This document shows positions 1 through 64,000 of a stretch of 64,000 nt of DNA, piece after piece. Each line of letters begins with the position of its first letter. The first letter of the stretch is position 1. Source of the stretch: Cystobasidiopsis lactophilus (taxonomy: Eukaryota; Basidiomycota; Agaricostilbomycetes; Agaricostilbales; Chionosphaeraceae); NCBI GenBank assembly GCA_001599975.1, contig BCIO01000002.1, positions 3,483,883-3,547,882 of the forward strand. The letters are read 5' to 3'. The notes beneath the pieces were generated by a model, which saw only the letters and a list, made by a program, of their open reading frames with translations, was not told the origin of the DNA and ran no database searches. The translations under genes and the position numbers were made by a program.

Positions 1-712
1 CAGGCAGCTCTCGGCCCTCCACCCCCGTCTCTAGCCTCAAGAAGAAAAGCCTTACGTCCTCATTCAAATCCCCCGTCATCAAGAGCACCCTCAAACCCGG
101 CGAACCGGCTGCGGCTGCTTCTTCGTTCTCGCAACTCACCTCCGAAATTCGATCGCTCGAGCAGCGCGTCAACATGCTTCAGAATGCCATTCAAGTCAAA
201 CACGCAAACGACAATGACGGCCCTACGAGCGATCAAAGGTTACGAGAACTGATTGACAAATGGAAGGCGGCGGGGCAGCAAGCTGCGGACGAATTTTGGA
301 CAATAGCGGGCATGTCGGACTCGCGCCCCGAGCCTCGATACCAGTCGACTTCGCACTGGGGCTGGAACGAGCGCGGCAGCGATGATGAGGACGGCGGACG
401 CGAGCCTCGAAGCGAAGCTCAGGTCAAAGCGGCTCGCCAGAGGCTGATGGAAATGTCGGACGACGAGGAGGAGCTGCCCGACCTGGATGAGGTCCTGAAG
501 AACTTTCCAGCGACCGCTACCATTGAGCGCTTGAAGCGTGAGGGAAATCAAGAGGCGTTGGACAAGCTGGTCGAACCTGGCGAGACGCCGAAGTGGAACG
601 TGAGTACTCTGCTTGACAGGATAGACGATGTTGATTGGGTCTACAGGTAGGAAGAATGGTCAGGATGATGGGCGTTGAGTTCGTTGACTTTCTGAAGCGC
701 CACCTGCCCTAG
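1..712 (+). CDS. Sfr1/Mei5-like recombination mediator, 5'-partial
   Basis: The frame is open from the left edge, so the start lies outside the window. An FKSPVIK segment sits in a basic, Ser-rich stretch, followed by a short helix and a conserved block (LRELIDKWKAAGQQAADEFW), an acidic linker and a C-terminal block. FKSP-type motifs and this coiled-coil/core order are typical of Swi5-dependent recombination repair protein 1 (Sfr1/Mei5), which partners Swi5 to help Rad51/Dmc1 in homologous recombination. The first exon ends at 599. A 47-bp intron (600-646, GTGAGT...TACAG) leads to a last exon reading VGRMVRMMGVEFVDFLKRHLP and TAG at 710-712. Without splicing the frame would stop at 650. The family call rests on motifs and is fairly good; the last intron is inferred. 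Confidence 0.7.
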
Positions 713-1024
713 CTGACTTCCTTCACCAGCCCCGAGCTGTTTGGTCAGTGCAAATGCTTGTTTTCGTTTTTTGCTGACGTTTCTACGTATAGGTTGGAAC
801 TCCGATGAAGAGAGTTGGGAATAAACGAAACACGGCTCTTTCGCCACTGCTTCAACAGTCGCCTGCCTCCCCCGTCTGGTTCCTTCCCTAGGTCACAATG
901 TAGTTCACCATTTCCTTGTACCAATAGAACGTGATTCGGAACGCGTAGAACCGTGTACATCCGAGCGATCAAGCGCAACAATTTCTTTTGACCCCACCCC
1001 GAGCGAAGCAAACTTGGGCAAATC

Positions 1025-2515
1025 ATGCAGTCGCTCAAAGCTGCCTGCTCAAGGACCGCGCGCACGTACTCGACTGCTGCCAACCACAATGTCAAGCTGG
1101 CCGGCATCGTCGGTGCGTCTCCTCTTCAGGCCAGATTCCCGCTGGGGAAAGCTCAAACTCGGATGTCACAGGAGCGGGCCAAATGGGACTTGGAATTGCC
1201 TTAGTGGCCGCTCGATATGCCAAAGTGGACGTCCTAGTTCACGATGCAAGCGAGAAGTCGCTGGCCAAGAGCCTGGCGTTCCTGGGTGCGGCGTTTCAGT
1301 CGAACAGTCAGATGGCTGGCGCTGAGATTCCTGACAGACACGCTGCTGGCGAAGGATGTCAAGAAGGGAAAGCTTTCTAATGAAGATGTGAGATCCCTGC
1401 CTTTCGAGCCGACGCTGTCCATTGTGAACCTGGCATTGCAGGCCAACGCAACCCGCCAGCGAGTGAAGACTGTTTCCTCCTTGCCAGAGTTCGGCGATGT
1501 CGACCTCGTTATTGAGGTAATAGGCTCAACATGGTCAGTAGTCGCCGCTGACGGAGCTGCAGGCTGTCAAAGAATCGTTGCCCGTCAAGCAGAGCGTGTT
1601 TGGAGAGCTCGCGAAGCACTGCAAAGCCGATGCGATCCTGGCTTCCAACACCTCCTCTATCAGTCTGACCAAGATTGCTGCCGCTGCCATTCGACCGGGT
1701 GAAGAAGCGGCTTCCTCGACCTCGCCTTCTCGTGTCGTGTTGGTGCTTTCCCTTTTGCGGTGGCTTTTGCTAATTGGCTACAATCAGCGGCCTTCATTTC
1801 TTTAACCCTGTGCCAGTAATGAAACTTTGCGAGCTCATCCAGCCTCTGCAAGCCAGCCAGGAGGTGGTCGACCGCGCAAAAGCCTTTGCCATCGCCTGCG
1901 GGAAGACAGTCACAACTTCCTTGGACACCCCAGGGTAAGACAATATGGTTTTAATTGTTATTTCGTGGTCCCATGAGCTAAAAAATTTCCACTCAGTTTT
2001 ATTTCGAACCGAGTATTGATGCCTTTCATCAACGAAGCCAGTCAGTCTCGTCTCTTTTGCGCTCGCTTCTTTACGATCTCATCGCGATTTGCATTTATAG
2101 TCATCTGCCTTGAATCTGTGCGAATAATGGCCTCATTGCGCGCCTGCGCACTTCACTAAACTACAGGCAGGGCATCGCCACCAAGGAGGACATCGACACC
2201 ACTTTGAAGCTGGGCATGAACCGTACGCCCCCAATTTCTTTCGTTTAAAAAACCAGTCTCACTGCGAGCTATGCAGACCCTATGGGCCCGCTCACGCTGG
2301 CTGACTTGTGAGCTCGCATTCCATTGTTCCGCTTTCAAACCTTAGACACTGACCAATGTTCCCCCAGCATTGGATTGGACACCTGCTACTCCATCATGCA
2401 AGTTCTGTTCGCTGAGACGGCCGACTCCAAGTACAGGCCCAGCGTTCTGCTTGGGCGCATGGTCGATGCCGGCTTCTACGGCAAAAAGAGTGGAAAGGGC
2501 TTCTTTGAATACTAG
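1025..2515 (+). CDS. 3-hydroxyacyl/3-hydroxybutyryl-CoA dehydrogenase, mitochondrial type
   Basis: The protein oxidises L-3-hydroxyacyl-CoA with NAD in fatty-acid or butyrate metabolism. The N-terminus ([17 protein letters not shown]) is basic and hydroxylated like a mitochondrial presequence. The Rossmann motif [12 protein letters not shown] follows, then [21 protein letters not shown], the catalytic-histidine stretch [15 protein letters not shown], and a C-terminal domain with [33 protein letters not shown] and [14 protein letters not shown] before TAG. Ten exons were placed: 1025-1112, 1172-1285, 1338-1387, 1442-1516, 1563-1738, 1788-1934, 1997-2040, 2101-2117, 2171-2222 and 2277-2307 joined to 2368-2515 by a further intron. 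Introns are 46-62 bp. One exon is only 17 nt. An Ala/Ser-rich insert of about 15 residues before VVGLHFF is seen in some fungal homologues. Confidence 0.9.
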
Positions 2516-2626
2516 GGGATCCTTTTGGGCTCATGAGGTTCTGTAAAATAAGGGAACTTGCATTGCCACAATTTCGCATTCGCCAAATGACGACGTAGCT
2601 CGTCTTCTTGTTCGACGCATCCCACC

Positions 2627-3712
2627 ATGTCCGAGTCCGACAGCTCCACCGCTGGCCTGTCAGCTGTCCGTTCATGCTTTAGAACCGGTCTTGACCTGCA
2701 GCTGATGCTCTCGGTGCTCCCGCCAGGCCCAGTTGCGCGCCAAAAAGCGACAGGACAAGATTCGAGCGGCCGCTGAAACCCGCATCAACAAGATCACAGT
2801 GGGCGCTCGAGGTGAAGAAGGCTCTTCGTACATCAAAAGTGATTGCCCCTCTTCTGCTGAAGCTGATCGCAAAGGCTCAATTGAGCGCTGCCAGATGACA
2901 CGCCATTCAACAAGCCTTCAACGACCCTCTCCGGCCCTGCGCCCGATCCAGACGACATTGACCTCTCTTTGACGTCTACCTCGCGCCCTGATACCAGCAC
3001 TGGTTTCGTCCCACCCCAAGACGGCGAATTTCCAGACCTAATGTCGGCCATGTTTGGCGGCGCTGGCAATCTGCCGCCCGAAATGGCCAACAACCCGCTC
3101 TTCGCCGCTTTCCAGAACATGTCCGGTGACGGCGCACAGCAGCAGCAGCAAATGATGCCGCCTCGCCCGAAAACCGCTGTGGAGAGGCTGCTGCCCTTGC
3201 TGCACTTGCTCAGCATGGTCGCTCTTTTGGCTTGGAGCGTCTGGAACGCGAGCACTTCGGTCGAGTGGGGTACTTTGCACGCCAGGCGATCGGCCAAAGA
3301 CTACGTGGAGCAGCTTGTCGGCTTCAGCAAGCCTCTGGTAGGAAACCTTTCGCTCGGCCTTCTCGAAAGCTCACTCAGACTTTATCCCACAGCCCTTGAT
3401 CTACGCCTTCATCACTGTCCAGCTCGTTCTCCAAACCCTGCAGTTGACGCTAGCCCAGGTGAGCCTGCAGTCCACTCGTCAGCTCTTGCGAAAGGGGAAA
3501 CTGATCCGAGGTCCACAAAGAACGCACCGCCGACGTCTGGCCTGTTGAGTACTGTCCTGCCCATGCTGCCGCACCCCATTGGTTTGTGGGTCAACACCGG
3601 CATCAAGTACTACGCCTTGGCGGGGACCGTGCTGGACGACTTGAGCGTGCTGTTGGTGGGCATCGGTCTGTTCGTAGCTTGGCAGCACTACAGTTCCGGG
3701 TCGGCGTTGTGA
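2627..3712 (+). CDS. GET2/CAMLG-like subunit of the tail-anchored protein receptor
   Basis: The N-terminal cytosolic segment, after an inferred first intron, reads AQLRAKKRQDKIRAAAETRI and continues NKITVGAR. This Arg/Lys-rich, RxxKIT-type motif is how Get2/CAML binds the Get3 ATPase carrying tail-anchored proteins. A low-complexity linker with PDLMSAMFGG and a Gln run follows. Three hydrophobic segments lie at the C-terminus: LLPLLHLLSMVALLAWSVW, a segment around LIYAFITVQLVLQTLQLTL that is visible only after splicing, and VLDDLSVLLVGIGLFVAW. Topology, length (about 300 residues) and the charged N-terminal motif fit an ER membrane Get2 subunit. Introns are inferred at roughly 2669-2730, 2811-2885, 3340-3391 and 3462-3520. 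The family is very divergent, so the call is by motif and topology, not by overall similarity. Confidence 0.6.
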
Positions 3713-3722
3713 AATAGAGAGA

Positions 3723-4078
3723 TCATTGGGTGTCTTCCAGCTCTTTCCAGCGGGCCTCGACGACCTGGCGCTGCTCCTTGGCCTTTTCGCGGTTCATCGC
3801 TGCTCGCTTGACCCTCTGTTTGGCCGGTCTTGAGCCTGCATTTCCTCCATGCTGCAGCAGAGGACTTGCCTCGGCTCTAAAGCACTTGTTCAAGACGTTC
3901 TTCTGGTCGTTGCATTGGCCCGTGAAGCGAGCGAGAAGGCCGCTGCGATGGCATTGGTCGAGCGCCTCGATCAAGTCGTGGCAAGCTTGATCCCTCGTCG
4001 ATCAGGCCAGGGCTTGGGTCACGAAAGAAACGTGTGCAGCTCACCTATGTGCTGGTGGGATGCGAGAGGCGGGTGCAT
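3723..4078 (-). CDS. CMC2: CMC2-like twin-CX9C protein, cytochrome oxidase biogenesis
   Basis: The spliced protein starts MHPPLASHQHIACHDLIEAL and carries two CX9C motifs: CHDLIEALDQC and CNDQKNVLNKC. These form the disulfide-bonded helical hairpin of small intermembrane-space proteins imported by Mia40. Cmc2 acts in assembly of cytochrome c oxidase. The C-terminus is a charged helix (VKRAAMNREKAKEQRQ). Exon 1 is 4045-4078 and intron 1 is 3986-4044 (59 bp). A second intron is inferred at 3816-3869 with a GC donor (GCAAGT) and ACAG acceptor. It is 54 bp, in frame and free of stops, so unspliced RNA would also translate; only removal gives the family sequence KCFRAERVKRAAMN. The stop TGA is at 3723-3725. 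Confidence 0.88.
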
Positions 4079-4613
4079 TGTGGCTGGCGAAGCTCAAGAG
4101 GCGAACATTGAATCGGCCCCAAATTTCGCCGGCTGCTCAAGACCCTCAAGCGGCTAGGATGTATATTACTGGTTCAGACAAAACGGTACTGCTCCCTCAA
4201 AAGGCCCTTTACCAACCCAGTACAGCAGTTGGCCAAAGAAAAAAAGTGTCCCTCCATGAGGCCCCGCCCAGGCTCTACCCCAGCCGCCTTTTGTTCACGG
4301 CGCGGCAAATTTCAAAGGCCCATCCTCTTGGTGCCAGCACTTGGGAGATAGGCGCTCGTGGACTGAAAAGCGGGCGGTTCGCGGGCGTGGCGGGCGTGGA
4401 GGTGAAGGCGCAAGGGGAGGCGCAAAACACGGGGCGGGTTTGCCAGGAGGCTGAAAGACAGAAATTCGTGGAGGATGGTTTGGTGGGAACGGAAGATAGG
4501 CTGGGTATCAAAGGCGTCTTGTTGTAAGACAGAAGAAGAAGGTCGTGCTGCATGAGACGTAAAAAAGAGATGGGCTGAGTTTGGCGGATCTGGACGGGCG
4601 CGGCGTTGCCTGG
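4079..4613. other. Intergenic region between CMC2 and the G gamma gene
   Basis: This 535-bp stretch is the promoter side of CMC2 and the 3' side of the G gamma gene, both read leftward. It has several overlapping open frames on both strands, but none has recognisable domains, composition or splice structure. No gene is called. Confidence 0.5.
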
Positions 4614-5153
4614 TCACTGCACACTGCAGCAGCCTCCTCCGCCTTGCGCCCCTCCCCCTGTTGTTCCTCCACTCCCAGAGTACGGGTCGTCCCTCTTGTC
4701 TAGCGGGCCCCACACAGACGGCACCTAGGAACAGTCGGAGGTCAGGCCGAAGAACTCCCGCGCATTAACATGGACAACAAGCGCACCAGCGTATCTTTTG
4801 TTACTGAGCAGTAGTTGATCAGGCTGTAGGAAGACGCGAGAGCAAAGCACAAGTCAGCAATCATGCGCTTGGACTCTCAAATGCGCGGAACGGAAGGAAG
4901 TCGAAAAGGCGTCCGTGCCATGCCCAGCCTCGCCATCCTCGCAGGCCGGGCTGCCCTGGCGCGCCTGCCGCTGACCCAGTGCACACCCAGCAAGCCAGTT
5001 GGTGTAGAGCACGCCGCGGAAGGGGAAGCTAGGAAGCAGGGGAGCGAGCATTCACCTTTTGGCTGCCTCCGACACCCTGACCCGCGTCCGGTCCAGGTCT
5101 TCCTTGAGGCGCTGGTTGTGTTCTGTGAGGCGCCGGAGCTTGAGCTCGGCCAT
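4614..5153 (-). CDS. Heterotrimeric G-protein gamma subunit (STE18-type)
   Basis: Three exons (5056-5153, 4787-4823, 4614-4724) give an 81-residue protein. The N-terminal coiled coil [20 protein letters not shown] and [27 protein letters not shown] is the typical gamma fold that pairs with G beta. After a Gly-rich stretch it ends CCSVQ. CSVQ is a CaaX box for prenylation, and the preceding Cys can be palmitoylated, which together anchor the beta-gamma dimer to the plasma membrane. In fungi this subunit works in pheromone or nutrient signalling. Intron 1 (4824-5055) is unusually long for this window at 232 bp; intron 2 (4725-4786) is 62 bp. Exon lengths add to 246 nt including the stop, and phases match. 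The gene is split so finely that no single open frame reveals it. Confidence 0.88.
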
Positions 5154-7208
5154 ACTCGACTTTTGCGGCCGCCTGCAACACCGGACCGATCAGCAACCCA
5201 AACAACGGGAAGGGGAGCAGCGGGTAGAAACAAGCAACGCACGCTGCAGACATGGCGGGCTGGCTTCTATCTCCCCCGGAGGCAGGCGATGGCAAAGGCC
5301 GACGTGTCCTCGGTCGCGGTCTGCGGTCACTGGGCGGCCAACTGGGGCTATGTTGAGCAGTCTGAGCTTCTAGGAGGTCGAAGCTCAGCTGGCGTCGCCT
5401 GGTCAGTGGTGGTGCATAAACTGTTTTGCAATTTCTCTCATGCTTGCGCCCGGTGCTTTCTATATGTGACATAGTTCATGGACAGCAGGAGAGCAGCCGC
5501 CCTAGAGCGGTCGCGTTCCCGAGACGTTTGGCCAATCGCATGCTCGCCCTCCGGACCAAATCTATCTCACGGCTTGCCCAATGCCGGTCGCCCTCTCAGG
5601 ATAAAGAAAGATCGAGGAGTGATTCCAGCTGCGTAAGGCTCGACAGGAGGCCCGGGACAGATGAGGGCCCGAGAGGGAAGGGCCCAGGGCGGGTGGCGTT
5701 GTGAGTGATGCATCTTCCCGGCCTGCCAGAGTTGTCGTGGAATCCAGCAGTACACACAGAGAAAAGCAGAGAATGTTCGTTTGCAGGCGGTCGTCACGGA
5801 AGCCTGGGGAACGTCGAGAGCCTGGCAAGCACTTCGAAAAGGTTGATCAGCAGCGAAGGCGTGCAGCACTCTGGCAAGTCTGATCCGATGTATCTTCACA
5901 AATGATGGCTCCAGGGCTGTCGGTCATTGATGATGGAGACTGACATCGACCAATTTAGGCGAACAAGTAGAAAAACCTGAATGCCGCAAACTTGGACAAT
6001 GTGGCGATTTGGCAAATGTTCGAAGTATGAGTGCGCCCAAGGACACTCCGCACATGCACCACAGTCAGTACCAATGGAAGGTGGTCGTAGTCAGAGGCAG
6101 CTTAGACGGCCCTGGCCAGCCTGTCGGCACGTCGCATGGACCTCTGCACAATTAGCTGGGCAAGTCGCAAACAGCAATGGGCTCCCGAGGTGCGATAGCA
6201 CGGCAGCAGTCCATGAGAGACCAGAATCAACAGGCGTCCTGGAGCGAAGAAATGGTGGCCATGCGAGAGTGAGAGCCTGAGGATGTAAAGTCTCCGTCCG
6301 GGCCGGTTCCCAGCGAGACCAGAGAGAGCCAACGTCTCTCTTTCCACCCACCAAGGAGCAACATCATTGGAAGCTAGCAGCGCTGCCTTGCTCTGTCCGT
6401 GATCTGATCTTGACCTTTAGCGCTTAGCTTTGGTTTCCAAGTGCCTTTGAGCGCCTCCTGATCCAATTCAGCTTCGAAACCAACCCAACCCCAAGTGATA
6501 GTGGCCAAGAAAAAGACGTGGACAATCTGCCTGCTTATAAGAGCATTGGTTCTGGACCCGGCGGCGGCTGCGGTGTCGCCACGCTTCGAAATGACTGCTC
6601 AACTCCAAAGTGTTCTCCTTGGTCCACCGACTTGCTTCTCACCTGCTTTCTTCTTGCTTCTGAACTTGCTGCATGTCGGGATTGAGGCTTGGTGGCAAAA
6701 GATGAACGATTTGCTGATCCTAGACACGGGCAAACTTTGGGTGGCCATGGTCAAGCTTTTGACCTAATACTCCAAGTCCGGGCTCCTTTTGCGCGATTTG
6801 TTCGTTAAATCGCGTAGCGCGCTGTTGTGCCCACTGCCCTCCCTATTCGTATGTGCTGGCGGGCTTAAGCGGCGCGAGGTCGACCTAAGCCACCGAACGA
6901 TAGGACTTCCGATGGACGCAAAGATCACCCGGCGGGGCAGCAATGATTATTGATTGCTGCGACCTGCTCATCAGATTGGCGGTTTCCCGACAATTTCGCC
7001 ACCGCAAAACAAAAAAATGTCTCGGTCGCTCGGCCTGCCCCCTTTCCACCACCTCCCGCCACCTCGACCTCGGGACCGGCGTCGCACATCGCCGTTTATT
7101 GTGTAACGACCTGTACACGGGTTGCTGCGGGTGTCTTGCGCACACTTCACCGCGCGCCAAGGCCCACAAACACCCTCCTGCACGTTACACCAATAATTTT
7201 GCAGGCTT
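5154..7208. other. Two-kilobase stretch with no recognisable gene
   Basis: This lies between the start codons of the leftward G gamma gene and the rightward Zn2Cys6 gene, so it holds both promoters. Open frames are short (under about 110 codons), overlap on both strands, and show no domain or family pattern. The longest plausible one (6495-6767, + strand) has a Leu-rich stretch but nothing else to support it. Long 5' untranslated regions, upstream exons or a non-coding transcript are possible. No tRNA-like or repeat structure was found. Confidence 0.5.
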
Positions 7209-9795
7209 ATGTCCGGGTCCCAAAAGAGGACCTTGACTGCAGCCTGCACATCTTGTCGCAAGAAGGTGAGCGTTCTAGCCAAGCTTGGGGAGCCATAGAC
7301 GGCAGGCAGCTGAAGACATCCGCCCCTTTCGCTGCACAGAAAGTAGTAGGCATAATTCTTCGCACCGTCGCTTTGCTCTTGTTCAATTTGGTATACGAGT
7401 AGCGATGTGACGGACGAACGCCTTGCGAGTAAGTTGAATGCCTGAGCGACATTTACACTCTTGACTAGACCATCGCCGGGCCTCTTGGTCTTCTTCTCTC
7501 ATAGACGCTGCTCTCGTACATCTATCGCGTCGATCCCTGTAGCCCTTGCTGAACACCTGATGATACAGGAGCCGACCGCGAGTGCATCTATGTCGACCGA
7601 GGCAGGTTCTTGTTTGAAGCTTCGTAGCTGCCTTTGCTCAAAACAAATGCTCGCCCTATTCAGGAGATGCGGAGCAACTTCGGTGAGTGCCGAGGTGCAT
7701 CTCCTCGCTGGAGCGTGCTGTTGACAATTGGATGACGCAGAGCTTATTGCGACCAGCTTGAGGCACAAATCAGTACGCCACTGTGCACCAGGCCTTGCTG
7801 CCTGCACTCTATCAAAATGAGACACAGATGATGCTTATGTTTCTCATGGACAGCCCATCTGCAGTCTGCACTGAAGGTGGCGACAGAACATACGTCCGCA
7901 GATGCGGACTCCGTCCCGGACGGCGTGACGCGACCGCTCTCGCCATCTGCCAGCGTCCCTCTATACTCCGCACAGAGCCCGATATCTCCTACATCCGAGG
8001 ATGGCCCTCTCTTGGCCGGCGCACTCGACTTCCCAGCACGGCTACCCGCAGATCAAGAAGCTTTGGCCAGTGACGCTTATTTCACCACCATCCACCGAAT
8101 CCTTCCCTTCCTGCACCGCAAACGAGTCGAAGAGCTTGCTTCCCGGCCTACCTCTCCCTCAGAACAGGCTTTGCTCTGTTTGATCATCGCCATTGGGCTC
8201 CCTTTGGCAAGCGATGCAGCGGCCCCATCCAGAGCAGCGGAGTACCACGCTCAGGCAGAAAAGCTATTATCAATAGGCGGGGATGGCCGCATCCAATCCG
8301 GGGCGGACGGCGGCGACAGCAGCGTCAGTCTGGTCCGCATGCAATGGTGCGCTTCCTCTCTTTATCATTCTCTCCATGGCGCGCGTGATCACCATGGACA
8401 CTGCAACAGCTTTCTCCTTATGGCTTTCATCGACTTTGGCAAGCGGCAAACACAGGTACGTTTGGCCCGTCCGCAAGATGCCATTGCCCGGCCTCAATCC
8501 TTTCCTTCTGGCAGCGCTACGTGGCGATGATTGTGAGGCCCTTCCCTAGGAGTGATAATCTGTTCTTGAATCTGTGATCACAGATCAGGGCCACCACGAT
8601 GGGCAATCTACTGGGCTATACAAGGCTCGACGAAAGTTCTTCAATACAGCACGTCGGATTGCCAAATCAGCAAATCCCGCTGTCCACGTGGGAGACTGTG
8701 CCGATTGAAGTGGTAGAGCGAGAGCTTTGTAGGCTCTCGCATCACGCATTGCGGTGTTCTCCGTTCATCAATTTCTCACACAGGTCGGCGGGCAATGTGG
8801 ACTGCGATCATTTTGGTGGGAATGGCCCCTCTTCTGTCTGCAAGTATGAGAGCTGACAATGTGACTGACTTGCGTAGGATACATACGCAGCTCAGCTCAT
8901 AGGTTTTGACCTGACATTGTCCGCCGACGCTAGCAGTCGACTGGCATTGCCAGCGCTCGATGACCTCTTCCAACTGTCCCAGCTGTCTCCAGCCGACAAC
9001 GCACCACTGTGGCCTGGACTACAGTCCGCTGCTGTCGACGTATTTGGGTGGAAATGCCGCACGGCCGCCCTCACCCGTAGGCTGTCCGCCAGCATGCTTG
9101 AGTCGCGAGCACTCCCCAACTCGCCGCCTGGCATCTTCTCACCCACCCTCATTTTAATGCCTGAACAAGTCGCGGCAATTGACAGCACGCTGGCGTGGTG
9201 TCAGGCAGCGGTGCGTGAGCTGCCCGAGGTCGCCGACTTTTCCGGCGGCCACGAAGAGTTCTTCAAGTACAACACGCCAAAGTGGTCGCTGCTTCTAGGT
9301 GAGCGCCAATTTTTGCTAGGGCTGTCCTTTGCTTAAGTCTCAGCGGCAGAATTGAACTACGTCGCCCTCACGGTGGTGAAGTACTTCAATGGCGGCCGGA
9401 TGCCACCACCCGTACGAAATAACCGCCTCTTCCAGCACAATCAGTTCATCGTTCAGTTCTGCCAGAGTTTCATTGCTCTGGCCCAGCTCTCGATGTCGCC
9501 CTTCGACGCGTTCACGGCATTCCCGCCGTGGATTGACGACTACTTGCGGCCGGCTTGCATGCCGCTGCTTTCCTACGGCGCTCCCTACGCCACTAGCTGT
9601 CCCAGATCATCCGCATTCTTTCCGAAGAGGGCTAATGATGGCCCGGCATCCGCGCCCGCTGCGCCACCCGGAGCTGACGCAGAGCCTGCCATCCTGAACA
9701 CATTCACAGAGGTGGATAAAGAGTTGGTTCGGGCCTCCATTCGGAGGATTCGCAAGCGATGGGCGCCGGAGGTGGCGGAGGACGCGGAGGTGTAG
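7209..9795 (+). CDS. Zn2Cys6 fungal transcription factor
   Basis: The start is MSGSQKRTLTAACTSCRKK. The zinc cluster is spread over five exons: 7209-7265, 7340-7345 (6 nt, AAAGTA), 7403-7428, 7505-7515 (11 nt) and 7569-7605. Joined, they give CTSCRKKKVRCDGRTPCERC followed by SRADREC, with all six cysteines at the canonical spacing C-x2-C-x6-C-x5-C-x2-C-x6-C that holds two zinc ions. A linker leads into the middle homology region from about 7877, with FTTIHRILPFLHRKRVEELA, ALLCLIIAIGLPLA and MAFIDFGKRQTQ, the usual regulatory domain of these factors. The C-terminal half includes WIDDYLRPACMPLLSYGAPY and ends TAG at 9793-9795. Exons between 8345 and 8880 were only partly resolved. Target genes cannot be told from sequence. 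Confidence 0.85.
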
Positions 9796-10234
9796 CGAGT
9801 CTGACGAGCTAACATTTGGCGAAGCGGGCAAGCTGAAGAGATTGTGCGCTTCAAAAAATCGTGTTTGTATTTTGAATAACGTTATTTATGAAGGAAAGTG
9901 GTTGACCGTTCGGCGTGTGTGAGAACGGCACTCAAGAAAAGCAAACAACGAGATGGGAATGGGAGCCTTTTTATCCTTCCCTCCCCGGCTTCGAACACAG
10001 ACGGCCACCCTCTGCCAGGCGATAGCGAGGATCACACAAACTGAGGGACGGCACAGCGTCCGTGGCACGTCTCGATCGAGGCGGCAAGCAGCATTGACAA
10101 CTTTGGAACGACTGGTTAGGCCGCGTGTATTTGTTGGCCAGTGTTTTTTTGACGGATGTGATGTGAAACTTGTTTGAGGAATGTTTGAGGAGTATTTTGG
10201 CTGTACAAGAAGAAGGGCGGCGGCAAGTGGCGTC
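9796..10234. other. Tail-to-tail spacer
   Basis: This 439-bp stretch separates the stop codons of two convergent transcription-factor genes. It is T/A-richer than the flanking coding DNA near 9850-9890 and 10130-10200, as expected for 3' untranslated regions. No gene is seen. Confidence 0.5.
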
Positions 10235-11710
10235 TTAGAAGCCGAGAGAACGGGCGAGCTCCGGCGTGGAGAAGGGCTGAGACGGGCCGTCTGGGAACGT
10301 GTTGGAGAAGTAGTCGCGATCGGCGCCCTTGGTGAGGTAGGAAAGAGGGCTGTGGACGAACTTCTGGCCAAAGTCGACGCCTGGGGACGGAGGTAGTGGC
10401 GGCAGCACGGGCAAGGTGGCGGCGTCTGACATGCGGCGGGACGGGTCCATCAAGGGCATAATTCCCTGAGAATGCTGGACATAGTCGTCATCGGACTGCT
10501 GTTGACCCGGACGTGGCCTGTTGTCGATCAGAGGAGCCCTCGGGAGACTGCCAATGGCGATTTCGGTCGCCGAGAGGCCGCGTTCGATCGCTGCGGGGCC
10601 ATGCGGCACCTTGCATGTGCATGCGTCGTGGGAGTTGAGGGCCATGCGCAAGGTGCTGATCTCCTCTCGCAGAGCAGAGACCAAGAGCTGCAGGTCGTTG
10701 TTCTGCCGCGCCATCTGATCCGCGGTGCCCTCCAGGTTCGAGATCCACTCCTTCTTCTTTTGGCGCGATTTGCAAGCGGCCAGCCGGTTGCGTTCGAGGA
10801 ACTGGGCCCGCTTGGCGTCGTCGTCCTCGTCTCCTGACTTCACATCGGGCGCCGCCGACTCTGACTTGCTCTTGCCTTTCTTCTTGGCAGCTCCTCGCTT
10901 GGCAGTCGATCCCGATGGAGGCATGGGCAGCTCAGCTGGTGATGCAGCGCTCTCTGGGTCGGGCGACTCGGCGGCCACCACCTGCTCGATGTGCTGGAGG
11001 GCGGCGGCTTTCGAGCGGCGGGTCTGGATGGTGTCTTTGGGTGTCTCCGTCGAAGTGGAGTTCGGTAGAACGATGCCTTGGGTGGACGGGATGCCTTGGA
11101 GGTTGAAGACAGCATCGGCCGGCAGGGCCTTTGGCTCGGGCTGACGATTCGCCACCGCGGTGGCCGCATAGCGTCGCAGCATCGACTCGTAGTCCTGGGC
11201 GTGCGGAAGCATCCTGGTGGTGGCCGAGTCCTTGATCTCTACTGCCCGTCCCTTGTCGCTGTCACTGTCGCCAGACCCGGCGGGCGAGTCGTGGTTGGAG
11301 TTGGACCTCGAATCGGTGGCGGTGGACGGGGCCGTGGCCGACGACTCGTTTGAGTTTGAGTTGGACGACTCGGTGTGAGGCAGCAGCAGGCGGGAGCGCT
11401 TCTGGGTGGCGGGCAGCTGGCCGGCGGCATTTGGAGAGCGATCATGCTTTGGGCCTTGGTTGAAGCCGGACACGGGCGACGGGTTCTCGACGTCGAAAGA
11501 CGACTCGAAAGGGTTCATCTCGCCCGAATTGGAGTAATCCCCGTTGTCCACCAAGACAGAAGGCGTGAGGCCGCTGTGCGTCCATTGCGAGATGTAGTCC
11601 GACATAGCCAGTTTGCTGTCTAGCGGACCAGAGCGGTCTGCGCAGCTCACCATCAGGACGCTGCCCTTGCACTCTCCAAAGTACTGCTGGAACGCACCAT
11701 GATGAAGCAT
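10235..11710 (-). CDS. Atf1/ATF-CREB-type bZIP transcription factor
   Basis: A single open frame of 491 codons. The basic region and zipper are visible at about residues 300-365: AKRAQFLERNRLAACKSRQK then KKEWISNLE, with leucines of the zipper at heptad spacing through DLQLLVSALREEISTLRMAL. CTCK follows. NERNRLAACKSRQKKK-type basic regions are characteristic of Atf1/AtfA stress regulators acting below the Sty1/Hog1 MAP kinase, and NPFESSFD near residue 65 resembles the N-terminal block of that family. Several Ser-Pro sites are present. The most upstream ATG (11710) was used; MSDYISQWTHSG (11605) is an equally reasonable start. The Ser/Asn-rich stretch after residue 110 is low complexity. Confidence 0.85.
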   Translation of the reverse strand: MLHHGAFQQYFGECKGSVLMVSCADRSGPLDSKLAMSDYISQWTHSGLTPSVLVDNGDYSNSGEMNPFESSFDVENPSPVSGFNQGPKHDRSPNAAGQLPATQKRSRLLLPHTESSNSNSNESSATAPSTATDSRSNSNHDSPAGSGDSDSDKGRAVEIKDSATTRMLPHAQDYESMLRRYAATAVANRQPEPKALPADAVFNLQGIPSTQGIVLPNSTSTETPKDTIQTRRSKAAALQHIEQVVAAESPDPESAASPAELPMPPSGSTAKRGAAKKKGKSKSESAAPDVKSGDEDDDAKRAQFLERNRLAACKSRQKKKEWISNLEGTADQMARQNNDLQLLVSALREEISTLRMALNSHDACTCKVPHGPAAIERGLSATEIAIGSLPRAPLIDNRPRPGQQQSDDDYVQHSQGIMPLMDPSRRMSDAATLPVLPPLPPSPGVDFGQKFVHSPLSYLTKGADRDYFSNTFPDGPSQPFSTPELARSLGF

Positions 11711-12462
11711 ATGTAAACCTGAGTGTCCGCCTGGCGTCGATTTTGGCGATCGAAAAAAGGTTCCGTCTAGCTTGCAGATCCTCCTTTTCGCGAGAGTGCA
11801 GCGGTTCGGCTGTGGGAGGCTGGGGAGGGTTGGATAGTAAGGCTTTTGTTGTTGCTTTTTGACTGAGGCACCGGATCGAGCTTCAGAGGAGAAGTGGTGG
11901 GCTCTGGGCTGGCAGGTCGCCGCGGGTCGGTGCTTATGAGAGCTGCTTCAAAAGCCGCTCGGAAATGGATGTGCCTCGTAACGAAATCGGACGAGGACTT
12001 TGAGTGCTGGAGTGCGAAAGGATAGACCTCTCTAGGCAGGCGAGAGCGAGCTGCGTGGGCACAACGAGAACGTGAAATTAGCAAAGGGCGGCCGGCGTCC
12101 GGTGTCAGAAATTGGCTACCTTCTCAAGAAACTGGCTCCTGTTGCGACCGGCGGCTTTTGCTCTTGCTTTGCTGTACGCAACAGACAACGCAAGAAGGGA
12201 GGGAAAAGGAGAATGGTCGCTGCAGAAATGGGCAGTGGAGCCAGAGGTGCAGTCAGAGCGAGATGAGGCTTGCTGGCACTTCTGGGAACGCGGACTAAGT
12301 TTCCGCCGAGGAGCAAGACTCCAAGAGATGACTCTCTTGTCCCCGAACGAAAGCGCGCGCTCGGCATTTTGCAGTCAGCACCTTGGGAAAAAGTTTGCGA
12401 AGATGGAAAATGGCCTGGCTCTTGGAAAGAAACCACCACGCAAGACGAGCTCTGCCGCCACC
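11711..12462. other. Divergent promoter region
   Basis: This 752-bp region lies between the bZIP gene (leftward) and the thioesterase-like gene (rightward). A frame in phase with the latter is open from 12112, so an earlier start is formally possible. The extra residues show no conservation pattern, whereas the ATG at 12463 sits in a very strong context (CCGCCACCATGG). No other gene is seen. Confidence 0.5.
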
Positions 12463-13645
12463 ATGGCCACGCTGAAATTCCTGCTCAAAGTGCTCACCCC
12501 CTCTCGCTTGAATGCCACCCTGCTCTTTCTCTACGCTCTGTATCGGACTTCTGGCTCGCATGCTCTGTCGAAACTCAATGTGCCGGCCAAGATCTATGCC
12601 GCCCTGGTGCTGTTGAACTGGAGCGGCGCGCCTTTCGTGTGGCACTGGCGCGCTCTCGCTCAGCCCCTGCTCTCCATCCGGATACAGCAGCTTTGGGCTT
12701 GGCTGGGCTTCCACCAGGGAAAGACGGGCAGCAGGGCGAGGGAATTGGGCTTGCCGCAAAGCGTGTGGCACTTGCCGGCGATTGGCAACGACCCGTTCAA
12801 GTCGACCTACACCACTTATGGCAAGGTCAGATGGGCGGACGCGGACGTGTATGGCCACCTCTCTAATTCTCGCTACCCGGCGGAGATGGATGCTGTACGT
12901 CGACTCGATCCGCTTTCGAAGACCTGGGGGGCTTTCTGACTCGTGCTTTCGCTCTCAGTGCCGTGGCGGCTACGCCATGCATATGTTGGGAGCTCCTTTG
13001 GCTTGGGACGGACTGATGATCCCTCTTGGAGGTGAGCGACTCTGATCTCCTGAAGTCCTCCATTTTTAAGCTTTTCTCTTTGCATTAGGCGTTTCTTCCG
13101 TCTTCTTCAAAGAAATCCCGACGTTCGACCGGTTCTCTGTAGAAGGACGTGTTGTGGCTTGGGATGATGATAGATGGGTGAGCTGCGCCTCTCTCTTCCC
13201 CTCTTGGGGGAACCAATATGCTGATGCGTTGGTGGGCCAGATCTTCGCCTTGACCATCTTCACCGTCCCTTTGAAGCGCGGCAAGACGCCCAGACCTCAA
13301 GACATCATCGTCAAGACCAGGCGGGACGGGGACCGGATCCTCTGCTGCATGGGCCTGTCCAAGTTGTGCTTTAAAATCCCCAAGCACAAAGCCGCCCTCA
13401 AGCCCGCCCGCGTGCTCTCTGCCTCTGGGTTCGGCCCGGACGGTTCGAACTGGATCGCGATGCAAGAGAGGCGGCGGCAGGGCCAGAAGGTGGCTCGCCA
13501 GTGGCTCATTTCCAACGAAGGGGAGACGGGCATGGAGCAGTACGCGGAGCACAACAAGCAGGCGCTCGAGATCATCGATCGGCTCGGGGGCGGGGAGAAG
13601 AAGAGCGTGTGGATCGAGCTCCTCAACCTCGCTGTCCCTCGTTGA
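12463..13645 (+). CDS. Membrane-anchored thioesterase-like (hotdog, THEM6-type) protein
   Basis: The start ATG is chosen for its perfect context. An N-terminal part with hydrophobic stretches (KIYAALVLLNWSGAPFVW) leads into the conserved block YGKVRWADADVYGHLSNSRY, typical of 4HBT-like hotdog thioesterases of the THEM6/DSCD75 type, which handle acyl-CoA or related thioesters. After introns the protein continues CRGGYAMHMLGAPLAWDGLM, VSSVFFKEIPTFDRFSVEGR, IFALTIFTVPLKRG and a C-terminal helical tail ending NLAVPR. Introns are inferred at about 12895-12958, 13032-13089 and 13177-13241. The usual catalytic Asp of the hotdog fold probably corresponds to the Asp in WADADVYGH. The substrate is unknown. 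Confidence 0.7.
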
Positions 13646-13814
13646 ATGCAAGAGCGGTGGTTGCGATTAGAGATTACAAAGAGGCGTTTTAGAACTATTA
13701 CAGGGCTTCATGGACTCTCTCCTTCACAGCGCAGAGCGCTATCCTTGTATAATAACTCAAGCTTAATGCGCTGACCGTAGAGAACTTTTAGACCAGACTC
13801 ACCTTGCTGCCTGA

Positions 13815-14502
13815 TCAATGGTCCCCTGAAGTAGAAGCGTACTTGTCGTCCAGCCCTTCCTGTGAGGCACCCGTAGATTCAATACACATTCAAGTGTAAA
13901 GGAGGGAAAGGTCCACACCAATCCGGCGCCTCGAGCAGGTTCGCCTCGATTCAAATCCCAAGAGCCGCCTGGGGTCTCTTGCGCCAACAGCCTTAGCCGC
14001 TGCCGTTCCCGAGCCACGTTCTCCATCAAGGTTTGCTTGCTGAAAATGTAGCCTGTCAGGTTGGAATCGATGGAGGAGACCTGAGAGGTGTGACACGTCT
14101 AGGGTGGCGAACTCCAAGGACTGACCCGCTACTACGCCCTGTCGTTCCACAAAGGCTTCTTGAGAATGCTATTCTTCAAAGGACAAGGCAGGGAACTGAC
14201 AGTGGCCAAACCAGCGAAAGTGGACAGGCGGGGGCTCATCTTCATGGCTCGATGGGAAATGGTGGCTGTCGGACGGCATTGTCGTAGAATCGTGATACGA
14301 TTGAAAGGCGAAGAAGCGACCAACCTCCCAAGAAACCAGCCAAACCGCCAAACATGACACCTTTGACAGGTCATCGTCAGCTCTCGGCATCCTCTTCCAA
14401 GGGGAGGAGAGGCTCACCATCTAGCTGAGCCGACTTGTTGAGCGCTCCGATGGTCTCCAAATCCAGCACGACATCATCGGTAACAGGCGCTTTCTGATCC
14501 AT
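13815..14502 (-). CDS. Predicted small membrane protein, function unknown
   Basis: Read leftward from ATG 14502: MDQKAPVTDDVVLDLETIGA, then after a 57-bp intron (14361-14417) GVMFGGLAGFLGG. Further inferred exons give ATISHRAMKMSPRLSTFAGL, ATGVVAGQSLEFATLD and QTLMENVARERQRLRLLAQE, with a tail ending EGLDDKYASTSGDH and TGA at 13815-13817. Gly-rich hydrophobic segments followed by a charged helix suggest two membrane spans, perhaps in mitochondria, but no family was recognised. Its start lies only 93 bp from that of WDR70 on the other strand, so the two probably share a bidirectional promoter. Exon joints after the second are tentative. Confidence 0.5.
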
Positions 14503-14595
14503 AATCGCCAAACCCAGGAGTGAGGCCCAAATGGTGAAAGCGGAACAAGATTCCATTTTGGAAGCTGTCTCCTGAACCGCCACGCTACGCAAGTT

Positions 14596-16761
14596 ATGGA
14601 GTCGCTGCCGCTGAGCTTTGGCAAGGCGGAGACGAACCCGAAGACGTCTTCGTTGAAGCGCAACTTTGAGCAGACCAAGCGGCAAGAGGCGCCCGAAGAG
14701 CAGGACCGACTGCCCATCGCTTCCACTTCGGCGGCGGCGACAGCGACAGCCACTGCTGAAGATGACGAGGACGAGGAGGAGGCAGCAGGGCCCACTGTAG
14801 CTGATTTGGACCTGCCAGTCTCGCACGAAGCCTTGCTCAAGAACCACACCAAAGTGAGTTTGCTGCTTCCCCCCTTTAGCCTGGCCTTGTGCCGAAGCTC
14901 AAGCTTGTAGCTATCTCACAGACGGTCTCTGCACTCTCAATAGACCCAGCAGGAGCTCGGATATGCACGGGCAGCTACGACTACCACTGCAAGCTCTGGG
15001 ACTTCGGCGGCATGGACTCGTCCTTCAAACCTTTTCGCTCTTGGGAGCCCGTGCCCGAGGGCTCGTACCAAGTGAACGACGTCAAGTGGAGCGCGACCGG
15101 AGACCGGCTGCTCGTGGCTTCAGCGACCAACCAGCCCAAGATCTTCTCCCGCGAGGCCGAGCAGCTCGCTATTTACCCCAAAGGCGACATGTACATCCGA
15201 GATATGAAGAACACCAAGTGCGTCACTTGGTCCCTTTCACCTTATCAGTATTCAGATGCTGATGGGTGAGGCTGGTGGTTCACAGCGGCCACATTGCGGA
15301 AATCACAAGCTGCGTGTGGAACCCAAAGGACGACAATGTGTTCGCCACCTCGTCCAACGACAGCACGGTCCGGATCTGGGACGCCGGGAAGCTGGACAAG
15401 TCCAAAGCCGTGATCGTCATCAAGTCCAAGGAGCGCGGGCAGCGGACGAGGATCACCAGCTTGGCCTACTCCGAGGATGCGCGGTGGATCGCGGCCGCTG
15501 GGCAGGATGGGTGCTTGAATGTGTGGGCGACCAACAGCACGTTTGCGAGGCCCAACTATGTGCGTTCTTCCTCCCACTTCATTGCGTTCGATTCGTCAAC
15601 TCAATTTCATCGTACATTGCCACGCACAGAGCGTTGAGAAGGCCCACACCAATGGCGAGGTCATCTCTGGCATCACCTTCTCATTAGACAACCGCACTCT
15701 GCTCAGCAGGAGCAACGATGGCTCGCTAAAGAGTGGGTTCTTGCTCCCTGTCAGGCTGTTGAGACATGTCTAGAGCTGGATCTCGGTCCACAGTGTGGGA
15801 CGTCCGAGCTTTCAAGAAGCCACTAGCAGTGCGAGCCGACCTGCCGTGTCGGAACCAAGAGGCCAACGCCATTTTCAGCCCGGACGAGAACCTCATCCTC
15901 ACCGGCACCTCGGGGCGGGCCATCATCGCCGGCGAGAAAGTGCTCAACGCTCCCGGCGAAGACGGCTCGAGCGGCTCGAGGGACGGGCAGCTCATGATCC
16001 TCAACCGCACCGACCTGTCCACCGTCAAGGCCCTCAACATCTCCGCCGGCAACGTGGTCAAAGTGGCCTGGCACGCCCGCATCAACCAGATCTTCGCCTC
16101 CACCTCCTTGGGCGCCGTGCACGTCTTGTACTCCCCCGAAACGTCGATCAAAGGCGCTACGCTCTCCCTACAGCGGACGGCGAGGAAGAAGGACGAGGCG
16201 GAGGACGGCGCCTTGCCTCTGGCGGGCCAGATCCACAACCCGGACGCGCTGCCCATGTTTCGAGACGCAGAGTTCGAAGCGAGGGTGCGCGGCAAGGCGG
16301 GCGGCAATGGCACCCGCACCAAGGACCGCAAGGACCAAAAGAAGACTTACGCCCCTTTGCCACCCATGGAAGGTCCTGGACACGGAGGCAGAGTCGGCGC
16401 TTCCGCTACGCAGCATTTGGTCCAAGGCTTGGTCTTCAACAGGTCGAGAGACGAAGATGTGCGTTGGAGGCCTTCTTTCATTTCGCTGAGCCTAGGCTGA
16501 ATCCCTGTGGTCTTTGGTACGCACAGCCGCGCGAAGCCTTGCTCAAGTACGCGAGCAAAGAAGGCGACGACACCTACACCTCTGCTTGGACGAAGAGTGA
16601 GTGGCTGCCTCCCAATTCGAGCAATCAATGTGCTAAAAATGCGGTCTTCCTTCACAGCCCAACCGAAAACCATTTTCGACACGGCGCCGGCGGAGGACGA
16701 GTACGACGAGACGGGCAAGCTCAAGGAGAAGCGCGTGGACAAGAAGCGCAGGCTGCAATAG
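14596..16761 (+). CDS. WDR70-like WD40 repeat protein
   Basis: The protein begins MESLPLSFGKAETNPKTSSL and has an acidic region before a WD40 propeller. Repeats are visible as VSALSIDPAGARICTGSYDY then HCKLWDFGGMD, HIAEITSCVWNPKDDNVFAT with VRIWDAG, RITSLAYSEDARWIAAAGQD, and TVWDVRAFKKPL. The C-terminus holds TYAPLPPMEGPGHGG and PKTIFDTAPAEDEYDETGKL before KEKRVDKKRRLQ. That tail and the GSYDYHCKLWDFGGMD repeat are hallmarks of WDR70 (gastrulation-defective homologue), a nuclear protein linked to CRL4-dependent histone H2B ubiquitination and DNA-end resection. Five or more introns interrupt it (for example near 14853, 15220, 15558, 15736, 16459 and 16600). Stop TAG is at 16759-16761. Confidence 0.88.
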
Positions 16762-17024
16762 AGGCGGTGGCGGCCGCTTCTTGGCTTTATTGCTTGGGTA
16801 AGGCGGAGGATGGGCGCAGCGTAGACTTCATTTCAACACGAGCTCTATTCTTGCAACTCTTGTTCTATCTCTTGTACTACTTGCTTCGCCTCTTGTTGTG
16901 TTCATACCTGTACTTTGAGAGCGGCTCAACAAGCAAAGCAAGCGAGCGACGAGGACAGAGGGAGAAGAGGGAGCAGGCCGCCCAAACTTTCGTCGCCTCT
17001 CCTTCGCCTTTTCATTTGTTCAGC

Positions 17025-19820
17025 ATGCCGCTACAACGCAGCAAACAGGCTCAAAAGCCACCTCCATTACCACAGCAGAACCGACCAGCAGCTCGCCCAT
17101 TTGCCGGGGAGCAGCGGCCAAGCCAACAGCCAGCCGCGTTTTCCTTTCCGCAAGGGCCAACACCTCAGCGCCACATCCCTTACTCTTCCGAGTCCTTGCC
17201 ACCTCGGAGATCGTCTTCAGCCTTGGGTCAGAATTACCCTTATCTTCACCGCCCGTCGGACAGCTCGGCGTCCAGCAGCTCGTTACTTTCGGCCAACTCA
17301 ACTTCCAATTTGCTCAATGGCAATCAGCAGCGCCAGTTCTCAGGTCCACCTTCGGCTGAGTACTCACCTCCGTTGTCATCTGGCTTGACGGACGAGGAGG
17401 ATGTGTTCCTACGGCAGCAGCTCGCCACCTCGAAATATCACCTCATCGAGCCGTGGGAGTTCAAGGACGAGCCGGACGCCAGCGACCGCTTCACCCAGGC
17501 CGACCACAAACGCTATGTCAAAGAACGCCGGCGGTGCACGCCTTTCACCTTGCGAGGCTGGGCCAACGTGGCCGCGCTCGTCTTGATCGCCTGCGTCCTG
17601 CTCGGCGTATTCGCCGTTTTCCCGATCACCGACTACTTCATGCAGGCTGCCAAGAACGCCAAGCACCCTTTGATGGGTTGGAATGTGGGAGGAGTCAACT
17701 CCACAGGGCAGGTGCCGACCATTCAAGGGCTGCCGGATTTGATCGATGCGGACACCCCGTCAACAGTCATGACCAGGACAGGCTACGATGGAGAGGAGTA
17801 CGATTTGGTGTTCAGTGACGAGTTCAACAAGGACGGTCGGACTTTTTACCCTGGCGATGGTGGGTTGCGCAAGTTCAAACTCGCTTATCTGCCCTAACTT
17901 TCGACCTCAGATCCCTACTGGGAAGCAGTTGATCTACACTGTGAGTTTTTGTTAGTGAAGTATGGTTCAAGTGCCACGGCTGAGGCGACGAGCTTCACAG
18001 ACTGGCAGACTGGTGAGCCGACCTTGAGGGGCATGGCGCCAGAAACTCTTGTTCTGACCCACTTTTACAGGCGACTACGAATACTACACTCCAGATGCCG
18101 TTACCACTCAAGATGGCGCCTTGGTCCTGACTCTTACGGAATCTCCGATGGGAGGCCTGAACTTTCGTAAGTGCTCGCACTCCCCGCGCCTTGTGAAGAA
18201 GTCCTTACTCCAAAGCCGTCAGAATCGGGCATGCTCCAATCCTGGAACAAGTTCTGCTTCACTGGCGGCTACGTCGAGATCTCTGTGCAGCTGCCTGGCG
18301 ACCCCCTCGTCGGGGTGAGCCTTTTTCTCTCAGCATATTTGATAGAACGCTATCTGACCAACCAACCATAGGGGCTCTGGCCTGGTGCATGGACTATGGG
18401 AAATCTTGGTCGCGCTGGTGAGTAAACAATGTTGGTGATATCGACTTGACTGATCCCTGCTGGCACAGGCTTTGGCGGCAGCACCGACGGAACTTGGTCA
18501 TAGTGAGCGCGCTTCCTGCTTCACTCAATCAGATCCCTGAATGGGTCTTACAGTTCCTACAACCACTGCGACGTTGGCGCTTACCCGAATCAAACCTATA
18601 CTGACGGATCTGGCCCGGATGTTTCGATCAACAATAAGAAGAAAGGCAGCCCTCTTTCCAAGCAACCAGGCCAAAAGCTCTCGTATGTATCAATGTTTGC
18701 CTCATGTTGACGCCGAGGCTGACGGATGGAGAGCAGAGCGTGCACTTGCCCCGGCGAGGACCACCCTGGCCCCGATGTGACCGTCGGCCGAGGCGCACCA
18801 GAAGTAATTTACACTTTATTCAAGTCATCAACATAGTTCACTTACCTGGCCGTGCAGATTGACATCATTGAAGCCATGTCGTACTGGAACAAGCAGACCG
18901 ACTCTGGCATCGGTGGCGTGTCACAGTCGGCCCAATTTGCACCTTGCGAGTAAACCCGCTTATGCAGTATTTTTGTTGGAAGCTAATATACCGACATCAG
19001 TCGATACCGCTTGGAAGTGGAACAACAATGCCTCGGCCATCACAATTTGGAACGAGAACGTGACGAGCCTGAACGGCTACACGGTGGGTCCATGCAAGTT
19101 GGATCTAATGATCTTTATCTAAATGTTCTGTTCATTAGGGTGGCGTCTACCAAGAAGCCGTCTCTGCGATTTCTTACACGGACAGCGACTCCTACCAGCT
19201 GACGAAGCAAACCTTCTCTCCGGTGCGCTGCCTCTTCCAGAGCCCATCTCTGAAGAATCTAGCTGATGACTACCTGGCAATAGTATGGGCTCGAGTTCAC
19301 ACCTGGCTCCGGCGACGACGCGCACATCACCTGGATGGCCGGTGGCGAAAAGACCTGGACTGTCCTTCCGCTCGCTGTCGGTCCCGACAACAAGACCATG
19401 GTCTCTCAACGTGATATCGCCGTGGAGCCCATGTACATGATCCTCAACCTGGGCTTCTCGTCCGGCTTTTCCAACGTCAACTGGAAGGAGCTGACCTTCC
19501 CCGCCATCATGTGGGTCGCTTTCCCGTTGAAGCTCTTGTTCAGGCTGACATCTGATTCTTTCCGACTTCACAGGAAAGTTGATTACGTCCGCGTTTACCA
19601 GAAAAAGGGCCAAGTCAACATTGGCTGCGATCCGAAAGACTACCCGACGATGGACTACATCGCGCGGCACATGACAGTGCGCTCGCTTCTCCTCTCTTGG
19701 CGATATGACGTGCCGCTGATCCTGCTTCGCGTCCAGGCATACACAGACAACAACGCCACCACCTGGGCTGAGGCTGGCTACAAGAAGCCTCGGCAATCCT
19801 ACGAGGCTGGCGGGTGCTGA
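17025..19820 (+). CDS. SKN1/KRE6-type beta-1,6-glucan synthesis protein (GH16 family)
   Basis: A type II membrane protein. A Ser/Pro/Gln-rich cytosolic N-terminus of about 175 residues precedes one membrane span (VAALVLIACVLLGVFAVFPI). The lumenal GH16-like domain follows: YDLVFSDEFNKDGRTFYPGD, GLWPGAWTMGNLGRAGFGGS, the signature APEIDIIEAMSYW, and VDYVRVYQKKG near the end. In this family the glutamates of the EIDIIE-type motif are the catalytic pair. Skn1/Kre6 proteins are needed for beta-1,6-glucan in the cell wall and act in the ER, Golgi or plasma membrane. The first exon is long (17025-17860 region); the GH16 part is cut into about ten short exons. The stop is TGA at 19818-19820. Confidence 0.9.
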
Positions 19821-20012
19821 GACCCCTCTTTCATGTTATTCGCACTAGATATCATTATTTTGTTTTGCAATTGCTCCAATGGACTTTGTTCGCTTTTCAC
19901 ATTTCACATGTCAATGGGCCAAGCAATGAATTCCGCGGCGCTCATCTTTGAACTCGGTCGACCGCCTTCTCCTCCACAAACTTAGAGCCTAGATTGCGTT
20001 TCGCTTAGAAAG

Positions 20013-20640
20013 ATGAGGACAGCACAAGTCTATGCGTGGCGGTTTGCTGCCTTGATGGCCTTCGTTTCAGCGTATTCATTTTGGAAGGCAAGTCGTCTGA
20101 GCGCTGGCTGCATAGACCACCAAGCTGAATTTCAAGAACAGAGAGCAAATGAAGAGGTGAGCGAAGCTTGTTGTAGAGCGACAGAGGGCGCAATGCTGAA
20201 TGGCATGTGAAACGCTTCTCGCCCTGCCAGCTGGTGCCAACGCTGCTGCTCCTGCCGGCGTCTCATCCAGCTCGGGCAGCTGTGGGTATGGTCCAATATG
20301 GCACCTTCTTCTGTGAGCTCGCACCCGTAGTGTGCCTGGTCTTCCACGCTGAGTGAAGAGGACCTTGGAAGACGCACTGGCAGGTAAGCCGTCCCTGAAA
20401 GCGCCCCTGTCGCCCTGTCGACGTGTGCGAATGCTCGGTCTGATGCCCAAACGGTCTGTCAGGCCTCTTCTATTGCAGGCTATCGACGCTGCAGTCGTTT
20501 GGGCTGGCGGAGATTCTCGGCGTAGCATTGCAGCTGGTGTTCTACGTTTGGGCCATTTTCGCCTTCCCTGGCGAGAGGGATGTGGCCATCTTTTGCTCGC
20601 TGATGGCTAGTGTGGTGCTGCTGGCTGCCCTGCCTCTATA
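20013..20640 (+). CDS. Small multi-pass membrane protein, function unknown
   Basis: Inferred exons give MRTAQVYAWRFAALMAFVSA then YSFWKA, NQRANEE, LVPTLLLLPASHPARAAVGM then VQYGTFF, LKRTLEDALAG, and a last exon ILGVALQLVFYVWAIFAFPG to LMASVVLLAALPL and TAG at 20638-20640. Four hydrophobic segments are seen. Introns of about 45-70 bp join with matching phases, and the first three donors are good (GTCGTC is weak, GTGAGC, GTGAGC, GTAAGC). The order of spans with short loops suggests an ER or vacuolar membrane protein. No family was recognised. It sits between SKN1 and the bromodomain gene, all rightward. Confidence 0.5.
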
Positions 20641-20826
20641 GCCCTTCAGAATCAGCTTTTGGAATTCGGCCCACATGTGGGACGAAAGCTTGTCTCAGCG
20701 AAACAAAACGAGCGAACAATTTTTCTTCCCATTTCCGCTCTGAAGGTCACCTGACTTGCTCAAATCTCGACATTTTTTGCTGCTCGCTCACCCAAGCTTC
20801 GAAGGTCGACGAGAGTCTCAGCGTGA

Positions 20827-23800
20827 ATGCAAGTGAACGGGTTGTTGGACGGTGACACGCATGTGCCAAACGGAGGGGAGCAGAAGGCGCCGCCAGTCTT
20901 CCCGCCCTCGCCGCCTTTGACAGCTGACGGCTCGGACACGGCCATGGACGTCGACCAGCCAGCAGCACCCGCGCCTATCGCCCTGTCGCAGGTGCCAGCG
21001 TCGTTGGTCAATCTGGCGCCGGTGCGAACCGACTCGGACGTCTCCATGGCCTCCACCCAAGTCGTGCCCCCGGCCACACCTCAGCTGCCTCTCACTTCTT
21101 CTGCCCCTCCTCCTCCCGCTGCCCAAGAGTTCCCGCTCGAGCCAGCGTCTGACCCAACACCTCTCAAGCCGGTCGACTTGCTCCCAGAGCCGACGCCGAC
21201 GCCAGAGCCGCCTGTCGTCGTGGCATCAACAGAGCCCGCTGTCCTCCCTCCCGCTCCTTTAGAACCGCCTGCACCAGCACCACTGGCAGCAGCAGAGCCC
21301 TCGCTGCGCATCCACATGCCCGCCCCGCTCCCAACGCCGGTCTCGCCGTCGCCAGCGACCGCGGGAGAGCCAGCGCCAATGCAAGAGGATGCCGCTCTGT
21401 CGCCCACCACCTCCATCAAGCGACCCAATGAAGAGGTGGACTTTGGAGGCATCGAGGAGCAGCCCAACAAGCGGCCCAAGCAGTCCGAGTCGCCAGCTCC
21501 TCCCGTCATGCCCATGGTGTCGTCCAAGAACCTCAAGCAGATGGAGGCTGACCGGGCTGCCGACGCTGCCCTGCACCCTGACACCCCTTCAGCTGGCGCC
21601 TCGCCCAACCTCGCTTCCCCAGGACAGCTGTCGGACGCCATCGGATCCCCCGTCGTGACCTCGCCCGCCGCCCAGTCTCCTGCGCCGCCAGTTTTGCCAC
21701 CCGTCACCATGCCGGAGGCGCAGCAGCCTTACCCACCTGTTGTCTCGTACGCCCAGCCAAGTGCGGCACCGCTCCCTGGCGTCCCTGCGCAGACCTACGC
21801 CGGCCCAGAGCAGCCGGCGCCGCAGCAGCAGCCGTACGCCGAGCCAGCTCCCGCCCCCAGCGGGCCTCCCGCTCCCCTCCCTCCCCTTGCGCCCGGCGAG
21901 TACGCTCGAGCGGCTCCCCCAGACCTCTCCCGTGCGGCCATCCCGATGCCCAAGGAGCAGCAAAAGTGGTGCAACTCGATCCTCAAAACCCTCAAAAAGT
22001 CCAAGGAGGCACCGCCCTTCCTCTTCCCCGTCGACCCCGTTTACCTCGGCATACCCACCTACTACCAAGTCATCACCGAGCCCATGGACCTCTCCACGCT
22101 CGAGAAGAAGCTTTCCGCCCACCACTACAGCTCGATTGACACCTTCATCGCCGACTTTCGCAAGATCTTCCGCAACTGTTACCGCTTCAACGGCGAGAAC
22201 GCGCCCGTCAGCCAAATGGCCAAGAGCTTCGAGGCCCAGTTTGACAAGCAGCTCATGAAGATGCCCCCTGTCACCGCGGTGAGCCTTCTTTCCCTTACTT
22301 CCGCCTTTATCTGTACATCTGATATTAAGCGCGGTCAGCTTCGTCTCCAGCCCAAGCCAGCGCAACCTGTGCAGCGCAAAAACTCGAAGAAGGACTCCAT
22401 CGGCTTTGGCGACCGGCCCAAGCGCGAGATCCACGCTCCCAGCCCCTACGAGCCTTCCTACGATGATGTGCCTCCGCCGAGAAAGAAGAGGGCCGCGTTT
22501 GGTGCGCAGGCGGACGACCTCAAGTTCTGCAAGGAGGTCTACAGGGAGATCACCAAGAAGGCCTACCAGCCTTTCAACTGGATCTTCATGGAGCCTGTCG
22601 GTGCGTCCTGGACCTTACCCTCTTCGGCGTCGCAAGTTGTCTAATACGGGTTGATCGGCACAGATTATGTCCGTTTGAACTTGCCCGACTACCCGCGAGT
22701 GGTCAAGAGGCCGATGGATCTGGGCACCATGAAGCGCAAGCTGGACAACGCCGAGTACTACGACGCCGATGCCTTCTACCGCGACTTCAAGCTCGTCATC
22801 AACAACTGCTACCTCTACAACCCGCCCGGCACGGACGCGAACCGCATGGGCCAGCAGCTCGATGCTGTCTTTGACAACAAGTGGAACGAGAAGCCTGACT
22901 ACTCCGAGTACGGCAGCGGCTCAGGTGAGCTCCATTCTTCTCATCTGGGATCGCCTTGACAACTTGTCTGATGCGAAACTGGTGTTTGTAGAGTCGGACG
23001 ACCAAATCACCCTGATGGAGCAGCAGCTCGAGCAGATGCGCGCCAACCTGGCCATGCTCAAAGAACAAAAGCGCCGCAAGAAGGACGAGAAGCGAGCTCA
23101 GCAGGCTGCTGCCGCCCGCGCCGCCGCCGCTGCCGCCGCCGCCGCTGTTGCAGCCAGCAAGCCTCGCCACTCGAACGGCTCCGCTTCAAAACCCGCCAAG
23201 GTTGCCCGACGCGGCTCGACCGCTGGTGGGCCGAGGAAGAAGAAGGCTGGCTCGTCTGACGACGAGTTTGGCGGACCTCCCGAAGTGTCCTACGAGATGA
23301 AGAAGGAGCTGGCCATGGGCATTGGCACGTTTGACGGGGAGAACTTGGAGAAGGCGATCGATATCATCCGCAAGAGCAGGCCCGATTTGCTCGGTGTAAG
23401 TTGCAGCTCTAGCTCCGTTGCGACGCGAGTGCCTTCTAAGTCACTTGGCTGCAGGACGAGTCCAAGGAGATCGAGCTTGATATTGATCAGCTCGATAACG
23501 GCACTTTGCTCAAGCTCTACAACTTTGTCGTCAAGCCCACCAAGCGCAAGCATCAAAGGCAAGAGACTTTGACGGCGAGCGGCCACCGAGCTCAAAAGGG
23601 CGGTCGCGCTGGCACCGGCGGATTGGTGCGTCACCTCAGTGCCCTCCTCTCTTTGCGAGTGCTTACAAGCATTTTGTAAACCTTGCAGAAGGGCAAATCG
23701 CTCGACGAAGCCGAAGAGTCGGCTCGCATCCGCGCCCTCGAGGAGCAGCTCAAGACGTTCGACAACCCCGCTGGCGGCCCGTCGGCTCTGCCCATGCCTG

Positions 23801-23871
23801 GAGCTGTTGGCGGCGACAACAGCGATTCCTCCGACCAGGAGGACGACAGCGAATCCGAGAGCGACGGCTAG
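20827..23871 (+). CDS. BET-family double bromodomain protein (BDF1-like)
   Basis: An N-terminal Pro/Ala-rich region of about 370 residues contains a nuclear-type basic stretch (NKRPKQSES). Bromodomain 1 (from about residue 375) shows FPVDPVYLGIPTYYQVITEP then MDLSTLEKKL and NCYRFNGENAP. Bromodomain 2 shows FNWIFMEPV, YVRLNLPDYPRVVKRPMDLG and NCYLYNPPGTDANRMG. Each has the conserved Asn (NCY) that contacts acetyl-lysine. The extra-terminal (NET) domain follows: VSYEMKKELAMGIGTFDGEN and ELDIDQLDNGTLLKLYNFV, then an acidic Ser tail. BET proteins bind acetylated histone H4 and recruit TFIID and other transcription machinery. Introns are seen near 22279-22350, 22600-22663, 22925-22991, 23396-23455 and 23624-23690. 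Confidence 0.95.
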
Positions 23872-24681
23872 ATGACTCGCTCCCGACACCCGCTTTTACC
23901 AAAAAAAAAATCCGCCCCTCTTTACCTTCGCCTTCCTCCTGTCAAAAAATGCCTTTCCTTTCTCCGCTCGCCAAAGAGCACGCTCTACAAGGGTTGTAAT
24001 TGGTCGGTATGGACGTTCCGGACTTGTATAAAGCCAGGAAGGCCATTTTTTGCGTGTATCTCTCTTTTCTGCCGCCGCGAACAACAAAGCAAGACTATGC
24101 AAAGCCAAACGAAGCTGCTTAGCAATCGATAGACTTCGAATTTGCCTCTGCGATTGAGTTGCCAGCGCTGGGGAAAAGGGAAAAAAAAAACTCTGCAGTG
24201 GCAAAAGTCGACGTCCGTCCACTCCTCCGAGCTGGCGATCAATGAATCTGCACATGCTTATACATACACTGTCATCATGGCCCAGAATCCATCGCCAGGA
24301 CCGCAGCGCGCACGAGTCGGCAGTTCGCCAGCCTCCTCAGGCCCGTGGACGCTAATTCGAGGCCGATTAGTGAGAAGATGCGCCGCAGTGTGGCCTTGCC
24401 TGGCCTCCGTCATTTCACCTGCGTTTGTCATCCGATTGCTGGCTATGGCTGGTTATGGCATGATTGCTGGGGACGATCTGGATCGATTGTCGGAAATGCC
24501 AAATGCGGCCAACCACCGTGTCTCCCCGTATGGCGTCGCCTGCTCCTGTGGGCTATGCGGTGGCCTTTTGTCCTGCAAAATCTGCTGTTGCCTGTCAACT
24601 GCCATCAAGATTTGTGCTCATTCGTACGAAAGCAAGCTGTAGAACCCTCACACTCCTTTATCACTTCCAACGGGGCCAAGC
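23872..24681. other. Intergenic region with an unsupported open frame
   Basis: This 810-bp stretch includes the 3' end of the bromodomain gene and the promoter of the CBM1 gene. Poly-A runs occur at 23901 and 24181. A 166-codon frame (24142-24642) is open but has no conserved domain, irregular composition and a Cys-rich end of no known type. It is not called as a gene. Confidence 0.45.
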
Positions 24682-26656
24682 ATGGTCCAACAAGCTTTTC
24701 TCCTCTATTTAAGCTTCTTTTGGCTTTCGCCAATCTTAATCAATGCCTCGGGCTTCGGCAAGGATGCCCATCACCTCGTGGCGCGCAAGCACGAGGACAG
24801 CAAGGCCAAGATCCAGCGGCTCCAAGTCAATGGCCGAGCAGCCGCTGCCGCCAAAGCTCTCAAGAAGGGCCAAAAGGTGAAGCGTGCGTCAGCCACCCCG
24901 ACCACCAGTACAACGAGTACCACCAGCACCTCCTCTTCGACGAGCACGACCTCGCGCACTTCGACCACGTCCTCCACGACCTCGTCCTCTCTTACCCCAT
25001 CTTCCACTTCTTGCGCGTCGTGCTCTTCTTCAGGTTTGACCCCAGGCGTGAGTGTGCTTCTTTTCGCTTTGGTCTCGCTGGCGGCTCACACTCTGTCCTA
25101 CCCAGTATGGCCAATGCGGAGGAATTGGCTTTTCGGGTTCCACCTGCTGCGCTGCTGGCTACTACTGCGCTTATGGGGTGAGCTGTTTGTCTCGAATTCA
25201 GGCTGGCTGATGTACTCACTATGAAGCAGGGCGCTTACTATTCCCAATGTGTGCCGGGCTCGGGTGCTGGTTCCTGCACAAGCACCGCAGCTTGCAAGTG
25301 CTCTGCCCCCATATCTGCCTGTGGGTTCTCCCTTCAAGCTTGAAGCGCCGGGTCTGATCTGGACTACCTTAGACGGCCAATGCGGTGGCTCTGGCTGGAC
25401 TTCGAGCACCTGCTGCACGACTGGATACTACTGCCTCTACTCCAGTGCCTATTTCTCTCAGGTAAGCGTCTCTTAGGTGCTTCCCGGAGTCCTCATTGAT
25501 CGTCCTCTTGCGCCAGTGCGTCCCGGATGCGAACGACGCCCATGCTGCGACAAACTGCGATGCTGCCGTGACAACCTCTTCAACGACGAGCGCTACTAAG
25601 ACCACAACCTCGACTACAAGCACAAGCACATCAACCACGAGCACAACCTCGACTACGTCTTCGACGACCACCAAGCCAACCACGACGTCGACGACAAGCT
25701 CTGCCCCAGCCACCTCGTCTTCGCCAGCAGTGTGCAAGTGCTCCAACCCGCTCGCCGGCTGTGAGTGTAGCTTTGAGTCACAGAAAGCCTGAGACCTGAC
25801 GTCTTCTATAGACAGCCAATGCGGCGGCAATGGGTGGACCGGCTCGACGTGCTGTGCTAGCGGCTACTACTGCTTCTACAGCAACGCCTACTACTCCCAA
25901 TGCATCCCCGATCCTGGAAATGCGCATGCTGCCGTCAATTGCGATAACGCGGCCACGACGACCACATCGATTTCCACCACCACGTCATCGTCGTATGTCC
26001 CTTTCCGAGCTTCATGTGGCTTTAAAGCTGACACTACTCTCATGCAGCACATCGTCCTCTGCCAGTGCGACCTGCTCAATACCGGCTGCCAAGAGCTGCA
26101 CGCTGTTCGGAGTAAGCGAACCCCTTCTGCCAAATCACACCATTCTGACACCGCGATTGCAGTCTGGAAGTGACGGCTGCACGCCATATACTGTCTCTGG
26201 TAGCGGTGTGACCTTCCCACTGGGCGCTACTGCGATCAACGGCAACTCGATCAACTACAAGGCGATCTCTTGCGCCGATTACACCAAATGCAAGTCCACC
26301 AACGCTGCGCCATACAGTGGCTGGAACGTCAAGTCGTACAATGTTCATTTCGAAGCACTCAACAACCAGCCTGGAGGTTATTACATCGGCAAGAATTACG
26401 TCGACTTTGGGTCGGCTGGCAAGTACAGCCCATCCGCATATTCCGATTTCGGTGGCAGCTACTGCATCACTTGGGTCCAGGTTAGTCTCGGTGCTTCTTT
26501 CCAATTAGAGTCCTTGCTTACCCTTGGTGGCAAATTCGTTCAGGTCGACGGCTATAATCAAGTAAGCTGGTCTGGCTTGTCTTTTATTTTCTAGCTCATT
26601 GTGCTCTCTTCTAGCACTTCGGAGAAGGCGGCCAGGCACCAGTTTGCACATGTTAA
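24682..26656 (+). CDS. Secreted protein with three CBM1 cellulose-binding modules
   Basis: A signal peptide ([20 protein letters not shown] then NASG) is followed by a basic stretch with Lys-Arg, possibly a propeptide, and Ser/Thr linkers. Three fungal CBM1 modules follow: [40 protein letters not shown] and [20 protein letters not shown], each completed by AY(Y/F)SQC after an intron or directly. CBM1 binds cellulose or chitin through three aromatic residues and two disulfides. Linkers are Thr/Ser-rich and probably O-glycosylated. The last about 130 residues form a Cys-containing domain ([74 protein letters not shown]) that was not recognised. No known catalytic domain is present. Stop TAA is at 26654-26656. 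Confidence 0.8.
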
Positions 26657-27002
26657 CGCGTCCAGCTTCCGGGTGAGTCCGATGGGAGCAGTCGCAGGCC
26701 GTCGACTTAACGCGCCTTTACAGGATTTCACCAGCTCTAGAGCATCTGTAGAACACTGACGAACGGTTGTAATGGGATGTATTTGCGTTAGTCTGCAGTA
26801 TAAAATGTTGGGCGGCCAGTGCCACTGCGTCGGCTGCACTCAGCACGAAATTACCCTAACCCTGACCGGCCACTCTGCTTCGCCACTTCCCGCCGACTGC
26901 TCGACCCAACATTGCTCACTGCTCAGTCTCAACGAACTGCAGCTAAATTGAAGCCCCGGTAGCGCCACACCCACTCCCGTCGGCGGTGGACACCCAAGAT
27001 CA

Positions 27003-28566
27003 TGAATGCCCTCTCGCAATTCTACCAGCGGCGGAAGCGAGCTATAGCGGTGACGGTTAGCGTAGTTGGAGGTGCATATCTGCTGGTGCAGTTTGCGAAG
27101 AACAAGTTCGAAGATGTGCGGCAACGCATGATGGACGAAAAGGCGGCAGAGGAAAAGTACGGAGGCTCCCCGCTTCTTTGCGCAAAGGAGGCCCTCTGAG
27201 CTGAGAATGCCCGCAGCATCAAGAGGAGGTTTCGACAGACCCAGGAAGACTGCGCTTTCGCCACCCAGGCGTTGATGCCCAACCTGGCCGAGTCACTGGC
27301 GGCGGACATGAATGTCGAAGAATTGACAGCCTCCCTGCAAAACCTCAGCAGCAAGTCTCCAGCGTCTTCACAAATCCTCAAGCCAGAACCCCTGGCGGCC
27401 TCAGAGGCCTCTATCGCTTCTTCCGGCGTCATGGTTGATTCGACTATGCAAGCTTCATCCACGTCTTCTTCGGCAGAGCCGCGGTCAAAGGCAGAGATCT
27501 GGTCCGATATCAAAGTTCAATCCTTTGCAAGAGCCGTCACGGCCCTCTACATGGTCGGCTTGATGTCGCTTCACTCGCACATCCAACTTAACTTGCTCGG
27601 CCGATATGCCTACCTTGGCTCGCTGGCCGACGCTGCTGAGACAGAAGCAAGAAGGGAACAATGGGGTGCTCTGGGCCGCATGTCTTCTGGCGTCGACACT
27701 CCCGACCCTAACGAATTTGGCGCGCGGTCAATTCTGCATGGCGTCAACCCTGAAGTTGAAATGCAGTATCTGACCTTCAGCTGGTGGCTGTTGAACCAGA
27801 GCTGGCAAGACGTCGCTGCAAAGGTGAAGGATGCGGTGAACCAAGTCTTTGGGAGGTCGGTGCTTTCTTTCATTGCCAGCACGGCCGCGATGGGCTGATC
27901 GCGGTGGCCTTCCAGAATGCAACTCAAAGCTGGCCTGACTCAAACGGAGCTTGCTCGATTGCTGTACAAAGTCAGATTGCTTGTGGAAGGCACTAGCACG
28001 GCTCCTTACAAGTAAGACATCGTCTGTCCGTGTTTGCTAAGAACTAGCTCTGAACCCAAGCGAGAAGATTCACACGAGAACTCTTCCCGGTGACCCAGGA
28101 AGAGCAGCTAGAGGTCATGCGCAAGGGCGGAATCCCAACAGAGGACATCAATCCCCAGCTCAAGCGCCTTCTGGACGAATCTCTCGATCTGGCCGAATCG
28201 CGGGACTTCACTGCAGTCTCCAAGCTCGTCTTCGAGCGCCTCTTCCACGTCTTCCAAAACGTCTTGGAGCCTTGCTTTAAAGATGGCCCGCCCCAAACTC
28301 CGCAGCAGCAAGAAGCGTTTCAGCATCCGCTAACTCGTTTTTCGGAAGTCGAAGAGAAGACGGCACGACTGGTCAATCTACTGCCAACAACCACAAAGGA
28401 GATGCGCGTCATTCTCGCAGGGCTTCCTAATCGATATGTGGAGGTGAGTTGCCAGTTCGATGCTTGTTGTTTTGGCTGCTATTGACTTGCACAACAGTCA
28501 TTACAAGACGTCAAGGAGCTGACAGAGTTCTCTGCTATAATCTTCTCTCCCACTAGCAGTTCGTAG
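27003..28566 (+). CDS. PEX3: Peroxin-3, peroxisomal membrane biogenesis factor
   Basis: The N-terminus MNALSQFYQRRKRAIAVTVS then VVGGAYLLVQFAKNKF is the basic, single-span anchor that sends Pex3 to the ER/peroxisome membrane. The body has IKRRFRQTQEDCAFATQALM, SFARAVTALYMVGLMSLHSH then IQLNLLGRYAYL, and QYLTFSWWLLNQSWQDV, all well-conserved Pex3 segments. Pex3 binds Pex19 with its membrane-protein cargo. The C-terminal half (RFTRELFPVTQEEQLEVMRK to LQDVKELTEFSAIIFSP) is joined by introns near 27161-27215, 27856-27917, 28012-28063 and 28444-28498. A Ser-rich loop (about residues 105-140) lies between the anchor and the helical core. Stop TAG is at 28564-28566. Confidence 0.93.
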
Positions 28567-28691
28567 CCGGACCCTTGGAGATCAATGATTTCTGAACCTT
28601 GCCCTTGTACCATCACGTCCACCTTCTGCATTGTTTCAGCTCGTCGCCGCCTTACACTCTTTAGCCTTCCTCTCCAGCTACTTCAGCTAGG

Positions 28692-30411
28692 ATGCAAGTG
28701 GACTGGACATCGCTGGCGGGAAACACTCGCGGCGAGAGGCCTGTCGACTTTTCCTGGAGCGGATATCGCAATGCGACCCAGCCATTGCCCTCTCGCCCGT
28801 CCCCAAACACCGTATTGCAAGCAGAACAGAACGGGCGCGACCGCACACAGGATGTCCAGCAGGCCATCGACAGCCTTGGCGCGTCTGGCGGTGTCGTCCA
28901 GCTTGAAGCTGGCTCTTTCGTCCTTGCAGGCGACCGCCCTCTCAAACTCTCCTCGAATGTCACACTTCAAGGAAGCAACCTACCCGGGGCCCTGACCTAC
29001 ATCTTGCCCCAAGGTACTCCTAGGGAGCTCATCCAGATTGGCAGCGCGAATGGCCGAGCGGACACTCCTGCCCGGACGCGAACCGAGATCTCGAAGGCGC
29101 GTGGAGTGGGTGCTGGAAGTCGCACTATCACTGTCGCCAAGCCCGAGCTGTTCGAAGTTGGGCAGGAGGTGGCAGTCGAGCGGTTGGCTTCGAAGGAGTG
29201 GATCGCCAAGTGAGTGGTGCATGCAGCCACAGTTCAGACCTTCAGCTGATCCCCTCGATCAGGTTGGGAATGGATACGCTCGTACGGAACGGTCAGGCGC
29301 AGACGTGGATCAGAGAGGGCCAGAGACTTTCTGTAAGGTCTTTCGCCAACGCTCAAGCGTGCTTGGACTGACTCTTTCGTCACAGGAGATCCGCAAGATT
29401 GTCGGAATCAAAGACAGCGTTCTCCAACTCGAGATTGGCTTGACGGATTCAATCGACCCGCAACTGAATCAGGAGGGCACTGTTGTGAGATCTAATTGCC
29501 CCAATTCGCTTCTGCCCATGTGCTGAAATGATTATTAATGCAGGTCAAATACATTCCAGCTGCTGGTGCCGCCACCGAGATCGGCATCTCTGACCTCCAT
29601 TTCCTCCTCACCCCTTCTCAAGCGGGCAACCCGATCAACATTCGACCTTTCTACCTGCCAATTCGCATTTATTCGCAATCCCATGACATCTGGATTCGTT
29701 CGTCGACGTTTGAAGGCTTCTTATCTAGCATCCAAGTCGACCAGTTGGCTCGACGCATCACCGTTCAAGACTGCGTTTCCGTGCGCAAAGAAAAATCAGA
29801 CCGCACCCATGGCTTGTCGGCCGATATCTCCATATCTGGCTCTCAGGTGCTTGTGCTCCGATGTGAGACTGTTGGCGAAGGCGAATGCATCACCGCTGTC
29901 ATCCAAGCTCGTGTCAGCGGGCCAAACGCGTTCGTCGGCATCAAAGCACCCAAAGGTCGCCTGCAAACTCGTAGGTGATCTCTTGAGCTCTAAACTAAAG
30001 CAGGTTTTGAAATCCAAATTGTTTCTCTAGATGCAAGATGGAGCACTGGACTGCTCATCGATGGCTGCGAAGCAGCCTACATTGAAGTGAGTTAGACCTT
30101 GGTATGAGTGCCGCGCATTCAATGACCTGACTCCATCAAAGCTGGAGAACCGGGGCGTCATGGGGTCCGGTCATGGATGGTCAGCCGGCAGCTCCATGGT
30201 CTGGAACAGCAAAAGTAGGAAGCTCTCGGTTCAAAAGCCGCCCACCTCTCAAAATTGGGCCATCGGCTGCATCTCAAAAGAAGCTAACAAGACCAATGGC
30301 CAGGTCATCTCTCCCAATGCGCATGTCTATCCTATGGGCTTGTTTGCGGAACAGCTGCAAGCCCGCGTGGGCAAGCAGGTGGCGGAGCAGGTTCTCGGCT
30401 TACGCCTGTAG
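28692..30411 (+). CDS. Right-handed parallel beta-helix protein (pectin-lyase fold)
   Basis: The protein begins MQVDWTSLAGNTRGERPVDF then SWSGYRN. The block DVQQAIDSLGASGGVVQLEA then GSFVLAGDRPLKLSSNVTLQ is the entrance of a pectate-lyase-superfamily beta-helix. Later turns show LRITVQDCVSVR-like steps, SQSHDIWIRSSTFEGFLSSI and ENRGVMGSGHGWSAGSSMVW. Such proteins usually cleave or bind polysaccharides, but catalytic residues cannot be assigned. No signal peptide precedes the start; the start context is weak, so an upstream exon is possible. Five introns were seen (near 29209-29262, 29334-29386, 29483-29543, 29966-30030 and 30087-30140). The domain order resembles bacterial DUF4955-like hydrolases, which suggests old transfer, not proven here. 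Stop TAG is at 30409-30411. Confidence 0.65.
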
Positions 30412-30564
30412 CCTAAACGGCATCCTCTCCCAGCTTCGCTGAGTGCAATCATTATGACTTTGTTCGCATATAACGCAATGAGGGGAAGGGCAACTCGGTG
30501 GGTATTGAAGATGCGATAATACAATAGTACAATGCAGGTGGTCAACACTAGCGTCAAAGCTACA

Positions 30565-32377
30565 TCAGATGTAGTTACTCGACTGGCTCCTGCTCATCGA
30601 CCCTGGCCCGGACATCTCGCCACTGTCCGACCGCCGCGGTGGCTGCCTTTGCCACTGGTCCTCCTCGTCGTTGTGCATGAAGTTGCCAGACCGGCTCCTG
30701 GACCGACTCATGATGGAAGGCGATGAGTCAAACCGGAAGGTGGAAGCCGAAGACTCGCGCCGGTCGCCTAGAAAGGAGGGATAGCCACGCAAGGCGTGTG
30801 CCAAGCTCTGCATGTCCTCTTGCGCCATGTCGTCCGTCCGCACCCCGGTCAACAGCAGGATCATTTGGAGCCGCTTAGCATGCGCCTCTTCGTTCTCGCT
30901 CTCTTGGACCGTCGGCTTTATCGTGGATGTGCGAAGTGGTGGCGACGGGTCGAAAGCATTAGAGAACGAGGTGGAATTGCGACGTGAACTATTGCGAGTG
31001 CTAGACCCGTTCCGTGCCATGGCTATGTCTTGAAAGACCGGCTCGAGCTTGTCTCTGAACGGCAGCACCAGCGCATCCCGGAATGCGATGAGCACCAGCC
31101 GCCGAGTGTCGATGGCGCGCGGTAAAGTCGCTTCGGCATTGCCATTCGAAGTTGAGGCTTGAGCTGCAGTGGCTTGAAGCAGTTTCGAGTCGGTCACAAA
31201 AGGCAAGAAGATGGCTTCGAGGTAGGGCAGAATGCCGGAGAAGAAGAAGCTCCACACTTCGTTCAGGCGGGTGTGCAACCTGACCTCGCTGGAGAGGTTC
31301 TTGGTCAGCTTGTCGCGTAATGTCAACATGCCGATCGAGACAAGCTCCGTGAGGTGCTGGGAAAGATAGAGGACGGCCTTTGTCGGTGCTCGCTCCGCAA
31401 TGCGGCGGGTGTGAGTCGCCACCAGCTCGTTCAACTGCTCACCGATCATTAGTCTGTGATGAAATAAGAAGAAGAGCACCCACGTCTTCAATATACCCTC
31501 TTACGCCTTCGCCGTTGAACAGAGGCAAGGTGCGAATGGCGACTGTTTGCCACTCGTCGTCAATGCCAGTATTCCCAGTCGGCCCTGGTCTCTCATTCTT
31601 CAAATTTCGTTCAACTGGACAAAGAACTGGGAGGCGAGACCTACCCAATGACCCATAGTCGGCTCCCGCTCTGCCCTCTGTCCGATCCGTCCTCGAAGTC
31701 TCCAATCTATCCATCGCCAGCATCATATTGCGTGCATCGTATTTGCTCGTCGGGTAATTCCCAGAGGTCGATGTCAAGGACGTAAGGCTGGGCGACGAGG
31801 TGACAGAGTTGGAAGACAGCGAGTGCATCATGGACGAGCTGGCCGGCCCGTTCATGGACGACCCATTGCGCAGGGCGTTCAGCGGCGCCCGGACTTTGGT
31901 GGAAGTCGAAATGACAGACGAGGACTGGGAGCGCGGTGGCACAAACGGCGGCGGCTGATGGGCCATGCTGCTCTTCCGCAGCGGCGTCTCCCTCTCTTGC
32001 CCTTGAAGGACGGTGCGACCTGTTGGCGTTAGGTCAAACGAAGAGCTACGCTGCCGGATCGTATTCGCAATGCTGCTCGCCACAGAAAGAGGCTCTGGTG
32101 TCAAAGGCCGGCTCATCTTGCCCAACTGCTCCTCGTGGCAGCGGCACAAGGCGCAAGATGGCCCATTGATTCGTCCCGCCAATGGACTCGTGCTCTCTGT
32201 GCCTCGTGATATGGCCGTTGATTGCTCATGACTGACTGTGTGCATGTTGGCCTCCTCCCGCCTGGCAAACGACTGCACAAACGGCTTTAACGCGCATTCC
32301 TGGCGGAGGACGTCGAAAATTTCTTGCTGCTTATCGCTGTTTATCTTGGCTTGTGAGGCTCTTATACTGATGAGCAA
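30565..32377 (-). CDS. HbrB/Bit61-domain subunit of TOR complex 2
   Basis: The HbrB domain is clear: DEWQTVAIRTLPLFNGEGVR then GYIED, NELVATHTRRIAERAPTKAV, LVSIGMLTLRDKLTKNL, LNEVWSFFFSGILPYLEAIF then LPF and LIAFRDALVLPFRDKLEPVF. Bit61/HbrB (PRR5 in animals) is a non-catalytic TORC2 subunit that acts with Avo3/Rictor at the plasma membrane in control of growth and actin polarity. The N-terminal third is a long disordered Ser-rich region, and the C-terminal tail has Ser/Arg repeats. An intron at about 31437-31490 (GTGGGT...GAGCAG) joins GYIED to LNELV. A further intron near 31590-31650 is possible. The start used is 32377; MSRPLTPEPLSVASS at 32116 is an alternative. Confidence 0.85.
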
Positions 32378-32943
32378 TGCTTAGACGCGCCCTGGAGATC
32401 GATGCTGCCCTTGTGAAGCATTTGCTTGGGATGTTTGCCACTCCGTTTGCTGGACTTGGCCCTTTAGCCTTATTGCTCCTCCGTTCTGGTCTCACCATCT
32501 CCTCAGAGACGACTGTACATCTCTGCTGACACAGTTTGCAATAGTCCATGACTTAATTTCCCAGCTAGCGATTGGCTAAATGAAGCAGCGTCGACCCGCA
32601 ACAGCCGCGGAGGCTCTCTCTCTCTCTCTCCAGGTACCCCCGCTGCTTCTTTGATTACCGCGGAAATGAGCTGACTTGATGTGGTGCCACCCAGAGCCCA
32701 TTCCTCACCACCTTCGCGCTCCTTTCCCCCGCTTGAAGCTTATCAGTCGCCACTGTGTCCTTCTTCGCTCCTGATCCTTGTCTCACGCGTAGATTCTCTT
32801 GTACAATCCTATTCTGCTTGTAGGATTTAGTTGCAATTGACTATCCCAGCGATCCTTGTCTTCTATCGAGTAAGCCTCCTGCTGTATCGAGTAAGCTGCA
32901 AAATTCTTCCACCTACTCCGCCTCCTCTTCTTCTCCTCCGACC
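32378..32943. other. Divergent promoter region with CT microsatellite
   Basis: This region separates the HbrB gene and the allantoicase gene, transcribed away from each other. It holds a CT run and a pyrimidine-rich segment just before the allantoicase start, typical of fungal core promoters. No gene is called. Confidence 0.5.
32614..32631. repeat. CT dinucleotide repeat
   Basis: Nine consecutive CT units, about 310 bp before the allantoicase/ureidoglycolate lyase start. Polypyrimidine tracts of this kind are common in fungal promoters and often exclude nucleosomes. Confidence 0.8.
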
Positions 32944-35234
32944 ATGTCGACACAGATTCCCCTTGAACAGTTCGGCGAACGCCTCGGACATTTGACGGGT
33001 GTGTCGAGCCTCCCTCGCCCTCGAAAGCTGCGCTCATGCTTTCGCTGCCTGATAGAGCTCTCGTCGGATGCCTTGGGAGCTTCCATCGTCTCCAGCTCGG
33101 ATGAATTCTTCGCACCTGCTTCTGACTTGCTCAAAGTCAAGGTGGGCACTCTGCGGTCTTGGTCTGGTCTTCGAAACTCAAACGAAAGTCGCAGCCGGCC
33201 GCCAGCATGAAAGGTCAATTTGGACCCAAGGGTGCCCTGTTCGACGGTTCGTCTTATTCTTTTCTTTATTGAAATGAGATTGAATCTGAACTTGAGAGTC
33301 AGGTTGGGAGACTCGGCGACACAACCCGACCTTTGACTGGACCATCATCAAGCTGGGGGCAATCGGATCGCTCGAAGGCTTCGACATTGATACGGCCAAC
33401 TTCAACGGCAACGAAGGCCCAGCTGCCTCTGTGCATGGTCTCTATGCTACATCCAAGGTGCCAACGGAAAACGACGCCGAGGTAAGATGCTTGCTCACAC
33501 TCCATGGCGCGAAGGCTCATCTTTATTCGCGCTGAAGTGGGAAGAGATCGTTCCGTGAGTTCTAGTTCTGTCCCGAAAAGCAATTTTATATCAGTCTGAG
33601 GTATCACTGTGCCATCAGCAAGAGTCCCTTGGGCCCGTCGTCAAGGCACCTGTTCACCCTCTCTCAGCCCACCAAGCCGTTTACTCACCTCAAGCTGTCC
33701 ATGTACCCCGACGGAGGCATTGCTCGCTTCAGGGCTTATGGCAAGGTTCTCCCCGCTCCACCTGCACTCGGTCGGGAGAGTGACCCATTGGATCTGGCGC
33801 ACGTCCTTACTGGCGGCCGAGTGGTGAAGATCAGCGACCAGCACTTTGGCGTTGGTGCCAACTTGCTCTTGCCTGGAAGAGGTCTAGACATGGGTGACGG
33901 TTGGGAGACCAAGCGAAGCCGCGGACAAGGGCACAATGACTGGGTTATCATCAAGCTGTGAGTGCCCTGCTTCCCTCACCTAGTCTAAGTCTTACGTAGA
34001 TACAGTGGCACTCCTGGTTTCATCGAATGGACCGAAATCGACACAATTCACTTTGGTGAGTCTGAACCCTCTGAGGATAAGGACAGCTTCTGAAGACGAT
34101 CCTGCCCTAGTCGGCAACTTTCCCGAAAGCTGCGAGTTGTTCGGCGCCCTCACTGACGAGGTGAGATTCAATTATGTGGCTTCCCACACAAGGCAACTGA
34201 GAACAATGCAGGAACTGCCTTCCGAGTCGACGACTTGGACGCCCATCTTGCCGCGCACGAAATTGGGCCCGCACAAGCAGCATTACTTTCAGTTGCTCCC
34301 TACCCAAGGACCTCTTTCGCATGTGAAGCTGGTCATTCACCCAGGTGCGTCATTCCTTCTCGCCCTGATGGCAACCTCTGAGCCAGCGCACAGATGGTGG
34401 CATCAAACGCATTCGCTTGATCGGCCGACGAGCAGGGGCCTCTCGCTCAGGCTCTATTCCCAACCCAGACCCCTCGACCAAGGCCCTTCCGGATATGCCT
34501 GCCGGCGAGCAACTATCGCCCACCTCGCCCTTGCTCACCCAGGCTTCCGCCATCCCGTCGCTGCCTGCGCTGCCACTTACCTCGTCTGGGTTCGCGCAAT
34601 ATGGCCATGTGATCGAGTCCTTTGCCAGATCGAGCCCGCCTTCTGCTCTGGAAGATGACGAGCGCTCCATCATCGCTGGCACCCGGGGCGGCATCAAGAT
34701 CAAGTCGGTCAACTTTGGCACCGCTCGCAAGTACAACCACTTGGCGCCTGTGACGTGGGTCCAGCCAGAAGGATCGGCAGTAGTTCCCAGCGTGAACCAG
34801 TGCATCTTCCGCTGCGATCGACAACTCGCGCCCGCTCAGCCAAACAGCTGGCCTATCGAGGCCCTCGAACGCCACCAATTCACAACTCAGTCTTTCACCC
34901 CAATGGGAGGGTGCCAGCCCGGCCGGTACCTGGTGATTGTGGCTCTGCCGGACAAAGGCGAGTGTGCGCTTGTGTGTGTTTTTTGCGCGCGCTAATATGG
35001 AGATGCACAGTCACTGGCAAGCCTGACGTCGAATCTATCCGCGCATTCGTTGCCACCGACGCCCAAGGCATCTCCTACCACCCCAACATCTGGCACCACC
35101 CCCTCATCGCTCTCAATGAGGGTCAATCCGACAAAATGGAATTCCTTTGCGTCGTTCACGAGACTGACGACCCTGTGATCGACTGCGAACTCCTCGAATT
35201 CGATATCGCCTTAGCCTCTGCTGTCATCTTCTAG
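32944..35234 (+). CDS. Allantoicase fused to ureidoglycolate lyase
   Basis: Two successive steps of purine breakdown on one chain. The first part is a complete allantoicase with its two repeats: ELSSDALGASIVSSSDEFFA then [40 protein letters not shown]; then LTGGRVVKISDQHFGVGANL, GDGWETKRSRGQGHNDWVII and a second C-terminal lobe ending VIHPDGGIKRIRLIGRR. It converts allantoate to urea and ureidoglycolate. A Pro/Ser linker of about 55 residues leads to a ureidoglycolate lyase domain: GFAQYGHVIESFA, IKIKSVNFGTARKYNHLAPV, SVNQCIFRCDRQLA, and the histidine motif YHPNIWHHPLIAL, which releases urea and glyoxylate. The domain junction lies within one uninterrupted exon (about 34392-34962). Five or more introns split the allantoicase half and one splits the lyase (about 34963-35009). 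Stop TAG is at 35232-35234. Confidence 0.9.
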
Positions 35235-35772
35235 ACTGTTGCTGGGTCTATCGGATCTTCAGGCGGCGCGTTCAAGAGATCTAGGATCGCTTTCGAATGA
35301 AGGCCTGGCGCCACGTTGACCGAGCTTTGCCCGGATGCTGCGCCTGAAGATCAAAGCGGTTCTCAATATTGTGCACAGCTCGATGCTCACCTCGTGTAAT
35401 TAGAATGGTTGGCTCTTGAACGTCGGGCGACCGGCGAGCCTTGAATTCAATGGTCGGGTGCTGATACATGAGCGGCGGCAGCTCCTTTTGGCTGAATGAA
35501 ACAGGCTCTTAGATGAAGCCAATGCAAGGAAGGGAAGGAAAGAGAACGCACACAAAGTGCCTGAGGCCAACATGCGACCCAGCCTTTGGCGAGAAATCGA
35601 CCTCAATACCACGAATCCCCTCCGGCAGCTTCGAACCCGCCCTCAATTGCTCGATACTCTTCGCTAGTTTATCTTTGCGCTGGGCAGCGCTCAGCCGCCG
35701 CTTGAGTGGGACGACTGCTTTCGGTTTTCGAGTCGCTGCTTTCGAAGCTAGGAGGGCGAGGGTTGGGCGCAT
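35231..35772 (-). CDS. Mitochondrial ribosomal protein with L51/S25/CI-B8 domain (MRP49/mL61-like)
   Basis: The start is MRPTLALLASKAATRKPKAV, basic and Ser/Ala-rich as for mitochondrial import. The thioredoxin-like L51/S25/CI-B8 domain follows: LPEGIRGIEVDFSPKAGSHV then GLRHFVQKELPPLMYQHPTI and EFKARRSPDVQEPTILITRG. The GxRHFxxxxLPPLxYxxP pattern matches fungal Mrp49/mL61 and related subunits. Two introns are inferred: about 35494-35560 (donor GTGCGT after HFV) and 35344-35390 (47 bp). After splicing the protein ends SKAILDLLNAPPEDPIDPAT then V. Its stop TAG (35231-35233) overlaps the stop of the rightward allantoicase gene through the palindrome CTAG. Without the last intron the frame would end at 35281 with a basic tail. 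Confidence 0.78.
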
Positions 35773-35968
35773 CGTGTTTCCAAGGCTTTGTTGGGTGCCT
35801 CGAGTGATCAATTTTTCGCTTCGATGGGCTTGCAGAACTGAAAACCGACACTTGCTCGCTGTTGCTCTCCAGACCTCGAAAATTCGAGGCTCTTCATGGC
35901 ACCGCCAACACTGTTGCTGCTGGTCCAGCTGGGCAGCTGCTTGATTCCATCTAGGATTGGGATGAGAG

Positions 35969-36603
35969 ATGTCTCGAGGAATTGGGAATGGGTTGCAGCT
36001 CCACGGCATCAAGAGGTCGCATGAGGCGGAGACTTCGAGTTCGCCAGAGGACTCGCCCGCCTTCACCACTAAAAAGCGCAAGATCAAGGCCGAACCAGAT
36101 GTGCAAAAGCATCTGGCCCGGCTGTCCCTCAGCCACCTGGACCCGTTGCTGCTGCCGCCAACGACAGAAGTGGAAATGGAGCCAGTTGCCGCTCGGCCGA
36201 CAGATCCCAATGTCATCTATGTCGACTCCCTCGACAGCGACCCTGAGGACGAACCAAGTCGCGAAGAGACCATCGCTCTGGCCTTTCCCGACAGCCTGTC
36301 GGAAAAGCTAAGGCAGCTGCAGGAGGACCGATTGGGAGGGGACGAGAAGCTGCTGCCGAGCAAGCCGCCTGAGATGAGCTTGATCCTTTACCAAGTAGGT
36401 CTATTGTTTTCCAAGACTTCCCATGAGCATGCGCTGACCGTTTATCAGCCTCCCGTTCGACAATCCTTTCTGGCGTGCGACTTTAAGAAGGTCTCTCCTC
36501 CGGCTCCACCGAATCGTGGCAATTTTGCCCCACCGTCGACTCCGGAATCCGAGGCACTACCACTTGAAGACGACATTGCAGCCATGGATCTCGACCCGTA
36601 ACA
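35969..36603 (+). CDS. Conserved-looking nuclear protein, function unknown
   Basis: About 190-210 residues. The N-terminus has a basic cluster after an acidic Ser stretch (AFTTKKRKIKAEPDVQKHL), probably a nuclear localisation signal. Other features are acidic runs (DSLDSDPEDEPSREETIALA), EMSLILYQPPVRQSFLACDF then KKV, which looks like a short linear motif block, and an acidic C-terminus. An intron at about 36395-36449 (GTAGGT...ATCAG) is probable; it is in frame, so both forms would be translated. The gene starts 197 bp from the mitoribosomal gene, in the opposite direction. No family was recognised. Confidence 0.5.
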
Positions 36604-36926
36604 ATGAATCTCAACTTTCATCGGCCTACGCTTCCACCCTTGTACAATTTTTGGTCTGTTCAGCACGCCTTGGCATCTTAGTACCTTTCACACCTGAAGA
36701 GCAAGCAGTAAGTGTGCCTTTATGATCATCCTTACTCCGGCCTTGCTGAATTCCACGGTTGTAGCTTTGTTTCACAACGGCCTCCTTCCTACCAAACGCA
36801 AAGCAGCCCACCATTCTTGGCATTGGAGGATTCGAAAAACACTCTCAAGTGAAAGGTGGTGGTTTGATTTTGTCGAGAGGGCCATCGTCCGATGTGTACG
36901 GGTTAGCTTTGGACGTCGATGTAAAA
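36604..36926. other. Intergenic spacer
   Basis: Between two rightward genes. It carries open frames continuous with the next gene, but no domain before the ATG at 36927. Probably the promoter of the following gene. Confidence 0.4.
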
Positions 36927-37976
36927 ATGTCAGCTCTGCCGAAGGACTTGCTCTCCCTTCTTCAGATCTCCAGCACGGTCTCTCAAGAAGCTATTGAGCA
37001 TCGCTTTAGCGAGATCTGCCGCCTTCTGCTCTCTCCCAGGACTCGCTTGGTGTTGCGCATTGGCCCTGCTGTCGTTCGCTACCGTCTCCTTGAGGTGGAG
37101 GCGTACTTGTCGTCCTCTACATCGCATTTGGACCCATATGCACATGGAACTCAGCTTGTGCCTGGCCATTGGTCGTTCCATCGCGCCGGCAAAGGTCTCT
37201 CCGCCAACACACCGAGCGGAGGCTATCGAGGGCGAGTGACATGCATGCCGAGCAGTGTATGCCCTCGTCTAACATTCTTCACTTCGTTCAGAGGCACGCG
37301 CAAAGGGCTGGATCTGGCGATTGGGGACGGCGAAGGGGTGCGAGGAGGCATTCTTATCCGCACTCTCCGCTCAGTGGAGACTGGCTCCGTCATTTCTGGC
37401 CCGTCCAAGATTGTCGACGAGATCTTGCGGCTACATAAAGCAGGCAACATTCACAGCATGGTGTCAAGCCAGTGGCAAAGTCAGACCTCGGCCTTGGAGC
37501 CGCCGCCTCCAAGCCAGACCAACAGTATGAAGTTGGAGGTCCTCGATGACACTGGCACCCTCGCAGAGATCGTTTATACGTCACCTAGAATTGGGTTGGA
37601 CCTGGGCAGCATGAAGGACGGCAAAGGCCTTGGGGCCGCTCATCCCCGTGTGACCTTCCTCGCTCGACCGTATCGCTTCTTTATCGAGTCCAACCTTCTC
37701 AAGAGCAACGGACGAATACACACCTTTGTTGGAGTCCTGGGGAGCCAGTCTGGAGCCGACAGCGTAGGCCAAGTGGCGAAGACGATGGAGCTCGCCACCA
37801 CTAGCGCCAAGGCGTATCTTCTGGCGTACAACCACGGCAAAGAGACAGACCTCAAGATGTGGATTGGGCGCAAAGTAGTGGGCAATGGGACAGACAACTT
37901 GAAGCTACTGGGTTGTGTTGATAACCTTTGCAGGCACAGTAAGGGCGACGCTGCTCCAGCCGAGAAGACAAATTAA
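36927..37976 (+). CDS. Conserved protein, possibly related to 3-methyladenine DNA glycosylases
   Basis: Starts MSALPKDLLSLLQISSTVSQ. The block VVRYRLLEVEAYLSSSTSHL then DPYAHGTQLVPGHWSFHRAG recalls the RIVEVEAY-type strand and following loop of alkyladenine glycosylase (MPG) folds. YRGGTRKGLDLAIGDGEGVR then GGILIRTLRSVE and PRIGLDLGSMKDGK, FLARPYRFFIESNLLKSNGR continue the domain. Similar proteins are found in many fungi without a known role. One intron is inferred at 37232-37291 with a GC donor (GCGAGT) and a GTTCAG acceptor; it is the only joint that rebuilds YRGGTRKG. The stop is TAA at 37974-37976. The glycosylase link is a weak inference. Confidence 0.55.
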   Translation: MSALPKDLLSLLQISSTVSQEAIEHRFSEICRLLLSPRTRLVLRIGPAVVRYRLLEVEAYLSSSTSHLDPYAHGTQLVPGHWSFHRAGKGLSANTPSGGYRGRVTCMPSSVCPRLTFFTSFRGTRKGLDLAIGDGEGVRGGILIRTLRSVETGSVISGPSKIVDEILRLHKAGNIHSMVSSQWQSQTSALEPPPPSQTNSMKLEVLDDTGTLAEIVYTSPRIGLDLGSMKDGKGLGAAHPRVTFLARPYRFFIESNLLKSNGRIHTFVGVLGSQSGADSVGQVAKTMELATTSAKAYLLAYNHGKETDLKMWIGRKVVGNGTDNLKLLGCVDNLCRHSKGDAAPAEKTN

Positions 37977-38165
37977 TCGCTATGGGAGGATGGACAAAGG
38001 TCATTTCAAAACAATCCTTTTTGCTTCGACTTTTGAGTACAAGGACAAGACATGGGTGAATGGGGCAAATAAAAAGCAAGAAAAACAGTGTACACCGCTC
38101 TCTTGATGATATATGGCACACGAGAGCGGCCAAATGACTGAAAAACGAAAAGACGAGACAGAAAG

Positions 38166-41100
38166 TTACAGGACTTTGTGTTTGAGCGACTCGAGGCCAC
38201 GCGCAAAGCGACCTTGCTTCCGATGGTGGTCTGACACTCCTAGGCCTTCGATGCCAAAAAGAGGTTCGGGAGGGATGCCGCGTGAGACGGTAGGCGTCAG
38301 AAGGACCGGCGGCTCTTCCATAAAAGTGGGCGAAGAGCGCGTATACCGGTGAGTTCGAGCTGTGGTGGTCGTGCGGACCGAGACAGGCCGGCCAGACTTG
38401 AGTAGATCGAACTGGCTGGAGTTAGGAGAGGATGAGTTGGTGGAAGATGCTGAGCCGCGGACGGGATCGTCGATGCTCGAGCTCGGCGACATCCGGCCCG
38501 AGCTCGTGCTGGCCGGCGGAGCCAGGTGATTAGACTCCAAAATCTTGTACTGCAGCGAAGACACAGCCGGCTTGTGGGTCGAGGCTATGGCGGCAGCCTT
38601 TTGGTCATAAAGCGCATTCGCAGCTTCGGTCGGCGTTGAGCTCAAAGCTGGGCCGGACGAGATTCAGTTCTTGTATCCCACGAAGCACGCGAGACCGACT
38701 CACAAATTGGTTCTTGCCTTAGTGTAGGATGAGGCTGCCGCCGGACATCCAGCACACCTTGCTGAAAGGTGGCCGGCGAATAGTTGCGTGTGGCCATGCC
38801 TTTTGAGCTGTTGTTGCTGCTGCTCCCTGGCGACCTGGACGCCCTTCCTTCGGACAAATCAATCGGTGTCCGCTGTCCAGAACGGTCCAGCCGCTCGAAC
38901 GTGTACCGCGGCACCGCTCCCCTGTTCCGTCGCTGGTTGGCCCGGTTGACCTCCCTCTCCAGATTCAAGGTGTCGCTGTAGGCCGCCAACTGCTCTGAAA
39001 GGGACAGCTTGGACACAGCGTTGTCCGAGGCGAAGGCCAGCAACTTTTCTTCGGCGTCCTTAACCAGCGAGTGCGCAAGCGAGGGCGTGATGAGCTCGCC
39101 ACTGTTGGAAAACTTGCGTGGCGAAGCCGGCGGATCCCTGTAAGAGCCCGCAGTGGAGTGAATGACGCTGGTGGCAGGGGTAGAGCCGGCCGAAAAGCCA
39201 TGATGATAGCCCGAAGGTGAGCCGCTTGATGAGGGCGAGAGAGAAGCTTGATAGTCGCTGCCAGTGTCTTGTTTTGGCAGGCCAATGGTGCTTAGGACCA
39301 AGTGGCGAAGATCAGGCTCGGTCGAAGTAGAAGCGCTGCGCCTGGCTCGGGTGGTCGTGGACGCCCCAATGTCGGCGTGCCCCGACTCGGAACCGGACCC
39401 AGACCCCAAAGGCGACCGATCAAGGAAGCTGTAAGGCGACAGACCAGAGCGCCGAGAGGTGTTAGATCGCTCCGAGCCGGTACTGTCTGCCCGGAGCCTC
39501 GAGACGGACTGTGGCGGAGAGCGAATGTTGTTCATCTCCACAAACTGATCTTTAGCTTCGTCTGGATGGTGCTGGTCAAATAGCGCCACTTCATCTGATG
39601 GTACCGCGGAGCTGTCGGTCGATAATGTTGGCGAGTGGATTTGGGAATCTGGCGCAGGGCTGTCAAGCATGATGGGCGACGCCACCGAGGTCGGCCTTGA
39701 AGCAGAGTCCTCCCGCTCTTCCGAAGCCGAGCCAGCCGAGGCTGCTAAAACGGCTTCAGCAGAGGACAGGATGGAAGACTTGCGAGGGCGATAGTTGGCG
39801 CCGGCGGAGTGCGGTGTTTTTGGCTGGTCGCCTGCCGGAGTGACAAGCGTCGTCGGCAGCGCTCCGAACGAGGTTTGGGTAGGCGGCGCCGTCGCTGGCT
39901 GCTGCTTGTGGATAGCAAACAGGTACTCGTCCTCCTCTCTAGGCGAAGTGGTGCCATCGTGACTCGCGTAGCGTCGTTTCCCTCCTGCGTCGTCGTCCTC
40001 CGAGCTCGGTAACGGCGCGGGCGACATAGTTAGAGCTGAGGCCGAGACTGGAGTATTGAGAGAGGACGAGGAGCTCTGTCGCTTTCGGCCAAAGACAGCA
40101 GCGATGGCGGATCGGGTGCTGGAGGTGGATGCCCGCCTCGACATGGACGTCGGCCCAAAGAAGGCATCCTGGGTGGACTCGGACAAATTTAGAGGTGGTG
40201 GTCTGGCCTGGCCGTTGGGTGTGGTAGAGGCCGAAGTATTAGGAGTGATGCCCAGCGCGGCTTTGATGGAAGCGCCTGGGTGGGCGGCTTTCTCCAAGAC
40301 CGAAGGCAAGCTGGGCCGACGAACGTCAAAAGAGGAGGCGAGAGAGACGGTGCTGGAGTTTGGTTGGTGAGTTAGCGCGGAAAAGGTCAAGGCCTCGGCA
40401 GGCTTGGGTGAGGTGGCGCCACCGGCCGAAGACTGCTTTTTGCTCATGGAGCGCAGACTGCTGCTGCTGCCCTTTTTCTTAAGGTGGGTCGACTCGGAGA
40501 GGTGATGCTTTAGGCTGCTGAGCGACGGCGAGGTGGCCACCAAGCCGGGTGGCGGCAGGCGAGGGGTGCTGGAGCTGCCTCCCACTTGCTGGTCGACCGG
40601 CCATGCGCTGGCTGCCACGTTCCGATCCCACGACCTGAGCAACCGTGCCACATCACCGTGCCCATGCTCGACCGCAATCGCTTCGGGCGTGAGGCCTCGC
40701 TTCTCCGTCAAGTCCGGGCGGGCGCCACAAGAGAGCAGGAGCTCGACGATTCCCAAATGCCCGTTCGCTGCTGCGAAGTGCAGCGGCGTGGAGCCAGAGG
40801 TGCCGACGCTGACAGCTGCGCGCTTGTCGGTGCTGTACCGTCGAGGCAGCCTGCAGCGGTGAAACGCCACGCATTGTAATGAGGCAATGTCCGGCACAGA
40901 GAAGGCGGGAACAGGCTAGCGCACCTGGGGGCGTTCACATCGGCGCCATTCTCGATGAGCATGCGGACGATGGCTTCGTTGCCATTGGAACAGGCGGCGT
41001 GAATGGGCAGGACGCCATGGAGCGAGCTGTTCTGCGGCTGGCCGTGGATGAGGGCGTACTTGACCAAGCCTGTTCTCCCGCATCAAGCCTGGCTCTATAG

Positions 41101-41237
41101 CCTCCGAGCAGCAAGCAGCACTGACCAACATTGCCCGAGGCGGCGGCCGAGTGCAGGGACAGCTGCGGGTGCTGGCCACTGTCGACAATGTTAAAGGCTT
41201 GTTCAAGCCGCTTTTGCGAGTGCCGCCCAGACGGCAT
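38166..41237 (-). CDS. Ankyrin-repeat protein with long Ser-rich tail
   Basis: Begins MPSGRHSQKRLEQAFNIVDS. Three or four ankyrin repeats follow over several short exons: LSLHSAAASGNVG, LVKYALIHGQPQNSSLHGVL then PIHAACSNGNEAIVRMLIEN and GADVNAPR, and GTSGSTPLHFAAANGHLGIV then ELLLSCGARPDL, EKRGLTPEAIAVEHGHGDVA. After the repeats about 650 residues are disordered, Ser/Thr/Pro-rich and phosphorylation-prone, with a coiled stretch (LNLEREVNRANQRRNRGAVP). The last exon ends LESLKHKVL. The arrangement is that of a widespread basidiomycete ankyrin protein of unknown role. TORC2 subunit Avo2 is also an ankyrin protein, but no specific match was seen. A last intron lies at about 38650-38702. Confidence 0.75.
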
Positions 41238-41614
41238 TGCGAGTTGTCAGGCTTCTTGGATTGTTATAGGCGCTCCATACAGGTGCTTAAACGGATGGTC
41301 GCAAGTGCTGAAGGGCACACAGAGAAGACGTCCAGCGGCTGTGTGGTGTTCAGATGTCGTCCAGGCGAATTAAGCCGTAAGGCCGAATCGATGACCTCTC
41401 CGCTTTACGCAACAGCGAGCGTCCACTCAGAACTCAAGAAGCAAGAGGCTAGCAACGTAGAGATCTAATATTGGCCGCTGGAGCAAGACTTTGCGGTGGA
41501 TCATGCGATCCGCCCTTGTCCGCGCATAGGCCGAGGTCATCGACGAAGCGCGCCACGAGATCCTAGACACTCTAACCCGATGTGGCTTCTAGCTCCAGCG
41601 CTTGCACCTCTGAA
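41238..41614. other. Intergenic spacer
   Basis: This 377-bp stretch is the promoter of the ankyrin gene and the 3' side of the ChaC gene, both leftward. Short frames on the + strand have no recognisable domain. Nothing else is seen. Confidence 0.45.
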
Positions 41615-42701
41615 TCAATGGCAATCAGCTTCCAACCGCAGCAAACCAAAAGGCAGCAACGAACTGGCGTTTAATGAACTCAGGTAGCCGTCTTTGGCGG
41701 AGGGCGAGAGGACATCCACAGCGACGGCCAGCTCAGCTGTTGCAACCTCTCTATTAGCACCTACAGGAAGGCCAAGGACTTGAACATACACAGATACTCT
41801 GAGTTCTTGCCACTGGGACCTTCCGATGTGAAAATGTGACGGGCCAAGTCGTCGATCCCTTGCCACCCGATGAAAGAGGGGTTGGTGACGTGCCCGACGT
41901 AGACCATAGCCTGTGTATATCTTTCGCTGAGGGGAGGGCAAGAGGTCTGAAGAGCAGGAGGGCTTACATCCTTCTGCAGCAGCTTCTCCTCACCGGTCGC
42001 CTCATCTATCTGGTACACATCTACCGACTCTAAGCTGTAGCCATCCTTCTCTCTACTGAGAGATCGCCATCTGCCGCTTAGCATAGACAGGCTCTAAGCA
42101 TTGTAGGAACACTCACAAGTCCATATATTCCCGAACAAATCTGGAGATCAAAATGGCAGGTGAGCGAGATAGCGGACCGCCTCATCTAGCACCTTACTGT
42201 GTATACTCTGTGTCGATTTCGTACACGCAACCCCACACCAAGTGGGCCGACTCGAACGGGTCATTCTGCAAAGAGGCTCACCGAATTGGGCCTTTTCTGT
42301 CAAGCAAATGATCTTACAGGCGCCAAAGCTAGCCATTCTGAGGATGGAATCAAAGTCACGACTCGACCCGGCGCTTCCGGAGTGCCTCGGTGGTCGGAGC
42401 TGGATTCTGCTCGGGGAGGACTTGCGCAATTAAGGAAAGCTGGCTTCAAGAACACAGGCAGAGCCTACGAGCAAACTGTCGCCCGCATTGTGTATGAGCT
42501 ATAGGGTAGCACAAAGGCGGAAGAAAGCACGAACACGTCTGGTGAAGCCTTTAATGAAGCCAGGTCGGCCTTTGAGAAGGACTTGCTTTCAGCTCGGGCG
42601 CTGTCAAAAGGCCAGACACAGAACGCACGCGCAACAGCATGGGGTGGAGGTTTCCAAATCAATGATCCGTAGCCAAAATAGAAGTCTGGAGGGCCGGTCA
42701 T
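41615..42701 (-). CDS. ChaC-type glutathione-specific gamma-glutamylcyclotransferase
   Basis: The start MTGPPDFYFGYGSLIWKPPP contains the YGSLIW loop that binds the gamma-glutamyl moiety. Further exons give PGFIKGFTRRV, SSDHRGTPEAPGRVVTLIPS, DPFESAHLVWGVAYEIDTEY, a segment with GYSLESVDVYQIDEATGEE that contains the region of the catalytic Glu, and YVGHVTNPSFIGWQGIDDLA then RHIFTSEGPSGKNSEYL. The enzyme splits glutathione into 5-oxoproline and Cys-Gly in the cytosol. Five or so introns occur; the last (about 41752-41792, 41 bp) has GCTAAT as branch site. The C-terminal end after SAKDGYLSSL is uncertain. The first ATG follows a frame open upstream without ATG. Confidence 0.82.
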
Positions 42702-42991
42702 GGCATCGTGTTGGGCAAAGCGCTGAATGGATGGGCTCAAAGTCGCGGACGAGTTGGGTCGAGATACAGCACGTCTCAGGTATCAAGAACGAAGCACTAG
42801 AATCACTGTCGAGAGCAAGAAGCAAGGGAGCAAGAAGTTGGTTGGTGAGGCAAAACCGTGGCCGAGGAGGCACGCCTCGGAAGGTGCTTCTCTTCCGAGG
42901 CGGCAGCGAGGGGTAACGTCAACGTTGCGGGCAGGATTATCAATGCACTTTTGCAAGATTGTTCTACAAGGCCCTTTTGGGGTGGGAGCGT

Positions 42992-45900
42992 TCAGCGCTG
43001 GTAGGGCGATTTCCAGCTGTGGCGTCAACTTGAGCGCTCGCTCCAAATCAAAGCCGATTTCGACAACGCACCTCGGGGAAGCAAGCTTTGCGGGAGAGTA
43101 AGACGGAGCCTGTGGGGAAGAAGCGCCAGCCGGGGAATAGCTGGGCTGCAAGTTCAAAGGCGTAAGTCCAGAGCTCCCCTTGGAGTCCGCGGCAAAACCT
43201 ACCGACGCAGGCGCTGTAATGGAACCCAGTCAGCTTCCGCGGCCTTTGCAGCATCGAAAGAGAAGGAAAAGGCTTACAGAATTGGGGCGAAGTGGGCTGT
43301 GCGCGCCAAAGCGGCGGAAGTCAGTAACGCCTTCGATCCCAAGAAGGCTCCACTCACGCTGTAGGTAGGGCTCGTCGGCTGTTGCAAAGAGCGTTAGATA
43401 AAACATCTTGGACAGTGTAAAAGGTCGAGCGTACGCTGTAGCCTTGAGGGCTGGCCGGAGAGATCGCGCTCTGGCCGTGGCGAGTCGGCTGTGAGCAAAA
43501 TCTGTCAGCTCAGAGTATGGTTCGATGAAAGAGCTCCACGAACGCTGTACTTTGGACCTGGGAATAAAGCAGAGGTCAGTTGACCATCAAAAGGAAGAAA
43601 GACGAGGGAGACTGACTCGCTGGCGACATCCCGTTGAAGGAGGGCGACGCTCCGCCCTTTGGCGAGGTCGGCGAGTACCTGACCACGTCCAAATCAGCCT
43701 TTTCTTATCCATGGGACCGTTGGAGGGAGCGACTGACCTCGGCGAGCTTGGAGAATAGCGAGGGCTCGCAGCTGAGAAAACATGTGAGCCTTTCTTCGGC
43801 AACCCGTCAGGTCGTACGCACGCGAGAACTGTGGGGAGGTGAGCTATAGACTCTCATCAGCATCGTAAAGACTTGGAAGAGGTGCTGGGCGACTCACGTT
43901 GTAGCGAGGCGCTTTTTGGGAAGGCAGGAAAGTCAAATTGAGACCAGCTTGCGGCAAATGTCGCTTAAACTTACAGGCAGGCTGCGAAAATTGATCAAGT
44001 CAGCTCGTGTGCATTCTAAGGGTGTCAGAACGTCAGTAAACGCACAGAGAAGTTCGGACTGGCGGGCTGTGACGCGAAAGGGAAGCCAGCATGAGGAACT
44101 CGGCTCGGTGGACCTCAAACACGAGCCAACTCACGGAAAATGAAGGAGCTGAGCGCAGAGACTTTGTAAGACCGACGCCAGGTCAGCGAAGAAGAGAGGG
44201 GAAAATCTTACAAGCAGGCTGTAAAGCAATAAGAGATGTCAGTTTAGAATCGCAAAGTCAGCTGAAGGCGAGCACGCACGCTGAAATTGGGCGCTGGAAG
44301 CGTAGAGAAGACGTTGTGAGACCAGAGAGCGGTCAAAATCGCGGGAAAACTCACAGGCAGGCTGTGAAAAAAATTAAAGTCGTCAAATTCAAGTCGCACT
44401 CGTTCAAAGAGACCGCGAAAACGCACAGAAAAGTTCGGCGCTTTTTGAATGAGAGGCTTGGTAAGTCTCTGACCATGTCAGCGAAGAATGAGACCCACAG
44501 GAAGGCTGCGAAGAGGAAGCGGTCAGATCAAGGTCCCCGTCAACATTGGCCGAGGCCAAAGGAGCAAGGCAACGCACGGAAAATGAAGGAGCTGAGCGCA
44601 GACGCTTGGTAAGACCAGGAAACGGTCAACACAAGGACAAGACCTACACGAAGGCTGCAAAAGGACCGAACAAAGCTAAGTTCGCGGCACCCGAATGACA
44701 ACGAAGTGCAAGAACTCACACTCCAATTTGGCGACGCCGGTGAGAATCCTGGCGAGGTGCTGCCAATGTTGGGCCGCGTTGGCGAATAGACGCCGCTGCG
44801 TGCGCCGGTGCCGCGGTCGACCCAAGGCGAGGTTGGCGATGTGCCAAAGCCCGGCGACGTTGGATTGTACATTGGACTCGCTGGGGCGTCTGTAAGTGCA
44901 ACAGAGGCATCATTGAGTTCCTGAGAAGGATCAAACGCAAAACCGAAGGAAGACTCACAGCCTGGCGAAGTGGGCGCAAGATAGCCAGGCGAGGTGCCGC
45001 CGCCATAGGCAGGGCTGGCCGGTGAATACCCTGGCGAAAAATTGTAGCCAGGGCTCTGGCCATAGCCCGAGTAGGTTGTCGAGCCGCCGTAGCCTTCTTC
45101 ACCGCCGCCCACGTGCAACGGCGACCAAGGAGCATTTTCAAAGCCTATGCCTCCCGGTTGCATGGGCGTCTTGCTGCCGGCATCGATGTAAGGGGTCGCC
45201 GCGCCACCTGGTGTCATGGCGCCAGCCATGGCTGCTTCGCTCAGAGTTGCCGCCACCGGCAAGCGATGGTCCAGGACAACGTCCTTCAGCATGTCGACAT
45301 CGAGCATAACAGCTGTGCGCGGCCAGAAATTAGCGATGGGTCCAGTAATGGCACAGGGAAGGAAGACGAACAGCAAGCGCCAGTGCCCAAAGGAGCCAGC
45401 TGCGCCAGCAGCACATTTTCTGCGACGCCCTTGCAATCGTCCTTCTCGCCAATGGAAGCTGCCTCCATCAAAATCTCGACGGTCTCTTCGAACGAGCAAC
45501 GCATGAGAGCGCCAGTGTCAGCTCGGTTGATGCCGTGGCGCGTGATGGCCATCAAAGTGCCGCGCGAGGTCATCAGGTCGCACAAAAGAGCCAGATGTCG
45601 GTAGTTGACGTACGAGCCATCAAACTCGATGACCTGGCGCAGTTCGCGCAGCAGAGAGGCTCGGCCGGCTTCGATGCCCAGCACTTCGGTGATTTCGACG
45701 CACGAGTTCGAGTAGGTGCGGACGGGATCGACGCCATCCACGGAGAGCACCTTCTTGAGGTTGATGCCGTCAGTTTCAAGCACCCACTCGTCCTGCGTCG
45801 TCAGCTCGCCAGTCTGGGAGATGATGCCCTTCGGCTTCTCGACCAAGAAGGCGCGCGAGATGCCTTCGATGCCGCCTAGCGACACCTCGTCCAGCATGGA

Positions 45901-48900
45901 CGCCTCCAGCTGCTTCAAAAGCACGTCTTCCTCCTCCATCTCCTCCATCGCCTCCTTGTCCTCGTTGACCGCTCGGCAGCGAATGACCAGCTTGTCCGCA
46001 TTGTCTTCCGACCAGATGACGAACATGTCCTTGTTGAAGACGCTCGAGATCTTGCTGGCAACAGTCGACATCTCGAGGTTCTTGTCCAGCATCTTGGCGC
46101 GGTCGAGCTCGAAACGCAAGAGCCAAGGCGATTGCTTGTCCATGTTCATCTCGACTTCGGGATCCGGAATGGCAAAGAACGCTTCAACCATGTCCTTGTC
46201 GTCGTCGATGACCGTGGCGCTCGGGTCGGGGTCGTAGAAGATCTCGACGGACGATGTGACCGTCTTGAGGGTGGTGTGCGCCAGCTCGGTCTGAACCGAC
46301 TTGGCGCCCATCATGTCGCGCGCCTTGCTCTGGTCGAGGTAGACGTAGGTGACGGGCGTCTTCAGGTTGCGGGCGACGTTGATGATCTCCTTTAATCGGG
46401 GCACACCGAGCGTGACGTTCTTGGACGAGACACCGGCGTAATGGAAAGTGTTGAGCGTCATCTGCGTGGCCGGTTCACCGATAGACTGCGCCGCCAAGGT
46501 GCCGCACATCTCGCCAGGAGCCGCCAAAGACTGGTTGAAGCGGGCTTCGACTTCTCCCATCACCCATTCGAAGGCCTCCCTGTTGAGGTGGTCCTCCTCC
46601 AAAACGCGCCGCGCAGCCAGGTTGGCCCGCAAGTGCATCCTGAAAAGCAGCGTGATGTTGTCCTGTGCTTCCGCGCTGATAGCGTCAGAACCTCGGACGA
46701 CGATTAAGCGGGCGCAGAGGTCTTGCACGGCGGTGACAATGTCGGCCGGTGGTAAGTCGGAAGGCTTGCGGCGGTCGATGTGGAAGATCTGGCGGGCATT
46801 GTGGATGATGCGCCGGATGTTGACAGGAAGACGGACGCGAGGGTTGGCTGCCTCGAAGATAAAGTCGCGCAGCAGAGCTCGGTCTTGGCGCAGGCGGTCG
46901 TACTCTTCGTCTAGAATTGCCTGCAGTTCTAGCGAGGTGCTGTCGACGCCGACTTGGATGATGCCACGCTTGAATGCGTATTCGGGTTCGGTCACATCGA
47001 CGCGGAATGTCTTCTCGAAGCGAGCGTCGGAAAGCGAGTAGGTGGGCAGTCGTTGCTCTTCAAACGCCGCACCGTCCATGCCATCTTCGCCGTACGCAAA
47101 CTGGATGATTTGGCTGAGCGAGTTCCGGACCGTGCCGTCGTAGGTGACGCCAACGTCCTCCAAAGCCTTGACCAAACGGCGCTGGATGTAACCAGTCTCG
47201 GCGGTCTTGACGGCCGTGTCGATCAACCCTTCTCGTCCGGCCATGGCGTGGAAGAAAAACTCTTGCGGAGTGAGACCTCGGAGATACGAGTTCTCGACGA
47301 AGCCGCGCGACTCTGGCGAGTAGTCGTCCTTCGCGAAATGCGGCAGAGTTCGATACTTGAAACCGAAGGGGATGCGCTTGCCCTCAACGGATTGCTGACC
47401 GACGACGGCCGACATCTGGGAGATGTTGATGAAGGATCCCTTGGAGCCAGCAATGACCATCTGCTTGACGTTGTTGTCGTTCTTCAAACTGCCTTCGGCT
47501 GACTTGCCGGCCGAATCACGAGCGTCATCCAGTGCCTTCTTGACCTTGGACTCGAACGACTCGCGGATGGTCATGCCCGGCATGGCTTCGAGCTGGTCCA
47601 TCTGGGCCGACTGGATCACATTGGCGACCTTGCGCTTGGCGGTCATGATGAACCGGGTGATGGCCGCCATGGTGCTGGTGTCGGCAATCGTGTCGCCAAT
47701 ACCGATGGAGAAGCCGTTGTGGAGCAGCCAGTAGTTGACAACCTGTTGAAATTTTGTCAGAACAAGTCAAAGGACTTTCGGACAGACTCAGACCAACCTT
47801 TTGAAGGGCGCCAAAGAGGTCCCTGGTGGCGATTGCCCCCTTCTCTCTAAAGAGGACATCCACCAGGCCGCCGGCTGAAGCACCAGCCACCTTCTTCGCC
47901 ACAACACCGTAAAGGATGTCGCCATCCTCGATGAGCATGCCCTCGTCTTTAGGATTTGACGCAGGCGAGCCATCTTCCATGGCCTGGGCGATGTTGATGC
48001 CTTTGGGAATGCACATGCTGAGGATCTGCTTGCCAGTCCAGAGCGGCTTCGGCTTGATGATGGCCGGTGGTGGAACGACGCCGTCCCAGTTAGGCACCCA
48101 GAGCAAGATGTTCTGGACAAACTCGCTGTCCATGAAGCAGTCGCGCAGCGTGAATTTACGAATGCCGCAAAGCGTGTCCTGGACGATGCCCATGACCGGC
48201 TTGTTGGCTTGAGGGGAGATGATTTGGCGGGGCACCCAAGCGATCTCTTTGAGCTCGGCTCGGGTCTCCTCCGATTGGGGGACGTGAAGGTTCATTTCGT
48301 CGCCGTCGAAGCTGCAGATCATTTTAGAGACTTTCGGCTCGAGCCAAGAAATTGCACTCACTCGGCGTTATAAGGTCTGCCCGCATCGGATGCGAGTAAG
48401 CCAAGGGCTTGCTTCTAATGGAACACAATACGCACGACTGACAAGGACGAAATCAGCATGGGCGCATAAATGAAGATGAGGCAGCAAGCTTACTGTTACA
48501 GAGAGATTCAGGCGGAACGTCGAGTACTCCATGAGCTTAACTCGATGCGCCACTGTGAGAGGCGGGGAAAGGCACTCAGAACAAAAAACAGAGTCCAAAG
48601 GGAAGAGGAGCCTTCTCACTCATTGACATTTTGTGGAGAGAGGGCTGCCGGTTGAAGAGCACGATGTCGCCGTCTTGCAAGTGGCGCTCGACGATCCAAC
48701 CGTACTGCAGAAAGGTGGCGTTGTCTTGGGACTTGGTGTAGCGCAGGTCGATGCGGTCGCCCGAGTCCTTAACAATGTACCGCGCACCGGGGTGCTCGTC
48801 CGGCCCGCGCATGACCAGCTCTCGGAGGGCGGCAATGTTGTAGGGCGTCACCCGCTCCGGGTAGGTCAGGTTGCGGGCGATGGACTTGGGGACACCGACT

Positions 48901-50442
48901 TGGTCGAGATCGATGTTGGGGTCGCCGGTGATGACCGTTCGGGCGGAGAAGTCGACGCGCTTGCCCATCAAGTTGCCTCGCAGCCTTCCTTCCTTGCCTT
49001 TTAGCCGGGCTCGGATGGACTTGATCGGCCGGCCAGACTTTTGCATGGCCTGCGGCTGGCCCGGAATCGAGTTGTCCATGTAGGTGGCGATGTGCCACTG
49101 GAGGAGGGTCTCGAACTCGGACAGGATGTGCGCGGGCGCGCCCTCGCCTTCCAACTTTCTTAGTTGCGCGTTGGCCTTGATGATCTCGGCCAGCTTGTAG
49201 GTCAAGTCGTCCTCGCCGCGGGTGGCGCCACCGTCGACGGCCACGCTCGGTCGAACGGGCGGCGGCGGCACGGGCAGGACGGTGAGGATCATCCATTCCG
49301 GCCTGGCCTCCTCGATGCTGAGGCCCATCATCTTCAAATGGTCCGTCGGGATCATGCGCAGGATCTTCAAGCAGGCTGACGCCGGCAAGGGCACGCGGTC
49401 AAGCGTTTTGGGCGCCTTCTTGTCCTCTTCGTCGGCGTCCTCCGCTTGGCGCTGGTAGACCAGAAACATCTTGAGACCTTCTTTACGGATGACGGGCTGC
49501 TTGTGGCCGCAGCCGTCGTGGCGCCCCTTGAGCTTGTTGACGCCGGGGATTTCTGCGTACGGGTCGCGTTGCCCGGGCCCTGCTTCCGGCAGCGGGTTGG
49601 GGTCTTCAATCTCCTCGTCAGTCGTCTCGCAGATGTTTTTGGCCTATCCAATGACGCCCAAAAGTAAGAAACAGATCGCTCTAAAATGAAAGAGCAAAAC
49701 GCACGCGCGCCAGGCCATGGACGTATGCCAGCCGCTTTTTGGGTGTCCTTCTAGTGATCTGGAAGATCTCTCGGAGTTTTGGGTCGCTGTGAGAAGGGCA
49801 ACCCGCCTCAGAACGATCGAGTTCTGCCAGAGAGCACCACCAACCTGAGATCGACCTTGAGCTTGCCGCAGTGCACGCAAACGCATTCAATGATCTTCTT
49901 CAGCTTGTTTTGGAAGCCTGTGCATGGTGCGACAAGCCTCTGAGCCGGGGGACGGGGCTCAAGGTCGGTGGCAAAAACAACGCACCGACATGGTAGACGG
50001 GCCTGCCGAGCTCAATGTGGCCAAAGTGGCCTGGGCAAGTGGAGGCGCCTTCTTCGCAGGTCTGGCACTTGTAGTTGCGGTCGATGGTGCCCATCCTGGG
50101 ATCGGAGAGGCCGCCGATCTTTGGCCTCATGGTGCCTTCCTCCATCGTCTCCGGGTATTGGACATGGACGGCTGAATGCGCGACACACCTCCAGCATCTG
50201 GAACAAGTCAACTATGTGGAACCGCGCTTACCAGACAAGGCTTTGATCTCGTCTGGCGACAGAACGCTGGATGGGCGCCGGAAGTATAATGCACGAGGGT
50301 CAACAACTTGTCCCTTGGGAAGGACAAGGAGAATGGCCACTAACCCAAACTGGATTTCTTGCACACGCCGCTGTCAAGAACAAAAGCAGGGAATGGGCAT
50401 CCAGTCCAGGCAGAAAGAGATACAAAATACTGGCCGCCGCAT
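42992..50442 (-). CDS. RPB1: RNA polymerase II largest subunit RPB1
   Basis: The N-terminus, in short exons, reads [20 protein letters not shown] then [16 protein letters not shown] and the zinc motif [20 protein letters not shown]. Next come [13 protein letters not shown], the clamp region, [20 protein letters not shown] and, over four exons, [20 protein letters not shown], the catalytic aspartate loop. The bridge-helix/trigger-loop part follows: [40 protein letters not shown] then [20 protein letters not shown]. The C-terminal domain starts near 45200 with degenerate YSPxSPx repeats. The subunit forms the active centre, and its CTD recruits capping, splicing and 3'-end factors. The start at 50442 (MRRP plus intron) is tentative. 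The end is also tentative: splicing a 54-bp-type intron after KLASP gives SWKSPYQR and TGA at 42992-42994; read-through would end near 42783. Confidence 0.93.
43146..44719 (-). other. Micro-exon array encoding the central RPB1 CTD
   Basis: Between the end of the CTD exon at 44720 and that starting at 43145 lie 20 introns of 50-72 bp and 19 exons of, in order, 7, 14, 7, 14, 7, 14, 7, 14, 21, 7, 14, 22, 34, 62, 14, 54, 21, 19 and 11 nt, 363 nt in all (121 codons). Five heptads are each split into a 7-nt and a 14-nt exon. The 7-nt exons are 44648-44654, 44499-44505, 44355-44361, 44212-44218 and 43975-43981. The 14-nt exons are 44578-44591, 44427-44440, 44280-44293, 44135-44148 and 43898-43911. 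Each pair reads P(S/A)SP(S/N/R)(F/Y)(S/N). The heptad at 44046-44066 is one 21-nt exon. Acceptors are (A/C)AG and donors GTGCGT, GTGAGT, GTAAGT or close. Confidence 0.8.
48436..48437 (-). other. Predicted 2-nt exon in RPB1 active-site region
   Basis: The exon ending NLSVT stops at 48494 with donor GTAAGC. The exon ACCTTATAACGCCGA (48362-48376) needs two bases before it to read SPYNAD. The bases TC at 48436-48437, between a TTGTCAG acceptor and a GTGCGT donor, supply TC+A = Ser. This gives VTSPYNADFDGDEMN, the invariant polymerase motif. The flanking introns are 56 bp (48438-48493) and 59 bp (48377-48435). An 11-nt alternative (donor GTGTTC) keeps frame but inserts extra residues. Confidence 0.6.
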
Positions 50443-50946
50443 TTTTGCGCCCGCGAAGAGCAGGGCAAAAAGTGCGCCAACAGGAAGCACGAACCAAGGG
50501 CGCGGCCGAGTACGCAAAGCTGGCCATCTTTCACTTCTCTGGCTCGCTGGCGATCCAGCCAATGCGCTCTCCGCGCGCCGCCGACCTCGCTGCTGCTGCT
50601 TTAGGCCCAACTTCCTCCCGCCGTTTGTTCGCCACCAACGCTGCGGGCTGTTCTTCCCAGTGCGGCCGGGCTCTGCTCTTGACTCTGCGCAAGCGCTCCC
50701 TCGAAACCAGGTCTGGAGGTTGCAATCGGCGGCCAAATGCGAGAACCGGACCAGCAAGGAGCGGTCGTCTGCCGGCAAGAAGGCCGCCCGTGAAGTTGGG
50801 AGCTCCAGAAAAAAAAAATCCTGCCAGTTGACGGTCTTGACTCTTGCATCCCGGCTCTTGCTCGGTTGGCCAACTCTCTGCAGCAGCGTCCATCAGCCTC
50901 GAATCAAGTCAAGCCAGCGCCGAGTCCCCCTAAAGCGAGCCAGCCC
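50443..50946. other. Divergent promoter region of RPB1 and the RNA-binding protein gene
   Basis: About 500 bp between the two start codons. A + strand frame is open into the PUB1-like gene but without ATG or domain before 50947. A run of nine A lies near 50810. No other gene is seen. Confidence 0.5.
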
Positions 50947-52673
50947 ATGTCCGGAGAACAAGAAGGCATTGGCGGCTACCCGGCCGCCTTTCCCACCTAC
51001 CCTAACCAGCCTGGGCCACCGCCAGAGAAGAAGCGGGCCCATCTGTATGTGGGCAATCTGTCGGCCAGGGTGACCGAGTACATGCTCCAGGTCCGTCTGA
51101 GTCGTATTACGCTTCTCCGCTCCCGTTTTGAACTGACAGCTTTTCCGCTTCTCAGGAAATCTTTGCGGTCACTGGCGCAGTGTGCGTTTGCCTTCTCTCA
51201 AGTAGTTGTAGGACTCGGAGCTTAAAAAGGACCGGCGGAGACAGGCTCGGCGTCAAAATCATTCCAGACAGGAATTTCCAGCACGGCGGCCTCAACTATG
51301 GCTTTGTTCGTGGCCTTCATCCTCTTCTGCAACGTACTGGTACGGGTGCTGACTGTTGTTGACGGACAGGTCGAGTACCACGAGATGAAGGCCGCCGAAG
51401 CCGCCATCCAAACCCTCAATGGCCGCAAGATTTTCGACACCGAGATCAAGGTCAACTGGGCCTACCAAAACCAGACGAGCAAGGAGGACCTGACCAACCA
51501 CTGCCAGTGCGTCTCAATTTTGAGCCAATCTGCGGGCTTTATGACCCGAATCCGAGCTCATTCATGCGCATGAATTTTAGCATTTTCGTTGGCGACCTCT
51601 CGCCCGAGGTCAACGACGAGGTCCTGCGCAAGACTTTCCAGGCCTTCGGCTCCTTGTCAGACGCTAGGGTCATGTGGGACATGAACTCGGGCAAATCCCG
51701 CGGCTATGGCTTCTTGGCCTTCCGCGATCGCACCGACGCCGAGCAGGCCATCGCCACCATGAACGGCGAGTGGCTGGGCTCGAGGGCCATCAGGGTCAAC
51801 TACGCCAATCAAAAGACGGCCGGTAGCGCTGGCGGACCGGGCGGCGTGCCTGGACCTTCGTATGGCTCGGGAGGAGGAGGCGGTGGCGGAGGCGGCGCGC
51901 CGAGCGGCCAGCCGTCCATGCCCATGATGCAGCTGCAGCCCGCCATGCCACCGATGGGCATGCAGCAACAACAACCACAGCAGCCCCAGCAGTATGCCCA
52001 GCCAGGCGGCGCCTCTTACGAAGTCGTCGTCCAGCAAACGCCCTCTTACAACAGCACCGTTTACGTCGGCAACATTGTCCCCTACGCCACCCAAAACGAT
52101 CTCATCCCCCTCTTCCAGTCCTTCGGCTACATCGTCGAGATCCGGATGCAGTCCGACCGCGGCTTCGCGTTCGTCAAGCTCGACACCCACGAGAACGCGG
52201 CCATGGCCATCGTCAACCTGCAAGGCACCCCTATCCACGGCCGAGCCATCAAGTGCTCGTGGGGCAAGGACACTGGCGGAGCTGCTCAGGCGGCGGCCGC
52301 TGCTGCCGCTGGTGTGGTCCCTCAACAAGCGGCCTACCCTGCTGTATGTTCTAGCTTCCTCCGTTAAATGATTTACCTGAGCATTGCGACAATATACAGC
52401 AGCCGCAAGCCGCGTATGGCCAGCCAGACTATTCTCAATCGCCCTACGGCCCGCCGGACGCCAACGCTCTCGCCTACGCCGCTCAATGGGCCAACGGCGA
52501 CCCGAACCTCATGGTCCAATATGCCATTTACTACCAGCAACAGCAAGCCGCGTATGTTGACGTTTACTTTTGAGCTTGGCAACTCGGGCTCATTGACTGA
52601 TCTCAAATGCAGGTACTACCAACAGCAAGCGGCAGCAGCTGCGGCAGGAGGTGCTGCGCCCGCTGCTCAGTGA
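50947..52673 (+). CDS. PUB1/TIA1-like RNA-binding protein with three RRMs
   Basis: The start MSGEQEGIGGYPAAFPTYPN precedes three RRM domains. RRM1: HLYVGNLSARVTEYMLQ, VKIIPDRNFQHGGLNYGFVE then YHEMKAAEAAIQTLNGRKIF. RRM2: IFVGDLSPEVNDEVLRKTFQ, SRGYGFLAFRDRTDAEQAIA. A Gly/Met/Gln-rich linker leads to RRM3: TVYVGNIVPYATQNDLIPLF, DRGFAFVKLDTHENAAMAIV. RNP1 and RNP2 aromatics are intact. The C-terminus is Ala/Gln/Tyr-rich and prion-like (QWANGDPNLMVQYAIYYQQQ). Such proteins bind U-rich RNA in stress granules and in mRNA stability and splicing control. Introns lie near 51090-51154, 51182-51255, 51305-51370, 51511-51579, 52344-52400 and 52553-52612. Stop TGA is at 52671-52673. Nam8-type splicing roles are an alternative. 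Confidence 0.9.
51560..51575. repeat. 16-bp perfect palindrome ATTCATGCGCATGAAT (copy 1)
   Basis: Lies inside an intron of the PUB1-like gene, just before the acceptor. The same 16-mer recurs within a 20-bp palindrome at 62063-62082. Two copies of one 16-bp palindrome in 64 kb is more than chance would give. Confidence 0.7.
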
Positions 52674-53331
52674 TCTGGCCAGCATTCGACGACCTGGAGC
52701 GCCTGAGACTCGGTCTGAACCAATTTCACTTTTTTCCCCTTTCGTCTCTCTTTTTCCACTTTTTTTCCATCTTCTCTCTCTCTCTCTCTTCTCTCTTTGG
52801 GTTTCGGCTGCCACTTGTTGCTGAAAAGATGTCCGCTCGGTCGATCACACCATTCAAGGGTCTGCAAAAGGTGTTGTCGGAAGGGTGTTGTTGGACGGGC
52901 CGACTTTTGGGGGAACAAGGGCGTGCAACATCAAGCTTGGCGAAGAGGATATATGGAGGTCGGTTCATCCCCCCATGCATGTGCTTCAAGAGTCGGTTTC
53001 CTTCGACTTTGTTGCCTCTCTCTCCTTCCTTTTTTGTTGTTCCCTTTTGGCGCTTTTCGCCTCTCTGGACGAGTGTCATTTGAGAATCTGATACACACGC
53101 ACGATCTAGGGAGAGAGGACACAAGGAAGAAAGGAAACCCCTGGCTGGGAAGCTCAAACGCACTGTAAGAGGAGTCCTCCTCAAAAATCATTCTACATAA
53201 ATTCCCTGCTTTTTCGCTGTCCTGAAATGCCGTCTTGCGAACCAACTTTCCATGGACAATTTGAGTGAGCAGGGGGTCTATGGTATTGCAAATTAAGGTC
53301 GTTAGATGCAGCGTTCGGTCCAAGATTGGCA
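52674..53331. other. Tail-to-tail spacer
   Basis: This 658-bp region separates the convergent PUB1-like and TIM22 genes. It holds a T/C-rich tract (about 52725-52800) with a CT run. Overlapping short frames on both strands have no conserved domain. Probably 3' untranslated regions. Confidence 0.45.
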
Positions 53332-54284
53332 TTACGGCGGGTCGGGCTCTTCCTTCTCCACCCTGTTCGCATCATGTTAGCTTTGAGTCTTTTCATCTTG
53401 ATAAGGGTGTCGACTTGCCATAGCTTGTCGATCCTATGGTTCCGGAGTCAGCTTTGAGGAAGGCAACAAATTTGAGCGAAGAACTCACGCAGCACCGAAA
53501 GCTCCGAATCCTATCCCGCTCTGTGATAGCACATGAGCAAGAGAGCAGGTAAAAGGAAGGCAGAAGACCAACCAAGATGCCGCTCTTGATCCCGTTGTGC
53601 CTAGAAATGATGCAGCCCGTGATGAAGCCGCCCGCCATGACATTCGTCACGTCGTGCCTTCCCCGATACTGCGCCGAGCTCAACAACGTGTCAAACAAGG
53701 GGAGAAAAGGCGAGAACTCACTCCTTCAACGCAGCATTCGATGCCGCTGAACATCAAGCCCAGCAAACCCCACTGTTTCCCGCCCCGCCACATGCCCTTG
53801 CCCATGTCCTTGAACACCTCGGCCACCTTTTGCTGCGTCCGCATGTTCGCCATGGCCGGCGAAGCAAACGGGTCTTCATAGCGGAACGACGCGGACATGA
53901 GCGAGAAGAAAGCGCCCAGACCGAAGCCTGCAAGCAAGGAACAATTCTACATCAGAACAAAAAAAATGATCTAGGAGAGTCATCGAGCTTGCCTGCTCCT
54001 CCTGAAATGATTGCCTTGACCGGGCAGCTTTCCATGGCGGTCAGCATAACGAGTTCCTGCTTGACCAGGTTTCGGCTCATGGCCCGGTCGTCTGGGGTTG
54101 CTCCAGGCCAACATCCTGTTTTGCAGATTGAATTGGTGTCCAGAATGAATAAGAGTGAAAGCTCCCAACCTGGATTGATGTACGGAGCTGCAATTCGACG
54201 CATGAAAAATTTCAGCCTGGTGGGCACGAAAAATTCATGCGAGCGCGGGAACGCACCTGTGAGAGGATGGACCTGCGAGCTCAT
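53332..54284 (-). CDS. TIM22: TIM22, carrier translocase channel subunit
   Basis: Spliced exons read MSSQVHPLTAPYINPG, CWPGATPDDRAMSRNLVKQE, MESCPVKAIISGGAGFGLGA then FFSLMSASFRYEDPF, GGKQWGLLGLMFSGIECCVE, YRGRHDVTNVMAGGFITGCI then ISRHNGIKSGI, IGFGAFGAAIDKLW and VEKEEPDPP. The Tim17/22 signature with Gly-rich spans and the conserved Cys pair are present. TIM22 inserts carrier proteins into the mitochondrial inner membrane. Two introns use GC donors: 53928-53992 (GCAAGC) and 53363-53418 (GCAAGT, branch GCTAAC). Both are needed for the family sequence or a proper end. Stop TAA is at 53332-53334. The gene is divergent from INO1. Confidence 0.9.
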
Positions 54285-54809
54285 GGCTCTTGTGCAGGGC
54301 CCTTCTAGAGGGCTTTTCGAGCACCCAACTTGGCTGCTGGTCACCACAAGTGAAGTTGCAATTCCGAGCCGCCCTCGGCGCTTTTTTGCGCCGACGAAAC
54401 AACTTCACGCTGCTGCCCCTTTTCCTGGCCCAACGAAGCACACAGCTCAGTTTACCTAAACGCTCAAAGGTGCGCTGCTATCTTGACCTGTTGTACTGGT
54501 CCAGCCACAGTCGCTGAACAACGAGGGAACAGCAACCAAGTTCTTCCCTGAAGGATCTTTTCTACCCAAGCGATTGCCCAACCTGTTTTCGACTTTCTTG
54601 AACTCTGTGCGTCCTGATTTGCTTCGGATAAGACTTGTGTACCCTGCTGACGCGTTGGAGCAGCCTCACAACTCGCACGGTGAGCCTATCAACGTGTTCC
54701 TAGCTGCTCTCGGACCCTGTTTCTCAATTTTGGCGTGTTCTTGCAGTCGGCAAACGAGTTTCCGCCTCCGGGACCGACTCATCGAACATCAAAGCTCTAT
54801 AAATTAGCA
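54285..54809. other. Divergent promoter region of TIM22 and INO1
   Basis: This 525-bp segment lies between the two starts. A TATA-like element (TATAAATTAG) ends about 4 bp before the INO1 ATG, too close to be a usual TATA box. No clear inositol-responsive CATGTGAAAT element was found. A 5' UTR intron is possible around 54680-54745. Confidence 0.45.
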
Positions 54810-56884
54810 ATGGCCCCTTCAATCAACGGAAATGCTGCCAATGGCGCACCCGCGGTCTCTGCCGCCGTGCCCATTGTTGACCCGACTGCGGCTAGGCGCG
54901 ATGCGGACTCGGTCCGCATTGACAGCCCCAACGTCACCTACTCCCGCGAGTACATCACCTCGACTTACGTCCAGCACAAGACCGAGGTTGTCCGCGATGG
55001 CGCCTCCTACCGCGCCAAGCCTGTCGAGCAGACTTACGAGTTCAAGACCGAGCGCAAGGTCCCCAAAACCGGGTACGCCCCTTATTTTGTTCTACCTCGC
55101 TTGCTGAATCTGAAACTAATTGCTTTTCTGGGGAAACACAGCTTGCTGCTTGTCGGCTTGGGCGGCAACAACGGCTCCACCTTGGTCGCCACCATCTTGG
55201 CCAACCGCCACAACGTCACCTGGAACACCAAGGAGGGCCTGCAGGTGCCCAACTACTTGGGCTCCTTGGTCCGCGCCTCGACTGTCGTCTTGGGCCAGGA
55301 TGCTGCCGGCAAGGATGTCAACGTGCCCTTCTCCGACGTTGTGCCCATGGTCCACCCCAACGACCTTGTTGTCGGCGGCTGGGACATCTCCAGCATGTCT
55401 TTGGACGCTGCCATGGTCCGCTCCAAGGTCTTGGAATACGACCTCCAGCGCCAGCTCGCTCCCATGATGGCCGAGTACAAGCCGATGCCCTCGATCTACT
55501 ACCCGGACTTCATCAGTGAGTCGTTTTGTCTCGTTTAATTGACTGTCCAAAGCCGAATTCGCGTTTTCAGACGCCAACCAAGGCGAGCGCGCCGACAACG
55601 TTTTGCCCGGTTCGGACAAGAAGGCCCACTTGGAGCGCATCCGCAAGGACATCCGCGACTTCAAGGCCGCCAACGGCTTGGACAAGGTCGTCGTCCTCTG
55701 GACCGCCAACACTGAGCGCTACGCCGACATCATTCCCGGCGTCAACGACACCGCCGACAACTTGTTGGCCTCCGTCGAGAAGTCCCACGCCGAGGTGGCG
55801 CCTTCCACCATGTTCGCCATTGCTTCCATCCTGGAGGGCTCTCCTTTCATCAATGGTGTGTGAAAATCTCCATCAGGTCTGTTTCTGATCTTATCGGTCG
55901 TATTTCGCACAGGCGCTCCCCAGAACACTTTTGTTCCTGGCTGCATTGAGCTCGCCGAGCGCCACCGCGCCTTCATTGGCGGCGATGACTTCAAGTCTGG
56001 CCAGACCAAGATGAAGAGTGTCCTCGTCGAGTTCCTGGTCAACGCCGGCATCAAGCCCACCGGCATCGCCAGCTACAACCATCTCGGCAACAACGACGGC
56101 CTCAACCTGAACGCTCAGGCTCAGTTCCGCAGCAAGGAGATCTCCAAGGCCAGCGTCGTTGACGACATGGTCGAGGCCAACGTGCGTCGTTTTGCCCTAG
56201 CGTTTCCGGAAACGTGGCTTACGTTTTCCTGCAGCACCTCCTCTACAAGCCTCTCCTCGAGGGCCCTGGTGGCGAGAAGGCCATTGGCGCCGGCAAGGTT
56301 GCCCGCAAGACCGAGCACCCCGACCACTGCGTTGTCATTAAGTACATGCCCGTCGTCGGCGACTCCAAGCGCGCCATCGACGAGTACACCTCCGAGATCA
56401 TGATGGGCGGCAAGCAGACCATCTCCATGTTCAACGTCTGCGAGGGTGAGCCATTCATCGCTTCCTGTTCCGAGGCATTGCTCAATCTAGATCTCAAGAC
56501 TCCTTGTTGGCCACTCCCTTGATCTTGGACTTGGCCATCCTCTGCGAGCTGTTCACTCGTGTCACTTGTGAGCTTCACACCTGTTGAGCAGAGAACCTGT
56601 TCTCAAAGAGTTTGGTGCAGACGCTTCCGGCGGCGACGGCGAACACCAGTCCTTCTACAGCATCATCTCGCTGCTCAGCTTCCTGTTGAAGGCTCCTCTC
56701 GTCAAGCCTGGCACTGACGTCGTCAACGGCCTGAATGCCCAGGTAAATGACCCCAAATCGGACGAGGAGGGGCCGTACTGAGTGATTCTTGTTTTCTCAG
56801 CGCAACGCCTTGGTCAACACCATCCGCGCTTTGGTCGGTCTGCAGCCCAACAGCGAAATCAACATGAACAAATTCGGCTGGTAA
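54810..56884 (+). CDS. INO1: Inositol-3-phosphate synthase
   Basis: Converts glucose-6-phosphate to myo-inositol-3-phosphate with NAD, the first step of inositol and phosphatidylinositol synthesis in the cytosol. Conserved blocks in order: [40 protein letters not shown] (NAD loop), [140 protein letters not shown] and [13 protein letters not shown]. It ends [15 protein letters not shown]. Catalytic lysines in the DDFKSGQTK block are present. About seven introns are seen (near 55073, 55516, 55857, 56182, 56445, 56566 and 56742). Confidence 0.97.
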
Positions 56885-57082
56885 TTCGGTCGCGAGCGTC
56901 CTCGAGGACTTGTTCGGGCACTAATTAGCTCTTGTGCACTCCGCCCTGCCCCTTCCGCTTCTGCAATCGAATAGCTCTCATAGCTTCTTAACCCCTCCCT
57001 TTTGACTGACTCTTCTGAGGAGTGACACATCCGACCTGAAAAAAAGTTGCATGACGACTTCGAATGTTGCCCCGAAGCCAAC

Positions 57083-58608
57083 ATGTCGTTCCGTCAGCCC
57101 TTGTTGACGGCTTCCCGCCTATGCAGAGCTCAACAACAGCGCCTTTATGCCACTGAGGCCCCGAAGAAGGGCAGCGGCGCTGTCTTGCCTCTCGCGATTC
57201 TCGCCGCTGCCGGCGGAGCTGGCTATTGGTGGTGGAGCTCTGGCGGCAAGATCCCTGATGTGAGCTGGCCTCACATTATCATATTGAGCCTTGAACCAAC
57301 GTATTTTGTCCCGAACCAGCCCAAGGACGTGAAGGCTCTCGAGGACAAGGCGAAGCAGGCTTTGGGCGGCCAGACGACGGTGCCCACTGTTGCCGCTCTC
57401 GATCCCAAGGAGTTCCGCAACTTCAAGCTTTCAGAAGTCAAGCCCTACAACCACAACACCTCCATCTTCGTAGGTCTTGCGTGCCGAATTTTGCCAACAT
57501 GATTTCTAATCGCGATGTGTGAAGACTTTCGAACTGCCCGAGGGCACCGATGCCGGCCTCACCGTCGCCAGCTGCGTTGTGGTGAAGGATGCTACGGACT
57601 CGCTGAAGGACGACAAGGACAAGCCCGTTATTAGGGCAAGTTTTATGCCACTGGATTCACCCACTCTCAGCTCTGACGCTTCCTCTCAGCCCTATACTCC
57701 CACTACCGGTCCGAAACAGAAGGGCATCATTGAGTTCGTTGTGAAGAAGTACGAGTCTGGCAAGATGTCGAAGCACTTCCACGAGCTCAAAGTTGGCGAC
57801 GAGCTTTCGATCAAGGGCCCCATTAAGAAAAGTGAGCCCTCAATCTATCTAGAAGCTGCATCAGAAAGTGCTCATCAGACGTACAGTCGAGTGCGCGGTG
57901 CACCGATCCCATAGTAGAAGCGTGCTGATCTTTGGCCCTCAGATACAAGGCAAACGAATTTGACCGCATTGGCTTGGTCATGGGCGGCTCCGGTTTGACA
58001 CCGTAGGTTTTTTCAGTTTCTTCCGGCTCGGCGAGGCTGAGTTAGAGTATAGTGGCTGGCAAATTCTTCAAGCGTGAGGCACAGATTCTTTCATGCACCG
58101 AAAGCTCCTAGCTCACGAGTGTCGCAGCATTGACGACAACCCTGATGACAAGACGAAAGCCGTTCTGATTTTCTCCAACGTCACCGAGGCCGACATCCTG
58201 CTGCGCAAGGAGCTCGAGGACTTGGAGAAGCGCAAGCCCGACCAAATCAAGCTCGTCTTCCCTCTCGACAAGCCGCCCAAGGGCTGGAAGCACCCCACAG
58301 GCTATATTACAGCTGAACTGCTCGGCCAGCATCTTCCGCCAGCTGGATTTGGCGACAAGACTAAGATCTACGTTTGCGGACCACCTCCTCAGATCAAGGC
58401 CATTGCCGGGTACGGTCTCGTTCATACCATCACCGACAGTTTCTGAATGCTGCTTTTTCACAGACCGAAAGACGGTATGAAGCAGGGCGAGCTCAAGGGT
58501 CTCTTGGCCGACTTGGGCTGTAAGGCGCTTCCTTCACACAGCCGCTGCGAACTCATCTGACGGCTCTTCCTCTCCACAGACACGCCTGATCAAGTCTTCA
58601 AGTTCTAA
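57083..58608 (+). CDS. NADH-cytochrome b5 reductase, mitochondrial (MCR1-like)
   Basis: A mitochondrial presequence (MSFRQPLLTASRLCRAQQQR) precedes a Gly/Ala-rich membrane anchor (LPLAILAAAGGAGYWWW), as in Mcr1 of the outer membrane and intermembrane space. The FAD domain follows: NHNTSIF, TFELPEGTDAGLTVASCVVV and, across an intron, RPYTPTTGPKQKG, the RxYTPT flavin-binding motif. The NADH domain has GLVMGGSGLTP and IYVCGPPPQIKAIAG, with GxGxxP and CGPP motifs intact. It ends YTPDQVFKF; Phe at the extreme C-terminus is typical. It transfers electrons from NADH to cytochrome b5 or other acceptors, for sterol synthesis and redox defence. About eight introns are seen, including two very close to each other around 57825-58120. 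Confidence 0.93.
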
Positions 58609-58716
58609 GCCGAGGCTCAGTGGTAGAAACCTGGTAGAGCTTCCAAGATGAAATGGCTATCTAAACAAAGAGAATCGTGAATTCGCGTCGTCATATTGTC
58701 CTTCCGCGCGCCCTTC

Positions 58717-61630
58717 CTACTGCTCAAAGAGAACAGCCGAGTGGAACCAATCGGGGTCTGCGCCTGTCTCCAAAGCCACTTTCTCGGCCAAGACGTTTTC
58801 GTCTGAGGATCAATGCTGAGCTCGAGAATGTCATGTGCTGGCGAAAAGATCCAAACGTACGTTGATATTTTGTGATCAGTTCGTGAGCTTTCACGTCAAT
58901 TCTGGAAGGGTTGTTCGCAGCAACTGCTTTGACGGCAGCCTCAGCTACGTCGAAGCGGCCGACCTTGTTCAGGCGAAGCCTGGGATAAAGTCTGTCAGCG
59001 ATGTCCTTCAGAGATAAGTGCGGGTTTTGCGTACATGCTGAACGGTGTTGTGGTGGTGCCTTGCTCGATGTAGCCTTTGATGGTGATCCGGCTGCGAGCC
59101 ACATGGGATTGCCGACCGAACAGGAGCGAGGCAACCGCCGAAGGATAGCCGTGGAAGTTGAAGATGACAGGCTTGTCTTTGGTGAACAGGGCATTGAAAG
59201 CGACCTCGTCCAGAGCATGTGGGTGCTCGCCAGGTTCGGCGAGGATCAGCAAATCTGGCGCATTCCGGTCAGATTGTTAGAGCGAGGCGGAAGCGCTCAG
59301 CTCACCAAAGATGTTGACCACTCGAATGCGCAAGTCCGGAGCATCCTTCTTCAGCAGCTTGGCGGCATAGACGACCTCCGACGTGACTTCCACACCGCAG
59401 CCCACCAGAACAACGTCCGGGTTTTCGCCACCGAAGGTCGAGAACTTCTGCCAGATCGAAGCACCGGCACGGCAGTGGGCAGCGGCCTCTTCAGGCGAGA
59501 GGTAGGTAGGGCCCGGGTTCTTGGAGCCGACGATCAAGTTGATGTAGTTCTTCGAAGCCAGGCAGTGGTCGATGCACGAGATAGCGCAGTTGCCATCGGC
59601 AGGAAGGTAGACACGGACAAGGTGCGCTGGCAGAGTGAGCAGAGTGTCGATGAGGCCGGGGGCTTGGCTAAAGTCAAGACGTTGATCAGACTAGGTAGTG
59701 TCAAAGATTGGCAGCAAGCTCACTGAGAGTAGCCGTTGTGCTCCTGGCGCCAAAGAGTGGAAGTTTCGATGTAGGTGAGCGACGGAATGGGCGTGCGCCA
59801 GGAGGTTTCGAGTGCCACCTTGGTAAACTTGCAGAATTGGAGGATCATTCTGAATGGATGAAACTTTGAGCGTAGCGCATGATGATCACGAGAACAGCCT
59901 TACGTGTCGACAATGGCCAAGAAGGCCTCGTAGGATGGAAAGATGCTGTAGCGTCCAGTGAGAGCGTAGCCTTGCGAGAAGCCCTGGAGCGTGTGCTCCG
60001 AGAGCATCTCAATGACACGGCCACCGCGGTTGGCAGTCTCGGGATCCCATTGGAACGATCTGTTGGAGATGCTGAGGACAGCGTCAAGCTTGTTGGAGCG
60101 CAGCTCGTCGGGACTGAACATGCGAAAGCGCTTCGGGTTCTTCTTCACCACCTCGACTAGGTAGGAGCCAATGGCCTTCATAGGCGACAGCTCTTCTCCC
60201 GCTTTCACACCGAGGGACAGCCACTCCTTGGGCAGGTCCAGCGGGACGAAGGCCGGTCGCGCGTACTTGGTCTGGCCCAAGCGCATGTCGGGGTTCTCGG
60301 GCAGAATCTTGGTGACGGCGGCTTTGACCACGGATTCGGCCGTCGGCGAGTCATCGAACAGGTCTTGCGGCTTGTAGCTGTCCAGCCATTCCTGGAGCAT
60401 GGCGAATTGCTCATCGTTGGTGGCAGCCTCGGGCAGAGGGACTTGGTGCGATCGGAACGAGTTGACGATCGGCAGGCCATCCAGCATTTTGGGTCCAGTC
60501 CAGCCTTTGGGCGAGCGCAAGACAATCATGGGGAAGCGTGGCTTGACCCGAGGCTTGCCGCTTCGGGCATCGTTCTGGATGGCGCGAATCTCTTGGTAGG
60601 CCCAGCGGAGGGCACTGTAGAAGTCGTGCTGCAGCTTGATGTCGCTTTCATGGGTCGGGTTAGCCAGGTCGTTGTACTCGACGATACAGACTTGGTAGCC
60701 GTAGCCGGTGAAGAGGGCGAGAATCTCTCGATCGTCCATGGTGCCAAAGAGGGTGCGCTCGCTGATCTTGAAGCCATTGGCGTGGAGTATGGGCAGGACA
60801 GCACCACTCTCAGCTGGGTCGAGGAACTTGTGAGCATGCCAAGCTGTAGCGGTCGGGCCGGTTTCGGCCTCTCCGTCTCTGCGTCGAGTTTTCAGCCTGG
60901 GCGCGGGAAAGGAGGGCGCCGGGCTCACCCAACAACACAAACAGTGATCAGCTCAGGCTGGTCCATCACACTGCCGTAAGCTACGGCGAGCGCATAGCCA
61001 AGCTCTCCCCCCTCGTGGATTTGCCCAGGAGTCTCGGCGTTGATGTGGGAGGGGAAGCCTCCTGGCCAGGAGAAGGCCTAAAGCAGCAGAAAGGATAAGG
61101 TCTACGGCCAACAAGGAAGGGGGAAAACACTTCACCTTGCAGAAGGCGTCCAAGCCCTTCTTGTCCATGCCGTATTTAGGGTAGAAGCGGGTGATGGAGC
61201 CTTCAAGGAACAAGGCGCTGAGTACGCCAGGGGCGCCATGGCCAGGACCCATGACAGTCATGAAGTGCTCGCCAGTCTGCTTGATGAGCAGGTTGGTGTG
61301 CGCAAAGACCAACGAGAGGCCTGGACAGGTGCCATAGTGTCCCAGCAGTCTCTTCTTGACATGCTCCTTCTTGAGCTCTTCCTTGGCCTGTTCCGGGCAT
61401 CAGCCGACACAAAACTCAAAGTACATCAAATGACGAACGTTCAGAGGAGCCCAGGTGAGAAAGATCTGGGCAACGGCGACGTAGTTCGCGGCAGCTTGGA
61501 AGGCACACAAATCCTTGATCTGATCGTCGGTGGCCTTGAAGCCAGCGTCGTTGGGAACGACTCGGTACTTCTCGATTTCGGCGGAAAGCGAGCTGGGCTT
61601 TGGCTCAGTCGACGCCTCTGGCTTGCCCAT
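58717..61630 (-). CDS. Xylulose-5-phosphate/fructose-6-phosphate phosphoketolase
   Basis: A thiamine-diphosphate enzyme that splits xylulose-5-P or fructose-6-P into acetyl-phosphate and an aldose phosphate. It starts [20 protein letters not shown]. Signature blocks: [60 protein letters not shown], the ThDP/Mg motif [60 protein letters not shown], and later [40 protein letters not shown]. The C-terminal domain has [20 protein letters not shown] and [14 protein letters not shown]. After a last intron (about 58775-58852) it ends [20 protein letters not shown] then SAVLFEQ. Fungal Xfp enzymes pair with acetate kinase in carbon overflow metabolism. About seven introns are seen. It is convergent with the reductase gene, 108 bp apart. 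Confidence 0.95.
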
Positions 61631-62306
61631 TTTGAACCGTTGATTTAGGCGAAGCAAGTCCGAGTGCAAGTTAAGCGAAGCAGGCCCGAGTGCAGGAGAG
61701 GCGTGGTGGTGGACAGCGAAGAAGGAGGCAAGCAGCGAAGAGGGAGCAGTGTGTACGTCAGTGTCATGGCACCTCCGCTTATCGGAGTTTGCTTTGGGGG
61801 AAAAGCGAGAGCTTGCCAGACGGCGTGCCTTACGATTTGTGGCCGACAGAGGAGCTGCAGGCGAGCTGCTTGTGCATGGCCAGACTTTGAGTGGGAGGGG
61901 CATTCATCGACTTGACGAGCGCGCTCGCGTCTTCCCTCGTGGCGTGTCGGGCTCTTCCCGCCTTCAAGTTGAGATTGGCTACCTCTTCTCGTTCAGAGCA
62001 CAATAGGCTGTAAGCATATGCTGCAGGGAGAAAAGGCAGAGCAAAAAGGGCACAAAAAGAGCAAATTCATGCGCATGAATTTGGTGGCAAGCGCGCTTTC
62101 TTTGCTCCAAATCGCGATATTCGACGCGTCCGATGGCCAAGGATCATGCAGTAGAGTGAGGAGGAAGCGGCAGAGGCGGTGACAGAGAGCAAACTGAGAC
62201 CGTGGATGCCAAGAGGATCGTGCGCTTCAACGGCTGCCCAGTGGCAAAAGCGTTCCCTTCCCGTCGCCACCACCTTCCTTTTGTTCGCTATTGTCAAGTC
62301 TTCTAG
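61631..62306. other. Divergent promoter region with palindrome
   Basis: This 676-bp region lies between the phosphoketolase and the glycoside hydrolase genes. Apart from the palindrome at 62063-62082 it holds a direct near-repeat (AGGCGAAGCAAG / AAGCGAAGCAGG, with CCGAGTGCA after both) near 61647-61695. No gene is seen. Confidence 0.5.
62063..62082. promoter_or_regulatory. 20-bp perfect palindrome AAATTCATGCGCATGAATTT
   Basis: Lies in the shared promoter of the phosphoketolase and the secreted glycoside hydrolase genes, about 230 bp before the latter's start. Two-fold symmetry suits a dimeric DNA-binding protein. Its central 16 bp occur again at 51560-51575 in an intron of the PUB1-like gene. 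Confidence 0.5.
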
Positions 62307-64000
62307 ATGAAGGCCTATATCCTTGCTGTCGCGCTGGTCGCATCAACCACCTGCCTGGCCGAGCCACACGCAGGAGACTACAGCTCTCATTACGCCCGCT
62401 CACACTCCAAAAGGGCCATCCGGCGCCGGTCGTCGGGCAAGAAATGCAAGGCAGCTTCCTCGCCCCTTCCTGCCGCTGCATCACACCACTCTGCGACTGC
62501 CAGCAGCTCCCACACCGCTGCGAGCGCGTCTGCGTCCTCCAAGAAATCCTCAAAGGCCAAAGGCGATCCCTTCGCGGCCAACGATTACCTTTCCATGAAT
62601 GGCGTCGCAATAGGCATCCTGCCAGACAACGGTGACTCTGGTGGATCTCCTCAAGACAGTGCGCGCTTGGGTCTTCATGTGTGGCAAGGAGGTGTGCTCA
62701 CTCCAAAATTCAGTCAATGAATTCAACAGTTATGTTGGAGGCAAGGCCTTCAGGTTAGTCCATGAACTTACTTCAATATCCATTGAGAAGGGCTGATGAA
62801 GACACGGCGATCAGTGTTGGTCTTTATGCACATGGTGCGCCCCTGTCACGACCTGTCCCCTATCTCAGATCTCAAGATGAAATTTAGTGACGGACGCACC
62901 GTTCGACGGTGCTGAACTCTTCGATCTCGGAGCCAGCAAGCTGATGGGCAACTCGGGTCTGGATCCTGGGTCGGTCAGCAAGAACAGCGTGGACTACAAG
63001 AAGGACGCCGTCTTCGACCAGGTCGTGCAATCTGGATCAGTCTTCATCGCCTCCGTCATGCCTCTCACTTGGAATGGCCTTACGAAGGACAACAACACCC
63101 AAGCAGTTCGGATTGTTAAGGCCATGAAGCGATTCACCGACGCCGGCGTCGTCTCTTACCTCCGATGTGAGCTTCCTTTTATTCTGAACGGCGACCATTA
63201 TCTGAGGCCTTGCCACACAGTCGCCCACGAAGCTGTAAGAGCAATGCGTCTTGTCTGGGACTCGCCTCACCAATTTGTCGTGCAGAATTGGTACAACTCT
63301 GACTCCTGCACCGAAGCCCCGGGCGGCGGCAAGGTCTACCTAGGAGGCCCTTCGGATGTCAAGGAAGGCTGGGCCGTTGTAGCCGCTGCCCGAGACCAAT
63401 ATGGTGAGCTTTACCTTCCTGAGTGTGAGGACGCCGAACTGACCTTCCTCTCAGCTCCGTCCGTTCCCTCTGCCGTCCATATTCTCCACAGCCCCTAATG
63501 CTGTAGCAGAGATGTAAAACTGTACTGGTCGCCAAACGCAGGTAGTCAAGACCAAATCGAGCAATACGCCCCCGACGATAAATCCACAATCGACATGGTC
63601 GGCATTGATTACTACCCCGGAGATGTTGGCTCTGCTAATCTGGATGGGTATCAATGGGTGCGATCCTTGTTGCTTGATGTCTTAGTGACACTGCTGACCA
63701 TGAATGATCTCGGTGGCCATCTTGCAGCTCCACGATAATTACGCTTCGGCCACTGTGCCTTTCACGATTGGCGAGACTGGCTCTACCCAAGACATCTCGA
63801 CCAGGCAAGCGCTGCTGAAAGCCTTCACCTCCACCGAGCAGACCAGCAAGATGCCTCACTTCAAGTTGCTTAACTACTTCAACTACAACAAAGGTGGGTT
63901 AAACGTTTTCAGCTTCACAGGTTTTCTCTCTGAAACAATGACGTCTTACCTGTCACTGTAGGCGCTGACTTCATGGTCGGAGGGAAAGCGTGTGGCGACT
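62307..64000 (+). CDS. Secreted glycoside hydrolase, GH26-like, 3'-partial
   Basis: A signal peptide (MKAYILAVALVASTTCLAEP) is followed by a basic and Ser/Ala-rich linker that probably carries O-glycans and a Kex2-type site (SKRAIRRR). The barrel domain starts near AIGILPDNGDSGGSPQ and shows EFNSYVGGKAFSVGLYAH, SGSVFIASVMPLTWNGLTKD, WDSPHQFVVQNWYNSDSC, KLYWSPNAGSQDQIEQYAPD, DMVGIDYYPGDVGSANLDG and TVPFTIGETGSTQD. The last two are where the nucleophile Glu and its neighbour strand lie in GH26-like TIM barrels (mannanases and relatives); IGETG holds the candidate nucleophile. Several introns of 50-70 bp were seen. The gene runs off the right edge after GADFMVGGKACGD. Family assignment is by barrel motifs only. 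Confidence 0.55.

Follow-up and report, generated by a model that had tools for sequence, protein, structure and literature searches.

How is the C-terminal tail (CTD) of RPB1 encoded at a locus where its seven-residue repeats seem to be cut by introns into exons of 7 and 14 nt, how would such exons be spliced, and how could they have arisen? The CTD of the mRNA-making polymerase helps organise splicing. In the window, by which we mean the whole stretch of 64,000 nucleotides that was analysed, the first-pass annotation had identified an RPB1 CTD with 7- and 14-nt exons in matching phases. Our gene model, a genome-wide pattern search, spliced alignments and shuffled controls support that identification. 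We favour the following reading, with a probability of about 0.8: the locus would be a Pucciniomycotina RPB1 gene, with a CTD broken by short spliceosomal introns, built from a duplicated intron-bearing unit and spliced by intron definition, mostly constitutively.

The RPB1 gene and the layout of its tail

We assembled the RPB1 model manually, guided by conserved motifs of the protein and by GT-AG borders, so that every intron has GT-AG ends by construction. This hand-built model lies on the minus strand with a coding span of 50527-42992 and comprises 35 exons, 34 introns and 1796 aa. Its assignment draws on Pfam domains and homologue identities. The Pfam Rpb1 domains 4, 5, 6 and 7 were detected in the longest exon, read in its open frame, and an upstream exon found its best matches among solved RPB1 chains. 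The spliced model contains the NADFDGD catalytic motif that marks RPB1, and its last 323 residues form a heptad tail with 17 SPxSP motifs and 50 SP pairs. Homologues were 59-68% identical among the best 120 of 7758 matches in a full-length search. Looking there for transcript-derived proteins of the same species, we found none above 68% identity among those 120. The C-terminal search gave none above 63% identity at a query coverage of at least 70% among its best 120 of 885 matches, and one match of 79% that covered 26% of the query.

Searching the genome with the polymerase domain, we obtained seven matches at three loci, with the RPB1 locus on top at 337.7 bits. For the remaining two loci, the best structure-database matches were subunits of RNA polymerases III and I; the RPB1 in the window is thus not a spare copy. 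The window locus was found to be the sole RPB1 detected in the 22-Mb genome.

The introns of this gene are crowded into its tail, with 22 in the 323 CTD codons versus 12 in the 1473 core codons. Twenty of them (introns 14-33, each 50-72 nt, 1226 nt in total) lie between 43146 and 44719, as the first-pass annotation had counted and sized them. The coding sequence of this array had been put at 363 nt and is corrected here to 348 nt in 19 exons. The resulting intron to exon ratio of 3.5 to 1 agrees with the earlier statement that introns outnumber coding bases more than threefold. CTD introns 13 and 34 fall outside the array. A 170-nt CTD exon of degenerate heptads (44720-44889, minus strand) stands upstream of it. 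Intron 34 and the two final exons, of 74 nt and of 25 nt including the stop, occupy 42992-43145 on the same strand, and they give the protein the tail end PSWKSPYQR; relatives end in PSWSR or PAWQR, for example.

We ran a custom protein-to-DNA aligner blind to the model, permitting GT-AG introns of 40-140 nt and leaving exon size unrestricted. The queries were P0008 (the RPB1 of a relative), P0003 (Puccinia graminis RPB1) and P0006 (a Microbotryomycetes RPB1). Five heptads had been proposed to consist of 7 nt, an intron and 14 nt, and all five could be located on the minus strand. The first, PSSPSFS (44654-44578), joins a 7-nt exon (44654-44648) across intron 15 (56 nt) to a 14-nt exon (44591-44578); it was recovered with P0008 and P0003, and its 7-nt exon was missed with P0006. 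The next three were recovered in all three alignments. These are PSSPNFS at 44505-44427 (7 nt at 44505-44499, intron 17 of 58 nt, 14 nt at 44440-44427), PASPNFS at 44361-44280 (7 nt at 44361-44355, intron 19 of 61 nt, 14 nt at 44293-44280) and PASPSFS at 44218-44135 (7 nt at 44218-44212, intron 21 of 63 nt, 14 nt at 44148-44135). The fifth split heptad is unit 6 of the run, PASPRYN at 43981-43898 (7 nt at 43981-43975, intron 24 of 63 nt, 14 nt at 43911-43898). P0008 and P0006 recovered it, and P0003 skipped its 7-nt exon.

The strict alternation of 7- and 14-nt exons holds for these five heptads and fails at one place. Unit 5, a second PASPNFS, is a single 21-nt exon without an inner intron (44066-44046, minus strand) and sits between the fourth and fifth split heptads, so the alternation is imperfect. 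Both of its borders were recovered with P0008 and P0006; P0003 links it to another downstream exon. One further exon of each size, the sixth of 7 nt and the sixth of 14 nt, also stands outside the alternation. The former (43828-43822) is in another heptad register, encoding FS and the first base of a P codon; it was recovered with P0008, skipped with P0003 and given another start with P0006. The latter (43557-43544) keeps the register of the other 14-nt exons, with its 7-nt part fused to the preceding exon; P0008 and P0003 recovered it, and P0006 drew other borders. After the sixth 7-nt exon the sizes run 34, 62, 14, 54, 21, 19 and 11 nt, the last three at 43378-43358, 43296-43278 and 43213-43203 within 43203-43378 of the minus strand.

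Thus, the array contains 13 consecutive exons of at most 34 nt, six of which are 7 nt long. Placing the introns on the heptad by eye, we find 10 of the 20 after residue 2 (phase 0), one of these following Asn instead of Ser, and 6 of the 20 within the Ser codon of residue 5 (phase 1). RTATCC is the U12-type donor motif, and the printed donors do not fit it; position +5 is G in all 34 RPB1 introns, including the 22 of the CTD. Taking micro-exons as internal exons of at most 27 nt, the threshold used in the excerpted text of PMC8378409, the predicted exons of 7, 14, 21, 19, 11, 2 and 15 nt in this gene belong to that class, and the three spliced alignments concur on most of them.

The splicing model set against chance and artefact

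Performing a genome-wide search for the splice sites combined with the 7/14 heptad pattern, we obtained five matches in 22.1 Mb, all five of them in the array, and none in the reversed control. The spliced alignments returned most of the model. P0008 recovered 32 of the 34 introns with no extra one, P0003 recovered 29 with 2 extra (7-nt exons 24 and 26 being skipped), and P0006 recovered 26 with 5 extra. Intron 34 was recovered by none of the three, and intron 33, after the 11-nt exon, by P0003 alone. Within the CTD, departures of P0003 and P0006 from the model are to be expected with repeats, yet they probably leave single borders open. On the array, the CTD alignments scored 211.5 with P0008 and 249.5 with P0003, and these values fell to 61 and 59 when introns were forbidden. 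Dinucleotide shuffles of the array (60 for each query) reached at most 71.5 and 58, respectively. With spliced scores far above the shuffles and a genome pattern of five against zero, the earlier assertion that the array cannot be a product of chance is well supported.

We also looked at the intron ends. The acceptors of the RPB1 introns are CAG, except in one core intron that ends in TAG and two array introns that end in AAG. Near the 3′ end, 16 of the 20 array introns carry YTGAY (shuffles: mean 6.4, maximum 12), 17 carry YTDAC (mean 6.9, maximum 12) and 11 carry CTRAC (mean 2.5, maximum 8). Array introns 14 and 22 contain none of the three motifs. Core introns show YTGAY in 4/12, YTDAC in 5/12 and CTRAC in 1/12; with YTGAY in so few of them, there is no firm branch rule in RPB1. 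A scan of the window against Rfam gave no match at the gathering thresholds.

Could the region be spliced otherwise, leaving a short RPB1 CTD, or could the block be decaying sequence? The unspliced frame does continue for 59 codons past exon 14 until a stop, and the splicing model is read from sequence alone. We nevertheless consider such an artefact extremely unlikely. The heptad-like protein appears solely on joining the 7- and 14-nt exons, with the Ser codon split in five units, and the genome pattern and shuffle scores speak against chance. Moreover, no second RPB1 was detected in the genome, and the downstream exons carry on with good heptads to a relative-like end.

Short exons also occur outside the tail. 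In the catalytic core, a 2-nt exon, TC (48436-48437, minus strand), would complete the serine of SVTSPYNADFDGD, and the exon next to it has 15 nt (48362-48376, minus strand). Both were recovered by all three spliced alignments. The 2-nt exon is the sole candidate of 1-11 nt between AG and GT at that place which gives the expected single serine; an alternative 11-nt in-frame exon would read SCVL. The two exons adjoin the catalytic DFDGD loop (48494-48311, minus strand), and an intron interrupts the codon for the first Asp of DFDGD as well.

Among the 15-16 exons of PRP8 (L031) are two short ones, of 19 and 17 nt, seen in spliced alignments with each of three queries. VAC8 has eight exons, the shortest of 37 nt. 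Tiny exons are thus present in two of the three genes examined (RPB1 and PRP8, not VAC8). The notion that micro-exons are a trait of the CTD was rejected, since those of the RPB1 core (2 and 15 nt) and of PRP8 (19 and 17 nt) show that short exons are not confined to it. What appears unusual is the dense run of micro-exons in register with the protein repeat, and not the isolated micro-exons.

Relatives and the origin of the array

A tree placed this RPB1 inside Pucciniomycotina (100/99) and beside Mixia (93/89; both on long branches). Its spliced heptads resemble the F-type heptads of rusts, such as FSPASPNFSPASPNF in Puccinia. The CTDs of other basidiomycete RPB1 proteins are of the same protein and heptad type, and we compared them through database ORF proteins. 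Three of these, P0121, P0122 and P0127 (ORFs on contigs of 9.4, 42 and 9.5 kb), belong to another Pucciniomycotina lineage, in a clade with P0008 and P0123 (100/98), and read a similar heptad block as one reading frame. The ORFs P0129, P0137 and P0138 also traverse the block; P0137 and P0138 group with Agaricomycetes in the tree, and P0129 was put there by eye. Their heptads end at SPASPR followed by C, which is the likely counterpart of the phase-2 intron 27 that splits an Arg codon in the window gene. All six read similar heptads without the introns of the array, a reading that is favoured by non-CTD ends suggestive of plain ORFs and that a splicing gene caller would weaken. As the homologous heptads are unbroken in these ORFs, the fragmented block looks derived in this lineage, although intron loss in the other lineages, instead of gain here, may account for the same pattern.

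The annotated proteins of relatives have defects of their own. The stretch from SVT to DFDGDEMN is intact in 115 of the 120 RPB1 proteins listed, and three of the five without it are among the 16 listed rows classed as Pucciniomycotina. Phakopsora RPB1 skips the stretch, the Atractiella frame is shifted, and in Puccinia sorghi the stretch was not recognised; P0091 and P0120, outside Pucciniomycotina, also lack it in intact form. By eye, the Phenoliferia and Microbotryum entries show a shifted frame inside the CTD. In the annotated Pucciniomycotina entries P0047, P0011, P0055 and P0102, parts of the CTD or of the region between SVT and DFDGD are shifted or absent, perhaps from missed short exons. 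Such defective entries look like cases of missed short exons; poor assemblies can give the same.

Two observations concern neighbouring genes. The Mixia osmundae RPB1 entry, P0039, runs on into an armadillo protein resembling VAC8, two neighbouring genes having most likely been merged in that gene model; in the window genome the VAC8 match is on contig C3 and RPB1 on C2. Beside the window RPB1, 51507-52367 on the plus strand encodes a protein with RRM domains, which by eye we take to resemble the RNA-binding factors of the TIA1/Pub1/Nam8 type.

How could a heptad array with introns inside its repeats have formed? Repeats of 14-50 nt connect the heptad units and span exon-intron borders, the best one (50 nt at 90%) connecting units 1 and 4. 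Comparing the 22 CTD introns in 231 pairs, we find that the five most similar pairs are all inner-inner. The mean z of similarity is 2.6 for the 10 inner-inner pairs and 0.16 for the 35 inner-outer pairs, with the sixth inner-type intron (28) counted in the background set. The 21 outer-outer pairs show no clear excess over background, with a mean z of 0.90 versus 0.70 (45 pairs) and 0.79 (120 pairs) for the other sets. Thus, the inner introns look like copies of each other. Together with the repeats across exon-intron borders, this likeness makes growth by duplication of an intron-bearing heptad likely. The earlier proposal of an intron pair as the repeat unit stands for the five heptads as a layout; as an account of origin it is favoured by the inner introns and the border-crossing repeats and not by the outer introns, which are alike at background level.

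Duplicating in tandem a heptad that already bore introns is likely the simplest account. One heptad would have gained two introns, an inner one of phase 1 in its residue-5 codon and an outer one of phase 0 behind residue 2. This intron-bearing heptad would then have been duplicated in tandem as a DNA unit of about 145 bp, the introns multiplying along with the repeats. One copy would subsequently have lost the inner intron, or would never have possessed it. Since 7 and 14 nt add up to a frame-neutral 21 nt and neither exon is neutral on its own, duplication or loss of the whole unit would be tolerated. The near-nucleosome spacing of the units (five steps of 143-153 bp and one of 85) was dropped as an explanation, because exon and intron sizes suffice for it.

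The introns may instead have landed independently at equivalent heptad sites, for instance as a mobile introner-like element preferring a repeated target. The similar inner introns are what copies of one element would look like, the outer introns have no clear mutual relation, and the homologous heptads are intron-free in the database ORFs of relatives. Yet the repeats span exons as well as introns, and inner and outer introns are dissimilar. Furthermore, searching the genome with a 750-nt block of the array gave no copy outside it, the one extra match (52 nt) being inside the array; the search passes over very common words and took the block as a whole as its query. This absence of an outside copy is evidence against a mobile element, and the introner candidate was rejected on it. 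Taken together, independent arrival appears unlikely, and duplication of an intron-bearing heptad is the account that we carry forward.

Splicing logic, known parallels and significance

For 7-nt exons between introns of 50-72 nt, we infer intron definition as the natural reading. Each short intron of the array would be recognised individually, and splicing of the array would be mostly constitutive. Intron definition has been argued for a 1-nt exon in Arabidopsis (excerpts of PMC4674806) and proposed for worm micro-exons (excerpts of PMC8378409).

We considered whether the array might be an alternative-splicing device, in which regulated skipping of 7+14 heptads yields CTD isoforms of variable length. 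Computing the products, we find that omission of any of the five 7+14 pairs leaves the frame intact and shortens the protein from 1796 to 1789 residues, by exactly one heptad, as such a device would need. The micro-exons of newly described schistosome micro-exon genes, mostly symmetrical (26 of 33), have been taken as favouring alternative splicing in the excerpted text of PMC4671649. However, omission of one 7- or 14-nt exon is computed to shift the frame and give a product of 1803 or 1861 residues with no early stop, a costly outcome for an essential subunit, and a G at +5 in every CTD donor suits constitutive use. An isoform device is thus quite unlikely.

The array might also serve as a gate on splicing quality, where a full CTD needs accurate splicing and the CTD in turn aids splicing, so that the gene would couple the two processes of transcription and splicing in a loop. 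In favour of this, 116 tail codons are delimited by twenty splicing events. Genes with FF domains were found at two loci, and this domain is said to link yeast Prp40 to U1-70K. As described in parts of the respective papers, loss of human XAB2 leads to POLR2A intron retention and loss of the polymerase (PMC6735682), and micro-exon inclusion requires PRP-40 in worms and, in mouse cells, the orthologue of PRP-40 (PMC8378409). Against the gate, the idea is speculative and the FF proteins are known here by domain alone. In addition, many errors would escape surveillance, because 5 of the 34 introns have a length that is a multiple of 3 and lack an in-frame stop, and because skipping a single exon creates no early stop. 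A gate of this kind seems highly improbable to us. It is likewise very unlikely that heptad number is set by the accuracy or combination of 7+14 pair splicing and feeds back on the platform for splicing factors. Mostly constitutive splicing by intron definition remains our preferred reading.

In collagens and similar genes, one exon or exon set encodes each protein repeat, probably spread by duplication of the unit. The array resembles them in that exon structure tracks the protein repeat. It differs in that its repeat is seven residues long and is itself divided, by an intron of phase 1, into parts of 7 and 14 nt. The micro-exon genes (MEGs) of schistosomes are alike in that a region of protein is made of a micro-exon run between larger exons. 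Their exons are mostly divisible by 3, as in 26 of 33 for MEGs 26-32 in the excerpted text of PMC4671649, versus 3 of the 19 in the array (21, 54 and 21 nt), which is therefore not of the schistosome type. Schistosome MEGs also encode signal-peptide or membrane proteins; the product of the array is a conserved essential tail.

Plant micro-exons (in APC11, VPS55 and others) likewise range from 1 nt upward and are often overlooked by annotation, and include one adjacent pair of 5 and 12 nt (PMC8831610, PMC4674806). In the excerpts of these two papers they are single or paired, whereas the pair in the array recurs with the protein repeat. The micro-exons of basidiomycete P450 genes are also fungal, with frequent introns of 45-55 bp and a shortest exon of 6 bp; in the excerpted text they are dispersed over the gene family, without a tandem array in repeat register (PMC1184071). 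A functional micro-exon is described in Trichoderma, by authors who note that fungal micro-exons have been studied to a relatively limited extent (PMC11121469). A literature search, covering few subscription journals and part of the long result lists, found no RPB1 CTD encoded by such an array, in keeping with the earlier remark that no array with an intron pair as its repeat unit was known to have been described.

The array is a natural extreme for splicing, within the sole RPB1 found in this genome. It opens to testing the order in which a spliceosome deals with many adjacent introns when exon definition is unavailable, and the question of whether protein repeats are stabilised or spread by introns lying within them. 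Gene finders may mispredict the CTD in this group of fungi, as several annotated relatives are shifted or have missing parts at the CTD or the catalytic loop. If the array is spliced as modelled, the fungus would need very precise splicing to produce a tail that itself helps to organise splicing.
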